Below are positions 1 to 64,000 of a DNA stretch of 64,000 nt, piece after piece. The position numbers and the translations under genes were made by a program. The stretch lies in contig NC_014762.1 in NCBI RefSeq assembly GCF_000183725.1, positions 62,001 to 126,000 of the forward strand, read 5' to 3'. Source of the DNA: Sulfuricurvum kujiense DSM 16994 (lineage in GTDB: Bacteria; Campylobacterota; Campylobacteria; Campylobacterales; Sulfurimonadaceae). The notes under the pieces are model-generated. The model searched no databases and was not told the DNA's origin. It saw only the letters and a list, made by a program, of their open reading frames with translations. How positions within the stretch are numbered: position 1 is the stretch's first letter; the number at the start of each line of letters is the position of its first letter.

Positions 1-192
1 GAACTTTACAGTGCCAGACGCCTCTCTCAGCAATTTTTCTTCGGAATTTCATACGGATTGGGAGGATTTATCGGAGCGATCGGAGCGGGGGCTCTCTATC
101 AGTATACCCCTTCTCTCTTATTCATCGGAGGCGCAATTGGCGCTTTGGGAGCTGCCTTGGCATTTAGATTGGATAAAAAACTTCGTTTTTAA
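1..192 (+). CDS. MFS transporter, C-terminal end (partial)
   Basis: The frame that is open from base 1 runs to a TAA at 190-192, giving the last 63 residues of a gene that starts left of the window. It holds two glycine-rich hydrophobic helices (GISYGLGGFIGAIGAGALY and SLLFIGGAIGALGAALAF) and a short basic tail (DKKLRF). That is the usual look of TM11-TM12 plus the cytoplasmic end of a major facilitator permease of the 3-phenylpropionate/nucleoside-symporter style. Substrate cannot be told. An ATG-initiated reading in another frame (11-202) overlaps it but has no membrane character and is rejected. The next gene is convergent, 6 bases away. Confidence 0.7.
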   Translation, partial: ELYSARRLSQQFFFGISYGLGGFIGAIGAGALYQYTPSLLFIGGAIGALGAALAFRLDKKLRF

Positions 193-198
193 GATTTC

Positions 199-1020
199 CT
201 AGTCTTCTTGTTTTACATGCGTAACCATTTGAGGAAACGGAATCGATATGCCGTTTTTATCAAACTCCAGCTTTACCGCTTCGGTCATCTCAAACATACC
301 GTCCCAATAATGCTCTACCGCTACCCACGGACGGGCGAAAATTTGTACCGAATTCTGGGCTAGTGCACCTACCGCGACAACGGGAGCAGGATCTGCCAAA
401 ACTTTCGGGTTGGAAATGAGAACATTCATGATCACCTCTTTGGCCAATTTCAGGTCATCTTTGTAATCGATATCGAAGACCATATCGATCCGGCGTTTCT
501 CATTTCCGGTATAGTTGATAATGTTCCCGGCGATAAGGGCTCCGTTGGGGATAATGATCGAGCGGTTATCTGCCGTTGTCAACGTCGTCGAAAAGAGGTT
601 AATGGCCTTGACCGTTCCCATCACCCCTGAGACTTCGATAAAATCGCCTACTTTGAAAGGGCGGAAGAAGATAATCAAAACGGCTGCACCGACATTCGCT
701 AATGTATCCTTCAGCGCAAGCCCGATCGCAAGACCGGCGGCACCGAAAACCGCTACAAATGAGGTCGTGTTAATACCGATATTGCTTGCCGCCGCAACAA
801 TCAAGGCGATCATCAGCGCTACATACAGGGCATTTGCCGAAAACGATATCAACGTCTCATCCACACGGGACTTCTCCATCGCTTTACGCATCAATACAAT
901 TATTTTTCGTATAATCCATCTTCCGATAAAGAAAATGGCAAGTGCGCCTAAAATTTTTACTCCATAGTCGGTTGCATACTCAAGGGCACGCTCCGTATAA
1001 TATTCCATTTTCTGCAGCAT
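199..1020 (-). CDS. Small-conductance mechanosensitive channel, MscS family
   Basis: 273 residues, close to the 286 of E. coli MscS. MscS channels open under membrane tension and release solutes during hypo-osmotic shock. Three hydrophobic segments lie at about residues 17-38, 62-85 and 89-118. The third is the Gly/Ala-rich pore helix (GAAGLAIGLALKD), followed by the beta-domain signature FFRPFKVGDFIEV and the cytoplasmic vestibule. The start is the ATG at 1020; an alternative in-frame ATG lies four codons later. It stands alone between a convergent MFS gene and an upstream nitroreductase on the same strand (13-base gap), so the two may be co-transcribed. Confidence 0.9.
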   Translation of the reverse strand: MLQKMEYYTERALEYATDYGVKILGALAIFFIGRWIIRKIIVLMRKAMEKSRVDETLISFSANALYVALMIALIVAAASNIGINTTSFVAVFGAAGLAIGLALKDTLANVGAAVLIIFFRPFKVGDFIEVSGVMGTVKAINLFSTTLTTADNRSIIIPNGALIAGNIINYTGNEKRRIDMVFDIDYKDDLKLAKEVIMNVLISNPKVLADPAPVVAVGALAQNSVQIFARPWVAVEHYWDGMFEMTEAVKLEFDKNGISIPFPQMVTHVKQED

Positions 1021-1032
1021 CAGATTCCCCTT

Positions 1033-1653
1033 TTAGCGGTATTGAACAATCTGTTTCAGTTCAAGCCGTTTTTGCTCGCTTTGCGGATTCACCCGATATC
1101 CGAATGCACATATCACGGCGACACTGTGTCCGTACTCAAGATCCAAAATCGCTTCGACCGACTCTTTGTCAAACCCCTCAATCGGACAACTGTCTATTTT
1201 GAGAGTTGCCGCATAGGTCATCATATTGGACATGGCGATATAACACTGTTTGGCCGTCCAGTTTTCCAGCAAGACCTCATCGCACTCAATCGGTTCAAGA
1301 TAGTTTTTATAAACACCCATATAGGTGTCCACTGCATCCTGAGGAAGACCTCGTCGCTCAAACATTTTCCGTACATAAGGGGTACCGCTTCGTACCGTAT
1401 CGTTGTCCGTAGTAAACACGACCAATTCAGAACACTCTGTAATCTGATTTTGGTTCCAGCAGGCACTTTTAAGCGCTTTGCGCAGGGCGGGTTTGCGGAC
1501 GACGATCAATCTCCACGGCTCCATCCCAAACGATGAGGGAGACATTCGGGCGACTTCCAGAAGAGCGTCAAACTCCTCTTGAGGAATCTGTTTTTCGATA
1601 TCAAATTTTTTGCAGGCGTGGCGAAACGCCATCGCTTCGGTGAATTCAGACAT
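1033..1653 (-). CDS. NAD(P)H-dependent nitroreductase family flavoprotein
   Basis: 206 residues from the ATG at 1653, which has a purine-rich AAAGGCAAAG upstream. An earlier in-frame ATG at 1704 would add 17 residues from repeat-like DNA and is less likely. The N-terminal RHACKKFD and the MSPSSFGMEPWRLIVV segment are the FMN-binding signatures of the NfsB/FRase I-like nitroreductases, and a C-terminal glycine/hydrophobic stretch (HSVAVICAFGYR) completes the fold. Such enzymes reduce nitroaromatics, quinones or flavins with NAD(P)H; the physiological substrate cannot be told from sequence. Confidence 0.88.
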   Translation of the reverse strand: MSEFTEAMAFRHACKKFDIEKQIPQEEFDALLEVARMSPSSFGMEPWRLIVVRKPALRKALKSACWNQNQITECSELVVFTTDNDTVRSGTPYVRKMFERRGLPQDAVDTYMGVYKNYLEPIECDEVLLENWTAKQCYIAMSNMMTYAATLKIDSCPIEGFDKESVEAILDLEYGHSVAVICAFGYRVNPQSEQKRLELKQIVQYR

Positions 1654-1679
1654 TCTTTGCCTTTTTATTATATTAACGC

Positions 1680-1792
1680 CAGCAGAACAACACCCAAAGG
1701 GCACGTGAGTTCCGCTTGGCTACGCTAACGCTGTGTTCGGCTCAGCGCGGCACTCGCGCACAGCATGCCGTGCTTTTTTTCTAGTAGCTTTG
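1680..1792 (-). repeat. GC-rich structured repeat, possible divergent family Y copy
   Basis: Read on the minus strand this stretch has a GGCA...TGCC hairpin, then AGCGTTAGCGTAGCC. These are followed by a stem GCGGAAC/GTTCTGC closing an inner hairpin GCCCTTTGGGT. The same inner hairpin (GCCCTTTGGGT) occurs in the family Y repeat at 19418-19517, and AGCGTAGC...CGG...CCTTT occurs in the one at 62833-62903. It overlaps the 3' end of the DUF309 gene, so the last residues of that protein are encoded by repeat DNA. Assignment to family Y is tentative. Confidence 0.4.
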
Positions 1793-2117
1793 CTATTTTA
1801 ACGTAGAGTTCTTTATGGGGGGTAACAAGATTTTCCAAAAGAGAAAAATATTTCAGATAGGTTTGCCATGCCTTCGCCGAAGCTTCTTTCCGCCCTCGCT
1901 TTGCCAATTCGAAACTGACTGCGGCATTAATAAACCCTTTCCAAAGCCGCACTTCATTATTATCTTCAAAACGTCTCGGATACCACAAGGGTTCCAAGTC
2001 TTCGTGCGCATCGTAATAACGCCCTTCACTGATGGAGAGGACAAACGCCTCACACGACTCTGTTATACCCGTAGGTTCCGTCGCCAATACCCTCTCCCTC
2101 CCCTCAGACTGATACAT
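1725..2117 (-). CDS. DUF309-like protein
   Basis: 130 residues. The core YYDAHEDLEPLWYPRR...LWKGFINAAVSFELAKRGR matches the DUF309 pattern: a helical domain with conserved His, Glu, Trp and a GLIQ-like segment. The function is unknown. The start codon lies inside the preceding rhodanese-like gene (55-base overlap), which suggests translational coupling. The last ~15 residues (CASAALSRTQR) come from a GC-rich palindromic stretch and are probably an acquired tail. No catalytic motif is recognisable. Confidence 0.65.
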   Translation of the reverse strand: MYQSEGRERVLATEPTGITESCEAFVLSISEGRYYDAHEDLEPLWYPRRFEDNNEVRLWKGFINAAVSFELAKRGRKEASAKAWQTYLKYFSLLENLVTPHKELYVKIAKLLEKKHGMLCASAALSRTQR

Positions 2118-2371
2118 ACATGATTCGGAAACTTCGCTCTAAACTCTTTCAGTCGCTCTTTGGATGATTTTCCCGTGTCACAGTAGAAAACGAAGACGCT
2201 CCCTTCCGGCTCGTTTTTAAGCAGCGGAGGTGCGTACAGGGTCGTCTCAATCCCATCGATCGGACTTAGAATCGTATCGATCAGCAGCACTTTTATTCCT
2301 TGCGATTCTAACGCCTGTTTGTTATGAAGAAACTCTTCTTGCGTCCATTCATCGACACTCAAATCGACCAT
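2063..2371 (-). CDS. Rhodanese-like domain protein
   Basis: 102 residues. VFVFYCDTGKSSKERLKEF followed by ISLRGGRGYW resembles the active-site loop and C-terminal helix of rhodanese sulfurtransferases, with Cys in FYCDTGKSS as the likely persulfide carrier. The N-terminal part (IKVLLIDTILSPIDGIETTLY) is a divergent version of the usual LIDVR...GHIPGA segment. It is cytoplasmic with no signal peptide. It overlaps the DUF309 gene downstream and is divergent from the helicase gene (82-base gap). A role in sulfur transfer is inferred from the family only. Confidence 0.65.
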   Translation of the reverse strand: MVDLSVDEWTQEEFLHNKQALESQGIKVLLIDTILSPIDGIETTLYAPPLLKNEPEGSVFVFYCDTGKSSKERLKEFRAKFPNHVCISLRGGRGYWRRNLRV

Positions 2372-2453
2372 CGGTTTTTCCTACACTATTTTTTTGAGAG
2401 TTTAGCAAAGCTATAAAGGCTTTAGCCTTAGGATTTTAGGCTACACTTACGCT

Positions 2454-5276
2454 ATGGCAAAGAAAAAGAAAAAAATGATCAAACTCAATCAATCCATCCG
2501 CCATTTTTTCGGTGATGAAGGATTTGACGAAGGGATAGAACGGGTTCCGACCGATGTGCTCGTTGCCCTGGCCCATACGCTGGGCGTATTTAACGGAACG
2601 ACCGATAAAACCGGTTTAATCAAAACGTTTCGTCGCATATGGTCGGAAGGGGAGAGCGACAATCGTGAGATGATCGTCTCTTTTTTCAAACACGAGGGGA
2701 AAATCTACCCCAATCCGAAACCCAAAGAGAAACCGCACGAGCGGGAAGAAAAAATCAACGAGATGCTGGAAGGTTTTGACATCACACCCGAAGAGCGCCG
2801 GGCATTGCATGCTTCGTTTATCGATATACGTACCCGAAAAATTACCCCCGAGAAAATAGCCTCCAAGTTGGAGCACATCCGCTATACACGAAAGCGCGAG
2901 CAGCTCGAAAAAGCGTTAGAGGGAAAATTCAATTTCGACGATTCACTGGAGTATTATGCTTCGATCACTTATCACATCGATACCGAAATATTTACGAAAA
3001 TTCATATCCTTAAAACCGCTCCGCTGAATGAAAAACGGCTCCATGAAGAGAGCATCGAGGTATTGGTTCCGGAGATTACCGAACTAAAAACGGCACTAAC
3101 AACTCAAAAACAGGAACAAACCAATCTGTTTTTATCCTCGCTTAATTTATCCGATCACCGCTATCTAACCAAAGAGCAAATTATCGCTTCGCTTAAAAGT
3201 GCTCCCCCCTCTACACAAACCTACGGTACCCTCAGTGTAGAGATTTTACGCGATGTTTTGGCGCGACATCTGCACACTCCTCTTACCTCGGTTACTAACG
3301 ATGATTTGATTGTTGAGATTGACAAACAGCTTCATCTGCCGCATCGGATCGAACCGCTGGAATATACGCTGTCGCTTCATTTGGATATTCATGAGCTGAG
3401 CCGACAAATCTGGAATGAAGAAGAGCTTACCATTACAACGATGGTAGAAGAACAAAGTATTCAGGAAGAGCGGATTTTTTTGCAAGAACTTGAGCACCTC
3501 GTCGAAGAGTGCCGCACCCGCTCAAAACTTTTAGAGATCGATGACGAATCGCTTTATGAGATCGTGTATGAACTATTGCTCCCTTATCTTACTCTGACGC
3601 CGCATATCAGTTCTAAAACCTCTCGACGGGTACTGTTCGCCTATGATCAGCGAATTGCGGGGGAACTGCTCAAACGTCAGCGCCAAGCGCTCCTTGCCCG
3701 AACGGTTCGCGATTTTAAAAACCTTTTCCCTCTGGCACGCTCGCTTCGACGACGCCTTATTTTCCACACGGGACCGACGAACAGCGGTAAAACCTATACG
3801 GCGTTTCAGCAGCTGAAAAAGGCGGGGACGGGATACTATCTTGCCCCATTGCGTTTGTTAGCGCTGGAGGGATATGAGAACCTTAGAGAACAGGGGGTCA
3901 GTGCATCGTTGATTACCGGAGAAGAACAGCTCCTCGATGAAGACGCAACCCACATCAGCTCCACCATCGAGATGCTCAGTTTTGAGAGCGAAGTCGACTG
4001 CTGCGTTATCGATGAGGTTCAGATGATCGATGACCGGGACCGCGGATGGGCATGGGCGAATGCTATTATCGGTGCCCCTGCCAAAACCGTCATCATGACG
4101 GGATCACCGAATGCAAAAGAGGCGATTATCGCATTGGCCGAATATCTGGGCGAGCCGCTGGAGATAATCGAATTCGAACGTAAAAATCCATTGGAACTTT
4201 TGAAATCACCGACGCCGATCACCGCGATTGAGCCGAAAACCGCCGTTATCGCGTTTACCCGTTCCAACGCTCTTCGTTTGAAACAGCAGCTTTCAAAAAC
4301 GTATCGGACCAGTGTTATCTACGGAAATCTTAGCCCTGAAGTACGCCGGGAAGAGGCGCGCCGTTTCCGCGAGGGTGAGACTGATATTCTAGTCGCCACC
4401 GATGCGATCAGCATGGGGCTGAATTTGCCGATCAAAACACTGCTGTTTTCCAAAGCGGACAAATTTGACGGCCAGAACCAGCGCAATCTCACCGCTACCG
4501 AAGTGCGGCAGATTTCGGGCAGGGCAGGGCGCTACGGACTGAGTGAGAAGGGATATGTCGGGGCTCTCACCGCCGATGTTCTTAAAACGATCAGTTCCCT
4601 TTTTACCAAAGCGATCGAACCGATTGTATTGCCGTTTAACGTGATGGCCAACTTTGATCACATCATGCTCGTTTCCAATATTTTGGAAGAAAAATCTCTC
4701 TCAAATATCGTCGATTTCTTTGTCCGGAACATGAAATTCGAAGGGCCGTTCCGTGCAGCGAATCTCGAATCGATGCAGGAAGCTTCCGCTATCGTAGACC
4801 GCTACGATCTGGATATGCGGACCAAATACACCCTTGCGACCGCACCCCTTTCAACCTCATCGCCTTTGGTTATGGCGGCATTTGAACGCTATGTCAGGGC
4901 ACTAGAGCAGAAAAAACCGATCGCCTATATTCCCCCGCAGCGTTTGGGACTTCATGCACTATCGATGGAAGAGCTTCAAGAAGCGGAAGATCGGATCAAA
5001 GAGATCAGTCTCTATTTATGGCTTTCATATCGTTTGGGAGAATTTTTTGTTGATGCGGAGAAAGCGCGGACATTTCGGGGAGAACTCAACCGATTTATCG
5101 AAAATTCTCTTCAACAAAGCCATTTTGTCCCCCGCTGTAAAACCTGCGGAAAACCACTCGCACCGAATGCTGAATTTTCGATTTGTCAAAGCTGTTTTAA
5201 TAACCTGAACCGTTCCAAAGCTCAACAAGCACGCTCTAATCCTGCAGAGAAAAAGTACTCTTCAAAGCGCCGTTAG
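2454..5276 (+). CDS. SUV3-like DEAD/DEAH-box RNA helicase
   Basis: 940 residues. The N-terminal ~430 residues are helical and charged. The helicase core follows: motif I GPTNSGKTYTA (about 441-451), Ia LAPLRLLALEGYE, II DEVQM (about 523-527), III TGSPNA, then the C-terminal RecA domain with ATDAISMGLNLP and QISGRAGRYG. This motif set is typical of the SUV3 (mitochondrial degradosome) helicase group rather than RhlB/DeaD. The C-terminus has a zinc-ribbon-like CxxC...CxxC (CKTCGKPLAP...CQSC) and a basic tail. A role in RNA unwinding or decay is inferred from the family. The 3' end overlaps the convergent HD-GYP gene by 15 bases. Confidence 0.85.
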   Translation: MAKKKKKMIKLNQSIRHFFGDEGFDEGIERVPTDVLVALAHTLGVFNGTTDKTGLIKTFRRIWSEGESDNREMIVSFFKHEGKIYPNPKPKEKPHEREEKINEMLEGFDITPEERRALHASFIDIRTRKITPEKIASKLEHIRYTRKREQLEKALEGKFNFDDSLEYYASITYHIDTEIFTKIHILKTAPLNEKRLHEESIEVLVPEITELKTALTTQKQEQTNLFLSSLNLSDHRYLTKEQIIASLKSAPPSTQTYGTLSVEILRDVLARHLHTPLTSVTNDDLIVEIDKQLHLPHRIEPLEYTLSLHLDIHELSRQIWNEEELTITTMVEEQSIQEERIFLQELEHLVEECRTRSKLLEIDDESLYEIVYELLLPYLTLTPHISSKTSRRVLFAYDQRIAGELLKRQRQALLARTVRDFKNLFPLARSLRRRLIFHTGPTNSGKTYTAFQQLKKAGTGYYLAPLRLLALEGYENLREQGVSASLITGEEQLLDEDATHISSTIEMLSFESEVDCCVIDEVQMIDDRDRGWAWANAIIGAPAKTVIMTGSPNAKEAIIALAEYLGEPLEIIEFERKNPLELLKSPTPITAIEPKTAVIAFTRSNALRLKQQLSKTYRTSVIYGNLSPEVRREEARRFREGETDILVATDAISMGLNLPIKTLLFSKADKFDGQNQRNLTATEVRQISGRAGRYGLSEKGYVGALTADVLKTISSLFTKAIEPIVLPFNVMANFDHIMLVSNILEEKSLSNIVDFFVRNMKFEGPFRAANLESMQEASAIVDRYDLDMRTKYTLATAPLSTSSPLVMAAFERYVRALEQKKPIAYIPPQRLGLHALSMEELQEAEDRIKEISLYLWLSYRLGEFFVDAEKARTFRGELNRFIENSLQQSHFVPRCKTCGKPLAPNAEFSICQSCFNNLNRSKAQQARSNPAEKKYSSKRR

Positions 5277-6266
5277 AGCATCACTATGCTGCTGCATTTT
5301 GATAAATGAGTCAACCAGCACCATATCCAGATGATGCTGCATCGTTTTTTTCATTAACAGCAGCGTATCGTAGGAACTCATCCTCTCTTTATAGGAACGT
5401 TGTGTAGAAAGGGCGTCAAATACATCACAGACTGCAATAATACGGGCAAAAAGCGTTATGCTGTTTCCCATAAGCCCGTCGGGATAGCCGCTCCCGTCAA
5501 GTTTTTCATGATGGTGGCGAATCCCGTCTAAAATCCGATTATCGCGAATTCCTATTTTTAAAGCGATTGTATGGCCATAGAGAGGATGATGTTTCATTTC
5601 ATCAAATTCATCCTCAGTCAACCGCCCTTTTTTGTTCGTTATTTTCGGATCGACTCTGCTTTTTCCCAAATCATGAAGCAAGGCTGACATCCCAAGTTCC
5701 TGAAGGGTTATGGAATTTAGTTCCAAATACGATCCAAGACTCAGAGAATAGATGCAAACGTTAATCGAATGGGTATGGGTATAGTAATCGTACGCGGTAA
5801 TTTTAATCATCGATTCGATTGCATGCGTATCGCTGAAAATCGTATTGACGAATGTATTGACTACTTTTTTGGTTTTAGGGACATTTTCAAGCTCTTCGGG
5901 ATTTTCAAACATTTCGTCCAAAATAACCGATGCCTGACGATAAATTATGGCTGCTTTTTTTATAACAGGAATATGTTCGTTTCGTGCAACCGCCTGCGCG
6001 ATTTTATCGACAAAAATATTGTATGCCTCAAGATCGGATTGACGAACATAGATTGCATGCCGGCTATCAATTTCTATTTTTATATCCGAATTGATAGGGA
6101 TGTGCTTTGACAACAATAAGGTTTTTTCCGTGAGTTTTCCCTCTGCCATGAAGAGATCAAACTCCAGTACGTCACCGATGTCCAAAAGCCATTTTTCAAT
6201 CTCTACGTACATGATATTTGGTCTTTCATCATGCCGTCGAACAATGCGTACTTTTCTGACGTCCAT
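5262..6266 (-). CDS. HD-GYP domain c-di-GMP phosphodiesterase
   Basis: 334 residues. The N-terminal ~130 residues form a divergent sensory or dimerisation region. The HD-GYP domain follows, with YYTHTHSINVCIYSL, HDLGKSRVD (HD metal ligands), KHHPLYGH, IRHHHEKLDGSGYP (GYP motif) and CDVFDALSTQRSYK. All metal and GYP residues are present, so hydrolysis of c-di-GMP is expected. It is the last gene of a minus-strand cluster that runs yajQ, HD-GYP, HTH, HD-GYP. The two HD-GYP proteins are clear paralogues along their whole length, so the pair arose by duplication around the HTH gene. Confidence 0.92.
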   Translation of the reverse strand: MDVRKVRIVRRHDERPNIMYVEIEKWLLDIGDVLEFDLFMAEGKLTEKTLLLSKHIPINSDIKIEIDSRHAIYVRQSDLEAYNIFVDKIAQAVARNEHIPVIKKAAIIYRQASVILDEMFENPEELENVPKTKKVVNTFVNTIFSDTHAIESMIKITAYDYYTHTHSINVCIYSLSLGSYLELNSITLQELGMSALLHDLGKSRVDPKITNKKGRLTEDEFDEMKHHPLYGHTIALKIGIRDNRILDGIRHHHEKLDGSGYPDGLMGNSITLFARIIAVCDVFDALSTQRSYKERMSSYDTLLLMKKTMQHHLDMVLVDSFIKMQQHSDALTAL

Positions 6267-6272
6267 AGTTGT

Positions 6273-6896
6273 CTAACGCAGCAAATCCGAATAATCGTAT
6301 TCGGAAGGGTTTAAAAAAATTTTCCCCTCACGTACAGTGAGCCGTATGTCATTTTCCCTCAATGCTTCAAACCGGTTTTTTATTTTTTTCTTCTCTTTAT
6401 CGCTGTAGCGTTTGAGCTTTAAAAAAGATTTGAGCGAAACCCACTCTTCTTCATTCCCCTCTACAACATCGGCATTAATGGCATCTACACCTTTCGCTTC
6501 TTCCATAACGGCATCAACGGAAGCATGGGCAAGGAATTTTGTCGCTACAACATGCAAAACGCTGCGTAACTGGGCATCCCGCTCTTTGTATATCTGCTCG
6601 ACTTTAATCCGCTCATCAATTAGCATTTGCTCCCGCTGATCCCGTAAGCGATTGGTCTCTTTCTCAAGAACATCTACTTTTTCACGGAGCCGTTCATTCT
6701 CCTGCTCAATATACTGAGTATATCGTGCATCACTCGCAACTGTTGTTGAAGTGCCGCTCTTCGCCGATTCGACAGCAACATATTTAACCCCGTTGTCCAC
6801 AATACAATCCAAACTTCCGCGGCGTATACGGTTGTGGATCGCTTCTTTAGAAACGTTGAAATATTCCGCCGCATCGGCAATTGTCATTTTTTTCAT
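6273..6896 (-). CDS. HTH (MerR/excisionase-like) DNA-binding protein with coiled coil
   Basis: 207 residues. Residues 1-45 (MTIADAAEYFNVSKEAIHNRI) form a MerR/HTH_17-type DNA-binding head. Residues ~65-105 are a heptad-rich coiled coil (ENERLREKVDVLEKETNRL), followed by a C-terminal domain that I do not recognise. It may belong to a Campylobacterales-specific DUF family. Its start overlaps the stop of the upstream HD-GYP gene (ATGA), and its stop lies 6 bases before the next HD-GYP gene, so all three are very probably one operon. A role as the operon's regulator or as a c-di-GMP-responsive factor is inference from position only. Confidence 0.75.
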   Translation of the reverse strand: MKKMTIADAAEYFNVSKEAIHNRIRRGSLDCIVDNGVKYVAVESAKSGTSTTVASDARYTQYIEQENERLREKVDVLEKETNRLRDQREQMLIDERIKVEQIYKERDAQLRSVLHVVATKFLAHASVDAVMEEAKGVDAINADVVEGNEEEWVSLKSFLKLKRYSDKEKKKIKNRFEALRENDIRLTVREGKIFLNPSEYDYSDLLR

Positions 6897-7846
6897 GATT
6901 TTCCTTGCTTGTGTAACATTTTGATAAATGAATTCACGATATCCATATCCAAATGACCTACCATCTGTTGTTTCATCAATTGCAATGATTCAAAAGAGGT
7001 CATCGGATCTTTGTACGAGCGCTTGGTCGATAGGGCGTCAAAAACATCACACGTACCGATTATTCGGGCAAATTGGCTGATCTGATCTCCTTTAAGGTTA
7101 TCGGGATAGCCGCCTCCCTCGATCTTTTCATGATGATGACGGATACCGGTCAAAATACGTTCATCCGTGATACCCAGAGCCAATGCAATCTCATGACCGA
7201 GCGACGGATGATGTTTCATTTGAGCGAACTCCTCATCGGTGAGTTTACCGTTTTTGTTGATAATCTCATAATCCACTTTACTTTTCCCTAAATCGTGCAA
7301 AACTGCCGCCATTCCCAGCACTTCCAACTCTTTTCCGCTGATCCCCAAAAATGCACCGAGACTAAGCGTATAGATACTGACGTTAATGGAATGGGTATGG
7401 GTATAGTAATCATGTGCCGTAATCTTCATCAACGATTCAACGGCACTGCTGTCATTCAGTATGATTTCGATAAAGCTGTTGACAACCGGTTGAACGTTTT
7501 TAACATTCTCCAGCGATTCGGGATTTTTAAACATCGAATCTATCGCTTCGGTCGCTTTTTCATAAACCAATCGAGCTTTTTGTTCTGTCGAAATTTCCCT
7601 GTTTCGTGCAATACTTTGGAGCTGCTTATCGACAAATACTTTGTATCGGTCCTCTTCTTCTTCGGAGATATACAGTGTTTCGATTTCGCGAAGCCGTACT
7701 TTTGCATTTCCGTCTACCGCACTGTCGCTTTGTAAAAAAAGGGTCATATGAGTTTTTGTTTCATTGGTCAAAAAAAGATTAAAGTCGATTTGCGATCCTT
7801 CGGTAATCAGCCGTTTATCGATTCGCTTGTACTTTTTTTGCTTCAT
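6893..7846 (-). CDS. HD-GYP domain c-di-GMP phosphodiesterase (paralogue)
   Basis: 317 residues, paralogous to the protein at 5262-6266. The conserved blocks are YYTHTHSINVSIYTL, HDLGKSKVDYE, KHHPSLGHEIAL, IRHHHEKIEGGGYP and CDVFDALSTKRSYK, so all HD and GYP residues are kept. The N-terminal ~125 residues form an uncharacterised regulatory region. The ATG at 7846 follows the yajQ stop region by 9 bases and the stop overlaps the next start, placing it inside a four-gene operon. c-di-GMP hydrolysis is expected from the family. Confidence 0.92.
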   Translation of the reverse strand: MKQKKYKRIDKRLITEGSQIDFNLFLTNETKTHMTLFLQSDSAVDGNAKVRLREIETLYISEEEEDRYKVFVDKQLQSIARNREISTEQKARLVYEKATEAIDSMFKNPESLENVKNVQPVVNSFIEIILNDSSAVESLMKITAHDYYTHTHSINVSIYTLSLGAFLGISGKELEVLGMAAVLHDLGKSKVDYEIINKNGKLTDEEFAQMKHHPSLGHEIALALGITDERILTGIRHHHEKIEGGGYPDNLKGDQISQFARIIGTCDVFDALSTKRSYKDPMTSFESLQLMKQQMVGHLDMDIVNSFIKMLHKQGKS

Positions 7847-7855
7847 TTAAAACTC

Positions 7856-8353
7856 TTATCTAAAGTTATCAAATACGAGAGGGGCTTCCCACTCCATACC
7901 TTTAATAGCGGCCATGATCTTTTGAAGCTCATCGATCTGTTTGGACTTGACGCGGATATGTTCCCCCTCAATCTGCGCTGTTGCTTTGGTCTTGAGGTTT
8001 TTGATCTCAGCGACAATCTTTTTCGCCTCTTTGGCATCGATCGTATCGACAATCTTATAGGTCGCTTTGCGGGCTCCGCCGCTGGCGTCTTCGGTTTTTA
8101 GTTCATTAAGAGCTTTGGATGAAAGACCCCGTTTGATCAGTTTTCCGATCACTATATCTTTAAGAGCATCGAGTTTGTTATCGCTGGAAGCGAGGAGGAT
8201 GAGTTGTTTTTCTTTTTCACGGTAATTGATTTCATAAGTGATCCCTTTGAAATCATAACGCCCGATTACCTCTTTTTCGGCTTGGGCGATCGCGTCTTTA
8301 AACGCTTGCAGATCAATTTTTGCGGAGATATCAAGAGAGTGTTCTGATGCCAT
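7856..8353 (-). CDS. yajQ: YajQ family nucleotide-binding protein
   Basis: 165 residues, the family's usual length. The start MASEHSLDISAKID, the FKGITYEI segment and the C-terminal VRVKSK-type motif (HIRVKSKQIDELQ...VFDNFR) are diagnostic. YajQ proteins have two ferredoxin-like folds and bind nucleotides; some homologues are reported c-di-GMP effectors. Here it is the first gene of an operon with two c-di-GMP phosphodiesterases, a neighbourhood that fits a c-di-GMP-related role. That last step is inference. Confidence 0.93.
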   Translation of the reverse strand: MASEHSLDISAKIDLQAFKDAIAQAEKEVIGRYDFKGITYEINYREKEKQLILLASSDNKLDALKDIVIGKLIKRGLSSKALNELKTEDASGGARKATYKIVDTIDAKEAKKIVAEIKNLKTKATAQIEGEHIRVKSKQIDELQKIMAAIKGMEWEAPLVFDNFR

Positions 8354-8407
8354 ACTAACGTCCTAAAACAATTATATTTTATAACATTAGTATAACACAC
8401 TTTAAAA

Positions 8408-9109
8408 CTAAAACATCGGTGAACCAAAATCCAATCCTCCGCCAAAACTCATATTCGGATCGGAATATCCCGCCATCGCACTTTTGGTTCGCAGCATCGA
8501 AATATCCTGTTTCGGAGCGATCCCCTGCGGACACACCGGGACACACTCGCCGCAGAGAGTACAGTCCCAGATGCCGTTGGTTTGGACGGCTGCGATTTTT
8601 GCACTGCTATCCCCCTCGCGCGGATCGTTCACATAACGCCATACCCGTGTTAGGGCAAACGGCCCTATGAAGTCGGGGTTCACGGCATATACGGGGCAGG
8701 CACTAAAACACGACGTACAGAGAATACAGTCGCTTTGCGTCTCAATCCGCTCCATCTCTTCAACGCTTATATTCTCTTCTCTCGCAGATCCGATCCATGC
8801 TTCTCCTGCCTGGTTAAAACGTTCTACAAACGCGGTATCCACAACCAGATCACGGATGACACGGGTATTTCGTATCGGCTCAATTACGTCTCCGTCCTTT
8901 GGTTTATACTCGCACATCAGTTGCTCACGTCCGTTTACCCGTACGGCACAGCTTCCGCATACGCCGCTGCGGCATCCGTGAGAATAGGTCAATGTTGGAT
9001 CGATTTTGGTTTTAATATAGTTCAAAACCGCAAGAAGCGTGGTATTTTCTAACTCGACGTTATAGATTTGAACTTCATCGTTATTTGAACGCTTTATCGA
9101 AATATTCAT
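8408..9109 (-). CDS. Fumarate reductase/succinate dehydrogenase iron-sulfur subunit
   Basis: 233 residues from the ATG at 9109; a TTG three bases earlier is possible. The N-terminal 2Fe-2S ferredoxin domain has CRSGVCGSC...C (about residues 44-64). The C-terminal helical ferredoxin domain has CILCTSCFSACP and CTLCGECVPVCPQGIAP, two CxxCxxC...CP clusters for the [3Fe-4S]/[4Fe-4S] centres. It transfers electrons between the flavoprotein and a quinone or other partner. ATG overlaps the stop of the small acidic ORF upstream (TGATG). No membrane-anchor subunit follows; the next gene is yajQ, so the quinone-reactive partner is not encoded here. Confidence 0.9.
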   Translation of the reverse strand: MNISIKRSNNDEVQIYNVELENTTLLAVLNYIKTKIDPTLTYSHGCRSGVCGSCAVRVNGREQLMCEYKPKDGDVIEPIRNTRVIRDLVVDTAFVERFNQAGEAWIGSAREENISVEEMERIETQSDCILCTSCFSACPVYAVNPDFIGPFALTRVWRYVNDPREGDSSAKIAAVQTNGIWDCTLCGECVPVCPQGIAPKQDISMLRTKSAMAGYSDPNMSFGGGLDFGSPMF

Positions 9110-9246
9110 CAATCACACCACTCTCTTTCTTCATCTTCTTCGTCATCGTCTTCCTCGCTGACATCTTCGCATCGGCCGTTCCAGTCGCTCTCTTTTTCAT
9201 CATTCCATGTTTTATCATCGCCTAACACAGAAATATCTTCATTCAT
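9109..9246 (-). CDS. Small acidic ORF between the two oxidoreductase subunits
   Basis: A 45-codon ORF runs from ATG at 9246 to TGA at 9109-9111. Its ATG overlaps the flavoprotein stop (ATGA) and its stop overlaps the iron-sulfur subunit start (TGATG). The predicted peptide is strongly acidic in its second half ([18 protein letters not shown]) and contains three Trp and two Cys. Overlaps at both ends are the pattern of translationally coupled subunits, which is the main reason to believe it is expressed. I do not recognise the peptide; a small accessory or assembly factor is a guess. Confidence 0.55.
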
Positions 9247-10844
9247 TGTATAAAATCCGCGCATAGCACTCCATCCTCTTTCCATGTGATTGTATGAGCC
9301 CCGAACATCCGGTCGTTGCGTTCCGGCGCGTCGAGTCGATAATGCGCTCCCCGGCTCTCGACACGGCTGATCGCACTGACGACGATAATCTCCGCCAATT
9401 CGATTTTGTTTCCGAATTCGATAAATTCGACCAAATTAGTATTGCAGACTTTCGACTTGTCCCGCGGTCCCATAAACGGGAGTTCTTTTTGCATCTGCCG
9501 GATCGCTCCGAGCACCGCTTTAAGCCCCATATCATCCCGTACGAGTCCGACGTTGTTATAGAAGATGTTAGCGAGCATTTCCTGCTTTTGGTAAAAGTCG
9601 ATCTGGTTTGTAAAATACATGACACCTCGGACGAAGTTGGTATCTTTCGCTAACTGCATATTTTCCAAAACAGGAGCGGGGTGAAGAGCCCCGTACTCAG
9701 CCGCATTCTTGCCACATTCGCGTCCAAAAACAACGAGTTCCAATAAAGAGTTCCCTCCCAAACGGTTCGCTCCGTGTGTTTTATGATTGGCACATTCGCC
9801 GACGGCAAACAGAGCGCTTACGCTTGTCATACACTTCTCATTGACCTCGATCCCCCCCATGCTGTAATGGGCAGACGGTTTGATCGGGATCAGTTCGTGT
9901 ACCGGATCGATCCCCTCATAAATCTGTGCCAGCTTTCGTTCTTGAGGAAGTTCATGATTAATAAAATCCTCCCCGAGATGGCGAATATCGAGATAGACGG
10001 CTCCGCTTTTAGCCATCTCATCATGGATAGCGCGTGCTACGACATCGCGCGGTGCCAGTTCATCGGTAAAACGCTCCCCTTCCGAATCCACCAAATATCC
10101 CCCCGCGCCCCGAGCACTCTCAGAAATCAAAATAGAAGAGTTTTTAAGAGCGGTAGGATGGAACTGAATAAATTCCATATCGGCCAAACGAGCTCCGGCA
10201 CGTACAGCCGCCGCCAGCCCATCACCCGTCGCTTGAACCGAATTAGTCGAGTGTTTGCCGTATAACGCACCATATCCTCCCGTCGCGAGAATAACGGCGT
10301 CGGCACGAATCTCTTCGACCTCGCCCGTTTCGATATGCAAAAACGTTGCCCCTAACGCCCGGTTAGTCTCCTGATCTACGATGAGGTTCAATAAAAAGCG
10401 GTCATTTCTAAATTCGATTCCCGCTTTGAGACATTGATCATAAAGGGTGTGGAGGAGTTTCAATCCCGTATAGTCTTGCGCATAACAAGCCCGCGGAGCC
10501 GATGCACCGCCTAAAGTGCGACGAGCGATCTCCCCTTTTTCATCACGGCTAAACGGCAAACCTATTGTGTTGCACCAGCGAACCGCTTCGGGAGCCTTCT
10601 CGCACATCAATGCGATCCGCCCTTCTTCCCCCAAGCCTGCAGAAGAACGAAGGGTATCGGCGATATGGTTTTCAATCGAATCCTCAGAGCCAAATACCGC
10701 ATTCATCCCCCCCTGTGCCATAGAGGTTTGCGATCTGGTAGGGAGTGTTTTCGAAGCGACAATTACCTTTGCTCCGCTTTCTGTTGCGGAAAGAGCGCTT
10801 ACCAAGCCTGCTCCGCCGCTGCCGACGATCAATACTTTTGACAT
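9243..10844 (-). CDS. Fumarate reductase/succinate dehydrogenase flavoprotein subunit
   Basis: 533 residues. The dinucleotide-binding [11 protein letters not shown] lies at the N-terminus, followed by [40 protein letters not shown] and [19 protein letters not shown]. These are the motifs of the SdhA/FrdA family; the last one separates it from L-aspartate oxidase. The residue equivalent to the FAD-linked His in the RSHT motif is Gln (RSQT), so FAD should be bound non-covalently. There is no Tat or Sec signal, so the protein is cytoplasmic. It is first in an operon with the acidic ORF and the iron-sulfur subunit. Confidence 0.88.
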
Positions 10845-10988
10845 ACAAAACCTTTTTGATTGCTCTCATAATACAAATGCAATCTTTATTCGCAAGGATT
10901 GTACCAAAACGGATTTTAGGAGTTCATCTAATGAAAAAGAAGAAATTTTTTTTAAGTAAAGTAGTATGACAGAATTGTTTATAGAATT

Positions 10989-11010
10989 GGGTTCGGAAAA
11001 ATCCGAACCC
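10989..11010 (-). terminator. Perfect hairpin at the end of the 85-residue exported protein gene
   Basis: GGGTTCGGA (10989-10997) and TCCGAACCC (11002-11010) are perfectly complementary around an AAAA loop, directly at the stop of the minus-strand gene 11010-11267. There is no strong U-run after it on the minus strand, so it may be a weak terminator or a 3'-end stabilising hairpin. Confidence 0.6.
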
Positions 11011-11267
11011 TAAAGTGCTTTTAGCTTTTCCAAAAAAAGAGGTTTGCACGTCCCTTTTGGCGATTTTCCGCTAGCTACATCTGCTCTGCACTCTTCAAAA
11101 AATTTATCCAAAGCAGCTTGTTTCTCAGGAGAAAGAGAGTCATACTTTGCCTTTTGCGCACCCCCATCTAAGCCCTGAAGCCATGCCGCAACTTCTGCTT
11201 TTAAAGCATCATTTGCAGATGCTCCAATAAAACCGACCAATAACAAAACACAAAAAAACTTTTTCAT
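11010..11267 (-). CDS. Small exported protein, function unknown
   Basis: 85 residues with a clear Sec signal peptide (MKKFFCVLLLVGFIGASA) and predicted cleavage near residue 18, leaving a ~67-residue helical, charged mature domain. Two Cys (ECRAD and GTCKP) could form a disulfide in the periplasm. AGGGG lies upstream of the ATG. It is monocistronic, with a hairpin at its 3' end. No family is recognised. Confidence 0.65.
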   Translation of the reverse strand: MKKFFCVLLLVGFIGASANDALKAEVAAWLQGLDGGAQKAKYDSLSPEKQAALDKFFEECRADVASGKSPKGTCKPLFLEKLKAL

Positions 11268-11395
11268 GAGACCCCTTCTACCTATTGATATGACTAAATT
11301 GTAACGCTCACAACTATAAAAAAATCTTAATTATCATCAATGATTCAAAATTCTCTCATCCATTTTTTCGCTACAATACACACCAAAAAAAGACT

Positions 11396-12301
11396 ATGCA
11401 AACTTTATTTTCCATTCTGGGCATCTACCTCTTTATTGCTGTCGGATTCGGTGCCAAATGGGCGTTCAAAGAGAAAATCGACGACCGCACCATCACCTTG
11501 CTCAGTGTCTATTTTTTACAGATTTTTCTCACCTTTTGGGGACTTCTCAAACGTCCGATCGATACGGAACTCCTCTTTGCCCCCTCTTTGTATCTGGCAA
11601 TTACCCTTTTGGCTCTGCTGTTAATGATTCCTCTGGCTAAAATGCTTTTTCATAATCCAAAAGAGCGTTCCATCGCTACCGTAGCGGCATTGATCGGCAA
11701 TACGGGGAATCTCGGCATTCCGCTGGGAATAGCACTTTTCGGTGAGATGAGCGTCCCGTTTCTTACCCTTATCAATCTCGTCAACGTATTTGTCGTCTAC
11801 ACTATCGGGGTGTTTTATTATTCGCGCGGAGAATTCAGCGTCCGCGATTCGCTGCTCAATATCCTCAAACTTCCCGTTCTTTGGGCTGCCATGATCGCCA
11901 TTGCCCTCAATCTCGTCGGATATGTCCCAAGCCCGGCCGTCGATAAAACGCTGATGATGGGAGCGTATGCCTCGATGACGATGCAGCTTGTATTGTTCGG
12001 TATCTATCTGTACGGGATCAAATTGGGAGAGATCAATCTCCGTCTCACGGCGTGGGTAAACGGTACAAAATTTATCCTGATACCGTTAATCGCTTTTGGT
12101 GTACTGCACTATGTTGATATGGAGCCGGTGGTCAAAGGGATTTTGTTTTTGGAATTGATTGTCCCGCTGGCCGTCGCCAATGTTAATTTGGCTTCACTCT
12201 ATCATTGTTCTCCCCGCACCGTTACGGTGGAGGTGTTTACAACGTCAGTCGTATTTTTGGGGATTGCGCTGATATTGCCTACGCTTTTACGAATGTTTTG
12301 A
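11396..12301 (+). CDS. AEC (auxin efflux carrier) family transporter
   Basis: 301 residues, highly hydrophobic with about ten predicted membrane segments. The pattern (GLLKRPIDTELLFAP, then NTGNLGIPLGIALFGE in the middle) fits the AEC family, whose bacterial members move malate, malonate or other organic acids. The conserved GNxGNxGxP-like loop around residues 99-110 supports this. Substrate unknown. Its stop overlaps the convergent dehydrogenase gene by 23 bases. Confidence 0.85.
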   Translation: MQTLFSILGIYLFIAVGFGAKWAFKEKIDDRTITLLSVYFLQIFLTFWGLLKRPIDTELLFAPSLYLAITLLALLLMIPLAKMLFHNPKERSIATVAALIGNTGNLGIPLGIALFGEMSVPFLTLINLVNVFVVYTIGVFYYSRGEFSVRDSLLNILKLPVLWAAMIAIALNLVGYVPSPAVDKTLMMGAYASMTMQLVLFGIYLYGIKLGEINLRLTAWVNGTKFILIPLIAFGVLHYVDMEPVVKGILFLELIVPLAVANVNLASLYHCSPRTVTVEVFTTSVVFLGIALILPTLLRMF

Positions 12302-13208
12302 TATTTTCGATCGTCGAGGCGATAAGACGTTCTCGTGCTTCGCGCGATGTCCATGCGATATGAGGAGTAATATAGAGCCGTTCAGGATGTTTGACAGATA
12401 AAAGAGGATGTGATGTTTTCATCGGCTCTTTCGCCAATACATCCAATCCGACGAAGATCGGTTTCACATCGATGATAACCGACAGGGCATCTTCATCGAC
12501 GATACCGCCGCGTCCGAGATTGAGGAGCACGGCACCGTCTTTCATCTGCAACAGTTCCGAATGGGAAATCAGATTCTCCGTCGAGGCATTGAGCGGCGCA
12601 TGGATCGAAATCACATCACTGTTCTCGATCAAACGGCTGAGGGTCGTTTTTTCATACTCGCCGTTATCGTTTTTGCCCGACGTTGAATAATAACAGACGT
12701 TAGCACCGAATGCCTGAGCTACACGCGCCACGCCGCGCCCTATTTCGCCCAATCCGATAATCCCCCACGTTTTACCGCGCAGTTCGCTAAATGAGGGCCC
12801 AATATGGGCAAATACCGCTTCGCGCTGCCATGCGCCGCTTTTTACGTATTCATCATAATAACGAGAATGCCCCATCAGATAAAAAAGCATTGAAAACGTA
12901 TGCTGCACGACCGCATCGGTCGAATATCCCGCAACGTTTTTAACTGCTATTCCCCGCCGTTTGGCAGCTTCATGATCGATATTATTTGTCCCCGTCGCCG
13001 CCACACAGATGAGTTTTAGGTTCGGAGCACTTTCCATCACGGCATCGTTAATCACTACCTTGTTTGTCACGATCACCTCCGCATCGCAAACACGCTCCGT
13101 CGTCTCATCGGAAAATGTCGTCTGATAAACAGCCACATCGCCCAGAGATTCAAAACCCTCTAACGAGGTATCACTATACGTTAGTGCATCAAGGATTACT
13201 ATTTTCAT
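12279..13208 (-). CDS. D-2-hydroxyacid dehydrogenase (NAD-dependent)
   Basis: 309 residues. The Rossmann signature GLGEIGRGVA lies at about 151-160, followed by LNLGRGGIVDEDAL with the catalytic Arg and by LYITPHIAWTSREAR with the catalytic His. These are the D-isomer-specific 2-hydroxyacid dehydrogenase motifs. Family members include glycerate, phosphoglycerate and lactate dehydrogenases; the length fits the short hydroxypyruvate/glycerate type, but the substrate is not determined. It is preceded by a family X structured repeat that separates it from purT. Confidence 0.88.
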   Translation of the reverse strand: MKIVILDALTYSDTSLEGFESLGDVAVYQTTFSDETTERVCDAEVIVTNKVVINDAVMESAPNLKLICVAATGTNNIDHEAAKRRGIAVKNVAGYSTDAVVQHTFSMLFYLMGHSRYYDEYVKSGAWQREAVFAHIGPSFSELRGKTWGIIGLGEIGRGVARVAQAFGANVCYYSTSGKNDNGEYEKTTLSRLIENSDVISIHAPLNASTENLISHSELLQMKDGAVLLNLGRGGIVDEDALSVIIDVKPIFVGLDVLAKEPMKTSHPLLSVKHPERLYITPHIAWTSREARERLIASTIENIKTFVKA

Positions 13209-13234
13209 TCATTCACTTTGTCTATAAATTTCCA

Positions 13235-13340
13235 TGATCCAATACCCAGAGCCGTTCCGGAGGCAGTAGTGCCGAGAGGAACGAGCGTTCTTGGATCACG
13301 GTATGCTCTTTTGATACTTTTCTGGCTAAACAGAAAAGTA
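13235..13340 (-). repeat. Family X structured repeat, copy X1
   Basis: Read on the minus strand from just after the purT stop, hairpin arms 13331-13340/13315-13324 (TACTTTTCTG...CAGAAAAGTA, 6-base loop) come first. They are followed by CAAAAGAGCAT and an outer stem of 8 bp between 13291-13298 and 13235-13242 (TTGGATCA with TGATCCAA). This encloses nested GTTCC/GGAAC and GGCA/TGCC pairings, with GCTCTGGGTA before the last arm. It is about 90 percent identical to copy X4 (38399-38506); one difference in the outer stem is compensatory (T-A for C-G). Confidence 0.8.
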
Positions 13341-13342
13341 CA

Positions 13343-14506
13343 TTAAGCGTCTTTAATCTTCTTAATCAATTTTTTCGCTTTTTTCATCGCTTTATTTACT
13401 TTGTCAAATACGAGTACAACCGCCATCCGTCGCCCGACATGTGCTTCAGGTTTTCCGAATACACGGACGAAACTGTTATCATCAAACACTTCATCGGCCA
13501 CATCGACAACCGGTTCTGTCGACTCGACTACCGATTTAAACGCCGCACTCGCACCGTCACCGTAAAAGGTAAATCCGAGCGGCAATCCAAGCACTGCGCG
13601 TACATGCAGTGCAAATTCGCTTTGGCTTTGGGTGATCAATGTTACCATCCCTGTGTCATGCGGACGCGGGCTCACTTCGCTGAAATAAACCTCATCTCCC
13701 GCCACAAACAGCTCAACACCGAAAAGCCCTTTGCCGCCCAATCCGTCGGTAATCGCTTTCGCTATTTTTTGAGAGCGTTTGAGCGCTTTTTTGGACATCT
13801 CCATCGGCTGCCAACTGTAGATGTAATCGCCGTCTTTTTGGATATGACCGATCGGTTCGCAAAATACCGTCTCCACTCCGTTACGTGCCGTCAGAAGTGT
13901 GATTTCGTAATCAAAACGGATAAACTCTTCAACGATTAGCTCGCTTGCATCGCCGCGAGCTTCTTTGGCAATCTCCCATGACGCGGCTAAATCCTCACGC
14001 GTTCTAGCGATACTTTGCCCATGCCCCGAAGAACTCATCACCGGTTTGATAACACACGGGAACCCGACATCTTCCGCCGAAGCGCACATATCCTCATAGG
14101 TACTCACAAAATGATAACGGCTTGTTTTTAGCCCGAGATCTTCGGCGGCAAAACGGCGGATATTTTTTCGGTTCATTGTTTTATTCACCGCTTCGGCATT
14201 CGGGATAACGCAAAATCCTTCCGCTTCGGCGGCGAACAACGCATCGATACTGATCGCTTCGATCTCAGGGAGAATATAGTCGGGTTTCTCTTTGCGGATA
14301 AGCTTTAATACCGCTTCTTTATCCTGCATGTTCACCACATGAGAGCGATTGGCAACGAGATGAGCAGGTGCATGATTGTAACGGTCGACCGCAATGACCT
14401 CGATTCCCAGACGCTGTGCTTCTATTGCCACTTCTTTACCGAGTTCGCCGGAGCCTAACAACATGATTTTTTTGGAATTATTTTTAAGAGGTGCGCTAAA
14501 GAGCAT
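13343..14506 (-). CDS. purT: Formate-dependent phosphoribosylglycinamide formyltransferase
   Basis: 387 residues. PurT makes formyl-GAR from GAR, formate and ATP in purine synthesis, replacing folate-dependent PurN. The N-terminal PreATP-grasp domain has [12 protein letters not shown]. The ATP-grasp core has [17 protein letters not shown] and [29 protein letters not shown]. The latter block is highly specific for PurT/PurK-type ATP-grasp enzymes, and the length matches E. coli PurT (392). It ends in a lysine-rich tail and is followed at once by repeat X1. purM lies elsewhere in the window (34807-35802). Confidence 0.95.
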
Positions 14507-14590
14507 GAATACAGCCTTGTGCAGAGATATTTACACGAAGTTTATCATAGGGTTCGTAAAGGTTTTGTTACAGGAGGATAATAAGAGGTG

Positions 14591-14620
14591 TAATTTTAAG
14601 CGCTATTGCGCTTAAAATTA
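14591..14620 (-). terminator. rpsU terminator hairpin
   Basis: TAATTTTAAGCGC (14591-14603) and GCGCTTAAAATTA (14608-14620) are perfectly complementary (13 bp) around a 4-base loop. The hairpin includes the TAA of rpsU and ends in an A/T-rich arm, so it can work in both orientations. Confidence 0.75.
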
Positions 14621-14830
14621 CAGGCGAGATTCGTAACGTCGCATCATATAGAGACGTTTTAACATCTTCTTGCGAGCGCTGATTTTGAATTGTTTACGCT
14701 TTTCGGTCTCTGTAACGTGGTTACGACGAGCACGAGCTTCAGTAACAATCAGATTACGATCTGTTTGTTTTTTGAAACGGCGGTAAGCAGCATCAAAATT
14801 ATCATCTTGTCTTAGAATGATACCAGGCAT
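14618..14830 (-). CDS. rpsU: 30S ribosomal protein S21
   Basis: 70 residues, basic. The start [20 protein letters not shown] and the Arg-rich continuation ([20 protein letters not shown]) are the S21 signature. S21 sits on the platform of the small subunit near the mRNA exit and helps initiation. Monocistronic, with a 13-bp terminator hairpin overlapping its stop codon. Confidence 0.96.
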
Positions 14831-14949
14831 GCAATCACCTACTTTCTATTAAAATTTTGAATTGGAATTCTACCATACTTTTCACCGAAATGAGCTTTTT
14901 ATCTGAATCAAGCTATTATTTCGGTATTAAAAATATTACGGAGTCTTCA

Positions 14950-16614
14950 ATGCATCCCCGAAAAACATTGATGTGGCTGGTTTTTATCGGTATGATGATA
15001 CCTCCTGTCGTATGGATTTTATTATTGGCATTTTCACATCTGTTTAGTGTGGACGAATTGATTTCAATCCTTTTTTCAATTCCTATGGCTCTTTATATGG
15101 CGGTTGCGACAAGCGCCATGATTTTCGGATTCAACCATGCCCTTATACGGATCGAAACCCTTATGAAAAATCCGAACAGGAGTGAGGAAGCCGCCGCAAT
15201 CGTTTCCAAACTCCCGTATTGGTTTTTAATCGGCCAGCTTCTTTATACGTCGATAGGGCCTGCAGTAGTTCTAAGCGGGAAATCGTTTATTTCCCTTGAG
15301 CGGTTCGGCCTTGCGGAAGCCGCCGTCCTTCCGCTGCTGCTGTTATTTATCATCCCGGTTTTTATTTTATTCGTTATCCGTCTCGAAGAGTGGGTAGTTA
15401 GCGTTCCGCTGAGTGAAAAATATCCTTTTGTCTCTTTCGGAAGAAAAATGGTTCTGGCCATATTTACAACCGTTTTGGGAAATATTATTTTGCTCGTCTT
15501 GCTCAATACGATTTTGCTCTATTCGATACCGGGGCTCGATTTATCTACCCTTTTAATTAAAAACAGTATTGTCGCCGTGATAGGAATCGTCATCTCCGCT
15601 GTCAATATCGCTCTTTTGGTAGCACAGGTCACCCGCCCGGTAAAAAATCTGACCGACAATCTCAAAACTGATCTATTTAATCTGACAAAATCGTTTAGCG
15701 GATTTACCCGTGACGAAACGGGAAGCATGATGAGCTGCTTAAACCGCTTCGTGGGAGAAATTGAGCATTCCATCTCTCATGCGAAAGAGATTGCATCCGC
15801 AAATTTAAGCTCTGCGCAAACACTTGATACTATCAATACCCATATTAAAAGCCGTGTTCATGAGAGCAATTCCATCACGCAGACGACATCGGATCAGGCC
15901 CACTCAATCCAAACGATCGTCAATGAAGGGGTAGAAAATTTCACGGTGACTCTGGAAAATATGAACAATGCCGTCGGACTGCTGCACCACGGACGGCAGG
16001 AACTATCCACCCTTTTGGATACCATTTCTCACAGTACAGAGCTTGAAACAGAACTCAGCAGCAAACTCGATCAACTAAACGGGGAGGCCTCTCAAGTCCA
16101 AAAAATCCTCTCCGTCATCGGCGATATTGCCGAGCAAACCAATCTTCTCGCACTCAACGCCGCGATCGAAGCGGCACGTGCGGGAGAACACGGAAGAGGG
16201 TTCGCCGTCGTCTCTGATGAGGTGCGAAAACTGGCCGAACGGACGCAAAAAAGTTTGACCGAAATCAATGCTACGATTAATGTTATTGTCCAGAGCATTG
16301 CCGACGCAACCGAACAGATGCATCTAAACGCCAAAGCGATGCAAAACCTCACTATGATCTCACAGAGGGTGGATAAAGATATAAATGAAACCGTCAGTGC
16401 GATGGAAAATACCAACATGCTGACAAAACAAAGCGTTACAAATTCCCAAACCATTGCAAACCACATCAACTCCATGCTGGTTCAAATGGAAAAACTCGGG
16501 ACCATTTCATCGGCTAACGATACCTCCATGCGAGAACTCTCCGATATCGTTTCCCAAATCGCCTCGTCGGCTAATGCACTTTATACGCAGTTAGGGCAAT
16601 TTAAGACACATTAA
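14950..16614 (+). CDS. Methyl-accepting chemotaxis protein
   Basis: 554 residues from the ATG at 14950, chosen because GGAG lies 6 bases upstream; an earlier in-frame ATG at 14857 has no such site. The N-terminal ~240 residues carry several hydrophobic helices (about 8-30, 38-62, 85-105, 124-145, 172-197, 204-232) rather than a large periplasmic ligand domain, so sensing is probably membrane-embedded. A HAMP-like segment follows, then the signalling hairpin [20 protein letters not shown] (about 426-445), diagnostic for receptors that couple to CheA/CheW. Confidence 0.92.
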
Positions 16615-16642
16615 TAAAGCCCCGTTTTGCTAAAATGTCTTT

Positions 16643-18286
16643 ATGATTACCCAAGACTCCATCGAGGCTCTCAAAGCCCGGCTTGATATTGTCGATATCG
16701 TCGGCTCGTACATCGAGCTCAAACGTGCCGGAAGCAGCTTTAAAGCTCCATGCCCGTTTCACGATGAGAAGTCCCCCAGCTTCGTCGTCAACCCCTCCCG
16801 CCAAAGCTATCACTGTTTCGGGTGCGGCGTACACGGCGACAGTATCAAATTCGTCATGGAGTTTGAGAAACTCAATTACCCCGAAGCGATCGAAAAACTG
16901 GCCGCTTCCACCAATTTCACCCTCCATTACACCGATAACGCTCAGCAAAAAAAACGCTCAACGCTTCTGGAAAGCCTCAACGACTGGTATCAAAAATTGT
17001 TGGAGCAAAACCGCACCGCACAGGAATATCTGCATGAACGGGGTATTTATGCGTCCAGTATCGAGCGGTTCGGAATCGGATACGCACCCACATCACCCGA
17101 AACGCTCCGATTCTTGGAACAGCGCAAACTTCCGACCGCCGAAGCGATCGAGCAGGGGGCTATCGGCCGCGGAGACGACGGACGCCTTTTCGCCCGTTTT
17201 ATCGAACGGATCACATTCCCTATCCACTCCACCAGCGGAGCCATCGTCGGATTCGGCGGACGTACCATAACGGGACATCAGGCAAAATACGTCAACTCCT
17301 CCCAAAGTGCCATCTTCAATAAGTCGCGCTTGCTTTATGCTTATCATCTGGCCCGTGAAGCGATTTACCGCCGTCGGGAGATTATCGTTACCGAGGGGTA
17401 TCTCGATGTCGTTATGCTCCATCAGGCGGGGTTCACCCACGCCGTCGCAACGCTTGGGACCGCTCTCACCGCCGAGCATTTGCCGCTTCTTCGCAAAGGG
17501 GAGCCGAAAGTATATGTGGCGTATGACGGGGACAAAGCGGGACGTGCCGCAGCTTTCAAAGCGGCAAAACTTCTCAGCACTTCCGGTTTTGACGGCGGTG
17601 TCATATTGTTTGAGGGGGGATTGGATCCCGCCGATATGATTAAAAGCGGGCAGATCGAGCAGCTCAATGCCCTCCTGCATCGTCCGATCCCTTTTATCGA
17701 GTTTGTTATCACCGAAATGATCAGCGCCTACGATCTCCAAGACCCTAAAGCCAAAGAGACGGCGCTGCATGAAAATATCGCTTTTCTCAAAACTCTCTCG
17801 CCGCTCCTTCAAGAAGAGTACCGCCCTTTTATCGCTTCGAAACTGGGAATCTCCCCATCACTTATTCAAATCGGACAAAAAAAGAATACAGTACCTCAGC
17901 CTATTAATTTTTCTCACCACGATATCTGGGAGCTAAGCTTTATAAAAACGCTTTTGGAACGTCCCCATATTGCCGATACGCTCCTTGACTTTATCGATGC
18001 CTCTTTGCTGCAGTATCATGTGCAAGAATTTGAATCGGCTCTGCAGGGACGGAATGATGATCCCAGATTAAGTGCTTTGATGATGGATGACCGAATTCGA
18101 ACGTTTGAAGGAGATGAGGGGCTTAGAGCGGAACTTATTACTTTCTTGAGCGCCCATTATAACCGTGAACTCAAAAAAGTGACAACTCAAAATACGGTAT
18201 CATTCGATCAAAAATCGTACTTGATTCGTCAGTATCGGGATAAAATTGAGCGGCTCAAACGAGGCGAACTCGTACCATTAGGATAA
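16643..18286 (+). CDS. dnaG: DNA primase
   Basis: 547 residues. The N-terminal CHC2 zinc finger is CPFH...CFGCGVHGD (residues ~33-58). The RNA-polymerase-like core includes YLHERGI and FIERITFPI, the TOPRIM domain has the Glu in EGYLDV and AYDGDKAGR, and a helicase-binding C-terminal region follows. DnaG makes RNA primers at the replication fork. It is shorter than E. coli DnaG (581), as is usual in this class. The gene is followed 11 bases later by repeat X2. Confidence 0.96.
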   Translation: MITQDSIEALKARLDIVDIVGSYIELKRAGSSFKAPCPFHDEKSPSFVVNPSRQSYHCFGCGVHGDSIKFVMEFEKLNYPEAIEKLAASTNFTLHYTDNAQQKKRSTLLESLNDWYQKLLEQNRTAQEYLHERGIYASSIERFGIGYAPTSPETLRFLEQRKLPTAEAIEQGAIGRGDDGRLFARFIERITFPIHSTSGAIVGFGGRTITGHQAKYVNSSQSAIFNKSRLLYAYHLAREAIYRRREIIVTEGYLDVVMLHQAGFTHAVATLGTALTAEHLPLLRKGEPKVYVAYDGDKAGRAAAFKAAKLLSTSGFDGGVILFEGGLDPADMIKSGQIEQLNALLHRPIPFIEFVITEMISAYDLQDPKAKETALHENIAFLKTLSPLLQEEYRPFIASKLGISPSLIQIGQKKNTVPQPINFSHHDIWELSFIKTLLERPHIADTLLDFIDASLLQYHVQEFESALQGRNDDPRLSALMMDDRIRTFEGDEGLRAELITFLSAHYNRELKKVTTQNTVSFDQKSYLIRQYRDKIERLKRGELVPLG

Positions 18287-18296
18287 CCAAAATACA

Positions 18297-18406
18297 TACT
18301 TTTCTTTTTAACAAGAAAAGTAAGCAAAAGAAAATTGTCTCCGCAACAAATCGCTGACGGTACGCGTTCGCACTTCTGCGCGCGACCTTGCTCTTTGTAT
18401 GTTGCG
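18297..18406 (+). repeat. Family X structured repeat, copy X2
   Basis: The hairpin TACTTTTCTT (18297-18306)/AAGAAAAGTA (18313-18322) has a 6-base loop and is followed by GCAAAAGAAAA. The outer stem is CGCAACA (18342-18348) with TGTTGCG (18400-18406). It encloses a GC-rich interior with CGCTGACGGTACGCG...GCGCGACCTTGCTCTTTGTA. The interior closely matches copy X3, but the outer stem sequence is different and still complementary. It starts 11 bases after the dnaG stop. Confidence 0.8.
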
Positions 18407-18434
18407 TTGACACGATGTATAAAAAAGGAATTTC

Positions 18435-19406
18435 ATGAAAGCAATCGCTTTATTCAGCGGCGGACTCGATTCGACACTCGCGGCCAAACTCATTATCGAT
18501 CAGGGAATCGAGGTGATCGCCTGCAACATCAATACGGGATTCGGTTCGACCAAAGACCGTCTGGCACACATGAAAAACATGTGTGAACAGATCGGTGCCG
18601 AGTTTCGAAGCGTCGATATCCGTGACGAATACATCCGTGAAGTTCTCTTTACCCCGAAATACGGCTACGGTAAAAACTTCAACCCCTGCATCGACTGCCA
18701 TGCCAAAATGTTCGAAGTGGCCAAACGCGTCATGGAAGAGTGGGGGGCTAGCTTTCTAATCAGCGGCGAAGTGTTGGGTCAACGTCCGATGAGCCAAAAC
18801 AGCGAATCTCTTCAAAAAGTGCTCAATCTCAGCAACTGTGAAGGGCTGCTACTCCGTCCCCTCAGTGCCAAAGCACTAACGCCGACTATTCCCGAGACCG
18901 AAGGATGGGTGGATCGTGAAAAGCTCGAAAATATCAACGGACGCAACCGCGAACGCCAAATGGAACTGGCGGAACAGTTCGGTCTCAAAGATTATGAAGC
19001 ACCGGGCGGGGGATGCCTCCTTACCGATGAAAACTTCTCCAATAAAATCCGTGATTTTATTGCCCACGATACCTTCAGCGTTGAAGATATCCCGACCCTC
19101 AAATACGGTCGCCAGCTTCGTCTTCCGGAAGGGGCAAAACTTATCATCGGGCGTAATGCGGAGGATAACGCCGTGTTAGAGGCAATCGAAAACTCCAAAT
19201 TCATCCATATCCGTACCGAACTTGTAGGCCCTCATGCGATGCTATCACGCACTGCAACGGATAATGATAAAACGTTAGCGGCAAAACTGGTGTTAGCCTA
19301 TTGCAAAGCGGGATTCGAGGGGGAGCAAACGTTGATGTTTGGAGATGAAGAGCTAACCGCCGTTAGCGACCTAAGCCGCAACGATGCGCAGAAGTATTTT
19401 ATCTAA
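18435..19406 (+). CDS. PP-loop ATP pyrophosphatase, tRNA-modification type
   Basis: 323 residues. The N-terminal PP-loop motif FSGGLDSTLAAKL and the CIDCHAKMFEVAKRVMEEWGA segment place it with the MnmA/ThiI-like N-type ATP pyrophosphatases. GGGCLLTD and a C-terminal NFACT-R-like region (KYGRQLRLPEGAKLIIGRN) make a two-domain protein found in many anaerobes and Campylobacterota. Activation of a tRNA base or a sulfur-transfer reaction is the likely chemistry, but the substrate is unknown. AAAGGA precedes the ATG. It is the only gene between repeat X2 and repeat Y1. Confidence 0.75.
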   Translation: MKAIALFSGGLDSTLAAKLIIDQGIEVIACNINTGFGSTKDRLAHMKNMCEQIGAEFRSVDIRDEYIREVLFTPKYGYGKNFNPCIDCHAKMFEVAKRVMEEWGASFLISGEVLGQRPMSQNSESLQKVLNLSNCEGLLLRPLSAKALTPTIPETEGWVDREKLENINGRNRERQMELAEQFGLKDYEAPGGGCLLTDENFSNKIRDFIAHDTFSVEDIPTLKYGRQLRLPEGAKLIIGRNAEDNAVLEAIENSKFIHIRTELVGPHAMLSRTATDNDKTLAAKLVLAYCKAGFEGEQTLMFGDEELTAVSDLSRNDAQKYFI

Positions 19407-19417
19407 CCAATTTTTCT

Positions 19418-19517
19418 CCCATATCCGAAAGATATGGGTAGCTTTAGGGGGTTGTAGGGGCATTTGTCCCTGCCACTTTACGGGCTCGTGTGCCCTTTGG
19501 GTATTGCCCGAAAAGTG
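19418..19517 (+). repeat. Family Y structured repeat, copy Y1
   Basis: H1 is CCCATATC/GATATGGG (19418-19425, 19431-19438), followed by AGCTTTAGGGG (19440-19450). H2 is AGGGG/TCCCT (19456-19460, 19467-19471). H3 is a long stem CACTTT-a-CGGGC/GCCCG-a-AAAGTG (19474-19485, 19506-19517) with inner hairpin GCCCTTTGGGT. It lies between two convergent genes. The layout H1-AGCTTTAGGGG-H2-H3 is the same as in copy Y2 with different stem sequences. Confidence 0.7.
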
Positions 19518-19524
19518 CGTTACA

Positions 19525-19788
19525 TTATTTAGTGACTGTACAGCCGTAGCCTGCTTTTTTAACGGCATCGCACAGGCTATCGGCTTTAGTGCTATCAGCC
19601 GCTTTAACTTCGGCTTTTCCCTCTTTAAGATAAACAGTCGATTCTTTAACCCCTTTGACATCCGCCAATGAGCCTTTTACATTTTTAACACAAGCAGGAC
19701 ACATCATTCCGTCAATTTTAAGATTGACCAGTTGATCGGCACTAGCAACCGCTACTAATGCACACAAAGTGAGAAGAACTTTTTTCAT
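19525..19788 (-). CDS. Exported heavy-metal-associated (HMA) domain protein
   Basis: 87 residues. An N-terminal signal peptide (MKKVLLTLCALVAVASA) is followed by a ferredoxin-like HMA fold with the metal motif GMMCPACVKNV (MxCxxC). It ends in a typical GYGCTVTK strand. It resembles MerP/CopZ-type periplasmic metal carriers; copper or mercury is likely. The divergent neighbour at 19912 is a TauE/DsbD_2-type membrane protein often found in cytochrome oxidase or copper gene sets, which fits a copper role (inference). Confidence 0.85.
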   Translation of the reverse strand: MKKVLLTLCALVAVASADQLVNLKIDGMMCPACVKNVKGSLADVKGVKESTVYLKEGKAEVKAADSTKADSLCDAVKKAGYGCTVTK

Positions 19789-19911
19789 TCCCGAATCCTT
19801 TAAATAATTTCATGCTATTGTTTCATAGAACTGTTAAATTTCTGTTAAGTCTTAACACTCTTGTAACACAAGTCATTTAAACTATTAATATTTACGAATG
19901 AAGGTTTGATT

Positions 19912-20601
19912 ATGCACGGCATCGAATGGTGGTTGATTATTTCCATCGCATTTGCAGGAAGTTTCGGTCACTGCATCGGAATGTGCGGAGGATTTATTGT
20001 CGCATACAGTTCGACAAAAATAGATGCGACGATGAGCCGTAGTGCACAGCTTATACGCCATAGTGCCTATAATATTGGGCGAGTCAGCTCCTATGTCCTG
20101 CTTGGAATGATCTTCGGAACAATCGGATCACTGTTTGCGCTAAGTATGGAGATGCACGGAGCATTGTTTATTTTTGCCGGAATCATCATGATTGTTACGG
20201 CATTGGGAATGTTCGGTTTATCCAAACTCATTCATGTATTGGAGCGGGGATTTTCAAGCAATCCTCTTTTCAAAACTCTCTTTTCACGACTTATCAAAAG
20301 CAAAAGTATCGGAAGCTTTTTCGCATTAGGGGTAATGAACGGCTTTTTCCCGTGCGGATTTGTCTTTTTCTTCGCTGCCAAAGCAGCTGCCTCAGCATCC
20401 ATCATCGACGGCGGGCTGATTATGGCGGCATTCGGACTTGCGACCGTTCCGACACTTCTTGCACTTGGGCAGTCGGTAAGCTTTTTTAAGGAGATCGCAT
20501 TTCGCCAAACAATGAATCGTATCGCCGCATTGGCGATTCTCATTTACGGTCTTTACAGCGTCTATTACGGATTGGCCTATTTTTTTAATTTACCGATTTA
20601 A
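19912..20601 (+). CDS. DsbD_2/SafE-type membrane protein (urease accessory UreH-like)
   Basis: 229 residues from the ATG at 19912 (AAGG 7 bases upstream); a TTG two codons earlier is less likely. Six hydrophobic segments are visible. HCIGMCGGFIVAY near the start and NGFFPCGFVFFFAAKAAASA in the second half are the paired proline/cysteine helices of the PF13386 (DsbD_2) family. Members are linked to cytochrome cbb3 oxidase assembly, copper handling or sulfite export. It is divergent from the periplasmic HMA protein gene (123-base gap). Confidence 0.82.
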   Translation: MHGIEWWLIISIAFAGSFGHCIGMCGGFIVAYSSTKIDATMSRSAQLIRHSAYNIGRVSSYVLLGMIFGTIGSLFALSMEMHGALFIFAGIIMIVTALGMFGLSKLIHVLERGFSSNPLFKTLFSRLIKSKSIGSFFALGVMNGFFPCGFVFFFAAKAAASASIIDGGLIMAAFGLATVPTLLALGQSVSFFKEIAFRQTMNRIAALAILIYGLYSVYYGLAYFFNLPI

Positions 20602-20614
20602 CGACGCTTGGAGA

Positions 20615-21406
20615 TTACTCTTTTTGAGCCGCTTTCACTGTCAGGACAGCCTCTTCAAACGCATCTTTGTTTAAACCGAATTCTTCGATTGTCGCTAATG
20701 CCGCACTTAGGCTTTGCTCGCTAAAGATTTCTTGAAAGTTGACGGCTTGGGTAATAGCTCTCAAGGCCCGTGAATATGGATTTTGAGTCGAAGGATCGGT
20801 TATTTCTCTTAACGCATCGATAAGGGCCGGCTCAAAATTCCAATGTTCAAACATGATTGCGGCAATTTCATAACTGCTGGACTCGAGATATTTTCGTTCC
20901 GTTTCTTCTACACTTTTGCCTTCGGCAATATCACTTATAAAATCGGCCAAATTTCCTGAACTAATGATTTTAAGCGATGCAACAAGCTTGCCGAGTTCCA
21001 TTAAAAAAGCGCTGCTTTGGAGCAACGGCAACATACTTTTGTCAACATTTCGATACCATTCACGCGCTAAGGCGGTTTGAAGAGCAGAAACTTTTGTCAA
21101 ATCGTCAATGGTCACCGAATAGGAACTCAGATCGATTATAATTGATTTTTTGATAGCGCTTGCTGCCGCAAAACCCCGAATCATCGAAATTCCAAATAAC
21201 ATTACCGCCTGATGGACAGAAGAAATCTCTTTACTCATTCCATACAACGGCGAATTAACCGATTTGAGGATATTGGCACTAAGCATCGGATCATGTTCGA
21301 TCACACGTGAGAGCTCATCAATATCCGTATCGTTGCTCATACAGATTTCTTGAATCCGAACAACTGAAATCGGTAAAGGCGGAAGGCTTTTTATCTCTTC
21401 AAGCAT
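20615..21406 (-). CDS. HDOD domain protein
   Basis: 263 residues from the ATG at 21406, preceded by GAGGAG at 8 bases; an upstream ATG at 21451 lacks a site. LPPLPISVVRIQEI, DIDELSRVIEHDPMLSANILKSVNSPLYG and ISSVHQAVMLFGISMIRGFA are the HDOD signature, related to HD domains but without a full metal-binding set. HDOD proteins act in two-component and chemotaxis-linked signalling, usually as output or scaffold modules. It stands alone here with no attached receiver domain. Confidence 0.88.
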   Translation of the reverse strand: MLEEIKSLPPLPISVVRIQEICMSNDTDIDELSRVIEHDPMLSANILKSVNSPLYGMSKEISSVHQAVMLFGISMIRGFAAASAIKKSIIIDLSSYSVTIDDLTKVSALQTALAREWYRNVDKSMLPLLQSSAFLMELGKLVASLKIISSGNLADFISDIAEGKSVEETERKYLESSSYEIAAIMFEHWNFEPALIDALREITDPSTQNPYSRALRAITQAVNFQEIFSEQSLSAALATIEEFGLNKDAFEEAVLTVKAAQKE

Positions 21407-21544
21407 ATAATGGACTCCTCTAAAATTTATTTCGAGTATCTTACGTCTCATCTAAATTGGAGTGTACCCTGAGTCGTTTTAAAGGTTGATTAGTTTGAGT
21501 AAATTAACGCTATACTAATTGAACATTTTTTTTGAGGAGTCACC

Positions 21545-21970
21545 ATGGCAGGAGTAATGTTTTCATTTTATAATTTCGCATCGCTGCTTGATCTCAATAT
21601 CGGTCTGTCGGATCGGTTGGACGAAAATCGGTCGGAGAGTTTTACACTTTTATATTGTGACTTTTCAAATATTCCGAAAACATTGGTTGAATCAAATCTT
21701 CAGAGCCTTTTACGAACATCCGATTCAATTGTTCATTGGGAACATTATTATTTTTTTGTAATGCCTTATACGGACCGTTACGGATGCGGAATCGTCAAAA
21801 AAATGATTGAAGAGATATTTGATCGCCCCATTCCTTCGGCTGCAGTATGCTATCCGGTTGACGGAGAGAATCCTGCGGAACTGTTTGAGGCACTTCATGC
21901 CGAAGCAAAAAAGCTTCTCAATATCGATTTAGACTGTCTCTACAGTGCTGAAAATCGTGAAGTTTGGTGA
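21545..21970 (+). CDS. Hypothetical protein, possible degenerate GGDEF-like fold
   Basis: 141 residues. The alternation SFTLLYCDFSN...LLRTSDSIVHWEHYYFFVMPYTD...AAVCYPVDGENPAELFEALHAEAKKLL resembles the strand-helix order of a nucleotide cyclase (GGDEF) domain: a DxDx(D)F-like first strand, an RxxD-like turn and a final 'A...AL..AK' helix. However, the GGDEF signature is replaced by WEHYYF, so it would be inactive. It has a good ribosome site (GAGGAGT) and is divergent from the HDOD gene. The fold reading is inference. Confidence 0.55.
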   Translation: MAGVMFSFYNFASLLDLNIGLSDRLDENRSESFTLLYCDFSNIPKTLVESNLQSLLRTSDSIVHWEHYYFFVMPYTDRYGCGIVKKMIEEIFDRPIPSAAVCYPVDGENPAELFEALHAEAKKLLNIDLDCLYSAENREVW

Positions 21971-21974
21971 TATA

Positions 21975-22598
21975 TCAGCGGAGGCTTAGAACCGGTTTAA
22001 AAGAATAATAGGGTGATCTTTTATAGTATTCTATCGCTTCTTGGATATCGCTTTTTCGGGCAAGATTACGATCATAAACAAAAACAGGGCTATTGTTAGG
22101 CGTTTGGATTTCTTTGGTTGTCTGTGACGGCATAATAGTACCCGTATGAGCGTCGGCTGTCGCTACGGTTGATGGTGTAACCGCTTCATGTACGGCAGCA
22201 ATTGCTTCTTCTTTTGTAGCTGTAATAGCTTGGACAGAAGATACTGCTTTTTCTCCTTTTTTCTCCTTTGAAGGCACTTTTGCGGTAGCAGTATGTGTTT
22301 CGCACACTTTCGGGGTTGTTCTTGCTATAGGGCGGATAAATGCGTCTTTGGCAATTACTTTGGCTTTTTTAAGATCAACATGTGCCTCTTTGACGCTTTT
22401 ATAGCTGCCTACCGTCACAATATTACATTCACCCTCTTTTTTCTTTGTTGCATGGAGGGAAGTTTTCTCAACTTTTTTTTCAAAAGCGGGAGTGATCGAA
22501 CTCTCTTTAAGAGTACTGATCGTTTGAATCGTATATTCCTCCGCATTCAACACTACGCTGGTGACACTGAACATCATAATAAGGGCTAACTTTTTCAT
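21975..22598 (-). CDS. Exported low-complexity protein, function unknown
   Basis: 207 residues with a signal peptide (MKKLALIMMFSVTSVVLNA). Residues ~22-92 (YTIQTISTLKES...CNIVTVGSYKSVKEAHVDLKKAKVI) have the spacing of a SPOR-like peptidoglycan-binding unit. The middle is Ala/Thr/Lys-rich linker, and the C-terminus (DIQEAIEYYKRSPYYSFKP) is ordered. A periplasmic or cell-envelope role is likely; the SPOR reading is tentative. Confidence 0.55.
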   Translation of the reverse strand: MKKLALIMMFSVTSVVLNAEEYTIQTISTLKESSITPAFEKKVEKTSLHATKKKEGECNIVTVGSYKSVKEAHVDLKKAKVIAKDAFIRPIARTTPKVCETHTATAKVPSKEKKGEKAVSSVQAITATKEEAIAAVHEAVTPSTVATADAHTGTIMPSQTTKEIQTPNNSPVFVYDRNLARKSDIQEAIEYYKRSPYYSFKPVLSLR

Positions 22599-22658
22599 GT
22601 TGTCTATATCGACACTATGCGAATAAAACTTTATTTATATCCCCTTTTTTTATATTCA

Positions 22659-22687
22659 TTGACTTTTAAGAGCCCTAATCGTATAAT
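22659..22687 (+). promoter_or_regulatory. Sigma-70 type promoter of tRNA-Ala
   Basis: TTGACT (22659-22664), a 17-base spacer and TATAAT (22682-22687) lie 19 bases before the tRNA. This is the best match to the sigma-70 consensus in the window. Confidence 0.75.
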
Positions 22688-22705
22688 GGCGCTCCAAATA
22701 ATTTT

Positions 22706-22781
22706 GGGCCCTTAGCTCAGCTGGGAGAGCGCGTCGCTGGCAGCGACGAGGTCAGCGGTTCGATCCCGCTAGGGTCCACCA
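22706..22781 (+). tRNA. tRNA-Ala (GGC anticodon)
   Basis: A 76-base cloverleaf. The acceptor stem is GGGCCCT/AGGGTCC with CCA encoded. The D-arm contains AGCTCAGCTGGGAGAGC. The anticodon stem GTCGC/GCGAC encloses the anticodon GGC. The T-arm is AGCGGTTCGATCCCGCT. Confidence 0.96.
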
Positions 22782-22862
22782 TCTGCTTTTTTCTTTCAAC
22801 TATTAACCTTTTCGTATTAAACACACACTATAATGGCTTTAACATTTTCCAAAAGGAACCTT

Positions 22863-23387
22863 ATGAAACTTTCATATGCACTTGCTTCACTTGTATTAAG
22901 TTCTACACTTGCTTTGGCAGCGCCCGCAACTCTTGCGACCGTAAACGGCAAAGCGATCACGTCGAGTGACGCTAACGCATTTATGGCCAAAGCAATTCCG
23001 GGAATGAGTTTTGAAAAACTTGACCCGAAAATGAAGCGCCAAGTGGTCGATCAGCTTATCAACCAAATGTTGGTCAAAGATCAAGTCTTAAAAAGCGGAC
23101 TTCAAAATACTCCTGCTTTTAAAGCCCAATATGCGGCAATTAAAGATGATTTGGCTGTCGATATGTGGATGAAACAGCAAATGAATAAAATAACCGTAAC
23201 AGAGAAAGAGGCAAAGGCTTTTTATGATGCCAACGGCGACAAAATGAAGCAAGGGGATAAAAAACTCTCTTTTGAACAAGTGAAAAAAGAGATTTTACAA
23301 TTTATCAAAGTAGAAAAATTCAAAGCACAAATGAATAAAACAACCGATGCGCTCCGATCATCAGCCAAAGTTGAAGTGAAACTCTAA
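22863..23387 (+). CDS. SurA N-domain-like periplasmic chaperone
   Basis: 174 residues from the ATG at 22863 (AAAAGGAA upstream); an ATG at 22833 is rejected for lack of a site. Signal peptide MKLSYALASLVLSSTLALA. The mature part (ATVNGKAITSSDANAFM...LINQMLVKDQVLKSG) is the SurA/PrsA-type N-terminal helical chaperone fold. It is followed by a C-terminal helix, with no intervening parvulin PPIase domain. It should bind unfolded envelope proteins rather than isomerise prolines. It precedes the TonB-like gene by 6 bases, so the two are probably co-transcribed. Confidence 0.75.
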   Translation: MKLSYALASLVLSSTLALAAPATLATVNGKAITSSDANAFMAKAIPGMSFEKLDPKMKRQVVDQLINQMLVKDQVLKSGLQNTPAFKAQYAAIKDDLAVDMWMKQQMNKITVTEKEAKAFYDANGDKMKQGDKKLSFEQVKKEILQFIKVEKFKAQMNKTTDALRSSAKVEVKL

Positions 23388-23393
23388 TATTCT

Positions 23394-24092
23394 TTGGAAC
23401 ACGTGCGAAGCGCCAACTCTTTTTTTATTTCGGTAGGGATCCATCTTTCGCTGGCCGCGCTGATGATCGGAACTCTCAGCGCCGTACGCAAAAATACACC
23501 GGCTGCAGAGGAGAAGATGGTTCTGAACCTTCTGACGCAAACTCCTGCGCCAAAATTTCCCGAACCTGTCGCAAAACCGCAGCCGCCAGTGCAGCCGAAA
23601 GTCCCTTTGCCTGCTGTTAAACCGCCGGAGGCCCGTCCGGTGCCTCAGCCCAAAAAAACAGTTACCGAGCAAAGCAAACCGTTCATGAATACACCGGTAC
23701 AAACGGCTCCGCTTGCCCCGAATGTTTCGAGCGTCCCTCCGGCAAGGGTTACCGAACAACCGATTCAGCCCCAGGCAATAAAAGCGGTTCCGCCTGCCCA
23801 AAAACAGCAAGAACGTTATGAAGAGGAAAATTTGGGAAGGATTCGTTCTATTTTGATGGAAAGGCTCACCTATCCTAAAAATGCATTGCGGTTAAAACAA
23901 GAAGGAGAGGCTACCGTCACCTTTACGTTCGAACCAGATCGCGAAGTGAGTCAAATCTCAATCACCAAAAGTTCCGGATTTGATCTGCTTGATGAAGCCG
24001 CTAAAAATCTGATAATCAGTTCGGCCTCCGAATTTCCAAAACCGTCAAAAACTGTCCGAATCAGCGTCCCGATCGCGTATAAGCTTCGGTAA
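23394..24092 (+). CDS. TonB family energy transducer-like protein
   Basis: About 230 residues. The start is either TTG at 23394 or GTG at 23403. A single N-terminal membrane anchor (SFFISVGIHLSLAALMIGTL) is followed by a proline-rich spacer with many KP/PxP repeats. The C-terminal domain has RLTYPKNALRLKQEGEATV and ends IPIAYKL-like, the TonB_C signature. TonB proteins couple the proton-motive force through ExbBD to outer-membrane receptors. No exbBD or receptor genes are adjacent. Confidence 0.85.
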   Translation: MEHVRSANSFFISVGIHLSLAALMIGTLSAVRKNTPAAEEKMVLNLLTQTPAPKFPEPVAKPQPPVQPKVPLPAVKPPEARPVPQPKKTVTEQSKPFMNTPVQTAPLAPNVSSVPPARVTEQPIQPQAIKAVPPAQKQQERYEEENLGRIRSILMERLTYPKNALRLKQEGEATVTFTFEPDREVSQISITKSSGFDLLDEAAKNLIISSASEFPKPSKTVRISVPIAYKLR

Positions 24093-24095
24093 GGC

Positions 24096-24491
24096 TTATC
24101 CTCTTTTAGCAAGCCCTGAAGCAAGAGACTTCTCAATCACATTGGAATAGTCGGGATTGTTTGTCCGGAGGGTTTTTTCAAATCGGAGTATGAGTTTGGA
24201 ATCGGTATGGGGATGAACGCAGAGTGCCTCAAGCAGATATTGATATTGATTTATCGTATGCGCATTAATGCTTCCAAAACGCTTCAAGATCATATCAACG
24301 GCATGATGCAACTCTCTGGAACTTGATGATCTGTTTTTAATAATTTCGCTAAGAGACTCGAATGTTTCAATGGTTGTCGGGGTCAAGACGGCATGTGTTT
24401 TGCTTTTGCCGATCCAAACATAAAGGGCGACCAACCCGATGAGAAGAAATAGCAGTCCTATCATTGTTAATACTAAATTTGCTGTAATCAT
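24096..24491 (-). CDS. Membrane-anchored hypothetical protein
   Basis: 131 residues. One N-terminal membrane helix (LVLTMIGLLFLLIGLVALYVW) is followed by a ~100-residue helical cytoplasmic domain rich in Leu, His and Arg (ELHHAVDMILKRFGS...QYLLEALCVHP). No family is recognised. It ends convergent with the TonB-like gene, 3 bases away. Confidence 0.6.
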   Translation of the reverse strand: MITANLVLTMIGLLFLLIGLVALYVWIGKSKTHAVLTPTTIETFESLSEIIKNRSSSSRELHHAVDMILKRFGSINAHTINQYQYLLEALCVHPHTDSKLILRFEKTLRTNNPDYSNVIEKSLASGLAKRG

Positions 24492-24603
24492 TGGGCTTCT
24501 CTTGGATTGATATGGTAAGTATTGTAGCTAAATATGGGTGAAGTAGGGTTGGATTTTGAAATGTTTAAGAGAAAGAAATAGCCATTTCTGCACTACGAAA
24601 CGC

Positions 24604-24609
24604 TATAAT
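24604..24609 (+). promoter_or_regulatory. Probable -10 box of the MgtC/DUF4010 gene
   Basis: TATAAT at 24604-24609 lies 28 bases before the ATG at 24637, with GAGGGG as the ribosome site. No clear -35 box, as is common in this class. Confidence 0.5.
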
Positions 24610-24636
24610 AGAAAAAATTGAGTAGAGGGGTATGAA

Positions 24637-25887
24637 ATGGATTCGTTATTTATACAAAATAGTATCCTCTCATTGGTTTTGGGATTTTTGATCGGGTTGC
24701 AACGTGAAATGCATACCATCTATTTGCATAAAGCAAAAGATTTCGGAGGGGCCCGTACATTCTCTATGATTGCTTTTTTCGGCTATCTTTCCGCCTGGTT
24801 CAGTGCTTTTATCCCTTATTTTTTCTTAATAGCGGCAGGGCTTTCGGGCTTATTGCTTATCGCAGCGTATATCGTCAATAGTTTATCCGCATCCGAAAAA
24901 GGGACAACAACCGAATTTACGGCACTTGTCACCTTTGTGATCGGGGCGATGCTGCATTTTACCCTTCCTCTGCTTGCCGCGTTTATCACGATGATCGTAC
25001 TGTTTGTCCTCAATTTAAAAGAGAAAATCCAGGAATACGAAAAGACTATTACCAAACAGGACCTCAGTGCCGCGATTTTATTTATGCTCATGACGTTTGT
25101 TATTCTTCCGATCCTTCCTGACCGGGCAATTGATCCGATGGGATTGATCAATTTGTATCGAATATGGATTATGGTGGTATTGGTTGCGGGTATCTCTTTT
25201 TTTGGCTATATCGCGATTAGAATTTTAGGGTCTACCCACGGCATCAGTGCTGCCGGCCTTTTCGGCGGATTGGTTTCCTCTACCGCTGTCGCCATGAGTA
25301 TGGCCCGTCGGGTTCATGAAAACGGTTTCTTGGCTAAAAATCTGGCTATGGGGATTGCTCTGGCTTCATCGGTGATGCTTTTACGTGCAGGGATCGAGAT
25401 ATGGGTCATCAATCCGGCGCTGGTACAGACTTTTATCATCCCTATCGCTATAGGGACGTTGGCGGGATATGGCTATATCGCTATGCTCTATTTTACGTCA
25501 AAGCGTGAAAATATATCTCAGAATATTGAATTTAAAAATCCGTTTGATCTCAAAGAAGCCCTCGTCATGGGGTTGGTTTTCGGTGCTACGCTGGCTCTTA
25601 TATCACTCTCAAACCGCTATATCGGAGACATGGGCGTCTATGCGGTTGCGTTGGTTTCGGGGATTGCCGATGTTGATGCGATTATCCTCTCGCTCTCTTC
25701 GTTGGCAAAGAACGGGTTAAACCCCTCTACGGCACACCATGCGATTCTTATCGCCATTATCAGCAATACCTTTGCTAAAGCGGCATTGGTTCTTTTTTTC
25801 GGGAAAATCGGGCTTTTTCGGCTGGTAATTACCTATTATCTGATTTCAATCGGCGCATTTGCATTGACGGCACTGCTGATGTATTAA
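24637..25887 (+). CDS. MgtC/SapB and DUF4010 family membrane protein
   Basis: 416 residues with ~11 hydrophobic segments. The N-terminal SLVLGFLIGLQREMH is the MgtC-type motif (GxxIGxERE), followed by two DUF4010-like blocks (ISAAGLFGGLVSSTAVAMSM; GISDVDAI-like GIADVDAIILS). Family members are linked to magnesium or acid stress, but this long form has no established substrate. Monocistronic. Confidence 0.8.
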   Translation: MDSLFIQNSILSLVLGFLIGLQREMHTIYLHKAKDFGGARTFSMIAFFGYLSAWFSAFIPYFFLIAAGLSGLLLIAAYIVNSLSASEKGTTTEFTALVTFVIGAMLHFTLPLLAAFITMIVLFVLNLKEKIQEYEKTITKQDLSAAILFMLMTFVILPILPDRAIDPMGLINLYRIWIMVVLVAGISFFGYIAIRILGSTHGISAAGLFGGLVSSTAVAMSMARRVHENGFLAKNLAMGIALASSVMLLRAGIEIWVINPALVQTFIIPIAIGTLAGYGYIAMLYFTSKRENISQNIEFKNPFDLKEALVMGLVFGATLALISLSNRYIGDMGVYAVALVSGIADVDAIILSLSSLAKNGLNPSTAHHAILIAIISNTFAKAALVLFFGKIGLFRLVITYYLISIGAFALTALLMY

Positions 25888-25995
25888 AGACTTTTCTGTT
25901 ACACAGAACATGTACACGAATCGTTCGATGATTATTGTGCTGTACACCTGATTCCCTTTTTTGCCGATATTGTTCAATAAAAACAGGGAGTTATC

Positions 25996-26925
25996 ATGAA
26001 GGTCGCAACTCATTCTCTTTCCCTAGGTGCAGTCTCTCTACATTATCGAGGTGAAGAAGAAAAATTGTCCCTTGCTTCATCTGTACAGACATTCCAAAAA
26101 ATTGAAGATGGTATGGGTACGGCAGAGGATCCGTTGGCTGAGGTCGATCCGAAATTACGGATAATGGCACTTTTGCTCGAAGCGTTGACAGGACAGAAAA
26201 TTTCGCTTACCGCTTTTCACTCAAATTCAAATGTATCCGATACTGCCAACACGGCGTCAGTCTCACGAGAAAATTCGCCGATTCTGGAGTATCAGTATCA
26301 TAAGGAAGAGCTCAATTCGATGAATTTTTCGGCAGAGGGAAAAGTTCTTTTGGAAGATGGAAGTATGAAAACGTTCTCCCTCTCTATCAAATGGGAGCAA
26401 AGTTTCTCCGAATCGCTCCGTTTACGGATTCAAGACGGCAAAATACTCACCGATCCGTTGGTTATTTCTTTGGACGGTACACAGCCTCTTTCATCCAATG
26501 CATTTGCCTTTAACCTAAACGGAGAATCAGAACAGAGCCTCCCGTATCTAACCGGAAGAGCCGGATATCTTGCCTATGATGCGGATCAAGACGGAAAGAT
26601 CACTTCAGGCTCGGAGTTGTTCGGTCCTAAAAGCGGGAAGGGGTTTATGGAGCTTTCCGCATACGATGAAGATAAAAACGGATGGATAGACGGCAACGAT
26701 TCTTTTTTTAAACAACTGCGGGTATGGACAATAACCGAAGGATCGGAGAGTCTTCTTTCCCTTGAGGAAGTCGGCATCGGAGCAATCAGCCTCCAGACGA
26801 CAAATGTGGATTTTACCCTAAAACGGGACATTGACGATCCCATCGCACACTATAAAAAAGCCTCTGTAGCCGTGGGAGAAAACGGCGAAGCATACGGTAT
26901 ATTTGAAATCGATGTCGCCGTATAA
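25996..26925 (+). CDS. EF-hand-containing protein, function unknown
   Basis: 309 residues, no signal peptide. The C-terminal half contains two calcium-loop-like segments, DADQDGKITSGSE (about 194-206) and DEDKNGWIDGNDSFF (about 223-237), with Asp/Asn at the usual EF-hand positions. The N-terminal region (VDPKLRIMALLLEALTGQKI) is not recognised. AGGGAG precedes the ATG. Proteins with this layout occur in flagellated Campylobacterota, but no flagellar gene is nearby, so a role is not assigned. Confidence 0.65.
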   Translation: MKVATHSLSLGAVSLHYRGEEEKLSLASSVQTFQKIEDGMGTAEDPLAEVDPKLRIMALLLEALTGQKISLTAFHSNSNVSDTANTASVSRENSPILEYQYHKEELNSMNFSAEGKVLLEDGSMKTFSLSIKWEQSFSESLRLRIQDGKILTDPLVISLDGTQPLSSNAFAFNLNGESEQSLPYLTGRAGYLAYDADQDGKITSGSELFGPKSGKGFMELSAYDEDKNGWIDGNDSFFKQLRVWTITEGSESLLSLEEVGIGAISLQTTNVDFTLKRDIDDPIAHYKKASVAVGENGEAYGIFEIDVAV

Positions 26926-26954
26926 ACGGGCACGGCGGCTATTGTTCTTTTGCT

Positions 26955-27575
26955 TTATGACATAGCAGGGCATTGAATCAGTGAACGGGTAAAATATTTT
27001 CGATAAATAATTAATGCCGTAAGCCAACCGAAGAGACTTCCCAAGAGAATATCACTCAGGTAATGACAAGTTAGAATAACTCTGCTCATGACTACCAAGA
27101 GTCCAATAAGAATATACAGATATTTATACCTTGGGAACAGCAATGATAGACCGATAGATAAAGCAAATGCCGTTGCAGAATGCCCAGAGGGCAAAGAGTT
27201 AAATTCATATCCGAGTTTAAACCACACAAAACCGTACATGTCATGCTCGAATAACATATTTGGACGCAATCGGGAAACAATGATTTTAATTACATCCACT
27301 ATTAAGCCGCTTAGAACTACGGTAGCAAAAAGATACAACATTTTTTGAGAAAAAAGGGGTTTTTGTCGACGATAAAGGAGAAAAAGAATAGATAAAAGGG
27401 CTAAACTGTATAGAGAATCACCCAGTTTGGTGATATAGTTAAAAATAGCAATGACCCAAGAATTATGAAAATTATGAAAATAGAGAGCTAAAACTTGGTC
27501 TATATAAAAGAAAGAAAAAGCTGCACACAAAAATACAATAAGTGAGGTTCGAATCATTGATGTATTCTCAGACAC
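26955..27575 (-). CDS. PAP2-family membrane phosphatase
   Basis: 206 residues from a GTG at 27575, chosen because AAAAAAGGA lies 6 bases upstream; the ATG at 27617 has no site. Six membrane helices. The three PAP2 motifs are intact: KIIVSRLRPN (Kx6RP), LPSGHSA (PSGH) and SRVILTCHYLSD (SRx5Hx3D). Such enzymes dephosphorylate undecaprenyl pyrophosphate or lipid phosphates at the membrane. It is the last chromosomal gene before the integrated element. Confidence 0.85.
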   Translation of the reverse strand: MSENTSMIRTSLIVFLCAAFSFFYIDQVLALYFHNFHNSWVIAIFNYITKLGDSLYSLALLSILFLLYRRQKPLFSQKMLYLFATVVLSGLIVDVIKIIVSRLRPNMLFEHDMYGFVWFKLGYEFNSLPSGHSATAFALSIGLSLLFPRYKYLYILIGLLVVMSRVILTCHYLSDILLGSLFGWLTALIIYRKYFTRSLIQCPAMS

Positions 27576-27715
27576 AGAAAATCCTTTTTTTAGAATTCTG
27601 AAAATAGTATAGTACATAGTAAACGGCTAAAGGTGGAGTAATCAATCTGTAACAAAGTAATACGCAGATACACAAAAGCAGGTAATGATTTTAGAAAGAA
27701 TATTGATAGAGATTG

Positions 27716-27745
27716 TATGGCGGACACCTAGGGATTTGAATCCTA
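27716..27745. repeat. attL: truncated copy of the tRNA-Ser 3' end
   Basis: 30 bases (TATGGCGGACACCTAGGGAT..., 27716-27745) repeat the 3' end of the tRNA-Ser gene at 32835-32864 with one mismatch at 27741. Only the acceptor/T-arm part is present, so it is not a tRNA. It marks the left edge of the integrative element. The 181 bases from here to the next gene (27927) hold no ORF and are A+T-rich promoter-like DNA. Confidence 0.85.
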
Positions 27746-27926
27746 ACAAAATATAAACAAACCTTACTAAACGCGAAGATTCCAACGTCTCTTTTGCACA
27801 ATCTTCGCTTATTTTAGCTTCTGCCTATGTCACTATAGTGGCACCGAAATCTGTACTCACATTGTCTTTAATAGTTTTTATATATCTTTTAGTTGTACAA
27901 TTATTCCAGACAAAAAATGGAGTTTT

Positions 27927-29456
27927 ATGCATTTAATATTTATTCTTCTTATAGCAACTAATCTTTTTAGCGCTAATTCATTAACTTTTGGTGTTTTTGC
28001 TTATCATAGTCCTTCTAAAATTATCAAAGAGTATCAACCTGTCGTAGACCATTTGTCCAAAGAACTTAACACTACTATAACTTTAAAAATTCTCTCTCAA
28101 CAAGATTTAGAAAAACAAGTATCGCAAGATAAAATCGATATTATTGCGACCAACCCTACCCACTTTTTAGCACTCCACGCCAAAGGACACGTGACTGGTG
28201 CAATGGTTACAGAAGTTAAAAAGTATGATAAGTTTCTGACGCCTTATCTTGGAGGGGTTATTATTACTAGATCAGACCGTCACGATATCCGAACACTTCA
28301 GGATTTAAAAGGTAAAGTCATCGCCATTCCTGGGAAAAAGTTTTTAGGTGGATTTCAAACGCAAAATTATGAGTTTGAGAAATTGGGGATAAATCTAAAC
28401 AAATATTCCGTACTTCATAAGGAATCTAACCATAATGAAGTTGTTAAAAGTGTAATAAATGGTAAAGCGGACGCAGGATTTGTGCGTACGGGTATCATTG
28501 AAGAAATGAACATAGACAAACAACTGGATAAATCCAAACTCTTTATTATTAATGAGCGTCATTATCATTATTTTCCATTGAAAATATCGACCGAGCTTTA
28601 TCCAGAATGGGCAATAGCAACATCTATGCATCTGCCTGTACCCACGGTACAAAAAATTGTACTTGCGTTATATAGCTATAAAGCAAAAAGTAATGGAAGA
28701 GGGGTTATTGAAGGGTTTACAATACCAGCTGATTATGCAAACATTGATTCACTTGCACGTGTATTGCGCCTTCCTCCTTATGAAAAAGCGCCACATTTTA
28801 CCTTTGTCGATGTTTGGGATAAATATAAATTTTGGATTATATTATTGACAATCAGCAGTACGACTATTTTTATACTTTTAATCATCGTTTATCGTATTAA
28901 TAGAAAATTGAACCAAACATCTGCTGAATTATTTGATTTGGCTACTCATGATCCTCTTACAGGACTTTTCAATCGCAGAGGGATGATGGAGCGATTAAAA
29001 TTTTTATTGGCAGAGTTAGGAAGAAATAAAAAAAACGGAGCACTTATTTACCTTGATCTTGATAACTTCAAACCATTAAATGATTCCTACGGACATGCTA
29101 TAGGTGATGAATTGCTTATTCAAGTATCAAAACGAATTGGAATGACTGTCCGTGCTATTGATACCATTGCCCGTATGGGGGGAGATGAGTTTTTAGTCAT
29201 ACTTTCACATATGGAACCAACAAAAGTTTATGAAGATGCTAAACAAATTGCTGAAAAACTCCGCACGGTGCTTAATGAACCATTTAGTATTTCAATAAAT
29301 GAAGAACTAGAAATCAAACATTCTATCTCTGCAAGTATAGGGATGGTTATATTCGATGAGCATCATAAAGCGGATACGATAATAATTCATGCAGATGCTG
29401 CAATGTATGAAGCAAAGGAACAAGGGAGAAATCGAGTTGTAGTGGGGAAGTGTTAG
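27927..29456 (+). CDS. PhnD-like periplasmic sensor with GGDEF diguanylate cyclase
   Basis: 509 residues. Signal peptide (1-17), then a PhnD/phosphonate-type binding domain (about 20-285: FGVFAYHSPSKIIKEYQPVV, DIIATNPTHFLALHAKG, GKADAGFVRTG). One membrane helix follows (about 306-328), then a GGDEF domain with DPLTGLFNRRG, RAID inhibitory-site (RxxD five residues before) and RMGGDEFLVIL. All catalytic residues are present, so it should make c-di-GMP in response to a periplasmic ligand, perhaps a phosphonate- or phosphate-like anion. It is cargo of the integrative element and stands apart in base composition. Confidence 0.9.
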   Translation: MHLIFILLIATNLFSANSLTFGVFAYHSPSKIIKEYQPVVDHLSKELNTTITLKILSQQDLEKQVSQDKIDIIATNPTHFLALHAKGHVTGAMVTEVKKYDKFLTPYLGGVIITRSDRHDIRTLQDLKGKVIAIPGKKFLGGFQTQNYEFEKLGINLNKYSVLHKESNHNEVVKSVINGKADAGFVRTGIIEEMNIDKQLDKSKLFIINERHYHYFPLKISTELYPEWAIATSMHLPVPTVQKIVLALYSYKAKSNGRGVIEGFTIPADYANIDSLARVLRLPPYEKAPHFTFVDVWDKYKFWIILLTISSTTIFILLIIVYRINRKLNQTSAELFDLATHDPLTGLFNRRGMMERLKFLLAELGRNKKNGALIYLDLDNFKPLNDSYGHAIGDELLIQVSKRIGMTVRAIDTIARMGGDEFLVILSHMEPTKVYEDAKQIAEKLRTVLNEPFSISINEELEIKHSISASIGMVIFDEHHKADTIIIHADAAMYEAKEQGRNRVVVGKC

Positions 29457-29503
29457 AGGATAAAGACAGTTCAATATAAATGAGCTTTTAAACAATAATA
29501 AAC

Positions 29504-29532
29504 TTGACACATCTTTATAAACCCGCTAAACT
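29504..29532 (+). promoter_or_regulatory. Candidate sigma-70 promoter inside the element
   Basis: TTGACA (29504-29509), a 17-base spacer and TAAACT (29527-29532). It reads toward the structured region and rep gene, 518 bases before the rep ATG, so a long leader or separate non-coding RNA is possible. Confidence 0.5.
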
Positions 29533-29969
29533 TTTCCTGACCCGATCAAAAGGGTACATTAAAATTTTGGTTCCAACGAACTGCATTTAAGGTCAAAGAA
29601 CGCAATAACAAACAGAAACGCAAGAATGGCAATAAATAGGCATAAAAAATAAAGAAGTCCTAAAAAGATGCGTGAAGATTCTCAAGAAATTGAGTCTAAA
29701 GGAAGCGCCGAATGACATATAGTAAAAAAATAGCCGCACATACGCCTACATAGCACTCATACATACACTAAGCACAGAAAAAGAACCGAATTAAATTATC
29801 TATTGTCAATTTCCAATGCTCGCCGCCTTGTTCCGCATTCCTGCGGCTATGCCGCTGCATAGCGGAATGGCGGCGCAAGCTTTAAAACCACCACGCTTAT
29901 GCGTGGGGGAAACAACGAGCTTTAAACCCGTTGTGATTCGATAAGGCAATCGAGGCGTTAGGATGATAT

Positions 29970-29991
29970 GGGGGTATTTAGTAATACCCCC
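29970..29991. repeat. Perfect 9-bp inverted repeat, candidate nick site
   Basis: GGGGGTATT (29970-29978) and AATACCCCC (29983-29991) are perfectly complementary around TAGT, 59 bases before the rep ATG. A C-run/G-run palindrome next to a PF02486-type gene recalls the origins of transfer nicked by NicK-type relaxases. It could instead be a terminator or operator. Confidence 0.5.
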
Positions 29992-30049
29992 TTAGAAACA
30001 AAAAATAGATAAATACTCGCGGCTTTAGGAACCCTGTAAAGGGTAAAAA

Positions 30050-31462
30050 ATGAATACTTCTATTAATGCTCCATTAGGAACGGAGCAAGAAGAGTTAAAC
30101 GGTGTTGCCTCTATCGAGGTTTATAATTTCCCGACGGCTTCGGGAATCGATTCTGCATATTACTTTATTGAGTCCAATGCCGATTATAAAGAGTTCTTCC
30201 ATTATTCGATCTTCTCGGTCGTTGAATCGGCAAAAGAGTCCAACGGCGGATATGTCCCCAAAGATTCATTAACGATTACGATCTCGGATATTGCATTCAT
30301 CTATCTTGGTAAAGATCAAGGGTTTTATTTCTTTGCAGATCGTGCGGGAGCTTTCCGTGTCGGCTTCAAAGACCCCGATACCAATCAAGGGGTGCATGAT
30401 ATCCGTGTACAGCTCCAAGGGATTGGAATCTATGCACTTGGATTACGATTCCTTGCTGACTATATCAACGGTACGATCTTAAAAGAGATCAGCAAGCCTA
30501 ACTACTACATAACCCGCGCCGATCTGAATATCTTTTGCCAGTACGATTTGGGAAACATTATAGAGCCTGAACACATCGTTACCCGTAAACGTAAGTTTGA
30601 ACGCATTATCGGAAAGAAAAAGGGATATGAGACTCTTTATATCGGTAAACCTCCCGCACGGCTCCGTGTCTATAACAAAGCCTTGGAAATCGATCACACT
30701 TCCATGAAAACCCATTTTTTAAAAAGTTATCTCGAACCGTTAGGCATCAATGTACTAGAACCTTTTTGGAACTTTGAATTTGAATGTCATAGGGATTTCC
30801 TCAAACAATACAAGATCAATACCCTCGATGATCTCTTAGGTAATGCCGAAATGCTCTTTCATAAAATGATGGAACAAATACGCCTTGTCGATACCGCAAC
30901 GATCACTCTCAAAGACATAGAAGCCAATAGACTCTATAAGGCTCCTACACATCCATTATGGAATTATCTCGATCAAGCGTACACGTTCAACGCCATAGAT
31001 CAAAAAAAGATTCCGTTAGAGCGGATTGTCTATGCTCCCAAAGAGTTGAACGCTAATGACTTTATCGAAGAGTTCCGATTGCTCACCCAAAAATATGCTG
31101 AACACTCGGTGATCGTCAATTATGAAGAGTTACGCGACGTACTGCATGAATCGAGATTATGGCTCACCAAGAAAGCTCAAAAAGTTATCAAGCCGTTTGT
31201 CCCTATCGAACTGCAAACCGATCAGCGCAAATACCTGCTCACCCGTAACCATACTGCGGTTGCTATATTGCCTAAGTCATTAGAATATATCAGCGATACT
31301 GAACTCATAACACTCGAATCCTTGCTTATAAAAGCACTTCATCAGGAGTTGAGCTATCAAGATCAAGATATCTCATTGATCGTCAAACATACCCAAGCCG
31401 TTAATGAAGAGAAAGAACGCAGAAGAGCAGGGCAAAAGGAGTTAGAGCTATGGCAAGTATAG
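30050..31462 (+). CDS. Rep_trans/NicK-like replication initiation or relaxase protein
   Basis: 470 residues. Residues ~115-265 carry the best recognisable block: HDIRVQLQGIGI, YYITRADLNIFCQYD, then YETLYIGKPPARLRVYNKALEID and FWNFEFECHRDFL. This order (GIG, RxDL, TxYxG...RxYxK, W..R.E...) is that of PF02486, which includes RstA-type phage initiators and NicK/MobT relaxases of integrative elements. The C-terminal ~200 residues are helical and not recognised. It overlaps the HTH gene by 13 bases. A role in element replication or mobilisation is inferred. Confidence 0.72.
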   Translation: MNTSINAPLGTEQEELNGVASIEVYNFPTASGIDSAYYFIESNADYKEFFHYSIFSVVESAKESNGGYVPKDSLTITISDIAFIYLGKDQGFYFFADRAGAFRVGFKDPDTNQGVHDIRVQLQGIGIYALGLRFLADYINGTILKEISKPNYYITRADLNIFCQYDLGNIIEPEHIVTRKRKFERIIGKKKGYETLYIGKPPARLRVYNKALEIDHTSMKTHFLKSYLEPLGINVLEPFWNFEFECHRDFLKQYKINTLDDLLGNAEMLFHKMMEQIRLVDTATITLKDIEANRLYKAPTHPLWNYLDQAYTFNAIDQKKIPLERIVYAPKELNANDFIEEFRLLTQKYAEHSVIVNYEELRDVLHESRLWLTKKAQKVIKPFVPIELQTDQRKYLLTRNHTAVAILPKSLEYISDTELITLESLLIKALHQELSYQDQDISLIVKHTQAVNEEKERRRAGQKELELWQV

Positions 31463-31887
31463 AGCTAATTACCAAAGAAGATTTCGACGAACTCAAAGCC
31501 CTCATTATTGGAGCGGTTCGCCCACTCATGACAGTTGAAGAGGCAGGGGAATATTTGCGATTATCACCCCATACCATCCGCCATAAAATCGCCGATCAAA
31601 CATTTATTCTCGGAGTACATTATTCAGACAAAGCAGGTAAAATACTTTTTGCAAAAGAGCGTCTGGATACTTGGCTTTGGGAGGAATCTAAGGAGTCAAA
31701 CAATGTCAGTATTCAAAAAAAACAATCGGGTGTGGATAGACTTATTCGTCAATGGAGCGAGAGTCAGGAAATCCACGGGACTGGAGTGGACTGCAAGCAA
31801 CGTCAAAAAGGTCGAAAAAGACCTCATTCCCCAATTAAAAATGGGGATAATGACGGGGCAGGTAACACTCAAAAAAGAGCGTCTTAA
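31450..31887 (+). CDS. Excisionase-like HTH DNA-binding protein
   Basis: 145 codons in the open frame. Residues ~26-75 (LMTVEEAGEYLRLSPHTIRHKI...KERLDTWL) form an HTH_17/excisionase-type DNA-binding domain. The remaining ~60 codons overlap the integrase gene in another frame and have a low-complexity basic character, so the functional part is probably residues 1-80. ATG overlaps the end of rep by 13 bases. It probably directs excision or represses integrase, as Xis proteins do. Confidence 0.7.
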   Translation: MASIELITKEDFDELKALIIGAVRPLMTVEEAGEYLRLSPHTIRHKIADQTFILGVHYSDKAGKILFAKERLDTWLWEESKESNNVSIQKKQSGVDRLIRQWSESQEIHGTGVDCKQRQKGRKRPHSPIKNGDNDGAGNTQKRAS

Positions 31888-32785
31888 AACAGTGAGCTAT
31901 TACGCTGATTTATTCATGGACTCAAAGCGACAGACAACTGTCCCGCGAACCCATGAACGCTATTTGTCCATCATAAAACATTCAATACTTCCAGTGTTCG
32001 GAGATAGTCCGATTCGGGAGTTAAAAGTATCGAATGTCGAGAAATGGCGAAATGATCTTTTAAAACGTTTTACAGCAAAGACAGTCAAGGAATATCAAAT
32101 TGTTCTGCGAGGGATTTTTCAAAAAGCCCTCCATGATGAAGAGATCGGGAAAAACCCTATAGATGCACTGGATAGTTTAAAGGTGAAAAAACCTCATGTT
32201 GTCCCATTTATGCCTTATGAGGTTAAACTCATCTTGGACACGGCGCAGGGATGGTTTAAAAACTATCTTGCGTTAGGATTCATGACGGGAATGCGCGTCG
32301 GTGAGATTGTTGCCCTTAAATGGGAAAACGTCAATCTGAAAAAACGGGAAATATACGTTTGTGCTTCTCGGATAGAGGGTGTTGAGGGAACAACGAAAAC
32401 ACAAAGCAGTATTCGTTACATTCCAATCATTGATACTTTAGTACCTTTCTTGGAAGCTCAGAAAAAACTGAGTGGCGATAAAGAGTATGTGTTTGTCAAT
32501 CAATATGGAGAAGTCTTTTATGATTACAAAACCATTGGTGCAAACCAATGGAAAAGTATTTTAAAAGAGTGTAAATTAGATCATCGGCGAATGTATGAAA
32601 TGCGCCATACGTGCGCAACCAATCTTTTAATGAGTGGTCAGTACAGTGTTAATGAAATTGCTTCTATATTGGGACATACGACACCACAAATGCTGTTTGA
32701 ACGTTATACGAGAAACATATCGGCTGAGAGAAAACCATTTAACAAGACGATAGATATATACGGTGTCGCAGGTATGGCACTATAG
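31703..32785 (+). CDS. Tyrosine recombinase/integrase
   Basis: 360 residues from the ATG at 31703, with AAGGAG 9 bases upstream. An open frame from 31535 exists, but its N-terminal 56 codons are a shadow of the HTH gene. An arm-binding domain (1-50) is followed by a SAM-like core-binding domain (about 64-150) and a catalytic domain with TGMRVGEIVALKW (Arg), YEMRHTCATNLL (Arg, with Tyr for the usual His), ILGHTTPQM (His) and FERYTR (nucleophilic Tyr). It ends 52 bases from tRNA-Ser, its evident target. Confidence 0.93.
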   Translation: MSVFKKNNRVWIDLFVNGARVRKSTGLEWTASNVKKVEKDLIPQLKMGIMTGQVTLKKERLKTVSYYADLFMDSKRQTTVPRTHERYLSIIKHSILPVFGDSPIRELKVSNVEKWRNDLLKRFTAKTVKEYQIVLRGIFQKALHDEEIGKNPIDALDSLKVKKPHVVPFMPYEVKLILDTAQGWFKNYLALGFMTGMRVGEIVALKWENVNLKKREIYVCASRIEGVEGTTKTQSSIRYIPIIDTLVPFLEAQKKLSGDKEYVFVNQYGEVFYDYKTIGANQWKSILKECKLDHRRMYEMRHTCATNLLMSGQYSVNEIASILGHTTPQMLFERYTRNISAERKPFNKTIDIYGVAGMAL

Positions 32786-32834
32786 TGTCACTGAAGTTTT
32801 TCAAGTCTCTGAAAGTACGCTAAATAGGGGAATT

Positions 32835-32864
32835 TATGGCGGACACCTAGGGATTTGAACCCTA
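32835..32864. repeat. attR: 3' end of intact tRNA-Ser
   Basis: TATGGCGGACACCTAGGGAT... at 32835-32864 repeats 27716-27745 with a single C/T difference. It includes the CCA end and T-arm of tRNA-Ser and marks the right edge of the element. Confidence 0.85.
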
Positions 32865-32924
32865 GATAGGTTGCCCTATACACGCGTTCCAGGCGTGCGC
32901 CTTCGACCACTCGGCCAGATGTCC
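32837..32924 (-). tRNA. tRNA-Ser (GGA anticodon)
   Basis: 88 bases on the minus strand with the long variable arm of class II tRNAs. Acceptor GGACATC/GGTGTCC, CCA encoded, anticodon stem CACGC/GCGTG with loop CTGGAAC giving GGA, T-arm CTAGGGTTCAAATCCCTAG. It is the integration target of the neighbouring element and is kept intact by it. Confidence 0.95.
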
Positions 32925-33120
32925 ATGAGAAAGAGTGAAATTGTACCAAAGATAGCTTAAGTATCGGCAGTAAAACCATTTAATGATCATTAGGGTTGTT
33001 TTAGAGGAGGTGATATATAGCGCCCGAACCACGAAGGAGAAAGGGTTCGGTCAAACTATCGAAGGAGAATCGAAACACCATTGTAGAAAAGAAGTGTTAA
33101 TTTTGTGTAAAGAGTCGCGA

Positions 33121-33126
33121 TATAAT
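33121..33126 (+). promoter_or_regulatory. -10 box of dgt
   Basis: TATAAT at 33121-33126 lies 28 bases before the GTG start, with AAGGGG as ribosome site. The preceding 230 bases hold only a CCGAACC/GGTTCGG hairpin (33024-33050) and no gene. Confidence 0.5.
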
Positions 33127-33154
33127 AGTGAAAGATAATTTTTAAGGGGTTCTC

Positions 33155-34255
33155 GTGCTTCCAAATCAACGTTTCCATCCTATTAGTGATGATTTCCGCT
33201 CCCCTTATGCGAGGGATCGTGATCGTATCATCCATTCGGGGAGTTTTCGTCGTCTGGAATACAAAACACAGGTTTTTTTGAACTCGCAAGGGGATTTTTT
33301 TCGAACCCGTCTCACCCACAGTATCGAAGTCAGCCAAATTGCCCGTTCCATTGCTTCGCATCTAGGACTGGAAGAATCGCTTGCCGAGAGTATCGCCCTG
33401 TCTCACGATTTGGGTCATACCCCTTTCGGACACATCGGAGGGGATACGCTTGATGAATGTTTAAAAGAGCGGGGATTTGTCAGCGGATTTGAACATAACT
33501 TTCAAAGTTTCCGGGTAGTAACCAAACTGGAACAGCGTTATAAAGCATTTTTAGGATTGAATCTAACGTATGCAACCTTGGAAGGGATTATAAAACACTC
33601 CTATCCCTATAACAAAACATTTTTACCCAACGCAATCCGTGAGGTATTTGCTCTTGATACCCATCCCAGTATCGAGGCGATGGTTGTTGACCGTGCCGAT
33701 GAGATCGCCTATATCAGTCATGATATTGATGACGGCGTCGCCTCGGGGCTTATTACCTTTGAGACCCTAAAATCGAGCGAATTGATTCAGACGATTTTGC
33801 AAAAAGTTTATGCGGAGGGGATACATGAAGATGAGGACGAAATGTTCCGTTACCGCTTCAGTTCCCATCTTATCAATCATCTTGTGTATTCACTATTGGA
33901 ATATTCACATGACAAGGTCGATAACAGCCGCGTATTGGCTTCAGCTATTCCAGCCACAGAAGAGATACCTATCGGTTTTGAACCGGAGCTGGAAACACAA
34001 ATTAAAAAACTCAAAAAAATTCTATTTCAAGAGCTTTACCAGCACAAACAGATTATGCGCAAAATGTTTTCAGGAAAACAGGCGATTATAGGACTTTTTA
34101 ATGCTTTGATGGAAGAACCGAAGATGCTGCCGCATTACTATCTTGAACAGTGCGAGCGACGCAATAAGCATCGTATTATCAGCGATTATATTGCGAGCAT
34201 GTCGGACCGCTATGCAATGAAACTCTATAATGAGTTATACGGAAGAGAAGGATAG
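33155..34255 (+). CDS. dgt: Deoxyguanosinetriphosphate triphosphohydrolase-like protein
   Basis: 366 residues from a GTG at 33155 (AAGGGG upstream). HD-domain ligands are HSIEVSQIAR, SHDLGHTPFGH, the second His in FEHN(FQS) and DEIAYISHDIDDG. RDRDRIIHSGSFRRLEYKTQVF is the dGTPase N-terminal signature. The family releases triphosphate from dNTPs and keeps nucleotide pools in balance. The length and the missing C-terminal extension match the short type-2 dGTPases. Confidence 0.93.
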   Translation: MLPNQRFHPISDDFRSPYARDRDRIIHSGSFRRLEYKTQVFLNSQGDFFRTRLTHSIEVSQIARSIASHLGLEESLAESIALSHDLGHTPFGHIGGDTLDECLKERGFVSGFEHNFQSFRVVTKLEQRYKAFLGLNLTYATLEGIIKHSYPYNKTFLPNAIREVFALDTHPSIEAMVVDRADEIAYISHDIDDGVASGLITFETLKSSELIQTILQKVYAEGIHEDEDEMFRYRFSSHLINHLVYSLLEYSHDKVDNSRVLASAIPATEEIPIGFEPELETQIKKLKKILFQELYQHKQIMRKMFSGKQAIIGLFNALMEEPKMLPHYYLEQCERRNKHRIISDYIASMSDRYAMKLYNELYGREG

Positions 34256-34281
34256 CAGAAGGGAGGAGTTTTATCCCCTCT

Positions 34282-34725
34282 TTATTTTTCTTCCTCTTCT
34301 TCTTTACCGAAAGTTTTTTCAAGACCGCTGATCAGCTCTTGTTTTTCACTGCTGCTGAGTTTAGCTTCAGGATGTGGAATGGTATAGAACCATATCGGCA
34401 TTTCCCCTTCGCGTACCTCTTTAGCGGCATCTTCACCTTCATTTTTCTTTTGCGCACCCCACATCGAGACATTAAAATGTTCACGTCCCTCATCGATATC
34501 GTGTGCTATGAGCCATGAAACAGGTGCGATATTGCTGTACCAAGGATACGCAGTTTCATTGGAGTGGCAGTCGGCGCAGGCGCGATTAAAAAGCTCTTTG
34601 GTTCGGGGAGAATCCCACTGTGGCTCGCTGACAATCGGAGGATTGGTATGATCTTTGCCATAAGGGATAAATTGAATGGCGACAACCGCTGCGATGACGG
34701 CAACGGAGACAGTTTTGAAATTCAT
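34282..34725 (-). CDS. Haem-binding (cytochrome c-like) exported protein
   Basis: 147 residues. N-terminal signal/anchor ([17 protein letters not shown]), then [42 protein letters not shown]. This single CxxCH haem site with the following conserved PWY...W...H...GR block is the haem_bd (PF14376) family. It is a periplasmic mono-haem protein of unknown partner. It ends in a Glu-rich tail (KEEEEEK). Confidence 0.88.
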
Positions 34726-34806
34726 TCGATCTCCTTATTAGGGAATTAATAGATAATGATAATATAAAATACGGATAGTTGTGTTAATGAAATGAGAATG
34801 GGGCGG

Positions 34807-35802
34807 TTAGACTAAAACCGCTTCCCGTTTGCCCTCTTCGAGATGACCGATTACATAGCCGTCAGTAGCAGCGAGCACATCGGCAACATCGGCTTCTTTC
34901 ACGACGAGGATCATTCCGACACCCATATTGAATGCACGGAACATTTCAGCTCGTTCGACGTGTTGGCCGATTAGTTCGAAAATCGGCAAGACACGGATCG
35001 ATGATTCGGTAATAACCGCACGCAGTCCTTCCGGAAGGACGCGAGGGAAATTTTCGACGATTCCCCCGCCTGTAATATGAGCAAGAGCTTGAATTTTGTT
35101 TTTGAGCGCTTTGAAGGTTTTGACATAGATGCGTGTAGGGGTCAAAAGGGTTTCGATCAAGGGTTTTCCTTCGAATTCATCCTCGAATTTCATCCCCATT
35201 TTCTCAAACAAAACTTTGCGCGCCAATGAGAATCCGTTTGAATGGAGCCCGGAACTCGGCAATGCGATCAAAATATCTCCCGCTTGCACTTTGTCAGAGC
35301 GGTCGAGTTCGCTTTTCTCACCGATACCGACGGCAAACCCTGCCAAATCGTAATCATCGCTATGGTACATTCCCGGCATCTCTGCCGTCTCTCCGCCGAT
35401 GAGTGCGCATTCCGCCTGGCGGCACCCTTCCGCGATACCGCTTACGACTGCCGTTGCGGCAGTGACGTCGAGTTTCCCGGTTGCATAGTAATCGAGGAAA
35501 AATGAAGGGGTCCCGAAATTACAGATCAAATCGTTGACGCACATTGCGACCAAATCGATTCCGACTGTATTGTGGATCCCTGAGTCGATAGCGAGTTTGA
35601 GTTTTGTTCCGACACCGTCTGTCGCAGCGAGCATTACGGGTTCACGGTAGCCGCTAGGGAGTTCAAACGCTCCCGCAAACGAACCGATACCGCCTAATAC
35701 GCCGGGGATAGCCGTCGATTTAACGAGTGGTTTGATATTTTCGACAAAACTGTTACCCGCATCGATATCGACACCGGCATCTTTATAGCTGATTTGGCTC
35801 AT
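34807..35802 (-). CDS. purM: Phosphoribosylformylglycinamidine cyclo-ligase (AIR synthetase)
   Basis: 331 residues from the ATG at 35802 (AGGA upstream); an ATG four codons earlier is less likely. PurM closes the imidazole ring of AIR with ATP. Motifs: SYKDAGVDIDAGN at the N-terminus, ATDGVGTKLK, ALIGGETAEMPGMY, LPSSGLHSNGFSLAR and AHITGGGIVENFPRVLP. These are strictly PurM. It is monocistronic. purT at 13.3 kb belongs to the same pathway. Confidence 0.96.
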   Translation of the reverse strand: MSQISYKDAGVDIDAGNSFVENIKPLVKSTAIPGVLGGIGSFAGAFELPSGYREPVMLAATDGVGTKLKLAIDSGIHNTVGIDLVAMCVNDLICNFGTPSFFLDYYATGKLDVTAATAVVSGIAEGCRQAECALIGGETAEMPGMYHSDDYDLAGFAVGIGEKSELDRSDKVQAGDILIALPSSGLHSNGFSLARKVLFEKMGMKFEDEFEGKPLIETLLTPTRIYVKTFKALKNKIQALAHITGGGIVENFPRVLPEGLRAVITESSIRVLPIFELIGQHVERAEMFRAFNMGVGMILVVKEADVADVLAATDGYVIGHLEEGKREAVLV

Positions 35803-35946
35803 GGAATTCCTCATCTTTAAATATAAAACGTGAGCTTCCTGCTGAAGGAAACATAATGTTAACGTAGCCTGAGGAATTACTTCCCCGGGCGTTTTTCAAT
35901 AATATGAGAATTATAACGAAAGAGTGGTTAGGGGAAATTTAGGGGA

Positions 35947-36150
35947 TTAATCTTTTTGGGGGCATTTGCCAAAAACTTTTTTGAATACCCATAATGAAGG
36001 GCAGAAATCAAAGATAGCCCAAATGATAACCATCACAATAACGAGTGTTTGAATGATCATTCCGTACAGGATTTGGTTGCTTGCGAAAAGAAACAGTGCG
36101 ACCGTTAATACGATAGCCATCAAAAAACGTTGAATTTTTTCTGCACACAT
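35947..36150 (-). CDS. Small two-helix membrane protein, DUF2892/YgaP-like
   Basis: 67 residues from the ATG at 36150, with AAGGAA 7 bases upstream; a longer open frame to 36321 is rejected. Two membrane helices are separated by a short turn (FLMAIVLTVALFLFASN and LVIVMVIIWAIFDFC), then FCPSLWVFKKVFGKCP, as in the DUF2892 domain that follows rhodanese domains in YgaP-type proteins. Function unknown; a sulfur-related membrane role is suggested by the family. Confidence 0.78.
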   Translation of the reverse strand: MCAEKIQRFLMAIVLTVALFLFASNQILYGMIIQTLVIVMVIIWAIFDFCPSLWVFKKVFGKCPQKD

Positions 36151-36311
36151 GGAAGTATTCCTTATTTGTGATATAAATTTGACTAAATTATAACAAATGT
36201 TTTCCTTTGTTTCTTTAATCTTTGCATACGAAACATAATATTCAATGCGTTTTAATCTCTGCATGTTACAATCGCTGAAAAATTCCCGAATATATGTGAA
36301 GAGAGCGTTTA

Positions 36312-36866
36312 ATGAAAACATTTATTTATCCAGAAATGATGACCCATGTTGCCATGTGTACCCATAAAAATCCCCGTTCTGTAATGATTATCAGCAATCA
36401 AAGCGATTTGATTAAAGTAGAAATGGGGCGTTACCGCGAGGTAGACACCGAGTATTTGGACGCAAACAATCTTCTCACCGCATTACGTGACCGAGCCGAC
36501 AAAGAGAGCGATGTGTTACTTTTGGATACGCTGAGCGATGATAGCGCCGTATTCGCCCATGTAAACCGTATTTTAAAAGATGACGCTCTGATGGTATTAA
36601 AACACCCTGATTTGGACGATGTGAGTGCTAATACCAAGTTGATGCAAATTTTGGGGAACTATTTCAAAATTATAATGCCTTATCATTTGGAAGACGGCTC
36701 AACGCTTTTACTCTGCTCCAAAGAGTACCATCCGACAGCTGACCTGATTTTGCAGCGAAGCGACTTGCTGGAAGGGCACCACTACTATAACTGCGATATT
36801 CACATTGCCGCATTCGCGATGCCGCAATACATCCGTAAAAATTACCTCGGGATTATTCGTAATTAA
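36312..36866 (+). CDS. Spermidine synthase-like protein lacking the cofactor motif
   Basis: 184 residues. YPEMMTHVAMCTHKNPRSVMII and C-terminal YYNCDIHIAAFAMPQYIRKNYLG align in pattern with SpeE (YHEMMAHVPL..HPNPKRVLIIG and Y.. HxAAFxLPxF). But the GGGDGG cofactor loop is replaced by ISNQSDL, the central Asp pair is not evident and the protein is ~100 residues short. A true spermidine synthase is unlikely. It is first in a coupled pair with coaE (stop and start overlap, TAATG). Confidence 0.7.
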   Translation: MKTFIYPEMMTHVAMCTHKNPRSVMIISNQSDLIKVEMGRYREVDTEYLDANNLLTALRDRADKESDVLLLDTLSDDSAVFAHVNRILKDDALMVLKHPDLDDVSANTKLMQILGNYFKIIMPYHLEDGSTLLLCSKEYHPTADLILQRSDLLEGHHYYNCDIHIAAFAMPQYIRKNYLGIIRN

Positions 36867-37471
36867 TGGCGTTTGAATATGCTATTGCATTGACGGGAGG
36901 GATAGCGACGGGGAAAAGTACCGTTGCCTCGTTATTAGGGCTAAACGGTCTTCGTATTATCGATGCCGATACGATTGCCCATCGGATATTGGATGAAAAC
37001 AGCGCATGGGTCAGTGAGCGGTTCGGGAGCGAATTTGTCAAAAACGGCAAAGTGGACCGTCCCTCTCTCGGTAAAATAGTTTTTGCCGACGCGCAAGCGA
37101 AAAAAGAGCTGGAAAATTTTCTTCATCCGAAAATCCGCGCCGCCATCGAAGAGGAGAGCGAAAAACAAGATCGCCTCAAATACCCTTACCTGATCGATAT
37201 TCCCCTTTTCTTTGAGACGGCATCGTATCCGATCAAAAATTCTGTGGTCGTTTATACCCCCAAAGCTTTGCAGCTGGAGCGTTTTATGAAGCGCAACGGT
37301 TTTTCCGAGGAAGAGTCGCTTCGCCGAATCGAGAGTCAGATGGATATCGAGGAGAAGAAAAAGCGCGCAACGTGGGTGATTGACAACTCCTCCAATCTCA
37401 AACATTTACAGTGTGAGTGTGAACAGTTTGTGGAGTCGATTAAAGCACTCTACCCCGCTCCTAAGGTATAA
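36866..37471 (+). CDS. coaE: Dephospho-CoA kinase
   Basis: 201 residues. Walker A is LTGGIATGKSTVA (residues ~8-20); DADTIAHRIL and LIDIPLFFE are the CoaE lid and substrate segments. It phosphorylates dephospho-CoA, the last step of CoA synthesis. Its ATG overlaps the previous stop, and dapF follows 30 bases later, so all three may share one transcript. Confidence 0.95.
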   Translation: MAFEYAIALTGGIATGKSTVASLLGLNGLRIIDADTIAHRILDENSAWVSERFGSEFVKNGKVDRPSLGKIVFADAQAKKELENFLHPKIRAAIEEESEKQDRLKYPYLIDIPLFFETASYPIKNSVVVYTPKALQLERFMKRNGFSEEESLRRIESQMDIEEKKKRATWVIDNSSNLKHLQCECEQFVESIKALYPAPKV

Positions 37472-37501
37472 TTACTTTAATTATTTATCCAAAGGATACC
37501 C

Positions 37502-38251
37502 ATGCTTCAAATCGCTAAATACTGTGCAAGCGGCAACGACTTTGTCATCTTTCATGCCTTTGAAAAAGCCGATCGTTCCCAATTGGCCCGTATTTTATGC
37601 GATCGCCAAAACGGCATCGGTGCGGACGGATTGATTGTTTTGGTGCCGCATGAAAGCCATGATTTTGAGTGGGAGTTTTACAATGCCGACGGTTCCACCG
37701 CTTCGATGTGCGGAAACGGAAGCCGTGCGTGTGCCCACTATGCCCACCGTTTCGGATTGGCTCCGTCATCCATGGCATTTTTGACGGGGGCCGGGGTCAT
37801 TAAAGCGCACGTTGAGGGAGATATGGTTCAAAGCGACCTTACCCCTCCCGTAATCGTCAATCAGGAGATTGTCGAGAGCGGAATGAAATGGTGGCTTATC
37901 GATACGGGAGTTCCTCATTTGATCACCTTTGATGCTGACATCGAACATTTCAATATCGATTTGGCGCGAACCCTTCGCCATCGCTACAATGCCAATGTCA
38001 ATATCGCGAGCATCAATCTTGACGGAACGCTTCGGGTGCGAACGTATGAGCGGGGTGTCGAGGATGAGACATTGGCCTGCGGAACGGGGATGGCGGCGAG
38101 TTTTTATCGAGCGGTACAAGAGAGACTCGTAGACGAAAATACGAAAGTATTTCCAAAAAGCGGAGAGACACTCTATTTGGGATTTGAAGAGGGTGTGATT
38201 ACTTTCAAAGGGGAAGTAAAAGGGGTTTTTGAAACCACTTGGAGAAATTAA
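37502..38251 (+). CDS. dapF: Diaminopimelate epimerase
   Basis: 249 residues. The two catalytic cysteines are in MCGNGSRACAHY and LACGTGMAAS. The N-terminal YCASGNDFVIF and RQNGIGADGLIVL are also typical. DapF converts LL- to meso-diaminopimelate for lysine and peptidoglycan. It is somewhat shorter than E. coli DapF (274), as usual in this class. AAAGGA precedes the ATG, and repeat X3 begins 8 bases after the stop. Confidence 0.95.
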   Translation: MLQIAKYCASGNDFVIFHAFEKADRSQLARILCDRQNGIGADGLIVLVPHESHDFEWEFYNADGSTASMCGNGSRACAHYAHRFGLAPSSMAFLTGAGVIKAHVEGDMVQSDLTPPVIVNQEIVESGMKWWLIDTGVPHLITFDADIEHFNIDLARTLRHRYNANVNIASINLDGTLRVRTYERGVEDETLACGTGMAASFYRAVQERLVDENTKVFPKSGETLYLGFEEGVITFKGEVKGVFETTWRN

Positions 38252-38258
38252 TACTTAC

Positions 38259-38374
38259 TTTCTTTTCTTTTTCATAAGAAAAGAAACAAAAGAAAATCAC
38301 CCTCACACCAAAACGCTGGCGGTACGCGTTTGCGGTTAGACGCACGCGACCTTGCTCTTGGTATGGTGTGAGGG
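38259..38374 (+). repeat. Family X structured repeat, copy X3
   Basis: Hairpin TTTCTTTTCTT (38259-38269)/AAGAAAAGAAA (38276-38286) with 6-base loop, CAAAAGA (38287-38293), outer stem CCCTCACACCA (38300-38310) with TGGTGTGAGGG (38364-38374), 11 perfect pairs. The interior has CGCTGGCGGTACGCG...CGCGACCTTGCTCTTGGTA, almost as in X2. It begins 8 bases after the dapF stop and faces copy X4. Confidence 0.82.
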
Positions 38375-38398
38375 CAATATTGTTTTTATAAAATTCCC

Positions 38399-38506
38399 GT
38401 AATCCAATACAAAGAGCCGTTCCGAAGGCAGTAGTGCCGAGAGGAACGTGCGTCCTTGGATTACGGTATGCTCTTTTGGTACTTTTCTGACTAAACAGAA
38501 AAGTAC
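38399..38506 (-). repeat. Family X structured repeat, copy X4
   Basis: On the minus strand, starting 11 bases after the prfA stop: hairpin GTACTTTTCTG/CAGAAAAGTAC (38496-38506, 38479-38489; 6-base loop), CAAAAGAGCAT, outer stem GTAATCCAA/TTGGATTAC (38399-38407, 38456-38464). About 90 percent identical to X1, with a compensatory pair change in the outer stem. X3 and X4 lie tail to tail between convergent genes. Confidence 0.82.
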
Positions 38507-38516
38507 ATAGAAAAAA

Positions 38517-39584
38517 TTATAAGCCCGCTCTCTCCATTATCTGCGCCTGCGCATCAGCAATCAACGGCTCGATAATATCATCCATCAATCCCCCCTGCAT
38601 AATCTCATCGAGACGGTAAAGGGTGAGGTTGATACGGTGGTCGGAGATACGGTTTTGCGGATAGTTGTAGGTACGGATACGCCCTGATCGATCCCCGGTT
38701 CCTACCTGCTCTTTACGTTCACTCATCTCTTTGACTTTTGCCTCTTCCATCTGCATCTCGTAGATACGGGCTTTGAGGATTTTCATCGCTTTGTCTTTGT
38801 TTTTATGCTGCGATTTTTCGTCCTGATTGGTGACGACGATGCCGGTAGGAAGGTGGGTGATTCGTACCGCCGAATCGGTCGTATTGACGCTTTGTCCTCC
38901 CGATCCGGAGGAACGCATAACATCGATTTTAAGATCATTTTCATTGATAGTCACCTCGACGTCATCGACTTCAGGCATGACGGCAACGGTGATCGCGGAA
39001 GTATGAACACGTCCCTGAGACTCGGTTGCAGGGACACGCTGTACGCGGTGCGTTCCCGCCTCGTACTTGAGCCGTGAGTAAACCTGCTCCCCTTTGATGA
39101 GGGCAATGATCTCTTTGTATCCTCCCGCATCGGATGGGCTGGAACTCATCAGTTCGATTTTCCATCCCTTGACATCGGCATAACGGACATAGGCATTGAA
39201 CAAATCACCGACAAAAATGGCCGCTTCGTCTCCGCCCGTACCGGCTCTAAGCTCGATATAAATGTTTCGTTTATCATTCGGATCGGCCGGAATGAGGAGT
39301 TTTTTAATCTCCTCTTCCAGAGGTTCTACCATCGGTTCTAGTGTTCTAAGTTCCTCTTTGGCCAGTTCGCCGAGTTCCGCATCAAAAGCAAGTGATTTGT
39401 TCTCTTCGATATCTTCGAGGAGTTTTTTGTACTCAGTCGCTTTATTTACAATGGCTTGGATGGAAGATTGCTCTTTTGAGAGTTCGGTCATTCTTTTGAT
39501 GTCATTGCCGATATCGGGAGAACTGAGAAGTTCGGTTAGTTCGTTGTAACGGTTGATAAACGGGGTGAGTTTGTCGGATAACAT
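38517..39584 (-). CDS. prfA: Peptide chain release factor 1
   Basis: 355 residues. The GGQ peptidyl-hydrolysis motif is in [15 protein letters not shown]. The stop-codon recognition domain has the PxT-like [15 protein letters not shown], and the [11 protein letters not shown] block is also typical. RF1 reads UAA and UAG. The class-I RF1 assignment rests on length and PAT motif. It is followed by copy X4. Confidence 0.96.
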
Positions 39585-39651
39585 GATGATAGTCCTAAAG
39601 AGAGGCGTTTTGGGAAAAATACAGAAGGGAATTTTGCCCTAGGGGCAAAAC

Positions 39652-39918
39652 TTATGCTGCGATTGCGTTAACAGCGAGGTGAAGACGGCTAACTTTACGA
39701 GCAGCAGTCTCTTTTTTCAAAATGCCTTTGCTGACATATTTGTGAAGGTTAGCGTTGGCAATAACAAGAGCAGCTTGTGCTTCTTCTTTATTTCCTGCAT
39801 CTACTGCAGCGCGGACTGCTTTAACAATGTTTTTAATACGTGTGCGATAGAATCGGTTGCGTTCTGTACGCTTTTCCGTCTGACGGATACGTTTCAATGC
39901 TGACTTATGGTTTGCCAT
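39652..39918 (-). CDS. rpsT: 30S ribosomal protein S20
   Basis: 88 residues, very basic. [21 protein letters not shown] and the C-terminal [12 protein letters not shown]-type segment ([18 protein letters not shown]) are the S20 signature. It binds 16S rRNA in the body of the small subunit. It lies upstream of prfA on the same strand (67-base gap) and divergent from glmM. Confidence 0.96.
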
Positions 39919-40044
39919 GGCATTTATCCTTGTCGAATTTTTTTTAGGGTAGAATACTACCTTAAAGATAATTAAATTTAAGTTAAATTTTATGGACTAT
40001 CTCTCGAAAGAGTAAAAATGATGGTAAAAAGGAAATAAATAACA

Positions 40045-41385
40045 ATGAAACTCTTTGGAACGGATGGGGTTCGCGGTGAAGCGGGCTCATTTTTAACGGC
40101 AGAATTGGCGATGCGTGTCGCGATGGCGGCAGGAATTTACTTTAGCGAGCATGCACGAACCAAAAAGATTTTGCTGGGCAAAGATACCCGTAAAAGCGGC
40201 TATATGATCGAAAATGCGATTGTAAGCGGTCTGACGGCTGTGGGGTATGATGTCGTACAGATCGGTCCGATGCCGACTCCGGCAATCGCATTTTTGACGT
40301 TGAATATGCGCTGTGATGCGGGGATTATGATTTCAGCGAGCCATAACCCTTTTGAAGACAACGGAATCAAATTTTTCGATGCACACGGGAACAAGCTTTC
40401 CGAAGAGATTGAAGCGCAGATTGAAGCGATTGCCCACGATAAAGCTCGTCTTGAAGAGGGACAGGTGACGGGAAAAAACATCGGTTCGGCTAAACGGATC
40501 GATGACGTTATCGGCCGATACATTGTTCAACTGAAAAATTCATTCAGCCGTGAATTGACGCTTCAGGGGCTCCGTATTGTTTTGGATACAGCCAACGGGG
40601 CAGGGTACAAAGTGGGGCCGACGGTGCTCGAAGAGTTAGGTGCCGAAGTGATCGTGCTGCATGACAAACCCAACGGGTTTAATATTAATGAGGGGTGTGG
40701 AGCAATGCACACCAAAGATTTGCGTGAAGCGGTGAAACAGTACCGCGCGGATATCGGTTTGGCACTCGATGGGGATGCAGATCGTCTTATTGTTGTGGAT
40801 GAAAATGGTGACGAGGTTGACGGCGATCAGATATTAGGCTCATTGGGGCTCTTTTTAAACAAAAACGGGCAGCTTAAAGGGGGCGGAATCGTAGCAACCG
40901 TCATGAGTAATCAGGCGTTGGAAGATACGATGAATGAGAACGGCTTGAAACTTTTCCGCTCAAACGTAGGGGATAAATACGTGTTGGAAGTGATGCGTGA
41001 GAACGGGATTAACTTCGGCGGGGAGCAAAGCGGTCACATTATTTTACATGATTACGCCAAAACGGGAGACGGTTTGGTAAGCGCACTTCAAATTTTGGCA
41101 TTGCTTCTCACATCGGGGCAAAAAGCAAGTAAAGTGCTCCGTCCGTTTAAACTTTATCCGCAAAAATTGGTCAATATCAAAGTCAAAACGAAAAAGCCGC
41201 TCGATCAGATTGAGGGGCTCAGTGAAGAGCTTGCTAAAATAGAGAGTGCACATATGCGTCATTTGATTCGCTATTCGGGTACGGAGAATAAACTCCGTAT
41301 TTTGTTAGAGGGTAAAGATGCTAAGGTAATGGAAAAATCGATGGAACATCTTGTGAGCTTTTTTGAGAAGGCCTTGAATGGTTAG
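40045..41385 (+). CDS. glmM: Phosphoglucosamine mutase
   Basis: 446 residues. [11 protein letters not shown] at the N-terminus, the phosphoserine loop [16 protein letters not shown] (Ser ~102), the metal loop ALDGDADRL and the sugar loop FGGEQSGHI identify GlmM. It converts glucosamine-6-P to glucosamine-1-P for UDP-GlcNAc. lspA starts 8 bases inside its 3' end, so translation is probably coupled. Confidence 0.96.
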
Positions 41386-41821
41386 GTCGATTATTGTTTT
41401 AGTGTTGGTGATGAGCAGTGTTTTTCTCATCGATCAAGCTATAAAATCAATTTTTTTGGACGGATATAGACTTTATACCTCATGTATTGACCTGATTTTG
41501 GTCTTTAATAAGGGGGTTGCCTTTTCAATGTTTGCATTTTTGGAAGGGGCATTGAAATGGATACAGCTTGCTTTATTGGCCGGAGTGATCGGCTATACCC
41601 TTTGGCTCAAAAAAACGTGCTACCTTCTTCCCGTAGGTATTATGGCGGGCGCAGGGCTTTCAAATGTAGCCGATCGTTTTATGCACGGCGGGGTGGTTGA
41701 TTACGTGTATTGGCATTGCGGATTTAATTTTGCCGTTTTTAACGCCGCCGATGTAATGATCGATATTGCCGTGATCGCTCTGATGATATTAAACTTTCGT
41801 CCGAAGTTGTGTAAAAGTTAA
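41378..41821 (+). CDS. lspA: Lipoprotein signal peptidase
   Basis: 147 residues with four membrane helices. [21 protein letters not shown] and [12 protein letters not shown] carry the conserved Asn and the two catalytic Asp of signal peptidase II. It cleaves prolipoproteins before the lipid-modified Cys. A lipoprotein substrate candidate is encoded at 45305-45547. Confidence 0.95.
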
Positions 41822-41873
41822 GTGACTTTTAACTTCTGTGCGCTATAATTTCGTCCTTGCATTAGTTTAGGAT

Positions 41874-41949
41874 GGTCTTATAGCTCAGTTGGTAGAGCAC
41901 TACCTCGACAAGGTAGTGGTCACAGGTTCGAGTCCTGTTGGGACCACCA
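41874..41949 (+). tRNA. tRNA-Val (GAC anticodon)
   Basis: 76 bases: acceptor GGTCTTA/TGGGACC with CCA encoded, D-arm AGCTCAGTTGGTAGAGC, anticodon stem CTACC/GGTAG with loop TCGACAA, T-arm ACAGGTTCGAGTCCTGT. A TATAAT box lies at 41844-41849. Confidence 0.96.
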
Positions 41950-42008
41950 TTTCTCCTTAATTTTCCTCTAAATTTATTCATTTAATCGTAAACCAATCAA
42001 TAATCCCG

Positions 42009-42014
42009 TATAAT
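42009..42014 (+). promoter_or_regulatory. -10 box of the thrS-infC transcript
   Basis: TATAAT at 42009-42014, 32 bases before the thrS ATG, with GAGG as ribosome site. No clear -35 box. Confidence 0.5.
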
Positions 42015-42045
42015 CCGCGATATTTTCTCAAATGAGGCATACCCA

Positions 42046-43854
42046 ATGGATATTATTGCGATCAAGCACAACGATCAAATAGTTGATTTACAAACCGCCG
42101 GGGCACTTGGAATTACGGGTGAAGAGATCGCTTATGATAACTCTCCCGATGCACTGGAAGTGATTCGCCACTCCTGTGCCCACTTAATGGCCGAGGCGAT
42201 CAAAGCTCTTTATACTGATGCTAAATTTTTTGTCGGACCGACTGTTAAAGAGGGTTTCTATTATGATTTTAAAGTCAATGAAACGATCGGTGAAGATGAT
42301 CTAAAAACCATTGAAAAAAAGATGCTCGATATTGCCAAAGGTAAAGAGAAAATCGAGCGTTACGAAATTACCAAAAATGAAGCGCGTGCAAAATTTGCCA
42401 ACGATCACCTCAAGCAGGCGGTTATGGATCGCATTCCAAGCGATACGGTAACCATATACAAGCAGGGTGAATTTGAAGACCTTTGCCGCGGTCCGCATTT
42501 GCCGAGTGTCGGATTGCTGCGTTACTTTAAACTGACGAAGATTTCCGGGGCCTATCTCGGCGGTGACAGCAAAAACGAAATGTTGACCCGTATCTACGGT
42601 ATCGCGTTTGCCGATAAAGAGTCACTCAAAGCATACCTTGATCAAATGGCGGAAGCGGAAAAACGCGATCACCGCAAAATCGGTGCCGAGATGAAGCTGT
42701 TCACTTTCCGCGAAGAGGTCGGTGCGGGATTCCCGATCTGGCTTCCTGCGGGTGCGCGCATGCGTTCACGCCTCGAACAGCTCCTTTTCAAAGCGCACCG
42801 CAAACGGGGTTATGAGCCGGTTCGCGGTCCTGAGATGCTTCGCTCAGACTTATGGAAAGTATCGGGTCACTATCAAAACTACGGCGAAAACATGTATTTC
42901 ACCCATATCGATGAGCTGGAGTTCGGGGTTAAACCGATGAACTGTGTCGGCCATATTAAAGTATACGAGCATGATCTGCATTCGTATCGCGATCTTCCTC
43001 TCAAATATTTCGAATACGGGGTCGTTCACCGTCATGAGATGACAGGAGCACTTCACGGGTTGTTCCGTGTCCGTGAATTTACCCAAGACGATGCGCACAT
43101 CTTCTGTACCGCCGATCAAATCGAGCAGCAGATCATCGAAGTCGTCGATTTCGTTGATAAAATTATGAAAACATTTGAGTTTAACTATAAAATGATGATT
43201 TCGACGAAACCTGAAAAAGCAGTTGGAGATGACGCGGTTTGGGAGATTTCTACTAACGCATTGAAAACGGCGATGGATAAAAACAACCTCTCTTATGAAA
43301 TAGATGAGGGGGGCGGAGCGTTCTACGGCCCTAAAATCGATATCAAAATTACCGATGCTATCGGGCGCGAATGGCAGTGCGGGACGATCCAGCTGGATTT
43401 CAATCTCCCGGCACGTTTCGAGCTTGAATACAACGGCGAAGAGAATGCTAAAATACAACCGGTTATGATTCATAGAGCGATTTTAGGTTCGTTTGAGCGA
43501 TTTGTTGGTATATTGACGGAGCATTACGCTGGGGAATTCCCGATGTTCATCGCTCCGACGCAGGTTGCAATCGTTCCGATTGCCCCTACGCACGAAGCAT
43601 ATGCACGTGAATTAGCCGATAAATTGATCGATATGGGTGCCGATTTTGAGATTTTCGATAAAAATGAGAGTCTTAACAAACGGATCCGTACAGCGGAAAA
43701 AGGGCGCGTTCCTATGATCATCGTTCTCGGTGATGAAGAGGTCGCTAATAAAAGCATTGCGGTGCGTGATCGACGATCGCGCGAGCAATACAACCTGAGC
43801 GAAGAGGATTTCATCTCTCTGGTTAAACAAAAAATTAATGAGGTACATTTTTGA
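42046..43854 (+). CDS. thrS: Threonyl-tRNA synthetase
   Basis: 602 residues. The editing domain has [11 protein letters not shown]; the class II core has motif 2 [18 protein letters not shown] and motif 3 [15 protein letters not shown], with zinc ligands MNCVGH, and the anticodon-binding domain closes the protein. It is ~40 residues shorter than E. coli ThrS, with a reduced N-terminal TGS region, as in other Campylobacterota. Its stop overlaps the infC start. Confidence 0.97.
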
Positions 43855-44381
43855 TTAAGAAACAAGACCGAGTCCTGATGAACGAAGACATCAGGGTTCC
43901 TGAAGTACGCTGTGTGGTTGATGGCGGTGAAGCATTAGGTATCATCTCTATCAATGAGGCTATGAATAAGGCAAACGAAATGGGACTTGATTTGGTTCTC
44001 ATCTCTCCGGATGCAAAACCTCCTGTCGCAAAAATCATGGACTACGGTAAGTTTCATTACCAAGAAGAGAAAAAGAAAAAAGAGGCGCGTAAAAAGCAAA
44101 CGAAAGTAGAAGTCAAAGAGATTAAACTTTCGGTAAAAATTGCGGATAACGATGTCGGCTATAAAGTTAAACACGCACGCGAATTCCTCGAAGAGGGAAA
44201 ACACGTCCATTTCCGCGTATTTTTGCGCGGACGTGAAATGGCACATCCTGAGTCGGCTGTTGCGGTTTTACAGCGTGTTTGGCCGATGGTTGAAGATATC
44301 GGTACGATGTATAAAGCCCCGCAAATGGAAGGTCGTTATTGCAATATGATGATCCATCCGAAAAAAGACGATAAAAAATAA
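43851..44381 (+). CDS. infC: Translation initiation factor IF-3
   Basis: 176 residues. [14 protein letters not shown] (N-domain), [21 protein letters not shown] (linker and family signature), [23 protein letters not shown] and the C-domain [11 protein letters not shown] identify IF-3. It keeps the subunits apart and proof-reads the start codon. The best start is the TTG at 43851, with GAGG exactly 7 bases upstream; the next codon is ATT and the first ATG is nine codons in. A non-AUG start is the classical basis of IF-3 autoregulation. Confidence 0.95.
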
Positions 44382-44417
44382 AACTCCTCTCTTGGTAAAC
44401 TCCTCATTTCCCTTTCT

Positions 44418-44497
44418 CCCGCGAATGCGGGAAGCTTTAGGGGATTGCAAAGGACAGATATGTCCTTGCCGTGAAGAGGGGCTTTGCTCCTTTCACG
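44418..44497 (+). repeat. Family Y structured repeat, copy Y2
   Basis: H1 CCCGC/GCGGG (44418-44422, 44427-44431), AGCTTTAGGGG (44433-44443), H2 AAGGACA/TGTCCTT (44450-44456, 44461-44467), H3 CGTGAA/TTCACG (44470-44475, 44492-44497) with inner hairpin GGGGC-TTT-GCTCC. Same layout as Y1. It lies between infC and the rpmI promoter and may act as an infC terminator. Confidence 0.7.
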
Positions 44498-44527
44498 TTT
44501 AATATAAAATCAAAAGCTTTTTTATGG

Positions 44528-44533
44528 TATAAT
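44528..44533 (+). promoter_or_regulatory. -10 box of rpmI-rplT
   Basis: TATAAT at 44528-44533, 42 bases before the rpmI ATG; GAAAGGA serves as ribosome site. Together with repeat Y2 it suggests rpmI-rplT can be transcribed apart from infC. Confidence 0.5.
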
Positions 44534-44574
44534 CCGCGTCTCGTTTAGAGAATTTTTGCGAAAGGATCAAGTCG

Positions 44575-44769
44575 ATGCCAAAAATGAAATCGGTTAAAGG
44601 GGCGGTAAAACGCTTCAAAGTGAAGAAAAACGGCACAATCAAACGTGGTAGCGCATTCCGCAGCCATATTTTGACAAAACAAGATGCTGGGACTCGACGT
44701 AAGCAAAATGCACCAAAAGTGGTTGCTAACGTAGACGTTAAAGCTATCAAAAAGATGATCGTAGGCTAA
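44575..44769 (+). CDS. rpmI: 50S ribosomal protein L35
   Basis: 64 residues. [17 protein letters not shown] and [14 protein letters not shown] are the L35 signature. Part of the conserved infC-rpmI-rplT group, but separated from infC by 193 bases containing repeat Y2. Confidence 0.96.
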
Positions 44770-44862
44770 AACCTATTAACCCTCCAGCATAACGCTGGGC
44801 AAGTCCGCAAAGCGGCACCCCGTCATTAAAATTGAGATGAACCGGGTCAAGAAAGGAAAACA
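44770..44862 (+). promoter_or_regulatory. Structured rpmI-rplT intergenic leader
   Basis: 93 bases with three short hairpins: CAGC/GCTG, CCGC/GCGG, and ACCCCGTCAT...ATGAACCGGGT next to the rplT ribosome site (AGAAAGGA). In other bacteria L20 represses its own operon by binding such mRNA structures. The same role here is inference. Confidence 0.4.
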
Positions 44863-45216
44863 ATGCCAAGAGTAAAAACTGGTGTCGTAAGACGCAGACG
44901 TCATAAAAAAGTATTGAAACTCGCACGTGGTTTCTACAGTGCACGCCACAAACATTTCCGTAAAGCGAAAGAGCAACTCGAGCGCTCACTCGTATACGCG
45001 TTCCGTGACCGTAAACAGAAAAAACGTGAATTCCGTAAATTGTGGATTATCCGTATCAATGCGGCATGCCGCCTAAACGGAATGAGCTATTCAGTATTCA
45101 TGAACGGCCTTAAACGTGCCAACATCGAACTTGATCGCAAAATCCTTGCTGACATGGCTATGAACGATGCAGCGGCATTTACTGCCCTCACTACTCAAGC
45201 TAAAGCAGCACTCTAA
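44863..45216 (+). CDS. rplT: 50S ribosomal protein L20
   Basis: 117 residues, basic. [36 protein letters not shown] and [18 protein letters not shown] are fully diagnostic for L20, an early assembly protein of the large subunit and autoregulator in several bacteria. Followed by a GACCC/GGGTC terminator. Confidence 0.97.
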
Positions 45217-45223
45217 ATAAATA

Positions 45224-45252
45224 GGACCCGAAAGGGTCTTATCCTCTTTTTT
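45224..45252 (+). terminator. rplT terminator
   Basis: GGACCC-GAAA-GGGTCT (45224-45239) followed within 6 bases by TCCTCTTTTTT, a T-rich tail, directly after the rplT stop. Confidence 0.65.
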
Positions 45253-45304
45253 CTCTTCAATAAATCTCAATATAAATTACTACTATTCCCGAAGGAATAA
45301 TATT

Positions 45305-45547
45305 TTATTGCTCGATTTTATACCCTTTACTCTCAAGACATTTTTGACACTCTACGGTAATCGGAGCTTTTGATGCTTCACCTGCGGCTTTTAAATCGTA
45401 ATAGCGGCATTCTTGAAAATCCGCCATAATCCGGTCTTCCGTTTTACCTGCCGGACAAATCATTCCGTTGATCGAAATTTGTTTATCAGCGCATCCGCTT
45501 AGGAGAAGTGCAGCGGCGATTAGGCCGAAAAATAGGTTTTTTTTCAT
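45305..45547 (-). CDS. Small lipoprotein, function unknown
   Basis: 80 residues. The lipobox LLLSGC (Cys 19) follows a hydrophobic signal (MKKNLFFGLIAAALLLS). The mature part has four more Cys (MICPAG, FQECRYY, VECQKCLESKG), three of which sit in a CxxC-type cluster that could bind metal or form disulfides. ATG overlaps the thyX stop (ATGA), so it is translationally coupled to thyX, an unexpected partner. Confidence 0.72.
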   Translation of the reverse strand: MKKNLFFGLIAAALLLSGCADKQISINGMICPAGKTEDRIMADFQECRYYDLKAAGEASKAPITVECQKCLESKGYKIEQ

Positions 45548-46170
45548 GATGTATGTTCCTCTTTGAGTGAATTTTCGAATAGATAGCGGTGATCCTCGGG
45601 GAGTGCACTATAAACCGCATGGGCTAAATCACGGATTTCCCACAGTGCCGCTTTATCGCTGCGCAGTGAAATGAAGTTTTGCAAGCTTCGTGCATTGATC
45701 GACCATGCAAGCTCGGTTTTATAGCTCTCAGGAAGGCAGTATTTCGCACGATCGTTGCTGATTCCGGCTACCAATACGGCACGAAGATTTTCAAGGGCAC
45801 GGATGCTCATCTCATCAACCATCTCTACATCGGTCATGACCAGATATTTTGCGGCACGTTCTTTGTGATCAATGCTAAAGGGTTCTTCGTCTTTGAGCTC
45901 TTTGAGGGTGTAGCGGGTACTTTTGACCGATAGACTCGCCATTCTGTGACGGGCAAGTTCTTGAAGCAAGGCACGGCTGATCCCCTCAACGTAAAAATTG
46001 TAGACAATATGCTCCAGCGTTGAAGCGTGTTTGAATTTATTTCCAACACGATCGATCAATTCACGGTCTTTTTCGCCGCCGTTATCGCTTTTATCAAAAC
46101 TTTGCCAACAGGTACGGATGGCATCGGAGCAGATTACAAGTGGAGTATGGTGTTGTAAGGTTACTTTCAT
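45544..46170 (-). CDS. thyX: Flavin-dependent thymidylate synthase
   Basis: 208 residues from the ATG at 46170, where homology to ThyX starts; the longer frame from 46209 is less likely. The ThyX motif RHR-x7-S is RHRMASLSVKS, with HASTLEHIVYNF and INARSLQNFISLR also conserved. It methylates dUMP to dTMP with FAD, NADPH and methylene-THF, replacing ThyA as in most Campylobacterota. Confidence 0.95.
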   Translation of the reverse strand: MKVTLQHHTPLVICSDAIRTCWQSFDKSDNGGEKDRELIDRVGNKFKHASTLEHIVYNFYVEGISRALLQELARHRMASLSVKSTRYTLKELKDEEPFSIDHKERAAKYLVMTDVEMVDEMSIRALENLRAVLVAGISNDRAKYCLPESYKTELAWSINARSLQNFISLRSDKAALWEIRDLAHAVYSALPEDHRYLFENSLKEEHTS

Positions 46171-46219
46171 GGGTGTGTCTTTGGAAGTAATTTTGGGAGA
46201 GTATAGCAAAAAGTATTAT

Positions 46220-46335
46220 TTTCTTTTCTTTACCACAAAGAAAAGAAACAAAAGAAGCTCATCTTTCAAGCAAAGCGCACACGCGACTTTTGGCACTTCT
46301 GCCATCCCGCGTGGCTTTAAAGGATGCTTGAAAGA
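46220..46335 (+). repeat. Family X structured repeat, copy X5
   Basis: Hairpin TTTCTTTTCTTT (46220-46231)/AAAGAAAAGAAA (46237-46248), CAAAAGAA, outer stem TCTTTCAAGCA (46262-46272) with TGCTTGAAAGA (46325-46335), 11 perfect pairs. The interior is more divergent (AAGCGCACACGCG...TGGCACTTCTGCCA...CGCGTGGCTTT) but keeps GC-rich hairpins. It lies between the rnj stop and the thyX start and, unlike the others, is oriented against both. Confidence 0.75.
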
Positions 46336-46347
46336 CTGTACTTTATC

Positions 46348-48432
46348 TTACATCACGAAAACGTGCGGAACGATAAGCGGATATTTTTTCATTTTGCGGT
46401 AGATATGTTTGCGTACTACCTGACGAAGATCGTTTTCCAACGCTTTCGGATTCTCGATTAGCCCCGGTTTGAGATTGATCAAGAAGTGCTCTAACACATC
46501 TTCCATCTCTAGTGCAAACGCTTTGTCATGGCGATCGGCTACGATACCAAAGCTGGTAACAAGAGGTTTGGACAGAAGTCGCGATTCTGCGGCACTGACC
46601 TGAGCGACCAGCATAACCATCCCCTCGCTCGCCATTTTTTGACGATCGATAATGATGTCGTCTTCGATTTGGTGATTATTTTGGTTATCGATGTACGTTT
46701 TACCTGTTTTGACGGTTTTGGCTTTGCGCATCATTTTGGTGTTCACTTCGATACTGTCACCGTCAGACATTAGGAGAATATTACGTTCCGGAACTCCACA
46801 GGTAACCGCCGTCTCTTTATGCTTCATAATGTGATTGTATTCACCGTGAACAGGGAGGAAGAATTTAGGATTGGTAAGACGAAGCATCAACTTTTGTTCT
46901 TCCATACTCGCGTGTCCCGAAACGTGGATATCTCTGTCATTGGCTACACGAGCGCCTGCTCGTTGGAGATAGTTGAGCATCCCTGAAATCGATCCTTCAT
47001 TCCCCGGAATCGCACGTGCGGAGAGGACGATCAAATCGGTCGGCTTGATCTTGATATGGCGGTGCTCGCCGATCGCCATACGGAAGAGGGCCGAACTCGG
47101 TTCCCCCTGACTTCCGGTTGTGACGATGAGGACGTCTTTGTCGCTCATGCGGTTTGCCTCTTCGGCATCGATGAAGATGTTTTTAGGAAGTTTAATGTAA
47201 TCGTATTGCATACATACTTCGAGATTCCGCTCCATTGATCGTCCGATAACACATACTTTACGGTTGTATTTTATACCGGTCAAAATCGCTTGATATACAC
47301 GGTGAATGTTTGAACTGAACGTTGACATGATGACACGCCCTTCGGCTTTCGAGAAGATACGGTCAAATCCCGGTGCTACGGTCAGTTCGCTCGGAGTCCA
47401 CTCTTTGTTATAAGAGTTAGTGGAGTCTGAGAGGAGACAAAGAACCCCTTTTTCACCGTAGTGAGCCAATCGGTGCAAGTCAGCCGTGTAGCCGTCTACC
47501 GGAGTATGGTCGATTTTAAAATCGCCCGTATGGATAATAGTTCCCGCTTTAGTCGTGATCGCCAATGAGGAAGAGTCAATGATCGAGTGGGTCATGTGCA
47601 TCCATTCGATTTCGAAATCGTTTCCGATTTTGTACGGTATCCGTTTAACAATCGGATTGAAGTAGCGGCGGAAATCGCGCATATGATGTTCGTCGAATTT
47701 GTTTCCGATCATTGCCAGAGGCAACGGCGTTCCGTAAATCGGGAATTGCATCTCTTTGAAGAAATACGGTACCCCTCCGATATGGTCTTCATGGGCATGG
47801 GTAATGATGACGGCAACGATTTTTTTGCGGATTTCGCGCAAGTAGGTGAAGTCAGGGACGAGAATATCGACTCCGTGCATCTCTTCGTCCGGAAAGCTCA
47901 TCCCGATATCAATGATAATCGCTTCGTTTTCCGTTTCGATGACCGTGATATTTCCGCCGATCTCACCGAGACCGCCCAGCGGTGTGATACGAACTTTGTC
48001 ATTATTATTAAGATCGAGTTTATAGTGGGGATTGAGACGGTTTTTATGGGCATCTTGGTTTTTGACAACAAAATCGCGAAGATTGTTATCAATCGGTGTG
48101 CTAGGACTTCCGCGACGGCCGCCGCGTCCACGATCACGGCCTGAGCGCGCAGGTTCGGCATCGGTTGCGTTTGCATCGGATCCTTCCGGACGGTCTGTAC
48201 GAGGAGGTCTGTTGTCCTGACGAGGAGGGCGGTTGTCCTGGCGGGGAGGGCGGTTATCCTGACGAGGAGGGCGGCTGTCTTCCCGCGGCTCTGTGTTTGG
48301 ACGCTCAGTCGTATTCCCCTCTGCACCTTCGGGGCGGTTGTTGTTTCGGCTGCGAAACGGTCGACGGTTATTTCGGCGTTGACGATTTTCGCCTTGCGGC
48401 TGTGTTTGTGATCCTGGTTGTTCTTCGGACAT
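46348..48432 (-). CDS. rnj: Ribonuclease J
   Basis: 694 residues. A basic, Asn/Arg/Pro-rich N-terminal tail (1-~125) holds four near-identical 7-residue repeats RPPRQDN (about 54-80). The metallo-beta-lactamase/beta-CASP core has THAHEDHIGGVPYF (metal ligands), HTGDFKIDHTPVDG, TTGSQGEPSSALFRMA and HVSGHASMEEQ, then the RNase J C-terminal domain. It is a 5'-3' exo- and endonuclease central to mRNA decay, as in Helicobacter, where it pairs with a helicase and is bound to ribosomes. The tail should bind RNA. Confidence 0.94.
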   Translation of the reverse strand: MSEEQPGSQTQPQGENRQRRNNRRPFRSRNNNRPEGAEGNTTERPNTEPREDSRPPRQDNRPPRQDNRPPRQDNRPPRTDRPEGSDANATDAEPARSGRDRGRGGRRGSPSTPIDNNLRDFVVKNQDAHKNRLNPHYKLDLNNNDKVRITPLGGLGEIGGNITVIETENEAIIIDIGMSFPDEEMHGVDILVPDFTYLREIRKKIVAVIITHAHEDHIGGVPYFFKEMQFPIYGTPLPLAMIGNKFDEHHMRDFRRYFNPIVKRIPYKIGNDFEIEWMHMTHSIIDSSSLAITTKAGTIIHTGDFKIDHTPVDGYTADLHRLAHYGEKGVLCLLSDSTNSYNKEWTPSELTVAPGFDRIFSKAEGRVIMSTFSSNIHRVYQAILTGIKYNRKVCVIGRSMERNLEVCMQYDYIKLPKNIFIDAEEANRMSDKDVLIVTTGSQGEPSSALFRMAIGEHRHIKIKPTDLIVLSARAIPGNEGSISGMLNYLQRAGARVANDRDIHVSGHASMEEQKLMLRLTNPKFFLPVHGEYNHIMKHKETAVTCGVPERNILLMSDGDSIEVNTKMMRKAKTVKTGKTYIDNQNNHQIEDDIIIDRQKMASEGMVMLVAQVSAAESRLLSKPLVTSFGIVADRHDKAFALEMEDVLEHFLINLKPGLIENPKALENDLRQVVRKHIYRKMKKYPLIVPHVFVM

Positions 48433-48506
48433 TATAATTTCCTTCTGTCGCTTTCATAGCGTAATGGTTTTGTCTATATTTAGATGCTCTAAAAAACCCT
48501 AAAAGA

Positions 48507-49286
48507 TTATTTTATAAGGGTGTAGAGCCGGTGAAAGTCAGAGGTGTCAAGCTGATGAGGTCGGATAGAGCGTTCCAACTCAAGCGTTTCAAAGGCTTGG
48601 GACAGAACGGTTCCATCATAGCGTGAGGAGAGATTTTTGTGGAGGGTTTTACGGGGCTGTGTAAAGGCCGTTCGTAAAAAGTCTTCAAACCCTTCATCAT
48701 TACGGTTCGTACGTTTAGAAATGAGCAGTACGCACGAATCGACTTTGGGAGCAGGCTCGAATGCGGTAGGGGGAACGTGTAAAACGATCTCCGCCTCTCC
48801 GACACTCTGCGCAATTACACTGAGCGCTCCAAAAGCTCTCTCTCCGGGTGCGGCAGAGAATTTCTCCGCCACTTCACGCTGTATCATGACAAGCAAGTTT
48901 CGGCACGCCGGATCGGCGAGGGCTTTGAGGATGATATTCGTAGCGATGTAATAGGGCAAATTCGCCACTAAATCGTACGGTTCATCCAAAAGCTCACTCT
49001 TCCAATGCTCTAGCACATCTCCGCATCGGAGAGTAAGAGCGTTGGTAGCGATAGCATCGGCAAATTGGTGCGTCAAATGCTTGCACAAGTCGGTATCGAC
49101 CTCAAAAGCGGTAACACTTTTGACATCAACTAAATACTTAGTTAAATCACCTAATCCAGGCCCGATTTCTGCGATACGGTGAGGCGTATCGGGCATCGAT
49201 TGGATGATTTGGGCTAAAACAGCTTCGTCTTTTAAAAAATTTTGGCCAAACTTTTTCTTGGCAATAGCGGCACGGTCTTTTTGCAT
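48507..49286 (-). CDS. rsmA: 16S rRNA dimethyladenosine transferase
   Basis: 259 residues. KKFGQNFLKDEAVLAQII, AEIGPGLGDLTKYL (SAM site) and ANLPYYIATNI (catalytic NLPY) identify KsgA/RsmA, which dimethylates two adenosines in helix 45 of 16S rRNA. It lies upstream of rnj on the same strand (74-base gap). Confidence 0.95.
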   Translation of the reverse strand: MQKDRAAIAKKKFGQNFLKDEAVLAQIIQSMPDTPHRIAEIGPGLGDLTKYLVDVKSVTAFEVDTDLCKHLTHQFADAIATNALTLRCGDVLEHWKSELLDEPYDLVANLPYYIATNIILKALADPACRNLLVMIQREVAEKFSAAPGERAFGALSVIAQSVGEAEIVLHVPPTAFEPAPKVDSCVLLISKRTNRNDEGFEDFLRTAFTQPRKTLHKNLSSRYDGTVLSQAFETLELERSIRPHQLDTSDFHRLYTLIK

Positions 49287-49442
49287 TGCCCTTATTGTAC
49301 CTAATAAAGTGTTAATCCCCTATTAAATCATAAAAAATGTGAATCTGTATTTCTTTAATCAAAGAAAACCATTGTTTAGAATTTATCGTTACTTTTGGTA
49401 ATGAAAGTTATACTTCCGTTATGATTGCGCCAAAGGGTTTGA

Positions 49443-50204
49443 ATGGATAATTTTTTTGCAAAACGGATCATTCCGTGCCTCGATGTTAAAGACGGACGCG
49501 TTGTAAAAGGGGTCAATTTCGTCGGCCTCAAAGATGCGGGAGACCCTGTTGAAGTGGCAAAACGCTATAACGAAGAAGGTGCGGACGAGCTCACTTTTTT
49601 AGATATTACCGCTTCGCACGAAGAGCGTGACACGATCGTCCATATCGTAGAGCAGGTAGCAAAGGAAGTATTTATCCCTCTCACCGTAGGGGGAGGAATC
49701 CGCAAACTCGACGATATTTATCGTCTTCTCGCCGTCGGATGCGACAAAGTGAGTGTCAATTCTGCCGCGATAAAACGTCCGGAACTGATCGATGAGGGGG
49801 CAAAGCGATTCGGTTCACAATGTATTGTCGTGGCGATCGATGTGAAGCGTACCGGCAATCAATATAACGTCTATCTAAACGGCGGACGTGTCGATACTGG
49901 GATCAATGCACTGGAATGGGCTAAAGAGGTCGTAGATCGAGGGGCGGGAGAGATATTGCTTACCTCGATGGATGCTGACGGTACCAAAGCGGGATTTGAT
50001 CTATCGATCACGGAACAGATCAGCCGCGCCGTCAATGTACCCGTTATCGCCAGCGGCGGTGCGGGGACGATGGAACATATTAAAGAGGCGTTTGAACACG
50101 GTGCCGATGCGGCACTGGCGGCGAGTATTTTCCACTACAAAGAGATCGACATTATGGATCTCAAACGCTACCTGTCGGCTAACGGGATTCCGGTACGATT
50201 ATGA
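49443..50204 (+). CDS. hisF: Imidazole glycerol phosphate synthase, cyclase subunit
   Basis: 253 residues, (beta/alpha)8 barrel. [19 protein letters not shown] and [10 protein letters not shown] contain the two catalytic Asp; [13 protein letters not shown] is the phosphate-binding loop. It forms IGP and AICAR in histidine synthesis with HisH. No other his gene is adjacent. Its stop overlaps the next start (ATGA). Confidence 0.96.
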
Positions 50205-50737
50205 TACTGTGTGCGGGCAATAACGAGACGTTTGATTTTGCGACCCCGATCGGGGTTGGATTGATTGACAGTGCAATCAATCTGACCCGTCACGCTCTAG
50301 TACACAAACCGGAATTCATCCTCTTTGTCGGAAGTGCCGGAAGCTACGGAGAACATAAAATCCATGAGATCATCGAGTCCAAAACGGCGGCTAACATCGA
50401 GTTAGGCTTTTTGGATAAAAGCGCCTATACCCCGATCGATAACGTTGTTTCGGCACAAACGGAAACCATTAAAGATGTTATAGTCAATTCTTCTAACTAC
50501 ATTACAACATCTGAGAAAGCGATGGAGCAAATGAGAGGTTTGGGAATGGGGATTGAAAACATGGAGTTTTTCAGTGTTATGCGGGTAGCCCAGATTTTCG
50601 GAATCCCAGCGGGGGGTGTTTTTTGTATAACCAACTATTGTGATACGAATGCCCACCGCGATTTTATCAGCAATCACGGATTTGCGAAGGTGCTGCTGCG
50701 AGAACATTTAGTAAACAAAGGGATGATTCGTGGGTAA
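50201..50737 (+). CDS. Nucleoside phosphorylase-like protein (PNP_UDP fold)
   Basis: 178 residues, shorter than typical PNP or MTA/SAH nucleosidase (~230). [12 protein letters not shown] and [19 protein letters not shown]...[11 protein letters not shown] match the phosphate/ribose loop and the 'ME...VA' substrate segment of the phosphorylase fold. Probably acts on purine nucleosides. ATG overlaps the hisF stop and rlmN starts inside its 3' end, so hisF, this gene and rlmN form a tight operon. Confidence 0.75.
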
Positions 50738-51794
50738 GCTGTGCATTCTAGATTATACCAAAGCTGAACTCGCCGGTATGGTGAAACCCTCGTTCCGCGC
50801 CAAACAGATATGGGGATGGATTTACCATCAATACGCCACCAGTTTTGAGACGATGCAAAATCTTCCCAAGACGATGCGCGAAGAGCTGGCTCAAACGTAT
50901 GAGATTATGCCGCTTAAAATTGCCCGAAAGGAATGCTCTACCGACGGAACGATTAAATATCTTTTCGAGCTGAGTGACGGTAAAACGGTTGAGACGGTTT
51001 GGCTCAAAATGAAAGACGAAAGCATCGATGAAGAGGGAAATATCGAACATGAAGCGCGATACACCGTCTGTGTCTCGACACAAGTGGGGTGCAAAGTGGG
51101 ATGTTCGTTTTGTCTGACGGCAAAAGGGGGATTTACCCGTGATCTAACGGCAGGCGAAATTGTCGCTCAGGTGTTGGCCGTTAAGATGGATAACAATCTC
51201 GCAGCGCATCGCCGTCTCAATATCGTCTATATGGGGATGGGGGAGCCGTTGGATAATTTGGACAATTTAGCCAAAGCGATCACGATACTCAAAGACGAAG
51301 AGGGGCTTTCTATTTCGGGCAAGCGTCAGACGGTCTCGACGAGCGGGCTGAGTACCAAGATCGATAAGCTCGGAGAGATGGATTTAGGGGTTCATATCGC
51401 GATCAGCCTCCATGCCGTTGATGATGAACTTCGTACCGAACTGATCCCGATGAACAAAGCGTACAATATCGCTTCAATCATCGATGCGGTCAAGCGTTTT
51501 CCGATCGATACCCGAAAACGGGTGATGTTTGAATATCTTGTCATTAAAAATAAAAATGATGATTTGGGCTCGGCGAAAAAACTGGTCAAGCTTCTTCACG
51601 GTATTAAAGCCAAGGTCAATTTGATCTATTTTAATCCCTATCCCGGGTCGGATTATCAACGCCCGTCTCGTGAGGATATGGTTGCATTTCAAGAGTATTT
51701 GATAAAGCACGGTGTGCTGTGCACGATCCGAGACTCCAAGGGATTGGATATCAGTGCGGCCTGCGGGCAGTTAAAAGAGAAATCGTTAACTTAA
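50730..51794 (+). CDS. rlmN: 23S rRNA/tRNA adenine-C2 methyltransferase
   Basis: 354 residues from a GTG at 50730 that overlaps the previous gene. The radical-SAM cluster is [16 protein letters not shown] (CxxxCxxC). MGMGEPLDN and the C-terminal [18 protein letters not shown] with a catalytic Cys are RlmN-specific. It methylates A2503 of 23S rRNA and A37 of some tRNAs. Confidence 0.95.
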
Positions 51795-51857
51795 GTAGAG
51801 TATTCTTACGCCAAATTAATTTTGCTCGGATGACGCTGAGCGAGGAAAGGAAATTGT

Positions 51858-51953
51858 GTGAGCGGATCGGACTGGCTTCAAGTTGTATTTTTAGGGATAT
51901 TTGTGAGTGGAAGCGTCGGCGGTTTTCTTTGGGTGGCGATGAAGAAAGACTGA
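51858..51953 (+). CDS. 31-residue single-helix membrane peptide
   Basis: A short ORF starts at GTG 51858 (AAAGG 7 bases upstream) and ends TGA 51951-51953. The peptide has one membrane-length hydrophobic helix (WLQVVFLGIFVSGSVGGFLW) with a lysine-rich end (MKKD), topology like small regulatory membrane peptides. Support is the ribosome site and amphipathic layout only; I know of no homologue. Confidence 0.4.
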   Translation: MSGSDWLQVVFLGIFVSGSVGGFLWVAMKKD

Positions 51954-51963
51954 ATAGCTCTCT

Positions 51964-52659
51964 TCACCAGCTGTATTTGAGCATCGCCTGAAAGACATCA
52001 TTATCGTTTCGATAGCTGTTTTCATGGTAGTAATGCCATTCCGTCCCTATTTCCAACTTCCCCTCTTTAATTCCAAAGACTGAATTGAGATTGAACAACA
52101 ATTGGTTTTGGCTCAAAAAATCACATGTCGTCCAATCTGTGAACCCCTCAAAATGCCATTTTTCACCGAGCGGCGCGTAATAGTTGGCGGAGAGCTGATA
52201 GGTCTCATTTCCGATATTTTGGACTTTTCGATAGAGATTGAGTCCGAAAACACTGAACCCCGGTACATTCATATCGGTGCCGAATCCGTAAAGCCATGCA
52301 TGATAGGTATCCGATCCGTTATATTGAAAAGCCGCATACCATTCTTTAATAAATCCGTCCGATACAGGAATTCCGGCAATTTTATTGAAGCTGATACGGG
52401 GAGAAATCTCGCCGTAGAGATCGTTTTTATCTCCGCTGAAACGGAGTCCGTTCGGGGCATAGACATAATCGGCAAATGCAAACAGATCACCGTACTCCCA
52501 GGTACGATAATGTTCCGCCGTTATCGTATGTTTGTTGCCGCTTTGGGTATCGAGAAATGTCGGCCCTTCAAATTTGCCGTAGAGATATTGGAGATTGGTA
52601 GCCGAAAATGCGCTGAGCTGGGCAGCGGTGATAAGACTAGCGAAGAGTAAGCGTTTCAT
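51964..52659 (-). CDS. Tsx-like nucleoside-specific outer-membrane channel
   Basis: 231 residues from the ATG at 52659 (AAAGGA upstream). Signal peptide MKRLLFASLITAAQLSAFSA. The mature chain alternates short beta strands rich in aromatic residues (YLYGKFEGP, AAFQYNGSDTYHAWLYGFG, YQLSANYYAPLG) and ends in aromatic-rich LKYSW, as outer-membrane barrels do. The pattern resembles the Tsx/OmpK family of nucleoside channels. It overlaps the M23 gene by 23 bases on the same strand. Confidence 0.75.
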   Translation of the reverse strand: MKRLLFASLITAAQLSAFSATNLQYLYGKFEGPTFLDTQSGNKHTITAEHYRTWEYGDLFAFADYVYAPNGLRFSGDKNDLYGEISPRISFNKIAGIPVSDGFIKEWYAAFQYNGSDTYHAWLYGFGTDMNVPGFSVFGLNLYRKVQNIGNETYQLSANYYAPLGEKWHFEGFTDWTTCDFLSQNQLLFNLNSVFGIKEGKLEIGTEWHYYHENSYRNDNDVFQAMLKYSW

Positions 52660-53476
52660 CGGTATCCTTTGAAATAAGGGCATTAAATTGGGAAATAAGG
52701 TCAAGCGGATCAGACTGTATGCCGTGAACCATCATCCCGAAATGAAGATGCGGACCCGTAATCCGTCCGCTCTCACCGCTGAGTGCGATCGGTTGTCCAC
52801 GCTCAATACGATCACCGACATTGACATCGAATCGGCTGAGGTGAAAATAGCATGAATATATCCCTTCGCCGTGATCGATAATGATTGTTCCGCCGGAATA
52901 ATAGCGTTCCTGTACCAAGACGACGATCCCGTCGTTTGCCGCGACAATGGGGATCGGCGTTCGGGCACGAAAATCGACCCCTCCATGGTAGCTTTTCAGA
53001 CTTCCGTTGTAGGTGCGGGCGGAGCCGTATTCGCTGGTGATATTGGAGTCTATGGGCTTAACGAACGCTTTGTTCCAATAGCGGATCGGTGTAAAGTGCC
53101 CGTAGATCGCTTCTGCCTGCGCTTTTTCAGCCGCAATCTGCTCCATCGCTTCCGGAGGGGGAGTCACCAAAGCGGGATCGACACTGAGTGTTTCGGTAGG
53201 ATAGTCGGCCTCTTGGATATGGATTGAGAAAAAGCTCTCGTTTCCCGGTGCAATCCAGGTGAGGTTGATGTCTCCCGCAGGGGTGTAGTAATCGATCGGT
53301 ATAACGGCGATCCCTTTGGTTTTATCGGCAGGATGAAGGAGGACGCTTATATTGCGATCGCTCATAATCACGGTTCCCGAAGGTGAAGGTAGGGGTATGA
53401 TGAGACTTTTCCCGTTAAATCCTTCAGCACCCCAAAGGGCTAAAAAACCGAGCCATAAAATGAGCAAAAATCGCAT
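52637..53476 (-). CDS. M23 family peptidoglycan metallopeptidase
   Basis: 279 residues from the ATG at 53476 (signal peptide MRFLLILWLGFLALWGAEG); the longer frame to 53533 is rejected. A helical N-terminal region is followed by the LytM/M23 domain with HGGVDFRA (HxxxD) and GPHLHFGM (HxH), all zinc ligands present. It should cut peptide bonds in peptidoglycan in the periplasm. Confidence 0.92.
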   Translation of the reverse strand: MRFLLILWLGFLALWGAEGFNGKSLIIPLPSPSGTVIMSDRNISVLLHPADKTKGIAVIPIDYYTPAGDINLTWIAPGNESFFSIHIQEADYPTETLSVDPALVTPPPEAMEQIAAEKAQAEAIYGHFTPIRYWNKAFVKPIDSNITSEYGSARTYNGSLKSYHGGVDFRARTPIPIVAANDGIVVLVQERYYSGGTIIIDHGEGIYSCYFHLSRFDVNVGDRIERGQPIALSGESGRITGPHLHFGMMVHGIQSDPLDLISQFNALISKDTDETLTLR

Positions 53477-53602
53477 GGTGTATCCTGCAGTATTATTAAG
53501 GACGGTATTGTAGCATTTAGGGCTTAGAAACATAATTTTTGAGAATATATAAAGTATTGTATGTTACTATCAGAAATATGTTGGTTCTAAAAAGAGAAGA
53601 GG

Positions 53603-54502
53603 ATGAGAAAAGCTCGAGTCATAGGGTTCATATTGCTATTTTTGATCGTCGGGATTGCGGCTTCGGTTTATTATTACAACCGTCCGGCAGAGTCATCAAG
53701 AATTCATATTTCAACCAATCCGTGGATCGGCTTTACCCCTTTTATCTATGCCCAGGAGAAAGGGTGGCTGGAGAGCACTCCGTTTCGGTTCTTATGGCTG
53801 GTTGATTTGACGGATAATGCCCGTTTGTACGAAAGGGGATTCACGCAGGGATTTACCGCAACACAGTATGAGCTGCTCCATTTTAAAAACAAAAATACCA
53901 TCAAACCTGTATTTTTAATCGATCAATCTTTCGGTGCCGATGCCATTGTTTCCAACCGAACCCTTGAAGAATTGCAAAATACGAGAGAAAAAGTAGATGT
54001 CTATTTGGAACAAGGATCCCTCAATGATGATTTTTTTGAAGCGTTTGTCACTGAAAAAGGGCTCCAAAAAGTAACGTTTCAAAAAATCGATACATCTCAA
54101 AAAAATATCTCTACCCTCACGGAGATGTCACATCCGATTATTATTATCTCGTATCAGCCGTATCTTGCGGGATTGATCAAAAAAGGGTTTAAAGTCCTTG
54201 TTTCGACCCAGAGCATGCAGACTTTTTTTGTCGTTGATGCGTTATTTGTGGATGAAAAGACGATTCAGGGGCGAGAGAAAGAGTTTGCCGATCTTAAAAA
54301 ATTGTTTGCGTTAGGGGTTGAGCGGTTTAAACGAGATCCGCATGAGTACTATGAGACGATCAAAGGGTATTTGGAAGGGCAGAGCTATGAAGAATTTATG
54401 GAAACAACCACTCAAATCAAGTGGTTGTATCAAACCCATCCGAATGAGATTATTACTCATCTCAATGCCCAGCAGATAAAAACAGACAGGCTGTTGCCGT
54501 GA
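53603..54502 (+). CDS. NMT1/SsuA-type solute-binding protein, membrane-anchored
   Basis: 299 residues. A single N-terminal helix (VIGFILLFLIVGIAASVYYY) is followed by a periplasmic binding fold: RIHISTNPWIGFTPFIYAQEKGWL, QSFGADAIVSN and MQTFFVVDALFVDE. The last residues overlap the next start (54499, gTGA), so it is coupled to a GGDEF-EAL protein. Instead of feeding an ABC transporter (none adjacent), it probably serves as the ligand sensor for the cyclic-di-GMP protein. The ligand is unknown. Confidence 0.78.
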   Translation: MRKARVIGFILLFLIVGIAASVYYYNRPAESSRIHISTNPWIGFTPFIYAQEKGWLESTPFRFLWLVDLTDNARLYERGFTQGFTATQYELLHFKNKNTIKPVFLIDQSFGADAIVSNRTLEELQNTREKVDVYLEQGSLNDDFFEAFVTEKGLQKVTFQKIDTSQKNISTLTEMSHPIIIISYQPYLAGLIKKGFKVLVSTQSMQTFFVVDALFVDEKTIQGREKEFADLKKLFALGVERFKRDPHEYYETIKGYLEGQSYEEFMETTTQIKWLYQTHPNEIITHLNAQQIKTDRLLP

Positions 54503-56949
54503 AACTGCAGCGGTTTAATTTTCTAAATTTAGCGGTTTTGTTTTTACTGATCGGGATTTTGTCGAGCAGTTTTTATACTATCGAACGAAACGGGATGCTC
54601 AATTATCTTGCGGACGGGGTCAACCAAAGTTTATTTCGGCTGGAAGAAGATATACAAAAAACTCTTCAGCAGGATCACTTAGAGAATGTTCAGGCGCTTC
54701 TTGATCAAGGGAGTGCGATTAATAGCGGGATACGCATTCTGTCTGTCTCATTGGACGGGCATACGATAGCGGTTTCATCGTCGCGTTCCCTGATCGGAAA
54801 AGTAATTGAGGGCGAGTATCTCCCTTTGACTCAAATCTCTGAAGGATTGGTAGAGAACGAGTCATTGCAGTATGAAAGCGAAGTAACCTATTTTTCGGGT
54901 GCGACCAAAAAAAGAGCACTTCTGTTGGTGGATTTGGACAAAGCGTATATCTTTGAGCGTTTGAACAATATTGCGATGTTTTACGCTTTGGCACTGTTTT
55001 TAGGATTGGGAGCAACAGCACTTGCCCTATTGGTCGGAGTAAGAAAGCTGATAATAAAGCCGCTAGAGAGGATCGCACAGCGTGCACAAAATCAAGATAT
55101 TATCGCAGAAAAACATTTGATCGAAGAACTCTCCATCCTTGATCAAACACTATGTAATTCGTTTCATTCGATGCAAGTACAACAAGAACATCTGAAAGAG
55201 GCATTGGATGAATCTTTATATCTGGACGGTATTCTCCGTACCGTCGCCGATATTAATCAGCTGCTGATTACCGCTAAGGATGTGGATGAATTGTTAATGA
55301 ATTCGTGTTTAAGACTGGCTGAACATCCGGGGTATGAGTTATGCTATATTGCACTCAAAGAAGGAGAGAGTCTTGTTGTCCAAGCGTATTCTAACGATCC
55401 GACAGAATACCTGCATCCAAAAATGAAAATCCCGACGGAAGATCTAACCGATCCGACTGTTCGAGCGATGAAAGAGATGTCAACGGTCATTATTGACCAT
55501 TTGGAGTATGAAAATTCATTCGGTCCTTGGCGATTTATTGCCGAGACCGGGTTATACGGTTCTGTCATTTCACTTCCGCTGATCAGTGCGATAGATGCAT
55601 TGCCGTTAGGGGTTATAACACTTTATACGAAATACTCGGAAGGATTTGAATCCAAAGAAGTCTCTATGCTCGAAGAGTTGGCGGGAGACATCGGATTCGC
55701 GATCCGGTCTTTTACCCAGCGCGAACAATTGAAATACTACCTGACCACTGATTCCAATACGGATCTGCCTAACCGGTTCTCATTGGTAGAAGTTCTTAGC
55801 CGGGAAAGTATGTACGGGTTGGCCATTATTAATATTGACCGCTTCGGTGATATCAATGAAGTTTACGGTGTTTCCATCGGCGATGCGGTTTTATCCCAGT
55901 ACGGTCATTGGCTTCGGGCAAAAATTGCTTCATGGAAAAATATCGAGCTCTTTAAGCTGGGGAGCGATGAATATGCTTTGGTGGCTACCCAGTGTAACGA
56001 TTTAAAGCTTTTTACCGATTTACTGGAAAATTTAATTTCGACTACACAAAAAGAGGTCTTCAGGGTCGAGGGGATAGAGATTGTCCTCACCATTACGGTC
56101 GGTGTCGCAAAATCGACGGAGCAGGTACTGGAACATGCCACTGCCGCGCTTAAGCAGGCGAAGCGCAATCGGCACAGTTTGGAGATTTTCTCCAGTGAAT
56201 CAAAACAGGAGCAGGAGAATAACATCGCTTGGTACAAACGGATCAAAGAGGCGATAGAAGATTCTCGGATTGTCCCCTATTTTCAGCCGATCGTTGATAA
56301 TGAAAGCGGAAAAATCATAAAATACGAAGCTCTTATACGACTTGTAGACGTGGATGGCAGTATTGTTTCACCCTATCAATTTTTAGAAATTGCGAAAAAA
56401 ACAAAACTTTATCCCGAGTTGACCAAAATGATGATTACCAAGGTGGTGAAACTGTTTAAAGACTCTGCGTTTCCGGTAAGTTTGAATCTTTCGACGCAAG
56501 ATCTTACAAACCATGACTTAGCCGATTTTTTAGAGGAAACAATCCATGAAAACGGAGTAGGGCAATTGATGATTTTCGAAATCTTAGAGAGCGAGGGGAT
56601 TGAAAACTATAGCTCCGTAAGCGAGTTTGTGGATCGTTTCAAAGCGATCGGATGCCGTTTTGCAATCGATGATTTCGGTTCGGGATACTCAAATTTCGAC
56701 CATTTGCTTAAACTCAATATCGATACCTTGAAAATTGACGGTTCGTTGATTAAAAATCTGCCGCACAACCGTAACGCACAGATTTTCGTTAAACATATCT
56801 GTGATTTTGCCCACGAGATGGGGATCAAAGTGATCGCAGAGTTTGTGGCGAACGAAGCAATCTTTCATCAGGTTAAAGCGATCGGTATCGATGCATCGCA
56901 AGGATACTATTTTTATGAACCATCCCCTATAGTAGTCGGAGGAAACTAA
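54499..56949 (+). CDS. Membrane GAF-GGDEF-EAL protein
   Basis: 816 residues from a GTG at 54499. Two membrane helices flank a ~135-residue periplasmic region; a HAMP-like linker and GAF-like domain (about 260-405) follow. The GGDEF domain is degenerate (LGSDEYALVA for GGDEF), so no cyclase activity is expected. EAL has KYEALIRLVDVDG, LNLSTQDL, FAIDDFGSGYSN and TLKIDGSLI with catalytic residues kept, so it should degrade c-di-GMP. Coupled to the binding protein upstream; the EAL/HDOD gene follows 2 bases on. Confidence 0.9.
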   Translation: MKLQRFNFLNLAVLFLLIGILSSSFYTIERNGMLNYLADGVNQSLFRLEEDIQKTLQQDHLENVQALLDQGSAINSGIRILSVSLDGHTIAVSSSRSLIGKVIEGEYLPLTQISEGLVENESLQYESEVTYFSGATKKRALLLVDLDKAYIFERLNNIAMFYALALFLGLGATALALLVGVRKLIIKPLERIAQRAQNQDIIAEKHLIEELSILDQTLCNSFHSMQVQQEHLKEALDESLYLDGILRTVADINQLLITAKDVDELLMNSCLRLAEHPGYELCYIALKEGESLVVQAYSNDPTEYLHPKMKIPTEDLTDPTVRAMKEMSTVIIDHLEYENSFGPWRFIAETGLYGSVISLPLISAIDALPLGVITLYTKYSEGFESKEVSMLEELAGDIGFAIRSFTQREQLKYYLTTDSNTDLPNRFSLVEVLSRESMYGLAIINIDRFGDINEVYGVSIGDAVLSQYGHWLRAKIASWKNIELFKLGSDEYALVATQCNDLKLFTDLLENLISTTQKEVFRVEGIEIVLTITVGVAKSTEQVLEHATAALKQAKRNRHSLEIFSSESKQEQENNIAWYKRIKEAIEDSRIVPYFQPIVDNESGKIIKYEALIRLVDVDGSIVSPYQFLEIAKKTKLYPELTKMMITKVVKLFKDSAFPVSLNLSTQDLTNHDLADFLEETIHENGVGQLMIFEILESEGIENYSSVSEFVDRFKAIGCRFAIDDFGSGYSNFDHLLKLNIDTLKIDGSLIKNLPHNRNAQIFVKHICDFAHEMGIKVIAEFVANEAIFHQVKAIGIDASQGYYFYEPSPIVVGGN

Positions 56950-56951
56950 AG

Positions 56952-58172
56952 ATGGGAAGCAGCTATATCGGTCGTCAGCCTATTGTTAATGAACGGGGGG
57001 CCTTATTCGCTTATGATCTTTTTTCTTCCGCGCAAAGCGCAAGCGAACACGCAACGGAAACACTGGTCAATGATCTTCAAAGTTCATTCGGAATTGATAA
57101 AATTATCGGAAAACGGCTCGGGTTTATTCGTGCGGATCATCAGTTTATATTTCATGAGCTTTTTGGACTTTTACCGAAAGAGAGTATCGTTTATGCGGTG
57201 TTGGAAGAGAGTGTTGTTGATAAGGAGCTATGCGACTCATTAGAAAAGCTTAGGGGACAAGGATACCGTTTTGCGCTCAATGACTTTGCCTATACGCCTG
57301 AAAATATAGAGAAATTTTCTCCTTTGTTCCCATATTTGGAGTATGTTAAGATCGATATCCCCCGCAGTCCCCGGATTAAACGAGAGGATGTAGAGCAGCT
57401 CAAACAACAGGAATTGACCGTAATCGGAGCAAAAATCGAGTCTCATGATATCCATGCACAGTGTGTCGCCAAAGGGTTTTCGTATTTTCAGGGGTATTTC
57501 ATCTCAAAGCCGAAAGTTCTTGAAAACCCTTCCTTTTCACTTGATCAAACGGCAGTTATTCAGTTATGGAACATGCTCCAAAGCGATGCGGATATTAATG
57601 CGTTGGTGAAAGCGTTTGAACTGAACCACATGGTGAGTTTAAAACTGATCCGTTTTGTAAATTCAGCCGTATTCGCACTCCGTAACCCTGTTTCATCCGT
57701 CCGTCATGTGCTTACACTAATGGGGAGAGAACCTCTGGCACGCTGGATAATGCTGCTGATGTTTTCCGAAGCGAAGGAATCGGATCAAAATAATATCCCC
57801 CTAATGCTAATGGTAGTGAACCGGACAGAACTGATGACGCAGTTATTGACGTTGATCAAACCGAATGCGACGGAATCGCAACAGGCAACCGCCTATTTTG
57901 TCGGAATGCTCTCTTTGATCCATCTTCTTTTTAATATTCCCCACCGCGAAGCTCTCAAGAAGCTAAACGTTACCCCCGAAATCGAACGAGCGCTGTTTGA
58001 AGGGGACGGTTTTTACGGCGAGCTATTGACAACGGTACGTTCAATCGAGATGCTCGATACCGAGGGAATAGACAAGTTTTTAGAGAAACATTCTCTAGAA
58101 CGCGAAGTATTGGAACCGCTGATCGCTTCGGCTATGGAAAAAGTAAATCAGTTTGATGAGGCGATGGGATAA
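56952..58172 (+). CDS. EAL-like/HDOD signalling protein (YuxH type)
   Basis: 406 residues. N-terminal half is an EAL fold (YIGRQPIVNERGALFAYDLF...LNDFAYTPENIEKF...YVKIDI), but the EAL Glu is replaced (AYDLF), so it is probably not catalytic. The C-terminal half is an HDOD domain (HMVSLKLIRFVNSAVFALRN and ISSVRHVLTLMG-like). It begins 2 bases after the GGDEF-EAL gene and is probably the effector of the same pathway. Confidence 0.88.
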   Translation: MGSSYIGRQPIVNERGALFAYDLFSSAQSASEHATETLVNDLQSSFGIDKIIGKRLGFIRADHQFIFHELFGLLPKESIVYAVLEESVVDKELCDSLEKLRGQGYRFALNDFAYTPENIEKFSPLFPYLEYVKIDIPRSPRIKREDVEQLKQQELTVIGAKIESHDIHAQCVAKGFSYFQGYFISKPKVLENPSFSLDQTAVIQLWNMLQSDADINALVKAFELNHMVSLKLIRFVNSAVFALRNPVSSVRHVLTLMGREPLARWIMLLMFSEAKESDQNNIPLMLMVVNRTELMTQLLTLIKPNATESQQATAYFVGMLSLIHLLFNIPHREALKKLNVTPEIERALFEGDGFYGELLTTVRSIEMLDTEGIDKFLEKHSLEREVLEPLIASAMEKVNQFDEAMG

Positions 58173-58228
58173 ATCAGTAATTAAATGTGTTTGCTTTATA
58201 CTTCCAAAAAAATTAAACAAGGTAAAAG

Positions 58229-58444
58229 ATGGTTATAGTGAATAGTTCTCTCCAGTCTCCATCACCGATGGAATCGACTCAAGTTGCAAAATCTGCTCTT
58301 CAGACAAACAAGTCTCTCGATGATGCGATTATAGAGTTCAATACACAAGAAGTGCAAAAAAATAGCAGCAGATTTCAGGAAAATCTTTCCGTTATGGCAG
58401 CTCAAATGACAGGCAAGGGATTGAATTTGGATATTAGAGGATAG
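58229..58444 (+). CDS. Small hypothetical protein
   Basis: 71 residues, helical, Ser/Gln/Asn-rich, no signal or membrane segment. AAGGTAAAAG lies upstream of the ATG. It stands between the signalling cluster and the guanidine operon. No family is recognised. Confidence 0.5.
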   Translation: MVIVNSSLQSPSPMESTQVAKSALQTNKSLDDAIIEFNTQEVQKNSSRFQENLSVMAAQMTGKGLNLDIRG

Positions 58445-58502
58445 TTTAGGCCAATTATGCCTAAGTTTGAAAAGATCCACCCCCTTCATACACATTTTTA
58501 TC

Positions 58503-58527
58503 ATATTGATTAAAATTTAATCAATAT
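58503..58527. promoter_or_regulatory. 25-base palindrome upstream of the guanidine operon promoter
   Basis: ATATTGATTAAA (58503-58514) and TTTAATCAATAT (58516-58527) are perfect inverted arms around one A. It lies 28 bases upstream of the -10 box, a position typical for an activator or repressor site. It could instead be the terminator of the preceding gene. Confidence 0.5.
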
Positions 58528-58554
58528 TTCTCATTACGGTTGAATAAATTATAT

Positions 58555-58560
58555 TATAAT
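58555..58560 (+). promoter_or_regulatory. -10 box of the guanidine operon
   Basis: TATAAT at 58555-58560, preceded by A/T-rich DNA without a clear -35 box. Transcription from about 58567 would include a GGAAGAT/ATCTTCC hairpin (58581-58597) and the full riboswitch. Confidence 0.55.
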
Positions 58561-58612
58561 TTTTGCAAGTAGAAAATTCGGGAAGATTATATCTTCCAAT
58601 ATTGTTCAATAA

Positions 58613-58704
58613 ATGGATGCTAGGGTTCCGACTGCAAAGTGCTGGTCCGAGAGTATCCGGCCTCGTAAGCGGCTACACGGAGGGATAAAAGCCCGGGAGA
58701 GAGA
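58613..58704 (+). ncRNA. Guanidine-I riboswitch (ykkC class)
   Basis: CTAGGGTTCCG (58620-58630), CTGGTCCGAGAG (58642-58653), ACACGGAGGGATAAAAGCCC and GGGAGA are the conserved blocks of the ykkC/guanidine-I aptamer in the right order. GGAT (58615-58618) pairs with ATCC (58655-58658) to close P1. The class binds guanidinium and turns on genes for its export or breakdown. It stands directly upstream of transporter and carboxylase genes that fit guanidine degradation. Confidence 0.93.
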
Positions 58705-58722
58705 TATTTCTCCCCGTTTTTT
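58695..58722 (+). terminator. Riboswitch-controlled intrinsic terminator
   Basis: GGGAGA (58695-58700) pairs with TCTCCC (58709-58714), followed by CG and six T (58717-58722). The left arm is part of the aptamer's conserved GGGAGA, so ligand-bound aptamer and terminator cannot form together. This is the usual ON-switch design of guanidine-I riboswitches. Confidence 0.78.
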
Positions 58723-58748
58723 CTCGACTAACCGTTTAGGAGGATTTT

Positions 58749-59865
58749 ATGAAACATTCACTCACACAGTGCACATCCGCTGCAGGCTCATCCAAACTAA
58801 CATCACCAAAGCTTTCCACACGTATTTCTCTGGCTGTTTTGGCTCTTGCCGTTGCGTCGACTACTATGTTTGCCGCTCCGAAAACCAACTTTAAAGTTGC
58901 ATGGACCATTTATGCGGGCTGGATGCCCTGGGATTACGGCGCCCGAAAAGGGATCGTCAAAAAATGGGCCGATAAATACGGTATTAAAATCGATGTCGTT
59001 CAGCTCAATGATTATGTAGAGTCGATCAATCAATACTCGGCGGGCTCGTTTGACGGGTGTGTCATGACCAATATGGATGCATTGACCATTCCGGCGGCGG
59101 GAGGGGTAGATTCAACTGCCGTAATTATCGGTGACTACTCAAACGGAAATGACGGGATCGTTTCAAAAAGTGCTAATAGCATGAAAGATCTTAAAGGTCA
59201 GAAAATCAATCTGGTCGAGTATTCGGTATCACATTATCTGTTGGAACGGGGATTGGCATCTGCAGGCTTGAAGGCTAAAGACGTCAAAACAATCAATACA
59301 TCGGATGCGGATATCGTTTCGGCATTCAATTCTCCTTCTATGAAAAATGTGGTGACATGGAACCCGCAGCTTGGGGAAGTGAAAAAAGTTAAAAATGCCA
59401 AGCTTTTGTTTGATTCCAGCAAAATTCCCGGCGAGATCATCGATATGATGGTTGTAAATACCCAAACTTTGAAAGAGAACCCGAAATTGGGCAAAGCATT
59501 AACGGGGGCATGGTTTGAAATCATGGGAATCATGTCGAAAAACGATGCAAAAGGTATTGAAGCGCGTACGTTGATGGCTAAAGCTTCGGGAGCATCACTC
59601 AAAGAGTACCAAGCACAGCTTGCAACCACCAAAATGTTATACGGCCGGCGAAGCTGTGAAATTTACCGAAGATCCAAAACTGATCACAACCATGGGAGAA
59701 GTGAGCAAGTTTTCGTTTGCACACGGATTATTGGGAGACAAAGCTAAGAATGACGGCTTCATCGGTATGACGTTTCCATCAAACAAATCGATCGGAAATA
59801 CGAAAAATGTCAAACTCCGATTTAATTCAGAGTTTATGAAACAAGCGGCAGAAGGGAAACTGTAA
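58749..59865 (+). pseudogene. Guanidine/urea-carboxylase-associated ABC binding protein, frameshifted
   Basis: ATG at 58749 (TAGGAGG upstream), signal peptide (~1-43), then FKVAWTIYAGWMPWDYG, YVESINQYSAGSFDGCVMTNMD and AVIIGDYSNGNDG, the pattern of the NMT1-like binding proteins found beside 'urea' carboxylases. The frame is lost near 59636-59640 after TTKML. The protein continues in another frame as YTAGEAVKFTEDPKL and ends FMKQAAEGKL at 59865. The shift is explained by two missing T in a TTTT run (Met-Phe-Tyr-Thr expected). It may be a real mutation or a sequencing error; the rest is intact. Confidence 0.85.
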
Positions 59866-59868
59866 TCC

Positions 59869-60678
59869 ATGCGTTTGATCAATCTGAATGCTGGACGGTT
59901 TTCACCGCTTTTAAAAATATTGCCGTTTGTGATTCTCGGATTGGTCTATTGGATTGCTGCAGATGCGCGTCACGCCCTAAATCCGGAAGACAAGCTTCTT
60001 CCGACATTTGAAGCGATCGGCGAAGCGGTAAAAACGATGGTCATGGAACCGGATGAATTAACCGAAGAGCCGATTTTGTACACCGATACGGTTGCGAGTC
60101 TGAACCGGATTGCACAAGGATTGGGGATTGCTACGGCTGTCGGCCTGATATTGGGGATCGTACAGGGGACGTTACCTCTGTTTCGTTCACTTCTTTCCCC
60201 GTTTTCGGCAGCAGTATCGTTAATACCGCCGATCGCGATATTGCCAATACTGTTGATCATTTTCGGGCTGGAAGAATCGGCTAAAGTGGCGCTGATCGCT
60301 ATCGGTGTGGCTCCGTTTCTGATCCGTGATACGCAGCAGCGTTCCATGGAACTTTCCGAAGAGCTCTTGATCAAGGTGCAAACCTTGGGGGCATCGACAT
60401 GGCAGATCATTCTGCGTGTCGTTTTACCCCATGTTATGCCACGTCTGCTGGATGCGCTCAGACTTTCACTGGGTGCGGCATGGCTTTTTCTCATTACGGC
60501 GGAAGCGATCGCGTCTTCGGAAGGTTTGGGATACCGTATCTTTTTGATGCGCCGCTACATGGAGATGGATGTCATTTTACCGTACGTCGCGTGGATCACG
60601 CTGCTGGCATTTCTTATGGACTGGATACTTGCGGTGATCATTCGCAGAGCATTTCCATGGTATCGGAAGGAGAAATAA
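59869..60678 (+). CDS. ABC transporter permease (guanidine operon)
   Basis: 269 residues with six membrane helices. The EAA loop (EELLIKVQTLGASTWQIILRV) and the following HVMPRLLDALRLSLGAAWLF are those of SsuC/TauC-type permeases of the nitrate/sulfonate/taurine family. Starts 3 bases after the binding protein stop; its stop overlaps the ATPase start. With the binding protein and ATPase it forms an importer, presumably for guanidine. Confidence 0.9.
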   Translation: MRLINLNAGRFSPLLKILPFVILGLVYWIAADARHALNPEDKLLPTFEAIGEAVKTMVMEPDELTEEPILYTDTVASLNRIAQGLGIATAVGLILGIVQGTLPLFRSLLSPFSAAVSLIPPIAILPILLIIFGLEESAKVALIAIGVAPFLIRDTQQRSMELSEELLIKVQTLGASTWQIILRVVLPHVMPRLLDALRLSLGAAWLFLITAEAIASSEGLGYRIFLMRRYMEMDVILPYVAWITLLAFLMDWILAVIIRRAFPWYRKEK

Positions 60679-61454
60679 TGAGTTATTTGCAAATCCGTAA
60701 TGTATGGAAAACCTACGATGATAACGTCATTCTTGAAAAACTCAATTTCACGATCGAAAAAGGGGAATTTTGTACCCTTATCGGACCGTCAGGATGCGGA
60801 AAAAGCACCTTTTTGCGAATGCTTTTAGGGAAGGAGAGCCCGACTCGCGGGACAATTTTGCTTGAGGGCGAGCCGCTCTCGAATGAGCCGGGGAGCGACA
60901 GAGGTGTCGTATTTCAAAAATACACCCTGTTCCCGCATCTAAGAGCATTGGAAAACGTGATGCTGGGACTGGAGATGGAACACTCTGCATTTCTGGGCAA
61001 AGCGTTCGGAAGCGCACGCCGCCGGATTAAAGAGGAAGCGATGGAGATGATCAAAGCGGTAGGGTTGGAGCAATCGGCGCACAAGTACCCTTCTGAACTC
61101 TCAGGAGGGATGCAGCAGCGTCTCTCTATCGCTCAGGCTTTGGTGAAAAAGCCGAAGATATTGTTGCTGGATGAGCCGTTCGGCGCACTTGATCCTGGAA
61201 GCCGATCCGATATGCAGGAGCTGGTTCACGGATTATGGCAGACCTACGGGCTGACCGCATTTATGGTGACACATGATGTCAAAGAGGCTTTTGAGCTCGG
61301 CACCAGATTGCTGGTGTTTGATAAAGTCCGTAACGATCCGCACTCACCGAATGCCTACGGCGCTACGGTCGTCAATGATATAAAACTTGATAAAAATAAA
61401 CGAAAAAATAAAGGAGAAGGGCATGTCGACCATGATGAAACCATTATCGCCTGA
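60678..61454 (+). CDS. ABC transporter ATPase (guanidine operon)
   Basis: 258 residues from the ATG at 60678 (AAGGAG upstream, overlapping the permease stop). Walker A GPSGCGKST, Q-loop FQKYTLFPHL, signature LSGGMQQRLSIAQA, Walker B ILLLDEPFGALD and H-loop VTHDVKEAFEL are all complete. Closest in style to SsuB/TauB. The last ~10 codons overlap the next gene by 32 bases. Confidence 0.92.
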   Translation: MSYLQIRNVWKTYDDNVILEKLNFTIEKGEFCTLIGPSGCGKSTFLRMLLGKESPTRGTILLEGEPLSNEPGSDRGVVFQKYTLFPHLRALENVMLGLEMEHSAFLGKAFGSARRRIKEEAMEMIKAVGLEQSAHKYPSELSGGMQQRLSIAQALVKKPKILLLDEPFGALDPGSRSDMQELVHGLWQTYGLTAFMVTHDVKEAFELGTRLLVFDKVRNDPHSPNAYGATVVNDIKLDKNKRKNKGEGHVDHDETIIA

Positions 61455-62187
61455 GACTATCCTCTTTGATGAGGTACTGCCGGGCGGAGGACGCTGGAGC
61501 AAGATCATTCGCAAAGGTCAGGTGCTTCGAATCCTGAATACCGAAGCGACAAGCGGCCTTTCGGCCCTTTTTTATAACGTCCATGAACGGACCGAGCGCT
61601 ATAACGCGGCCGATACGGTCAAGATTCAATATAACGCGTATCTAAAGCAAGGCAAAGCACTCTATTCGGACATGGGCCGTATTTTGATGTCGATTATTGA
61701 AGACAGTTGTGAGACGCACGATACGGTGTGCGGTTATACCATGGCAGCCGATGTCGAAAAACTTTGCGGACTCGGAAACTATCAGGCCAAGCGTAATTGC
61801 TATTACAAAAACGATTTTGATAATTTCCTCGTGGAAGTAGGAAAATACGGGATGGGACGCCGCGATATCATGCCGTGTCTCAACCTTTTCGCCGATGCGA
61901 AGATCGGTGAACGCGGAGAACTGATCTTCCGAGAGGACACTGTGCCTGCGGGGAGCTTTATCGAACTGCGTGCCGAGATGGATGTCCTCGTAATCCTGTC
62001 AAATACCGTGCATGTGCTGAGCACCAATGAAACGTACGATGTCAAACCGGTGAATCTGACCGTCTATCAGGGAGATGCCGTGGCAGAAGATGATATATGT
62101 GTGATTGATTCGGAGCGAAGCGAGCGCGCATTTGTCAACACCAGAAATTATATGAAACAGTTTACTCAAGGAGGCGGAAATGTCTGA
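61423..62187 (+). CDS. Carboxyguanidine deiminase subunit (DUF1989, UCA2-type)
   Basis: 254 residues from the ATG at 61423 (AAAGGAGAAGG upstream). GGGRWSKIIRKGQVLRILNTE, SALFYNVHERTERYN, SIIEDSCETHDTVCG and MPCLNLF are the DUF1989 pattern, formerly 'urea carboxylase-associated protein'. These proteins were shown in other bacteria to form a heteromeric deiminase that turns carboxyguanidine into allophanate and ammonia. The Cys and His in ETHDTVCG are likely metal ligands. The paralogous partner overlaps its 3' end by 8 bases. Confidence 0.87.
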   Translation: MSTMMKPLSPETILFDEVLPGGGRWSKIIRKGQVLRILNTEATSGLSALFYNVHERTERYNAADTVKIQYNAYLKQGKALYSDMGRILMSIIEDSCETHDTVCGYTMAADVEKLCGLGNYQAKRNCYYKNDFDNFLVEVGKYGMGRRDIMPCLNLFADAKIGERGELIFREDTVPAGSFIELRAEMDVLVILSNTVHVLSTNETYDVKPVNLTVYQGDAVAEDDICVIDSERSERAFVNTRNYMKQFTQGGGNV

Positions 62188-62821
62188 GATGATTACGGTC
62201 GATTTGACTTTGAATGAACCTATCTATGATGAGACGATACCTGCCGGAGAGCCTTGGTACCATGTTGTGAAAGCGGGCGAAGTGCTGCGGATCGTCGATT
62301 TGGAAGGGTGCCAGGCTGTGGATACCCTTTTTTACAATGCCAATGACGTCACAGAACGCTACAGCGCTCCTCAAACCATCGTACGACAAAAGAACATCTT
62401 TGTCGAAACGGGTACCGAACTCGTTTCCAATTTGGGAAATACGATGATGAAAGTGATCAGCGATACCTGCGGGCGCCACGATACACTGGGCGGTGCATGC
62501 AGTGCCGAGAGCAATACGGTTCGCTACGCGCTGGATAAACTCGATATGCATTCGTGCCGGGACAATTATCTTTTGGCATTGGGACAAATGGGGATGGACA
62601 AGCGCGATCTCGTGAGCAATATCAATTTTTTCATGAATGTGCCGGTCGAAGCGGACGGGACACTGGCCATCATAGACGGGATTTCCACCCCCGGCAGTAC
62701 GATCGAATTGATCGCATTGATGGATACCCTGGTATTGATCTCGAACTGTCCGCAGCTTAATAACCCGTGCAATGCGTTCAATCCTACACCGGTAAGACTG
62801 AGCATCTATAAACCTTTTTAA
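62180..62821 (+). CDS. Carboxyguanidine deiminase subunit (DUF1989, UCA1-type)
   Basis: 213 residues. PAGEPWYHVVKAGEVLRIVDLE, DTLFYNANDVTERYSAPQT, VISDTCGRHDTLGGACSAES and VSNINFFMNVPV match DUF1989 and run in parallel with the upstream paralogue. The start overlaps the upstream stop region by 8 bases, so the two subunits are translationally coupled, as expected for a heterodimer. UCA1 versus UCA2 naming is by length and is tentative. Confidence 0.87.
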   Translation: MSEMITVDLTLNEPIYDETIPAGEPWYHVVKAGEVLRIVDLEGCQAVDTLFYNANDVTERYSAPQTIVRQKNIFVETGTELVSNLGNTMMKVISDTCGRHDTLGGACSAESNTVRYALDKLDMHSCRDNYLLALGQMGMDKRDLVSNINFFMNVPVEADGTLAIIDGISTPGSTIELIALMDTLVLISNCPQLNNPCNAFNPTPVRLSIYKPF

Positions 62822-62832
62822 TAACAGATTTC

Positions 62833-62903
62833 TGCCTCGATGAGGCAAGCTTTAATGCCATAGGCCAGCGTAGCATATCGGGGTTCATGCGTCCTTTATG
62901 GCG
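62833..62903 (+). repeat. Family Y-like structured repeat, copy Y3
   Basis: H1 TGCCTC/GAGGCA (62833-62838, 62842-62847), AGCTTTAA (62848-62855), then GCCATA (62857-62862) paired with TATGGC (62897-62902) around AGCGTAGC...CCTTT. It lies within the operon, between the second deiminase subunit and the carboxylase, in the only long gap (135 bases) after the riboswitch. Confidence 0.6.
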
Positions 62904-62956
62904 TCGCTCCGATTGCGTTCAAAATTTATGTATAGATTATGATGTGAGGAAAAAAA

Positions 62957-64000
62957 ATGTTTGCTAAAGTACTGATAGCTAACCGTGGAGAGATAGCGTG
63001 CCGTATTATCCGTACTCTCAAGAAAATGAAGATCGCTTCTGTCGCGGTCTATTCGCATGCCGATGCCGGATCACTTCATGTGATGATGGCGGATGAAGCG
63101 ATATGTTTGGGGGAGCCGCCTGCAAAAGAGAGTTATCTGGATGTAGAGAAAATTATCCAAGCGGCGAAAGAGACGGGTGCCGATGCGATTCATCCCGGAT
63201 ACGGTTTTTTGAGTGAAAATGCAGCATTCTCACGTCGATGTGCGCAAGAGGGGATCGTGTTTATCGGACCGACACCGAAGCATATGGAAGATTTTGGACT
63301 GAAACATACCGCCCGTTCTATGGCAAAAGCTCAAAATGTTCCGCTTTTACCGGGTACCGAGCTTCTTGAAAATGTGCAGGAAGCATTGCGTGCCGCTCAA
63401 GAGATCGGCTATCCGGTCATGCTCAAAAGTACGGCCGGTGGCGGGGGAATCGGAATGCAGCTGTGCTACGGTGCCGAAGATCTTGAAAACGGTTTCGAAT
63501 CGGTCGGCCGTCTCAGCAAGAGCAACTTTTCGCAAGGGGGGATCTACCTCGAAAAATTCGTAGCCTCTGCACGCCACATCGAGGTACAGATATTCGGTGA
63601 CGGAAAAGGGGATGTGATCGCTTTGGGTGAGCGGGACTGCTCGCTTCAGCGCCGTAACCAAAAAGTGATCGAAGAGACACCGGCCCCAGGATTATCCGAA
63701 GAGGTTCGTGATGCATTACGCAGTGCAGCAGTCAATTTGGCCCGTTCGGCATCGTATAAATCGGCCGGAACAGTAGAGTTCGTCTACGATACGACGGAAG
63801 AAAAGTTCTATTTTCTGGAAGTGAATACAAGATTACAGGTCGAACACGGGGTAACCGAAGAGATATTCGGAGTAGATTTGGTCGAGTGGATGATACTTGA
63901 AGCTGCCGGAGAGCTGGGCGATGTGCTGAAAAAAAGCTATACGCCGAGCGGACACTCGATTCAGGTGAGGGTTTATGCGGAAGATCCGTTGAAAAACTTT
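62957..64000 (+). CDS. Guanidine (urea) carboxylase, N-terminal biotin-carboxylase part (truncated by window)
   Basis: 348 codons visible, open to the window end; GAGGA precedes the ATG. Biotin carboxylase motifs: [47 protein letters not shown] (ATP-grasp Gly loop), [32 protein letters not shown]. Full-length enzymes (~1200 residues) add carboxyltransferase and biotinyl domains. With a guanidine-I riboswitch and DUF1989 genes, guanidine rather than urea is the likely substrate. The allophanate hydrolase gene should lie beyond the right edge. Confidence 0.93.

Follow-up and report, generated by a model that had tools for sequence, protein, structure and literature searches.

The Structured Elements Between prfA and dapF

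Short structured elements occur five times between the genes of the 64-kb stretch of Sulfuricurvum DNA analyzed here (the window), and two of them face each other in the gap between prfA and dapF. The locus raises the question of what such elements, referred to below as family X, actually are. They could belong to transcripts and act at the 3′ ends of genes, as the initial annotation suggested from their covarying stems and their positions behind stop codons, or they could be repeats that spread and rearrange as DNA.

R1, a covariance model built for family X, recovered all five copies at E ≤ 0.001, with boundaries within a few bases of those first proposed (Table 1). X3 and X4 face each other as a convergent pair, and the same layout recurs elsewhere in the genome. 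The AT hairpin described for the family (H1; 10–12 bp, loop of 5–6) and the outer stem (P2) are present in each of the five copies, and each copy folds better than all of 200 dinucleotide shuffles (z −3.41 to −7.20).

Some details of the earlier description needed adjustment. The outer stem had been called perfectly complementary in every copy, which is true of the shorter arms then listed; when the full 11-pair stem is considered, pairing is complete in register in X3, X4 and X5 (the outermost P2 pair of X5 is a gap in alignment A6, and its pairing is seen in the fold), but X1 has one G.T pair and X2 has two mismatches. The motif GCTCTKKGTA, assigned to most copies, is found in four of them, with GCTTTAAAGGA in its place in X5. 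Likewise, four of the five do start after a stop codon on the same strand, although at gaps of 1, 9, 7 and 10 nt in model coordinates rather than 8–11.

Table 1. Family X copies in the window, the parts of the convergent pair, and a site that is filled in a relative. Gene names (purT, dnaG, dapF, prfA, thyX, RNase J) are those of NCBIfam.
Feature	Position	Strand	Description
X1	13231..13341	minus	B type, single; 115.5 bits; 1 nt (model coordinates) after purT stop
X2	18296..18411	plus	A type, single; 91.9 bits; 9 nt after dnaG stop
X3	38259..38375	plus	A type, half of convergent pair; 102.6 bits, fold z −7.03; 7 nt after dapF stop
X4	38396..38506	minus	B type, other half of the pair; 117.6 bits, fold z −7.20; 10 nt after prfA stop
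X5	46220..46335	plus	C type, single; 80.7 bits; between thyX and RNase J gene, antisense to both
X3 H1 AT hairpin	38259..38286	plus	11 bp, loop 6; from sequence and fold
X3 CAAAAGA tag	38287..38293	plus	CAAAAG invariant in 62 aligned copies
X3 P2 5′ arm	38300..38310	plus	CCCTCACACCA; from sequence, fold and alignment
X3 P2 3′ arm	38364..38374	plus	TGGTGTGAGGG; from sequence, fold and alignment
X4 H1 AT hairpin	38479..38506	minus	11-bp arms, loop 6; from sequence and fold
X4 P2 5′ arm	38456..38466	minus	CCGTAATCCAA as minus-strand letters
X4 P2 3′ arm	38397..38407	minus	TTGGATTACGG as minus-strand letters
X3–X4 spacer	38376..38395		AT-rich, 20 nt between model matches
Empty site	9109..9246		From L075 alignment; B-type copy there in relative G003

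Architecture and Subtypes

A typical copy is ~110 bases long and consists, in order, of the H1 hairpin, the sequence CAAAAGA, a short spacer, and P2, a stem of 11–12 bp whose branched interior contains another stem as well as a short GGCACTNCTGCC-type hairpin. Subtypes are distinguished by the 5′ arm of P2, which reads GCCCTCACACCA or a relative of it in type A, GCCGCTCAAACA with a symmetric internal mismatch in type A′, CCGTGATCCAA in type B, and TCTTTCAAGCA, TCTCTCCGGCA, TCCTTTTGGCA and others in type C. Convergent pairs are frequent, often joining an A or A′ half to a B half, and singles are common too. Some of the longer pair spacers elsewhere contain a small TTCGC hairpin. Hybrid copies also exist, such as the one at L081:2661-2774, in which a type A stem encloses a type B interior.

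Distribution

Copies are scattered through the genome that contains the window (2.82 Mb, five contigs) and through those of its relatives. Its own complement comprised 37 distinct matches of at least 95 nt in the loci examined, which were found by BLAST-type searches with X3 and X4 plus a structure scan and then scored with R1. Matches were present in 23 of 25 genomes of the genus, the genome itself included, where “genus” is the kinship label of the genome collection. Across the Campylobacterota, R1 matched at least 21 of 298 genomes under strict filters, with at most 12 candidates scored per genome, and several of the matches outside the window’s family were short. The elements are thus a dispersed family, as first described, in this genome and in related Campylobacterota.

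The family had not been recognized when it was first noticed, and Rfam did not place it either. At gathering score, the whole window yielded five matches and none on a family X copy; a permissive search of 38240-38520 gave SurC as its best match below threshold (21.6 bits against a gathering score of 80). Searches of the open-access literature by motif strings found no paper on such a repeat, and none of the papers listed by topic was recognized as describing one. Rfam matches elsewhere in the window include an HPnc0260 antisense RNA (41911-42062, 67.2 bits) that overlaps a tRNA on the other strand (41874-41946), and a Guanidine-I riboswitch (58609-58701, 78 bits).

Covariation of the Paired Arms

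When 62 copies of all types were aligned, two-sided changes occurred in 22 of 35 pairs and filled 288 cells, a value that none of 500 shuffles reached (105.5 after shuffling). Since the types might yield two-sided changes as blocks, the test was repeated on the 36 copies of type B alone. Here, 13 of 32 pairs carried two-sided changes (42 cells against 8.6, and again reached by none of 500 shuffles), 96.8% of the cells were paired, and every slid control fell far below the true register. H1 is among the stems with such changes, and the pair that closes its loop is G-C, C-G or U-A. The shuffle results are not to be read as probabilities because the copies are related. The view that the sequence changes while its pairing is kept is borne out for all types together and within type B.

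Inverted doublets with compensatory changes are also described for REPINs, where such changes are reported to be common (PMC3116915), so kept pairing alone is no proof of an RNA.

Evidence for and against a 3′-End RNA

One explanation holds that family X is a selected RNA element of gene 3′ ends, serving as a terminator in one or both directions or as a 3′ barrier. H1 and P2 would fold in the transcript, a pair would end both convergent transcripts, and copies would have been duplicated and kept for their function. This explanation appears rather unlikely, and the evidence that bears on it comes from placement, from the mismatches in the stems, and from the comparison of sites between relatives.

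Placement speaks for it in several respects. A start −1 to 10 nt after a same-strand stop was seen in 47 of 82 distinct copies, and the settings of 81 copies were convergent in 48 cases, tandem in 33 and divergent in 0, compared with 20 convergent, 89 tandem and 21 divergent among 130 gene pairs of own-genome sequence examined as background; these setting counts use ORFs of at least 90 aa as rough gene calls, include one weak 31-bit match, and enter orthologous sites and both pair halves separately. The preference for gene 3′ ends that the five window copies had hinted at is therefore supported by the larger set. In an uncontrolled count, P2 is followed by T-rich sequence in 48 of 81 copies, the number being the same for each strand, and one terminator-like match was found in 38200-38560 (shuffle mean 0.4). 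A terminator role could still apply. Intrinsic terminators resemble family X in their position behind genes and in the T-rich stretch, but family X differs in its large branched stem, its unpaired conserved CAAAAGA, its dispersal and its varying presence at a given site, and a P2 closed around a branched interior of ~50 nt is atypical for an intrinsic terminator.

Most of the orientation signal stems from convergent gene pairs, between which an element is preceded by a stop codon whichever way it points. Among the tandem cases, 18 elements lie on the gene strand and 15 on the opposite one, a split that counts against the RNA explanation.

The spectrum of mismatches was taken from alignments A6 and A7, as C-type P2 is out of register in A5, and A6 rows with more than three non-Watson–Crick cells in a helix were omitted from that helix’s count (81 rows in total). 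G.T plus T.G cells compared with A.C plus C.A cells numbered 7 versus 19 in P2 (79 rows), 4 versus 9 in H1 (81 rows), 18 versus 15 in the inner stem P3a (64 rows), and 0 versus 3 in P3b (79 rows). Type B alone gave 5 versus 14 in P2, 2 versus 4 in H1, 4 versus 4 in P3a, and 0 versus 0 in P3b. A selected sense RNA should tolerate G.U and not A.C; P2 and H1 do not behave as this predicts, although P3a shows no such departure. Because the rows are non-independent and common descent accounts for some of the A.C cells, these counts do not prove the opposite strand to be the selected form. Together with the tandem split and the DNA-level rearrangements described below, the excess of A.C over G.U in P2 and H1 leaves the step from covariation to an RNA with a 3′-UTR, termination or processing role, as the initial annotation had it, unsupported.

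Filled, Empty and Inverted Sites

For the prfA-dapF gap, the site of X3 and X4, 40 genomes gave a match, and the 30 loci retrieved from among them were read. X copies were present in eight of these loci, and their make-up differed: B + A in the window’s own genome, A′ + C in G017, A without H1 plus B in G015, B in G023, B interrupted by extra sequence in G001, C in both G049 and G014, and A in G002. No X copy was found in the other 22 loci, among which the stops abut or lie a few nt apart in several (for example, G019, G012, G009 and G016) and the rest hold unrelated repeats or other genes, with a few unreadable because of an N run or a broken contig. Such frequent absence weighs against a 3′-end RNA that is kept for its function.

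Other repeats were seen in the same gap. A second repeat family (CGCAAGCGATTTTGGGCTTCCTGCCGAAGGAAACCCAG-like) fills it in six loci (L101, L104, L106, L108, L115 and L122, from G042, G011, G054, G052, G004 and G005, respectively), and a third repeat (CCTGAGCTTGTCGAAGGG-like) lies there in L105 and L119.

A second informative site lies between an MFS gene and thiG, names that derive from a reading of the translated gene ends. Copies are located between both genes in G000, G004, G009, G012 and G015, and adjoin thiG in G002, G010 and G020, where the gene on the far side differs. In G000 and G012 the B copy adjoins the MFS gene and the A copy adjoins thiG, while in G004 and G015 the order of the pair is inverted. 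The short leaders at both stops are unchanged despite the inversion, which places the breakpoints within or close to H1. Such an inversion could arise simply by recombination between the two H1 arms.

Sites that are filled in one genome and empty in another were found as well. Three copies of relatives (L072, L073 and L075) occupy sites that are empty in the window’s own genome; the one at 9109-9246 of the window lies between two genes of succinate/fumarate reductase-like families. No target-site duplication was visible at the three filled/empty sites, a test limited by intergenic divergence. When G236 was compared with G331 (88% identity), none of the gaps examined was a clean filled/empty site. 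Filled and empty sites, pair inversion and the exchange of bodies together indicate that family X rearranges at the DNA level.

The flanks of these loci temper any notion of rapid spread. At least one flank is shared with the site of an own-genome copy in 17 of 23 loci of relatives, as would also suit an RNA retained at gene 3′ ends, and the mean identity of B copies is 0.852 within a genome and 0.872 between genomes, a comparison biased by the choice of relatives by similarity. Shared flanks and similar identities within and between genomes thus argue against a recent burst, and current mobility is unsupported.

Whether any enzyme or any selection on the fold is needed may also be questioned. 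Family X could consist of old repeats whose pairing is upheld by DNA mechanics alone, through template switching and gene conversion at palindromes, by which the two arms would change in concert, with homologous recombination between H1 or body sequences accounting for inversion and body exchange. This explanation, which we consider unlikely, would fit the finding that two-sided changes in type B (the 42 cells noted above) exceed one-sided changes to another standard pair, the occurrence of A.C mismatches as readily as G.T, the hybrid copies, the inversion breakpoints in or near H1, and the similar identities within and between genomes. However, it gives no account of copies at sites that are empty in relatives, nor of the invariant unpaired CAAAAG and the conserved inner hairpin.

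Comparison with Known Element Classes

Among described repeats, REPINs and other REP doublets (BIMEs) come closest in form. Family X resembles them in being extragenic, in comprising inverted doublets beside singlets, in its compensatory changes (PMC3116915), and in its settings, REP dimers preferring convergent and unidirectional ones (PMC3733652). Like REPs and REPINs, it forms inverted doublets that can fold, and its stem changes are compensatory. A family X half is nevertheless distinct from a REP, with ~110 nt, its own AT hairpin and a large outer stem as opposed to the 20–40 bp of a REP itself, and family X has neither the GTAG or CGTC tag nor the link to a Y1 (RAYT) gene, tag and link being the defining features of REPINs. 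GTAG was found within 12 nt 5′ of H1 in one of 81 copies, and CGTC also in one of 81; GTAG stood at the 3′ base of H1 in nine of 81.

MITEs are likewise short, non-coding and dispersed, with inverted halves. In family X singles are common, and it may differ from MITEs in two further respects: no target-site duplication was seen at three filled/empty sites, where intergenic divergence limits the test, and no related transposon was recognized among the neighbors of 120 head-motif loci or through Y1 and DUF559.

The attC sites of integrons are located behind stop codons and are recognized more by their fold than by their sequence. Family X copies also lie behind stops, but the genes that flank them in the window are housekeeping genes, and the R-box pair RYYYAAC...GTTRRRY occurred together in none of 81 copies. 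A reading of H1 as a dif-like 11-6-11 site of a tyrosine recombinase was set aside, as the centers of both halves differ.

Search for a Mobilizing Enzyme

Three matches to the Y1 transposase family (PF01797) lie in the window’s own genome at C4:2124346-2127691. The three neighboring genes (L057, L059 and L091; G000:C4:2123971-2127724), which are labeled RAYT-like, have ORF lengths of 246, 247 and 145 aa; the second and third are nearly identical over their shared part. A reading of family X as a strict REPIN, moved by these transposases, is very improbable in spite of its REPIN-like inverted doublets and compensatory changes (PMC3116915) and the presence of the three genes, given the rarity of GTAG 5′ of H1, the lack of association across 37 genomes (Y1 in 8 of 18 X-bearing versus 9 of 19 X-lacking genomes), and the lack of any X copy in the 12 kb around these genes (C4:2120000-2132000) that a structure scan covered. 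DUF559 was also considered as a partner and rejected, with 2 of 18 X-bearing and 3 of 19 X-lacking genomes (5 of 37 in total).

A Proposed REPIN-Like Inverted Doublet

In the explanation favored here, family X consists of non-autonomous inverted doublets, similar to REPINs, which undergo rearrangement as DNA and are retained behind genes; the chances that this is correct appear about even. It draws on the copy numbers, the covariation, the DNA-level changes, the lack of a G.U preference and the gene settings described above. Under this model, the family in Sulfuricurvum and some relatives would be built from two inverted halves of ~110 nt, each with H1, CAAAAGA and P2, and with many halves standing alone. 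It would spread and rearrange as DNA, most likely via a folded single strand, and would be recognized in trans by H1-CAAAAGA and the shape of P2 rather than by the sequence of P2. We infer a single-stranded intermediate and a trans-acting enzyme. Copies would persist where they are least harmful or somewhat useful, namely behind stops and above all between convergent genes; this setting may result from tolerance, or from a benefit as terminator or insulator. Several points stand against the model: the enzyme that would move the element was not found, with neither Y1 nor DUF559 linked to X; no target-site duplication was visible at the filled/empty sites; the shared flanks and similar identities speak against a recent burst; many copies are single halves; and the inversion could be simple recombination.

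The Head Motif in Other Phyla

The head motif of the element recurs far beyond the Campylobacterota. An exact 22-mer of the head motif, AAAGAAAAGTAACCAAAAGAAA, occurs in at least 120 stretches, and the matches listed include Gammaproteobacteria, Burkholderia, Bacteroidota, Desulfobacterota, Nitrospirae, Selenomonadales, Clostridia and Lentisphaerae. The idea that the body is shared across phyla as well did not hold up, as an outer stem up to 400 nt downstream of the head was detected at p<0.05 in 10 of 123 occurrences versus 12 of 122 control positions. The same outer-stem test detects 41 of 79 copies in the window’s genus and 9 of 32 in other Campylobacterota genera. With the test positive in the genus and at chance across phyla, sharing is shown in most phyla for the head motif alone.

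Head-motif loci also provided a view of neighboring genes. Among the loci listed, of which 51 of 120 could be placed, the upstream gene was on the same strand in 29 and on the opposite strand in 22, a weak difference based on rough gene calls. By eye, no gene was recognized as a recurrent neighbor of the head among the 40 largest of the ORF clusters listed for the 120 loci, translations of the repeat itself aside.

Paraburkholderia is a special case. With a 600-nt span, the outer-stem test was positive in nine of nine occurrences there, and the element is a palindromic doublet of ~690 bp with a long outer stem, in which a pair of heads separated by ~510 bases point toward each other. The doublet has dozens of BLAST places on several megaplasmids, and its flanks carry a GC hairpin and GCTGGCATCCGCG repeats. 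P. phymatum is without the element at two orthologous sites, where the junctions are not clean.

Several observations accompany these matches. Nested palindromes of ~690 bp with the head at both ends were located at L338:24147-24854, L339:22217-22903 and L339:24198-24908, and at two orthologous sites in Paraburkholderia most of the element is ~83–86% alike, compared with 91–97% for the flanks. In genus g22 (L157 and L159; G236 and G331), elements are packed into a small number of intergenic clusters, along with a second type (CTACTTTTTCTAAAAAAGTGGC-like hairpin) and small GCTTCGACACGTCGAAGC hairpins. An Oscillospiraceae contig (L202:3236-3393) has the head motif three times at 68-bp spacing.

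As a tentative possibility, family X and the Paraburkholderia doublets may be two branches of a class of DNA hairpins, as yet unnamed and present in many phyla, with the head ACTTTTCTTT-loop-AAAGAAAAGT-(N)CAAAAGA; a putative enzyme that moves or maintains them would read H1-CAAAAGA together with the shape of the stem that follows.

Significance

Family X is a caution for the reading of intergenic repeats, in which strong covariation does not by itself show an RNA. If the REPIN-like model is correct, the genus would harbor a REPIN-like system without the known transposase or tag, in which pairing stays constant while sequence varies, and in which related species differ in presence, orientation and body at single sites. 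A search for a protein that binds H1-CAAAAGA would then directly test what moves or conserves such folded repeats of DNA.
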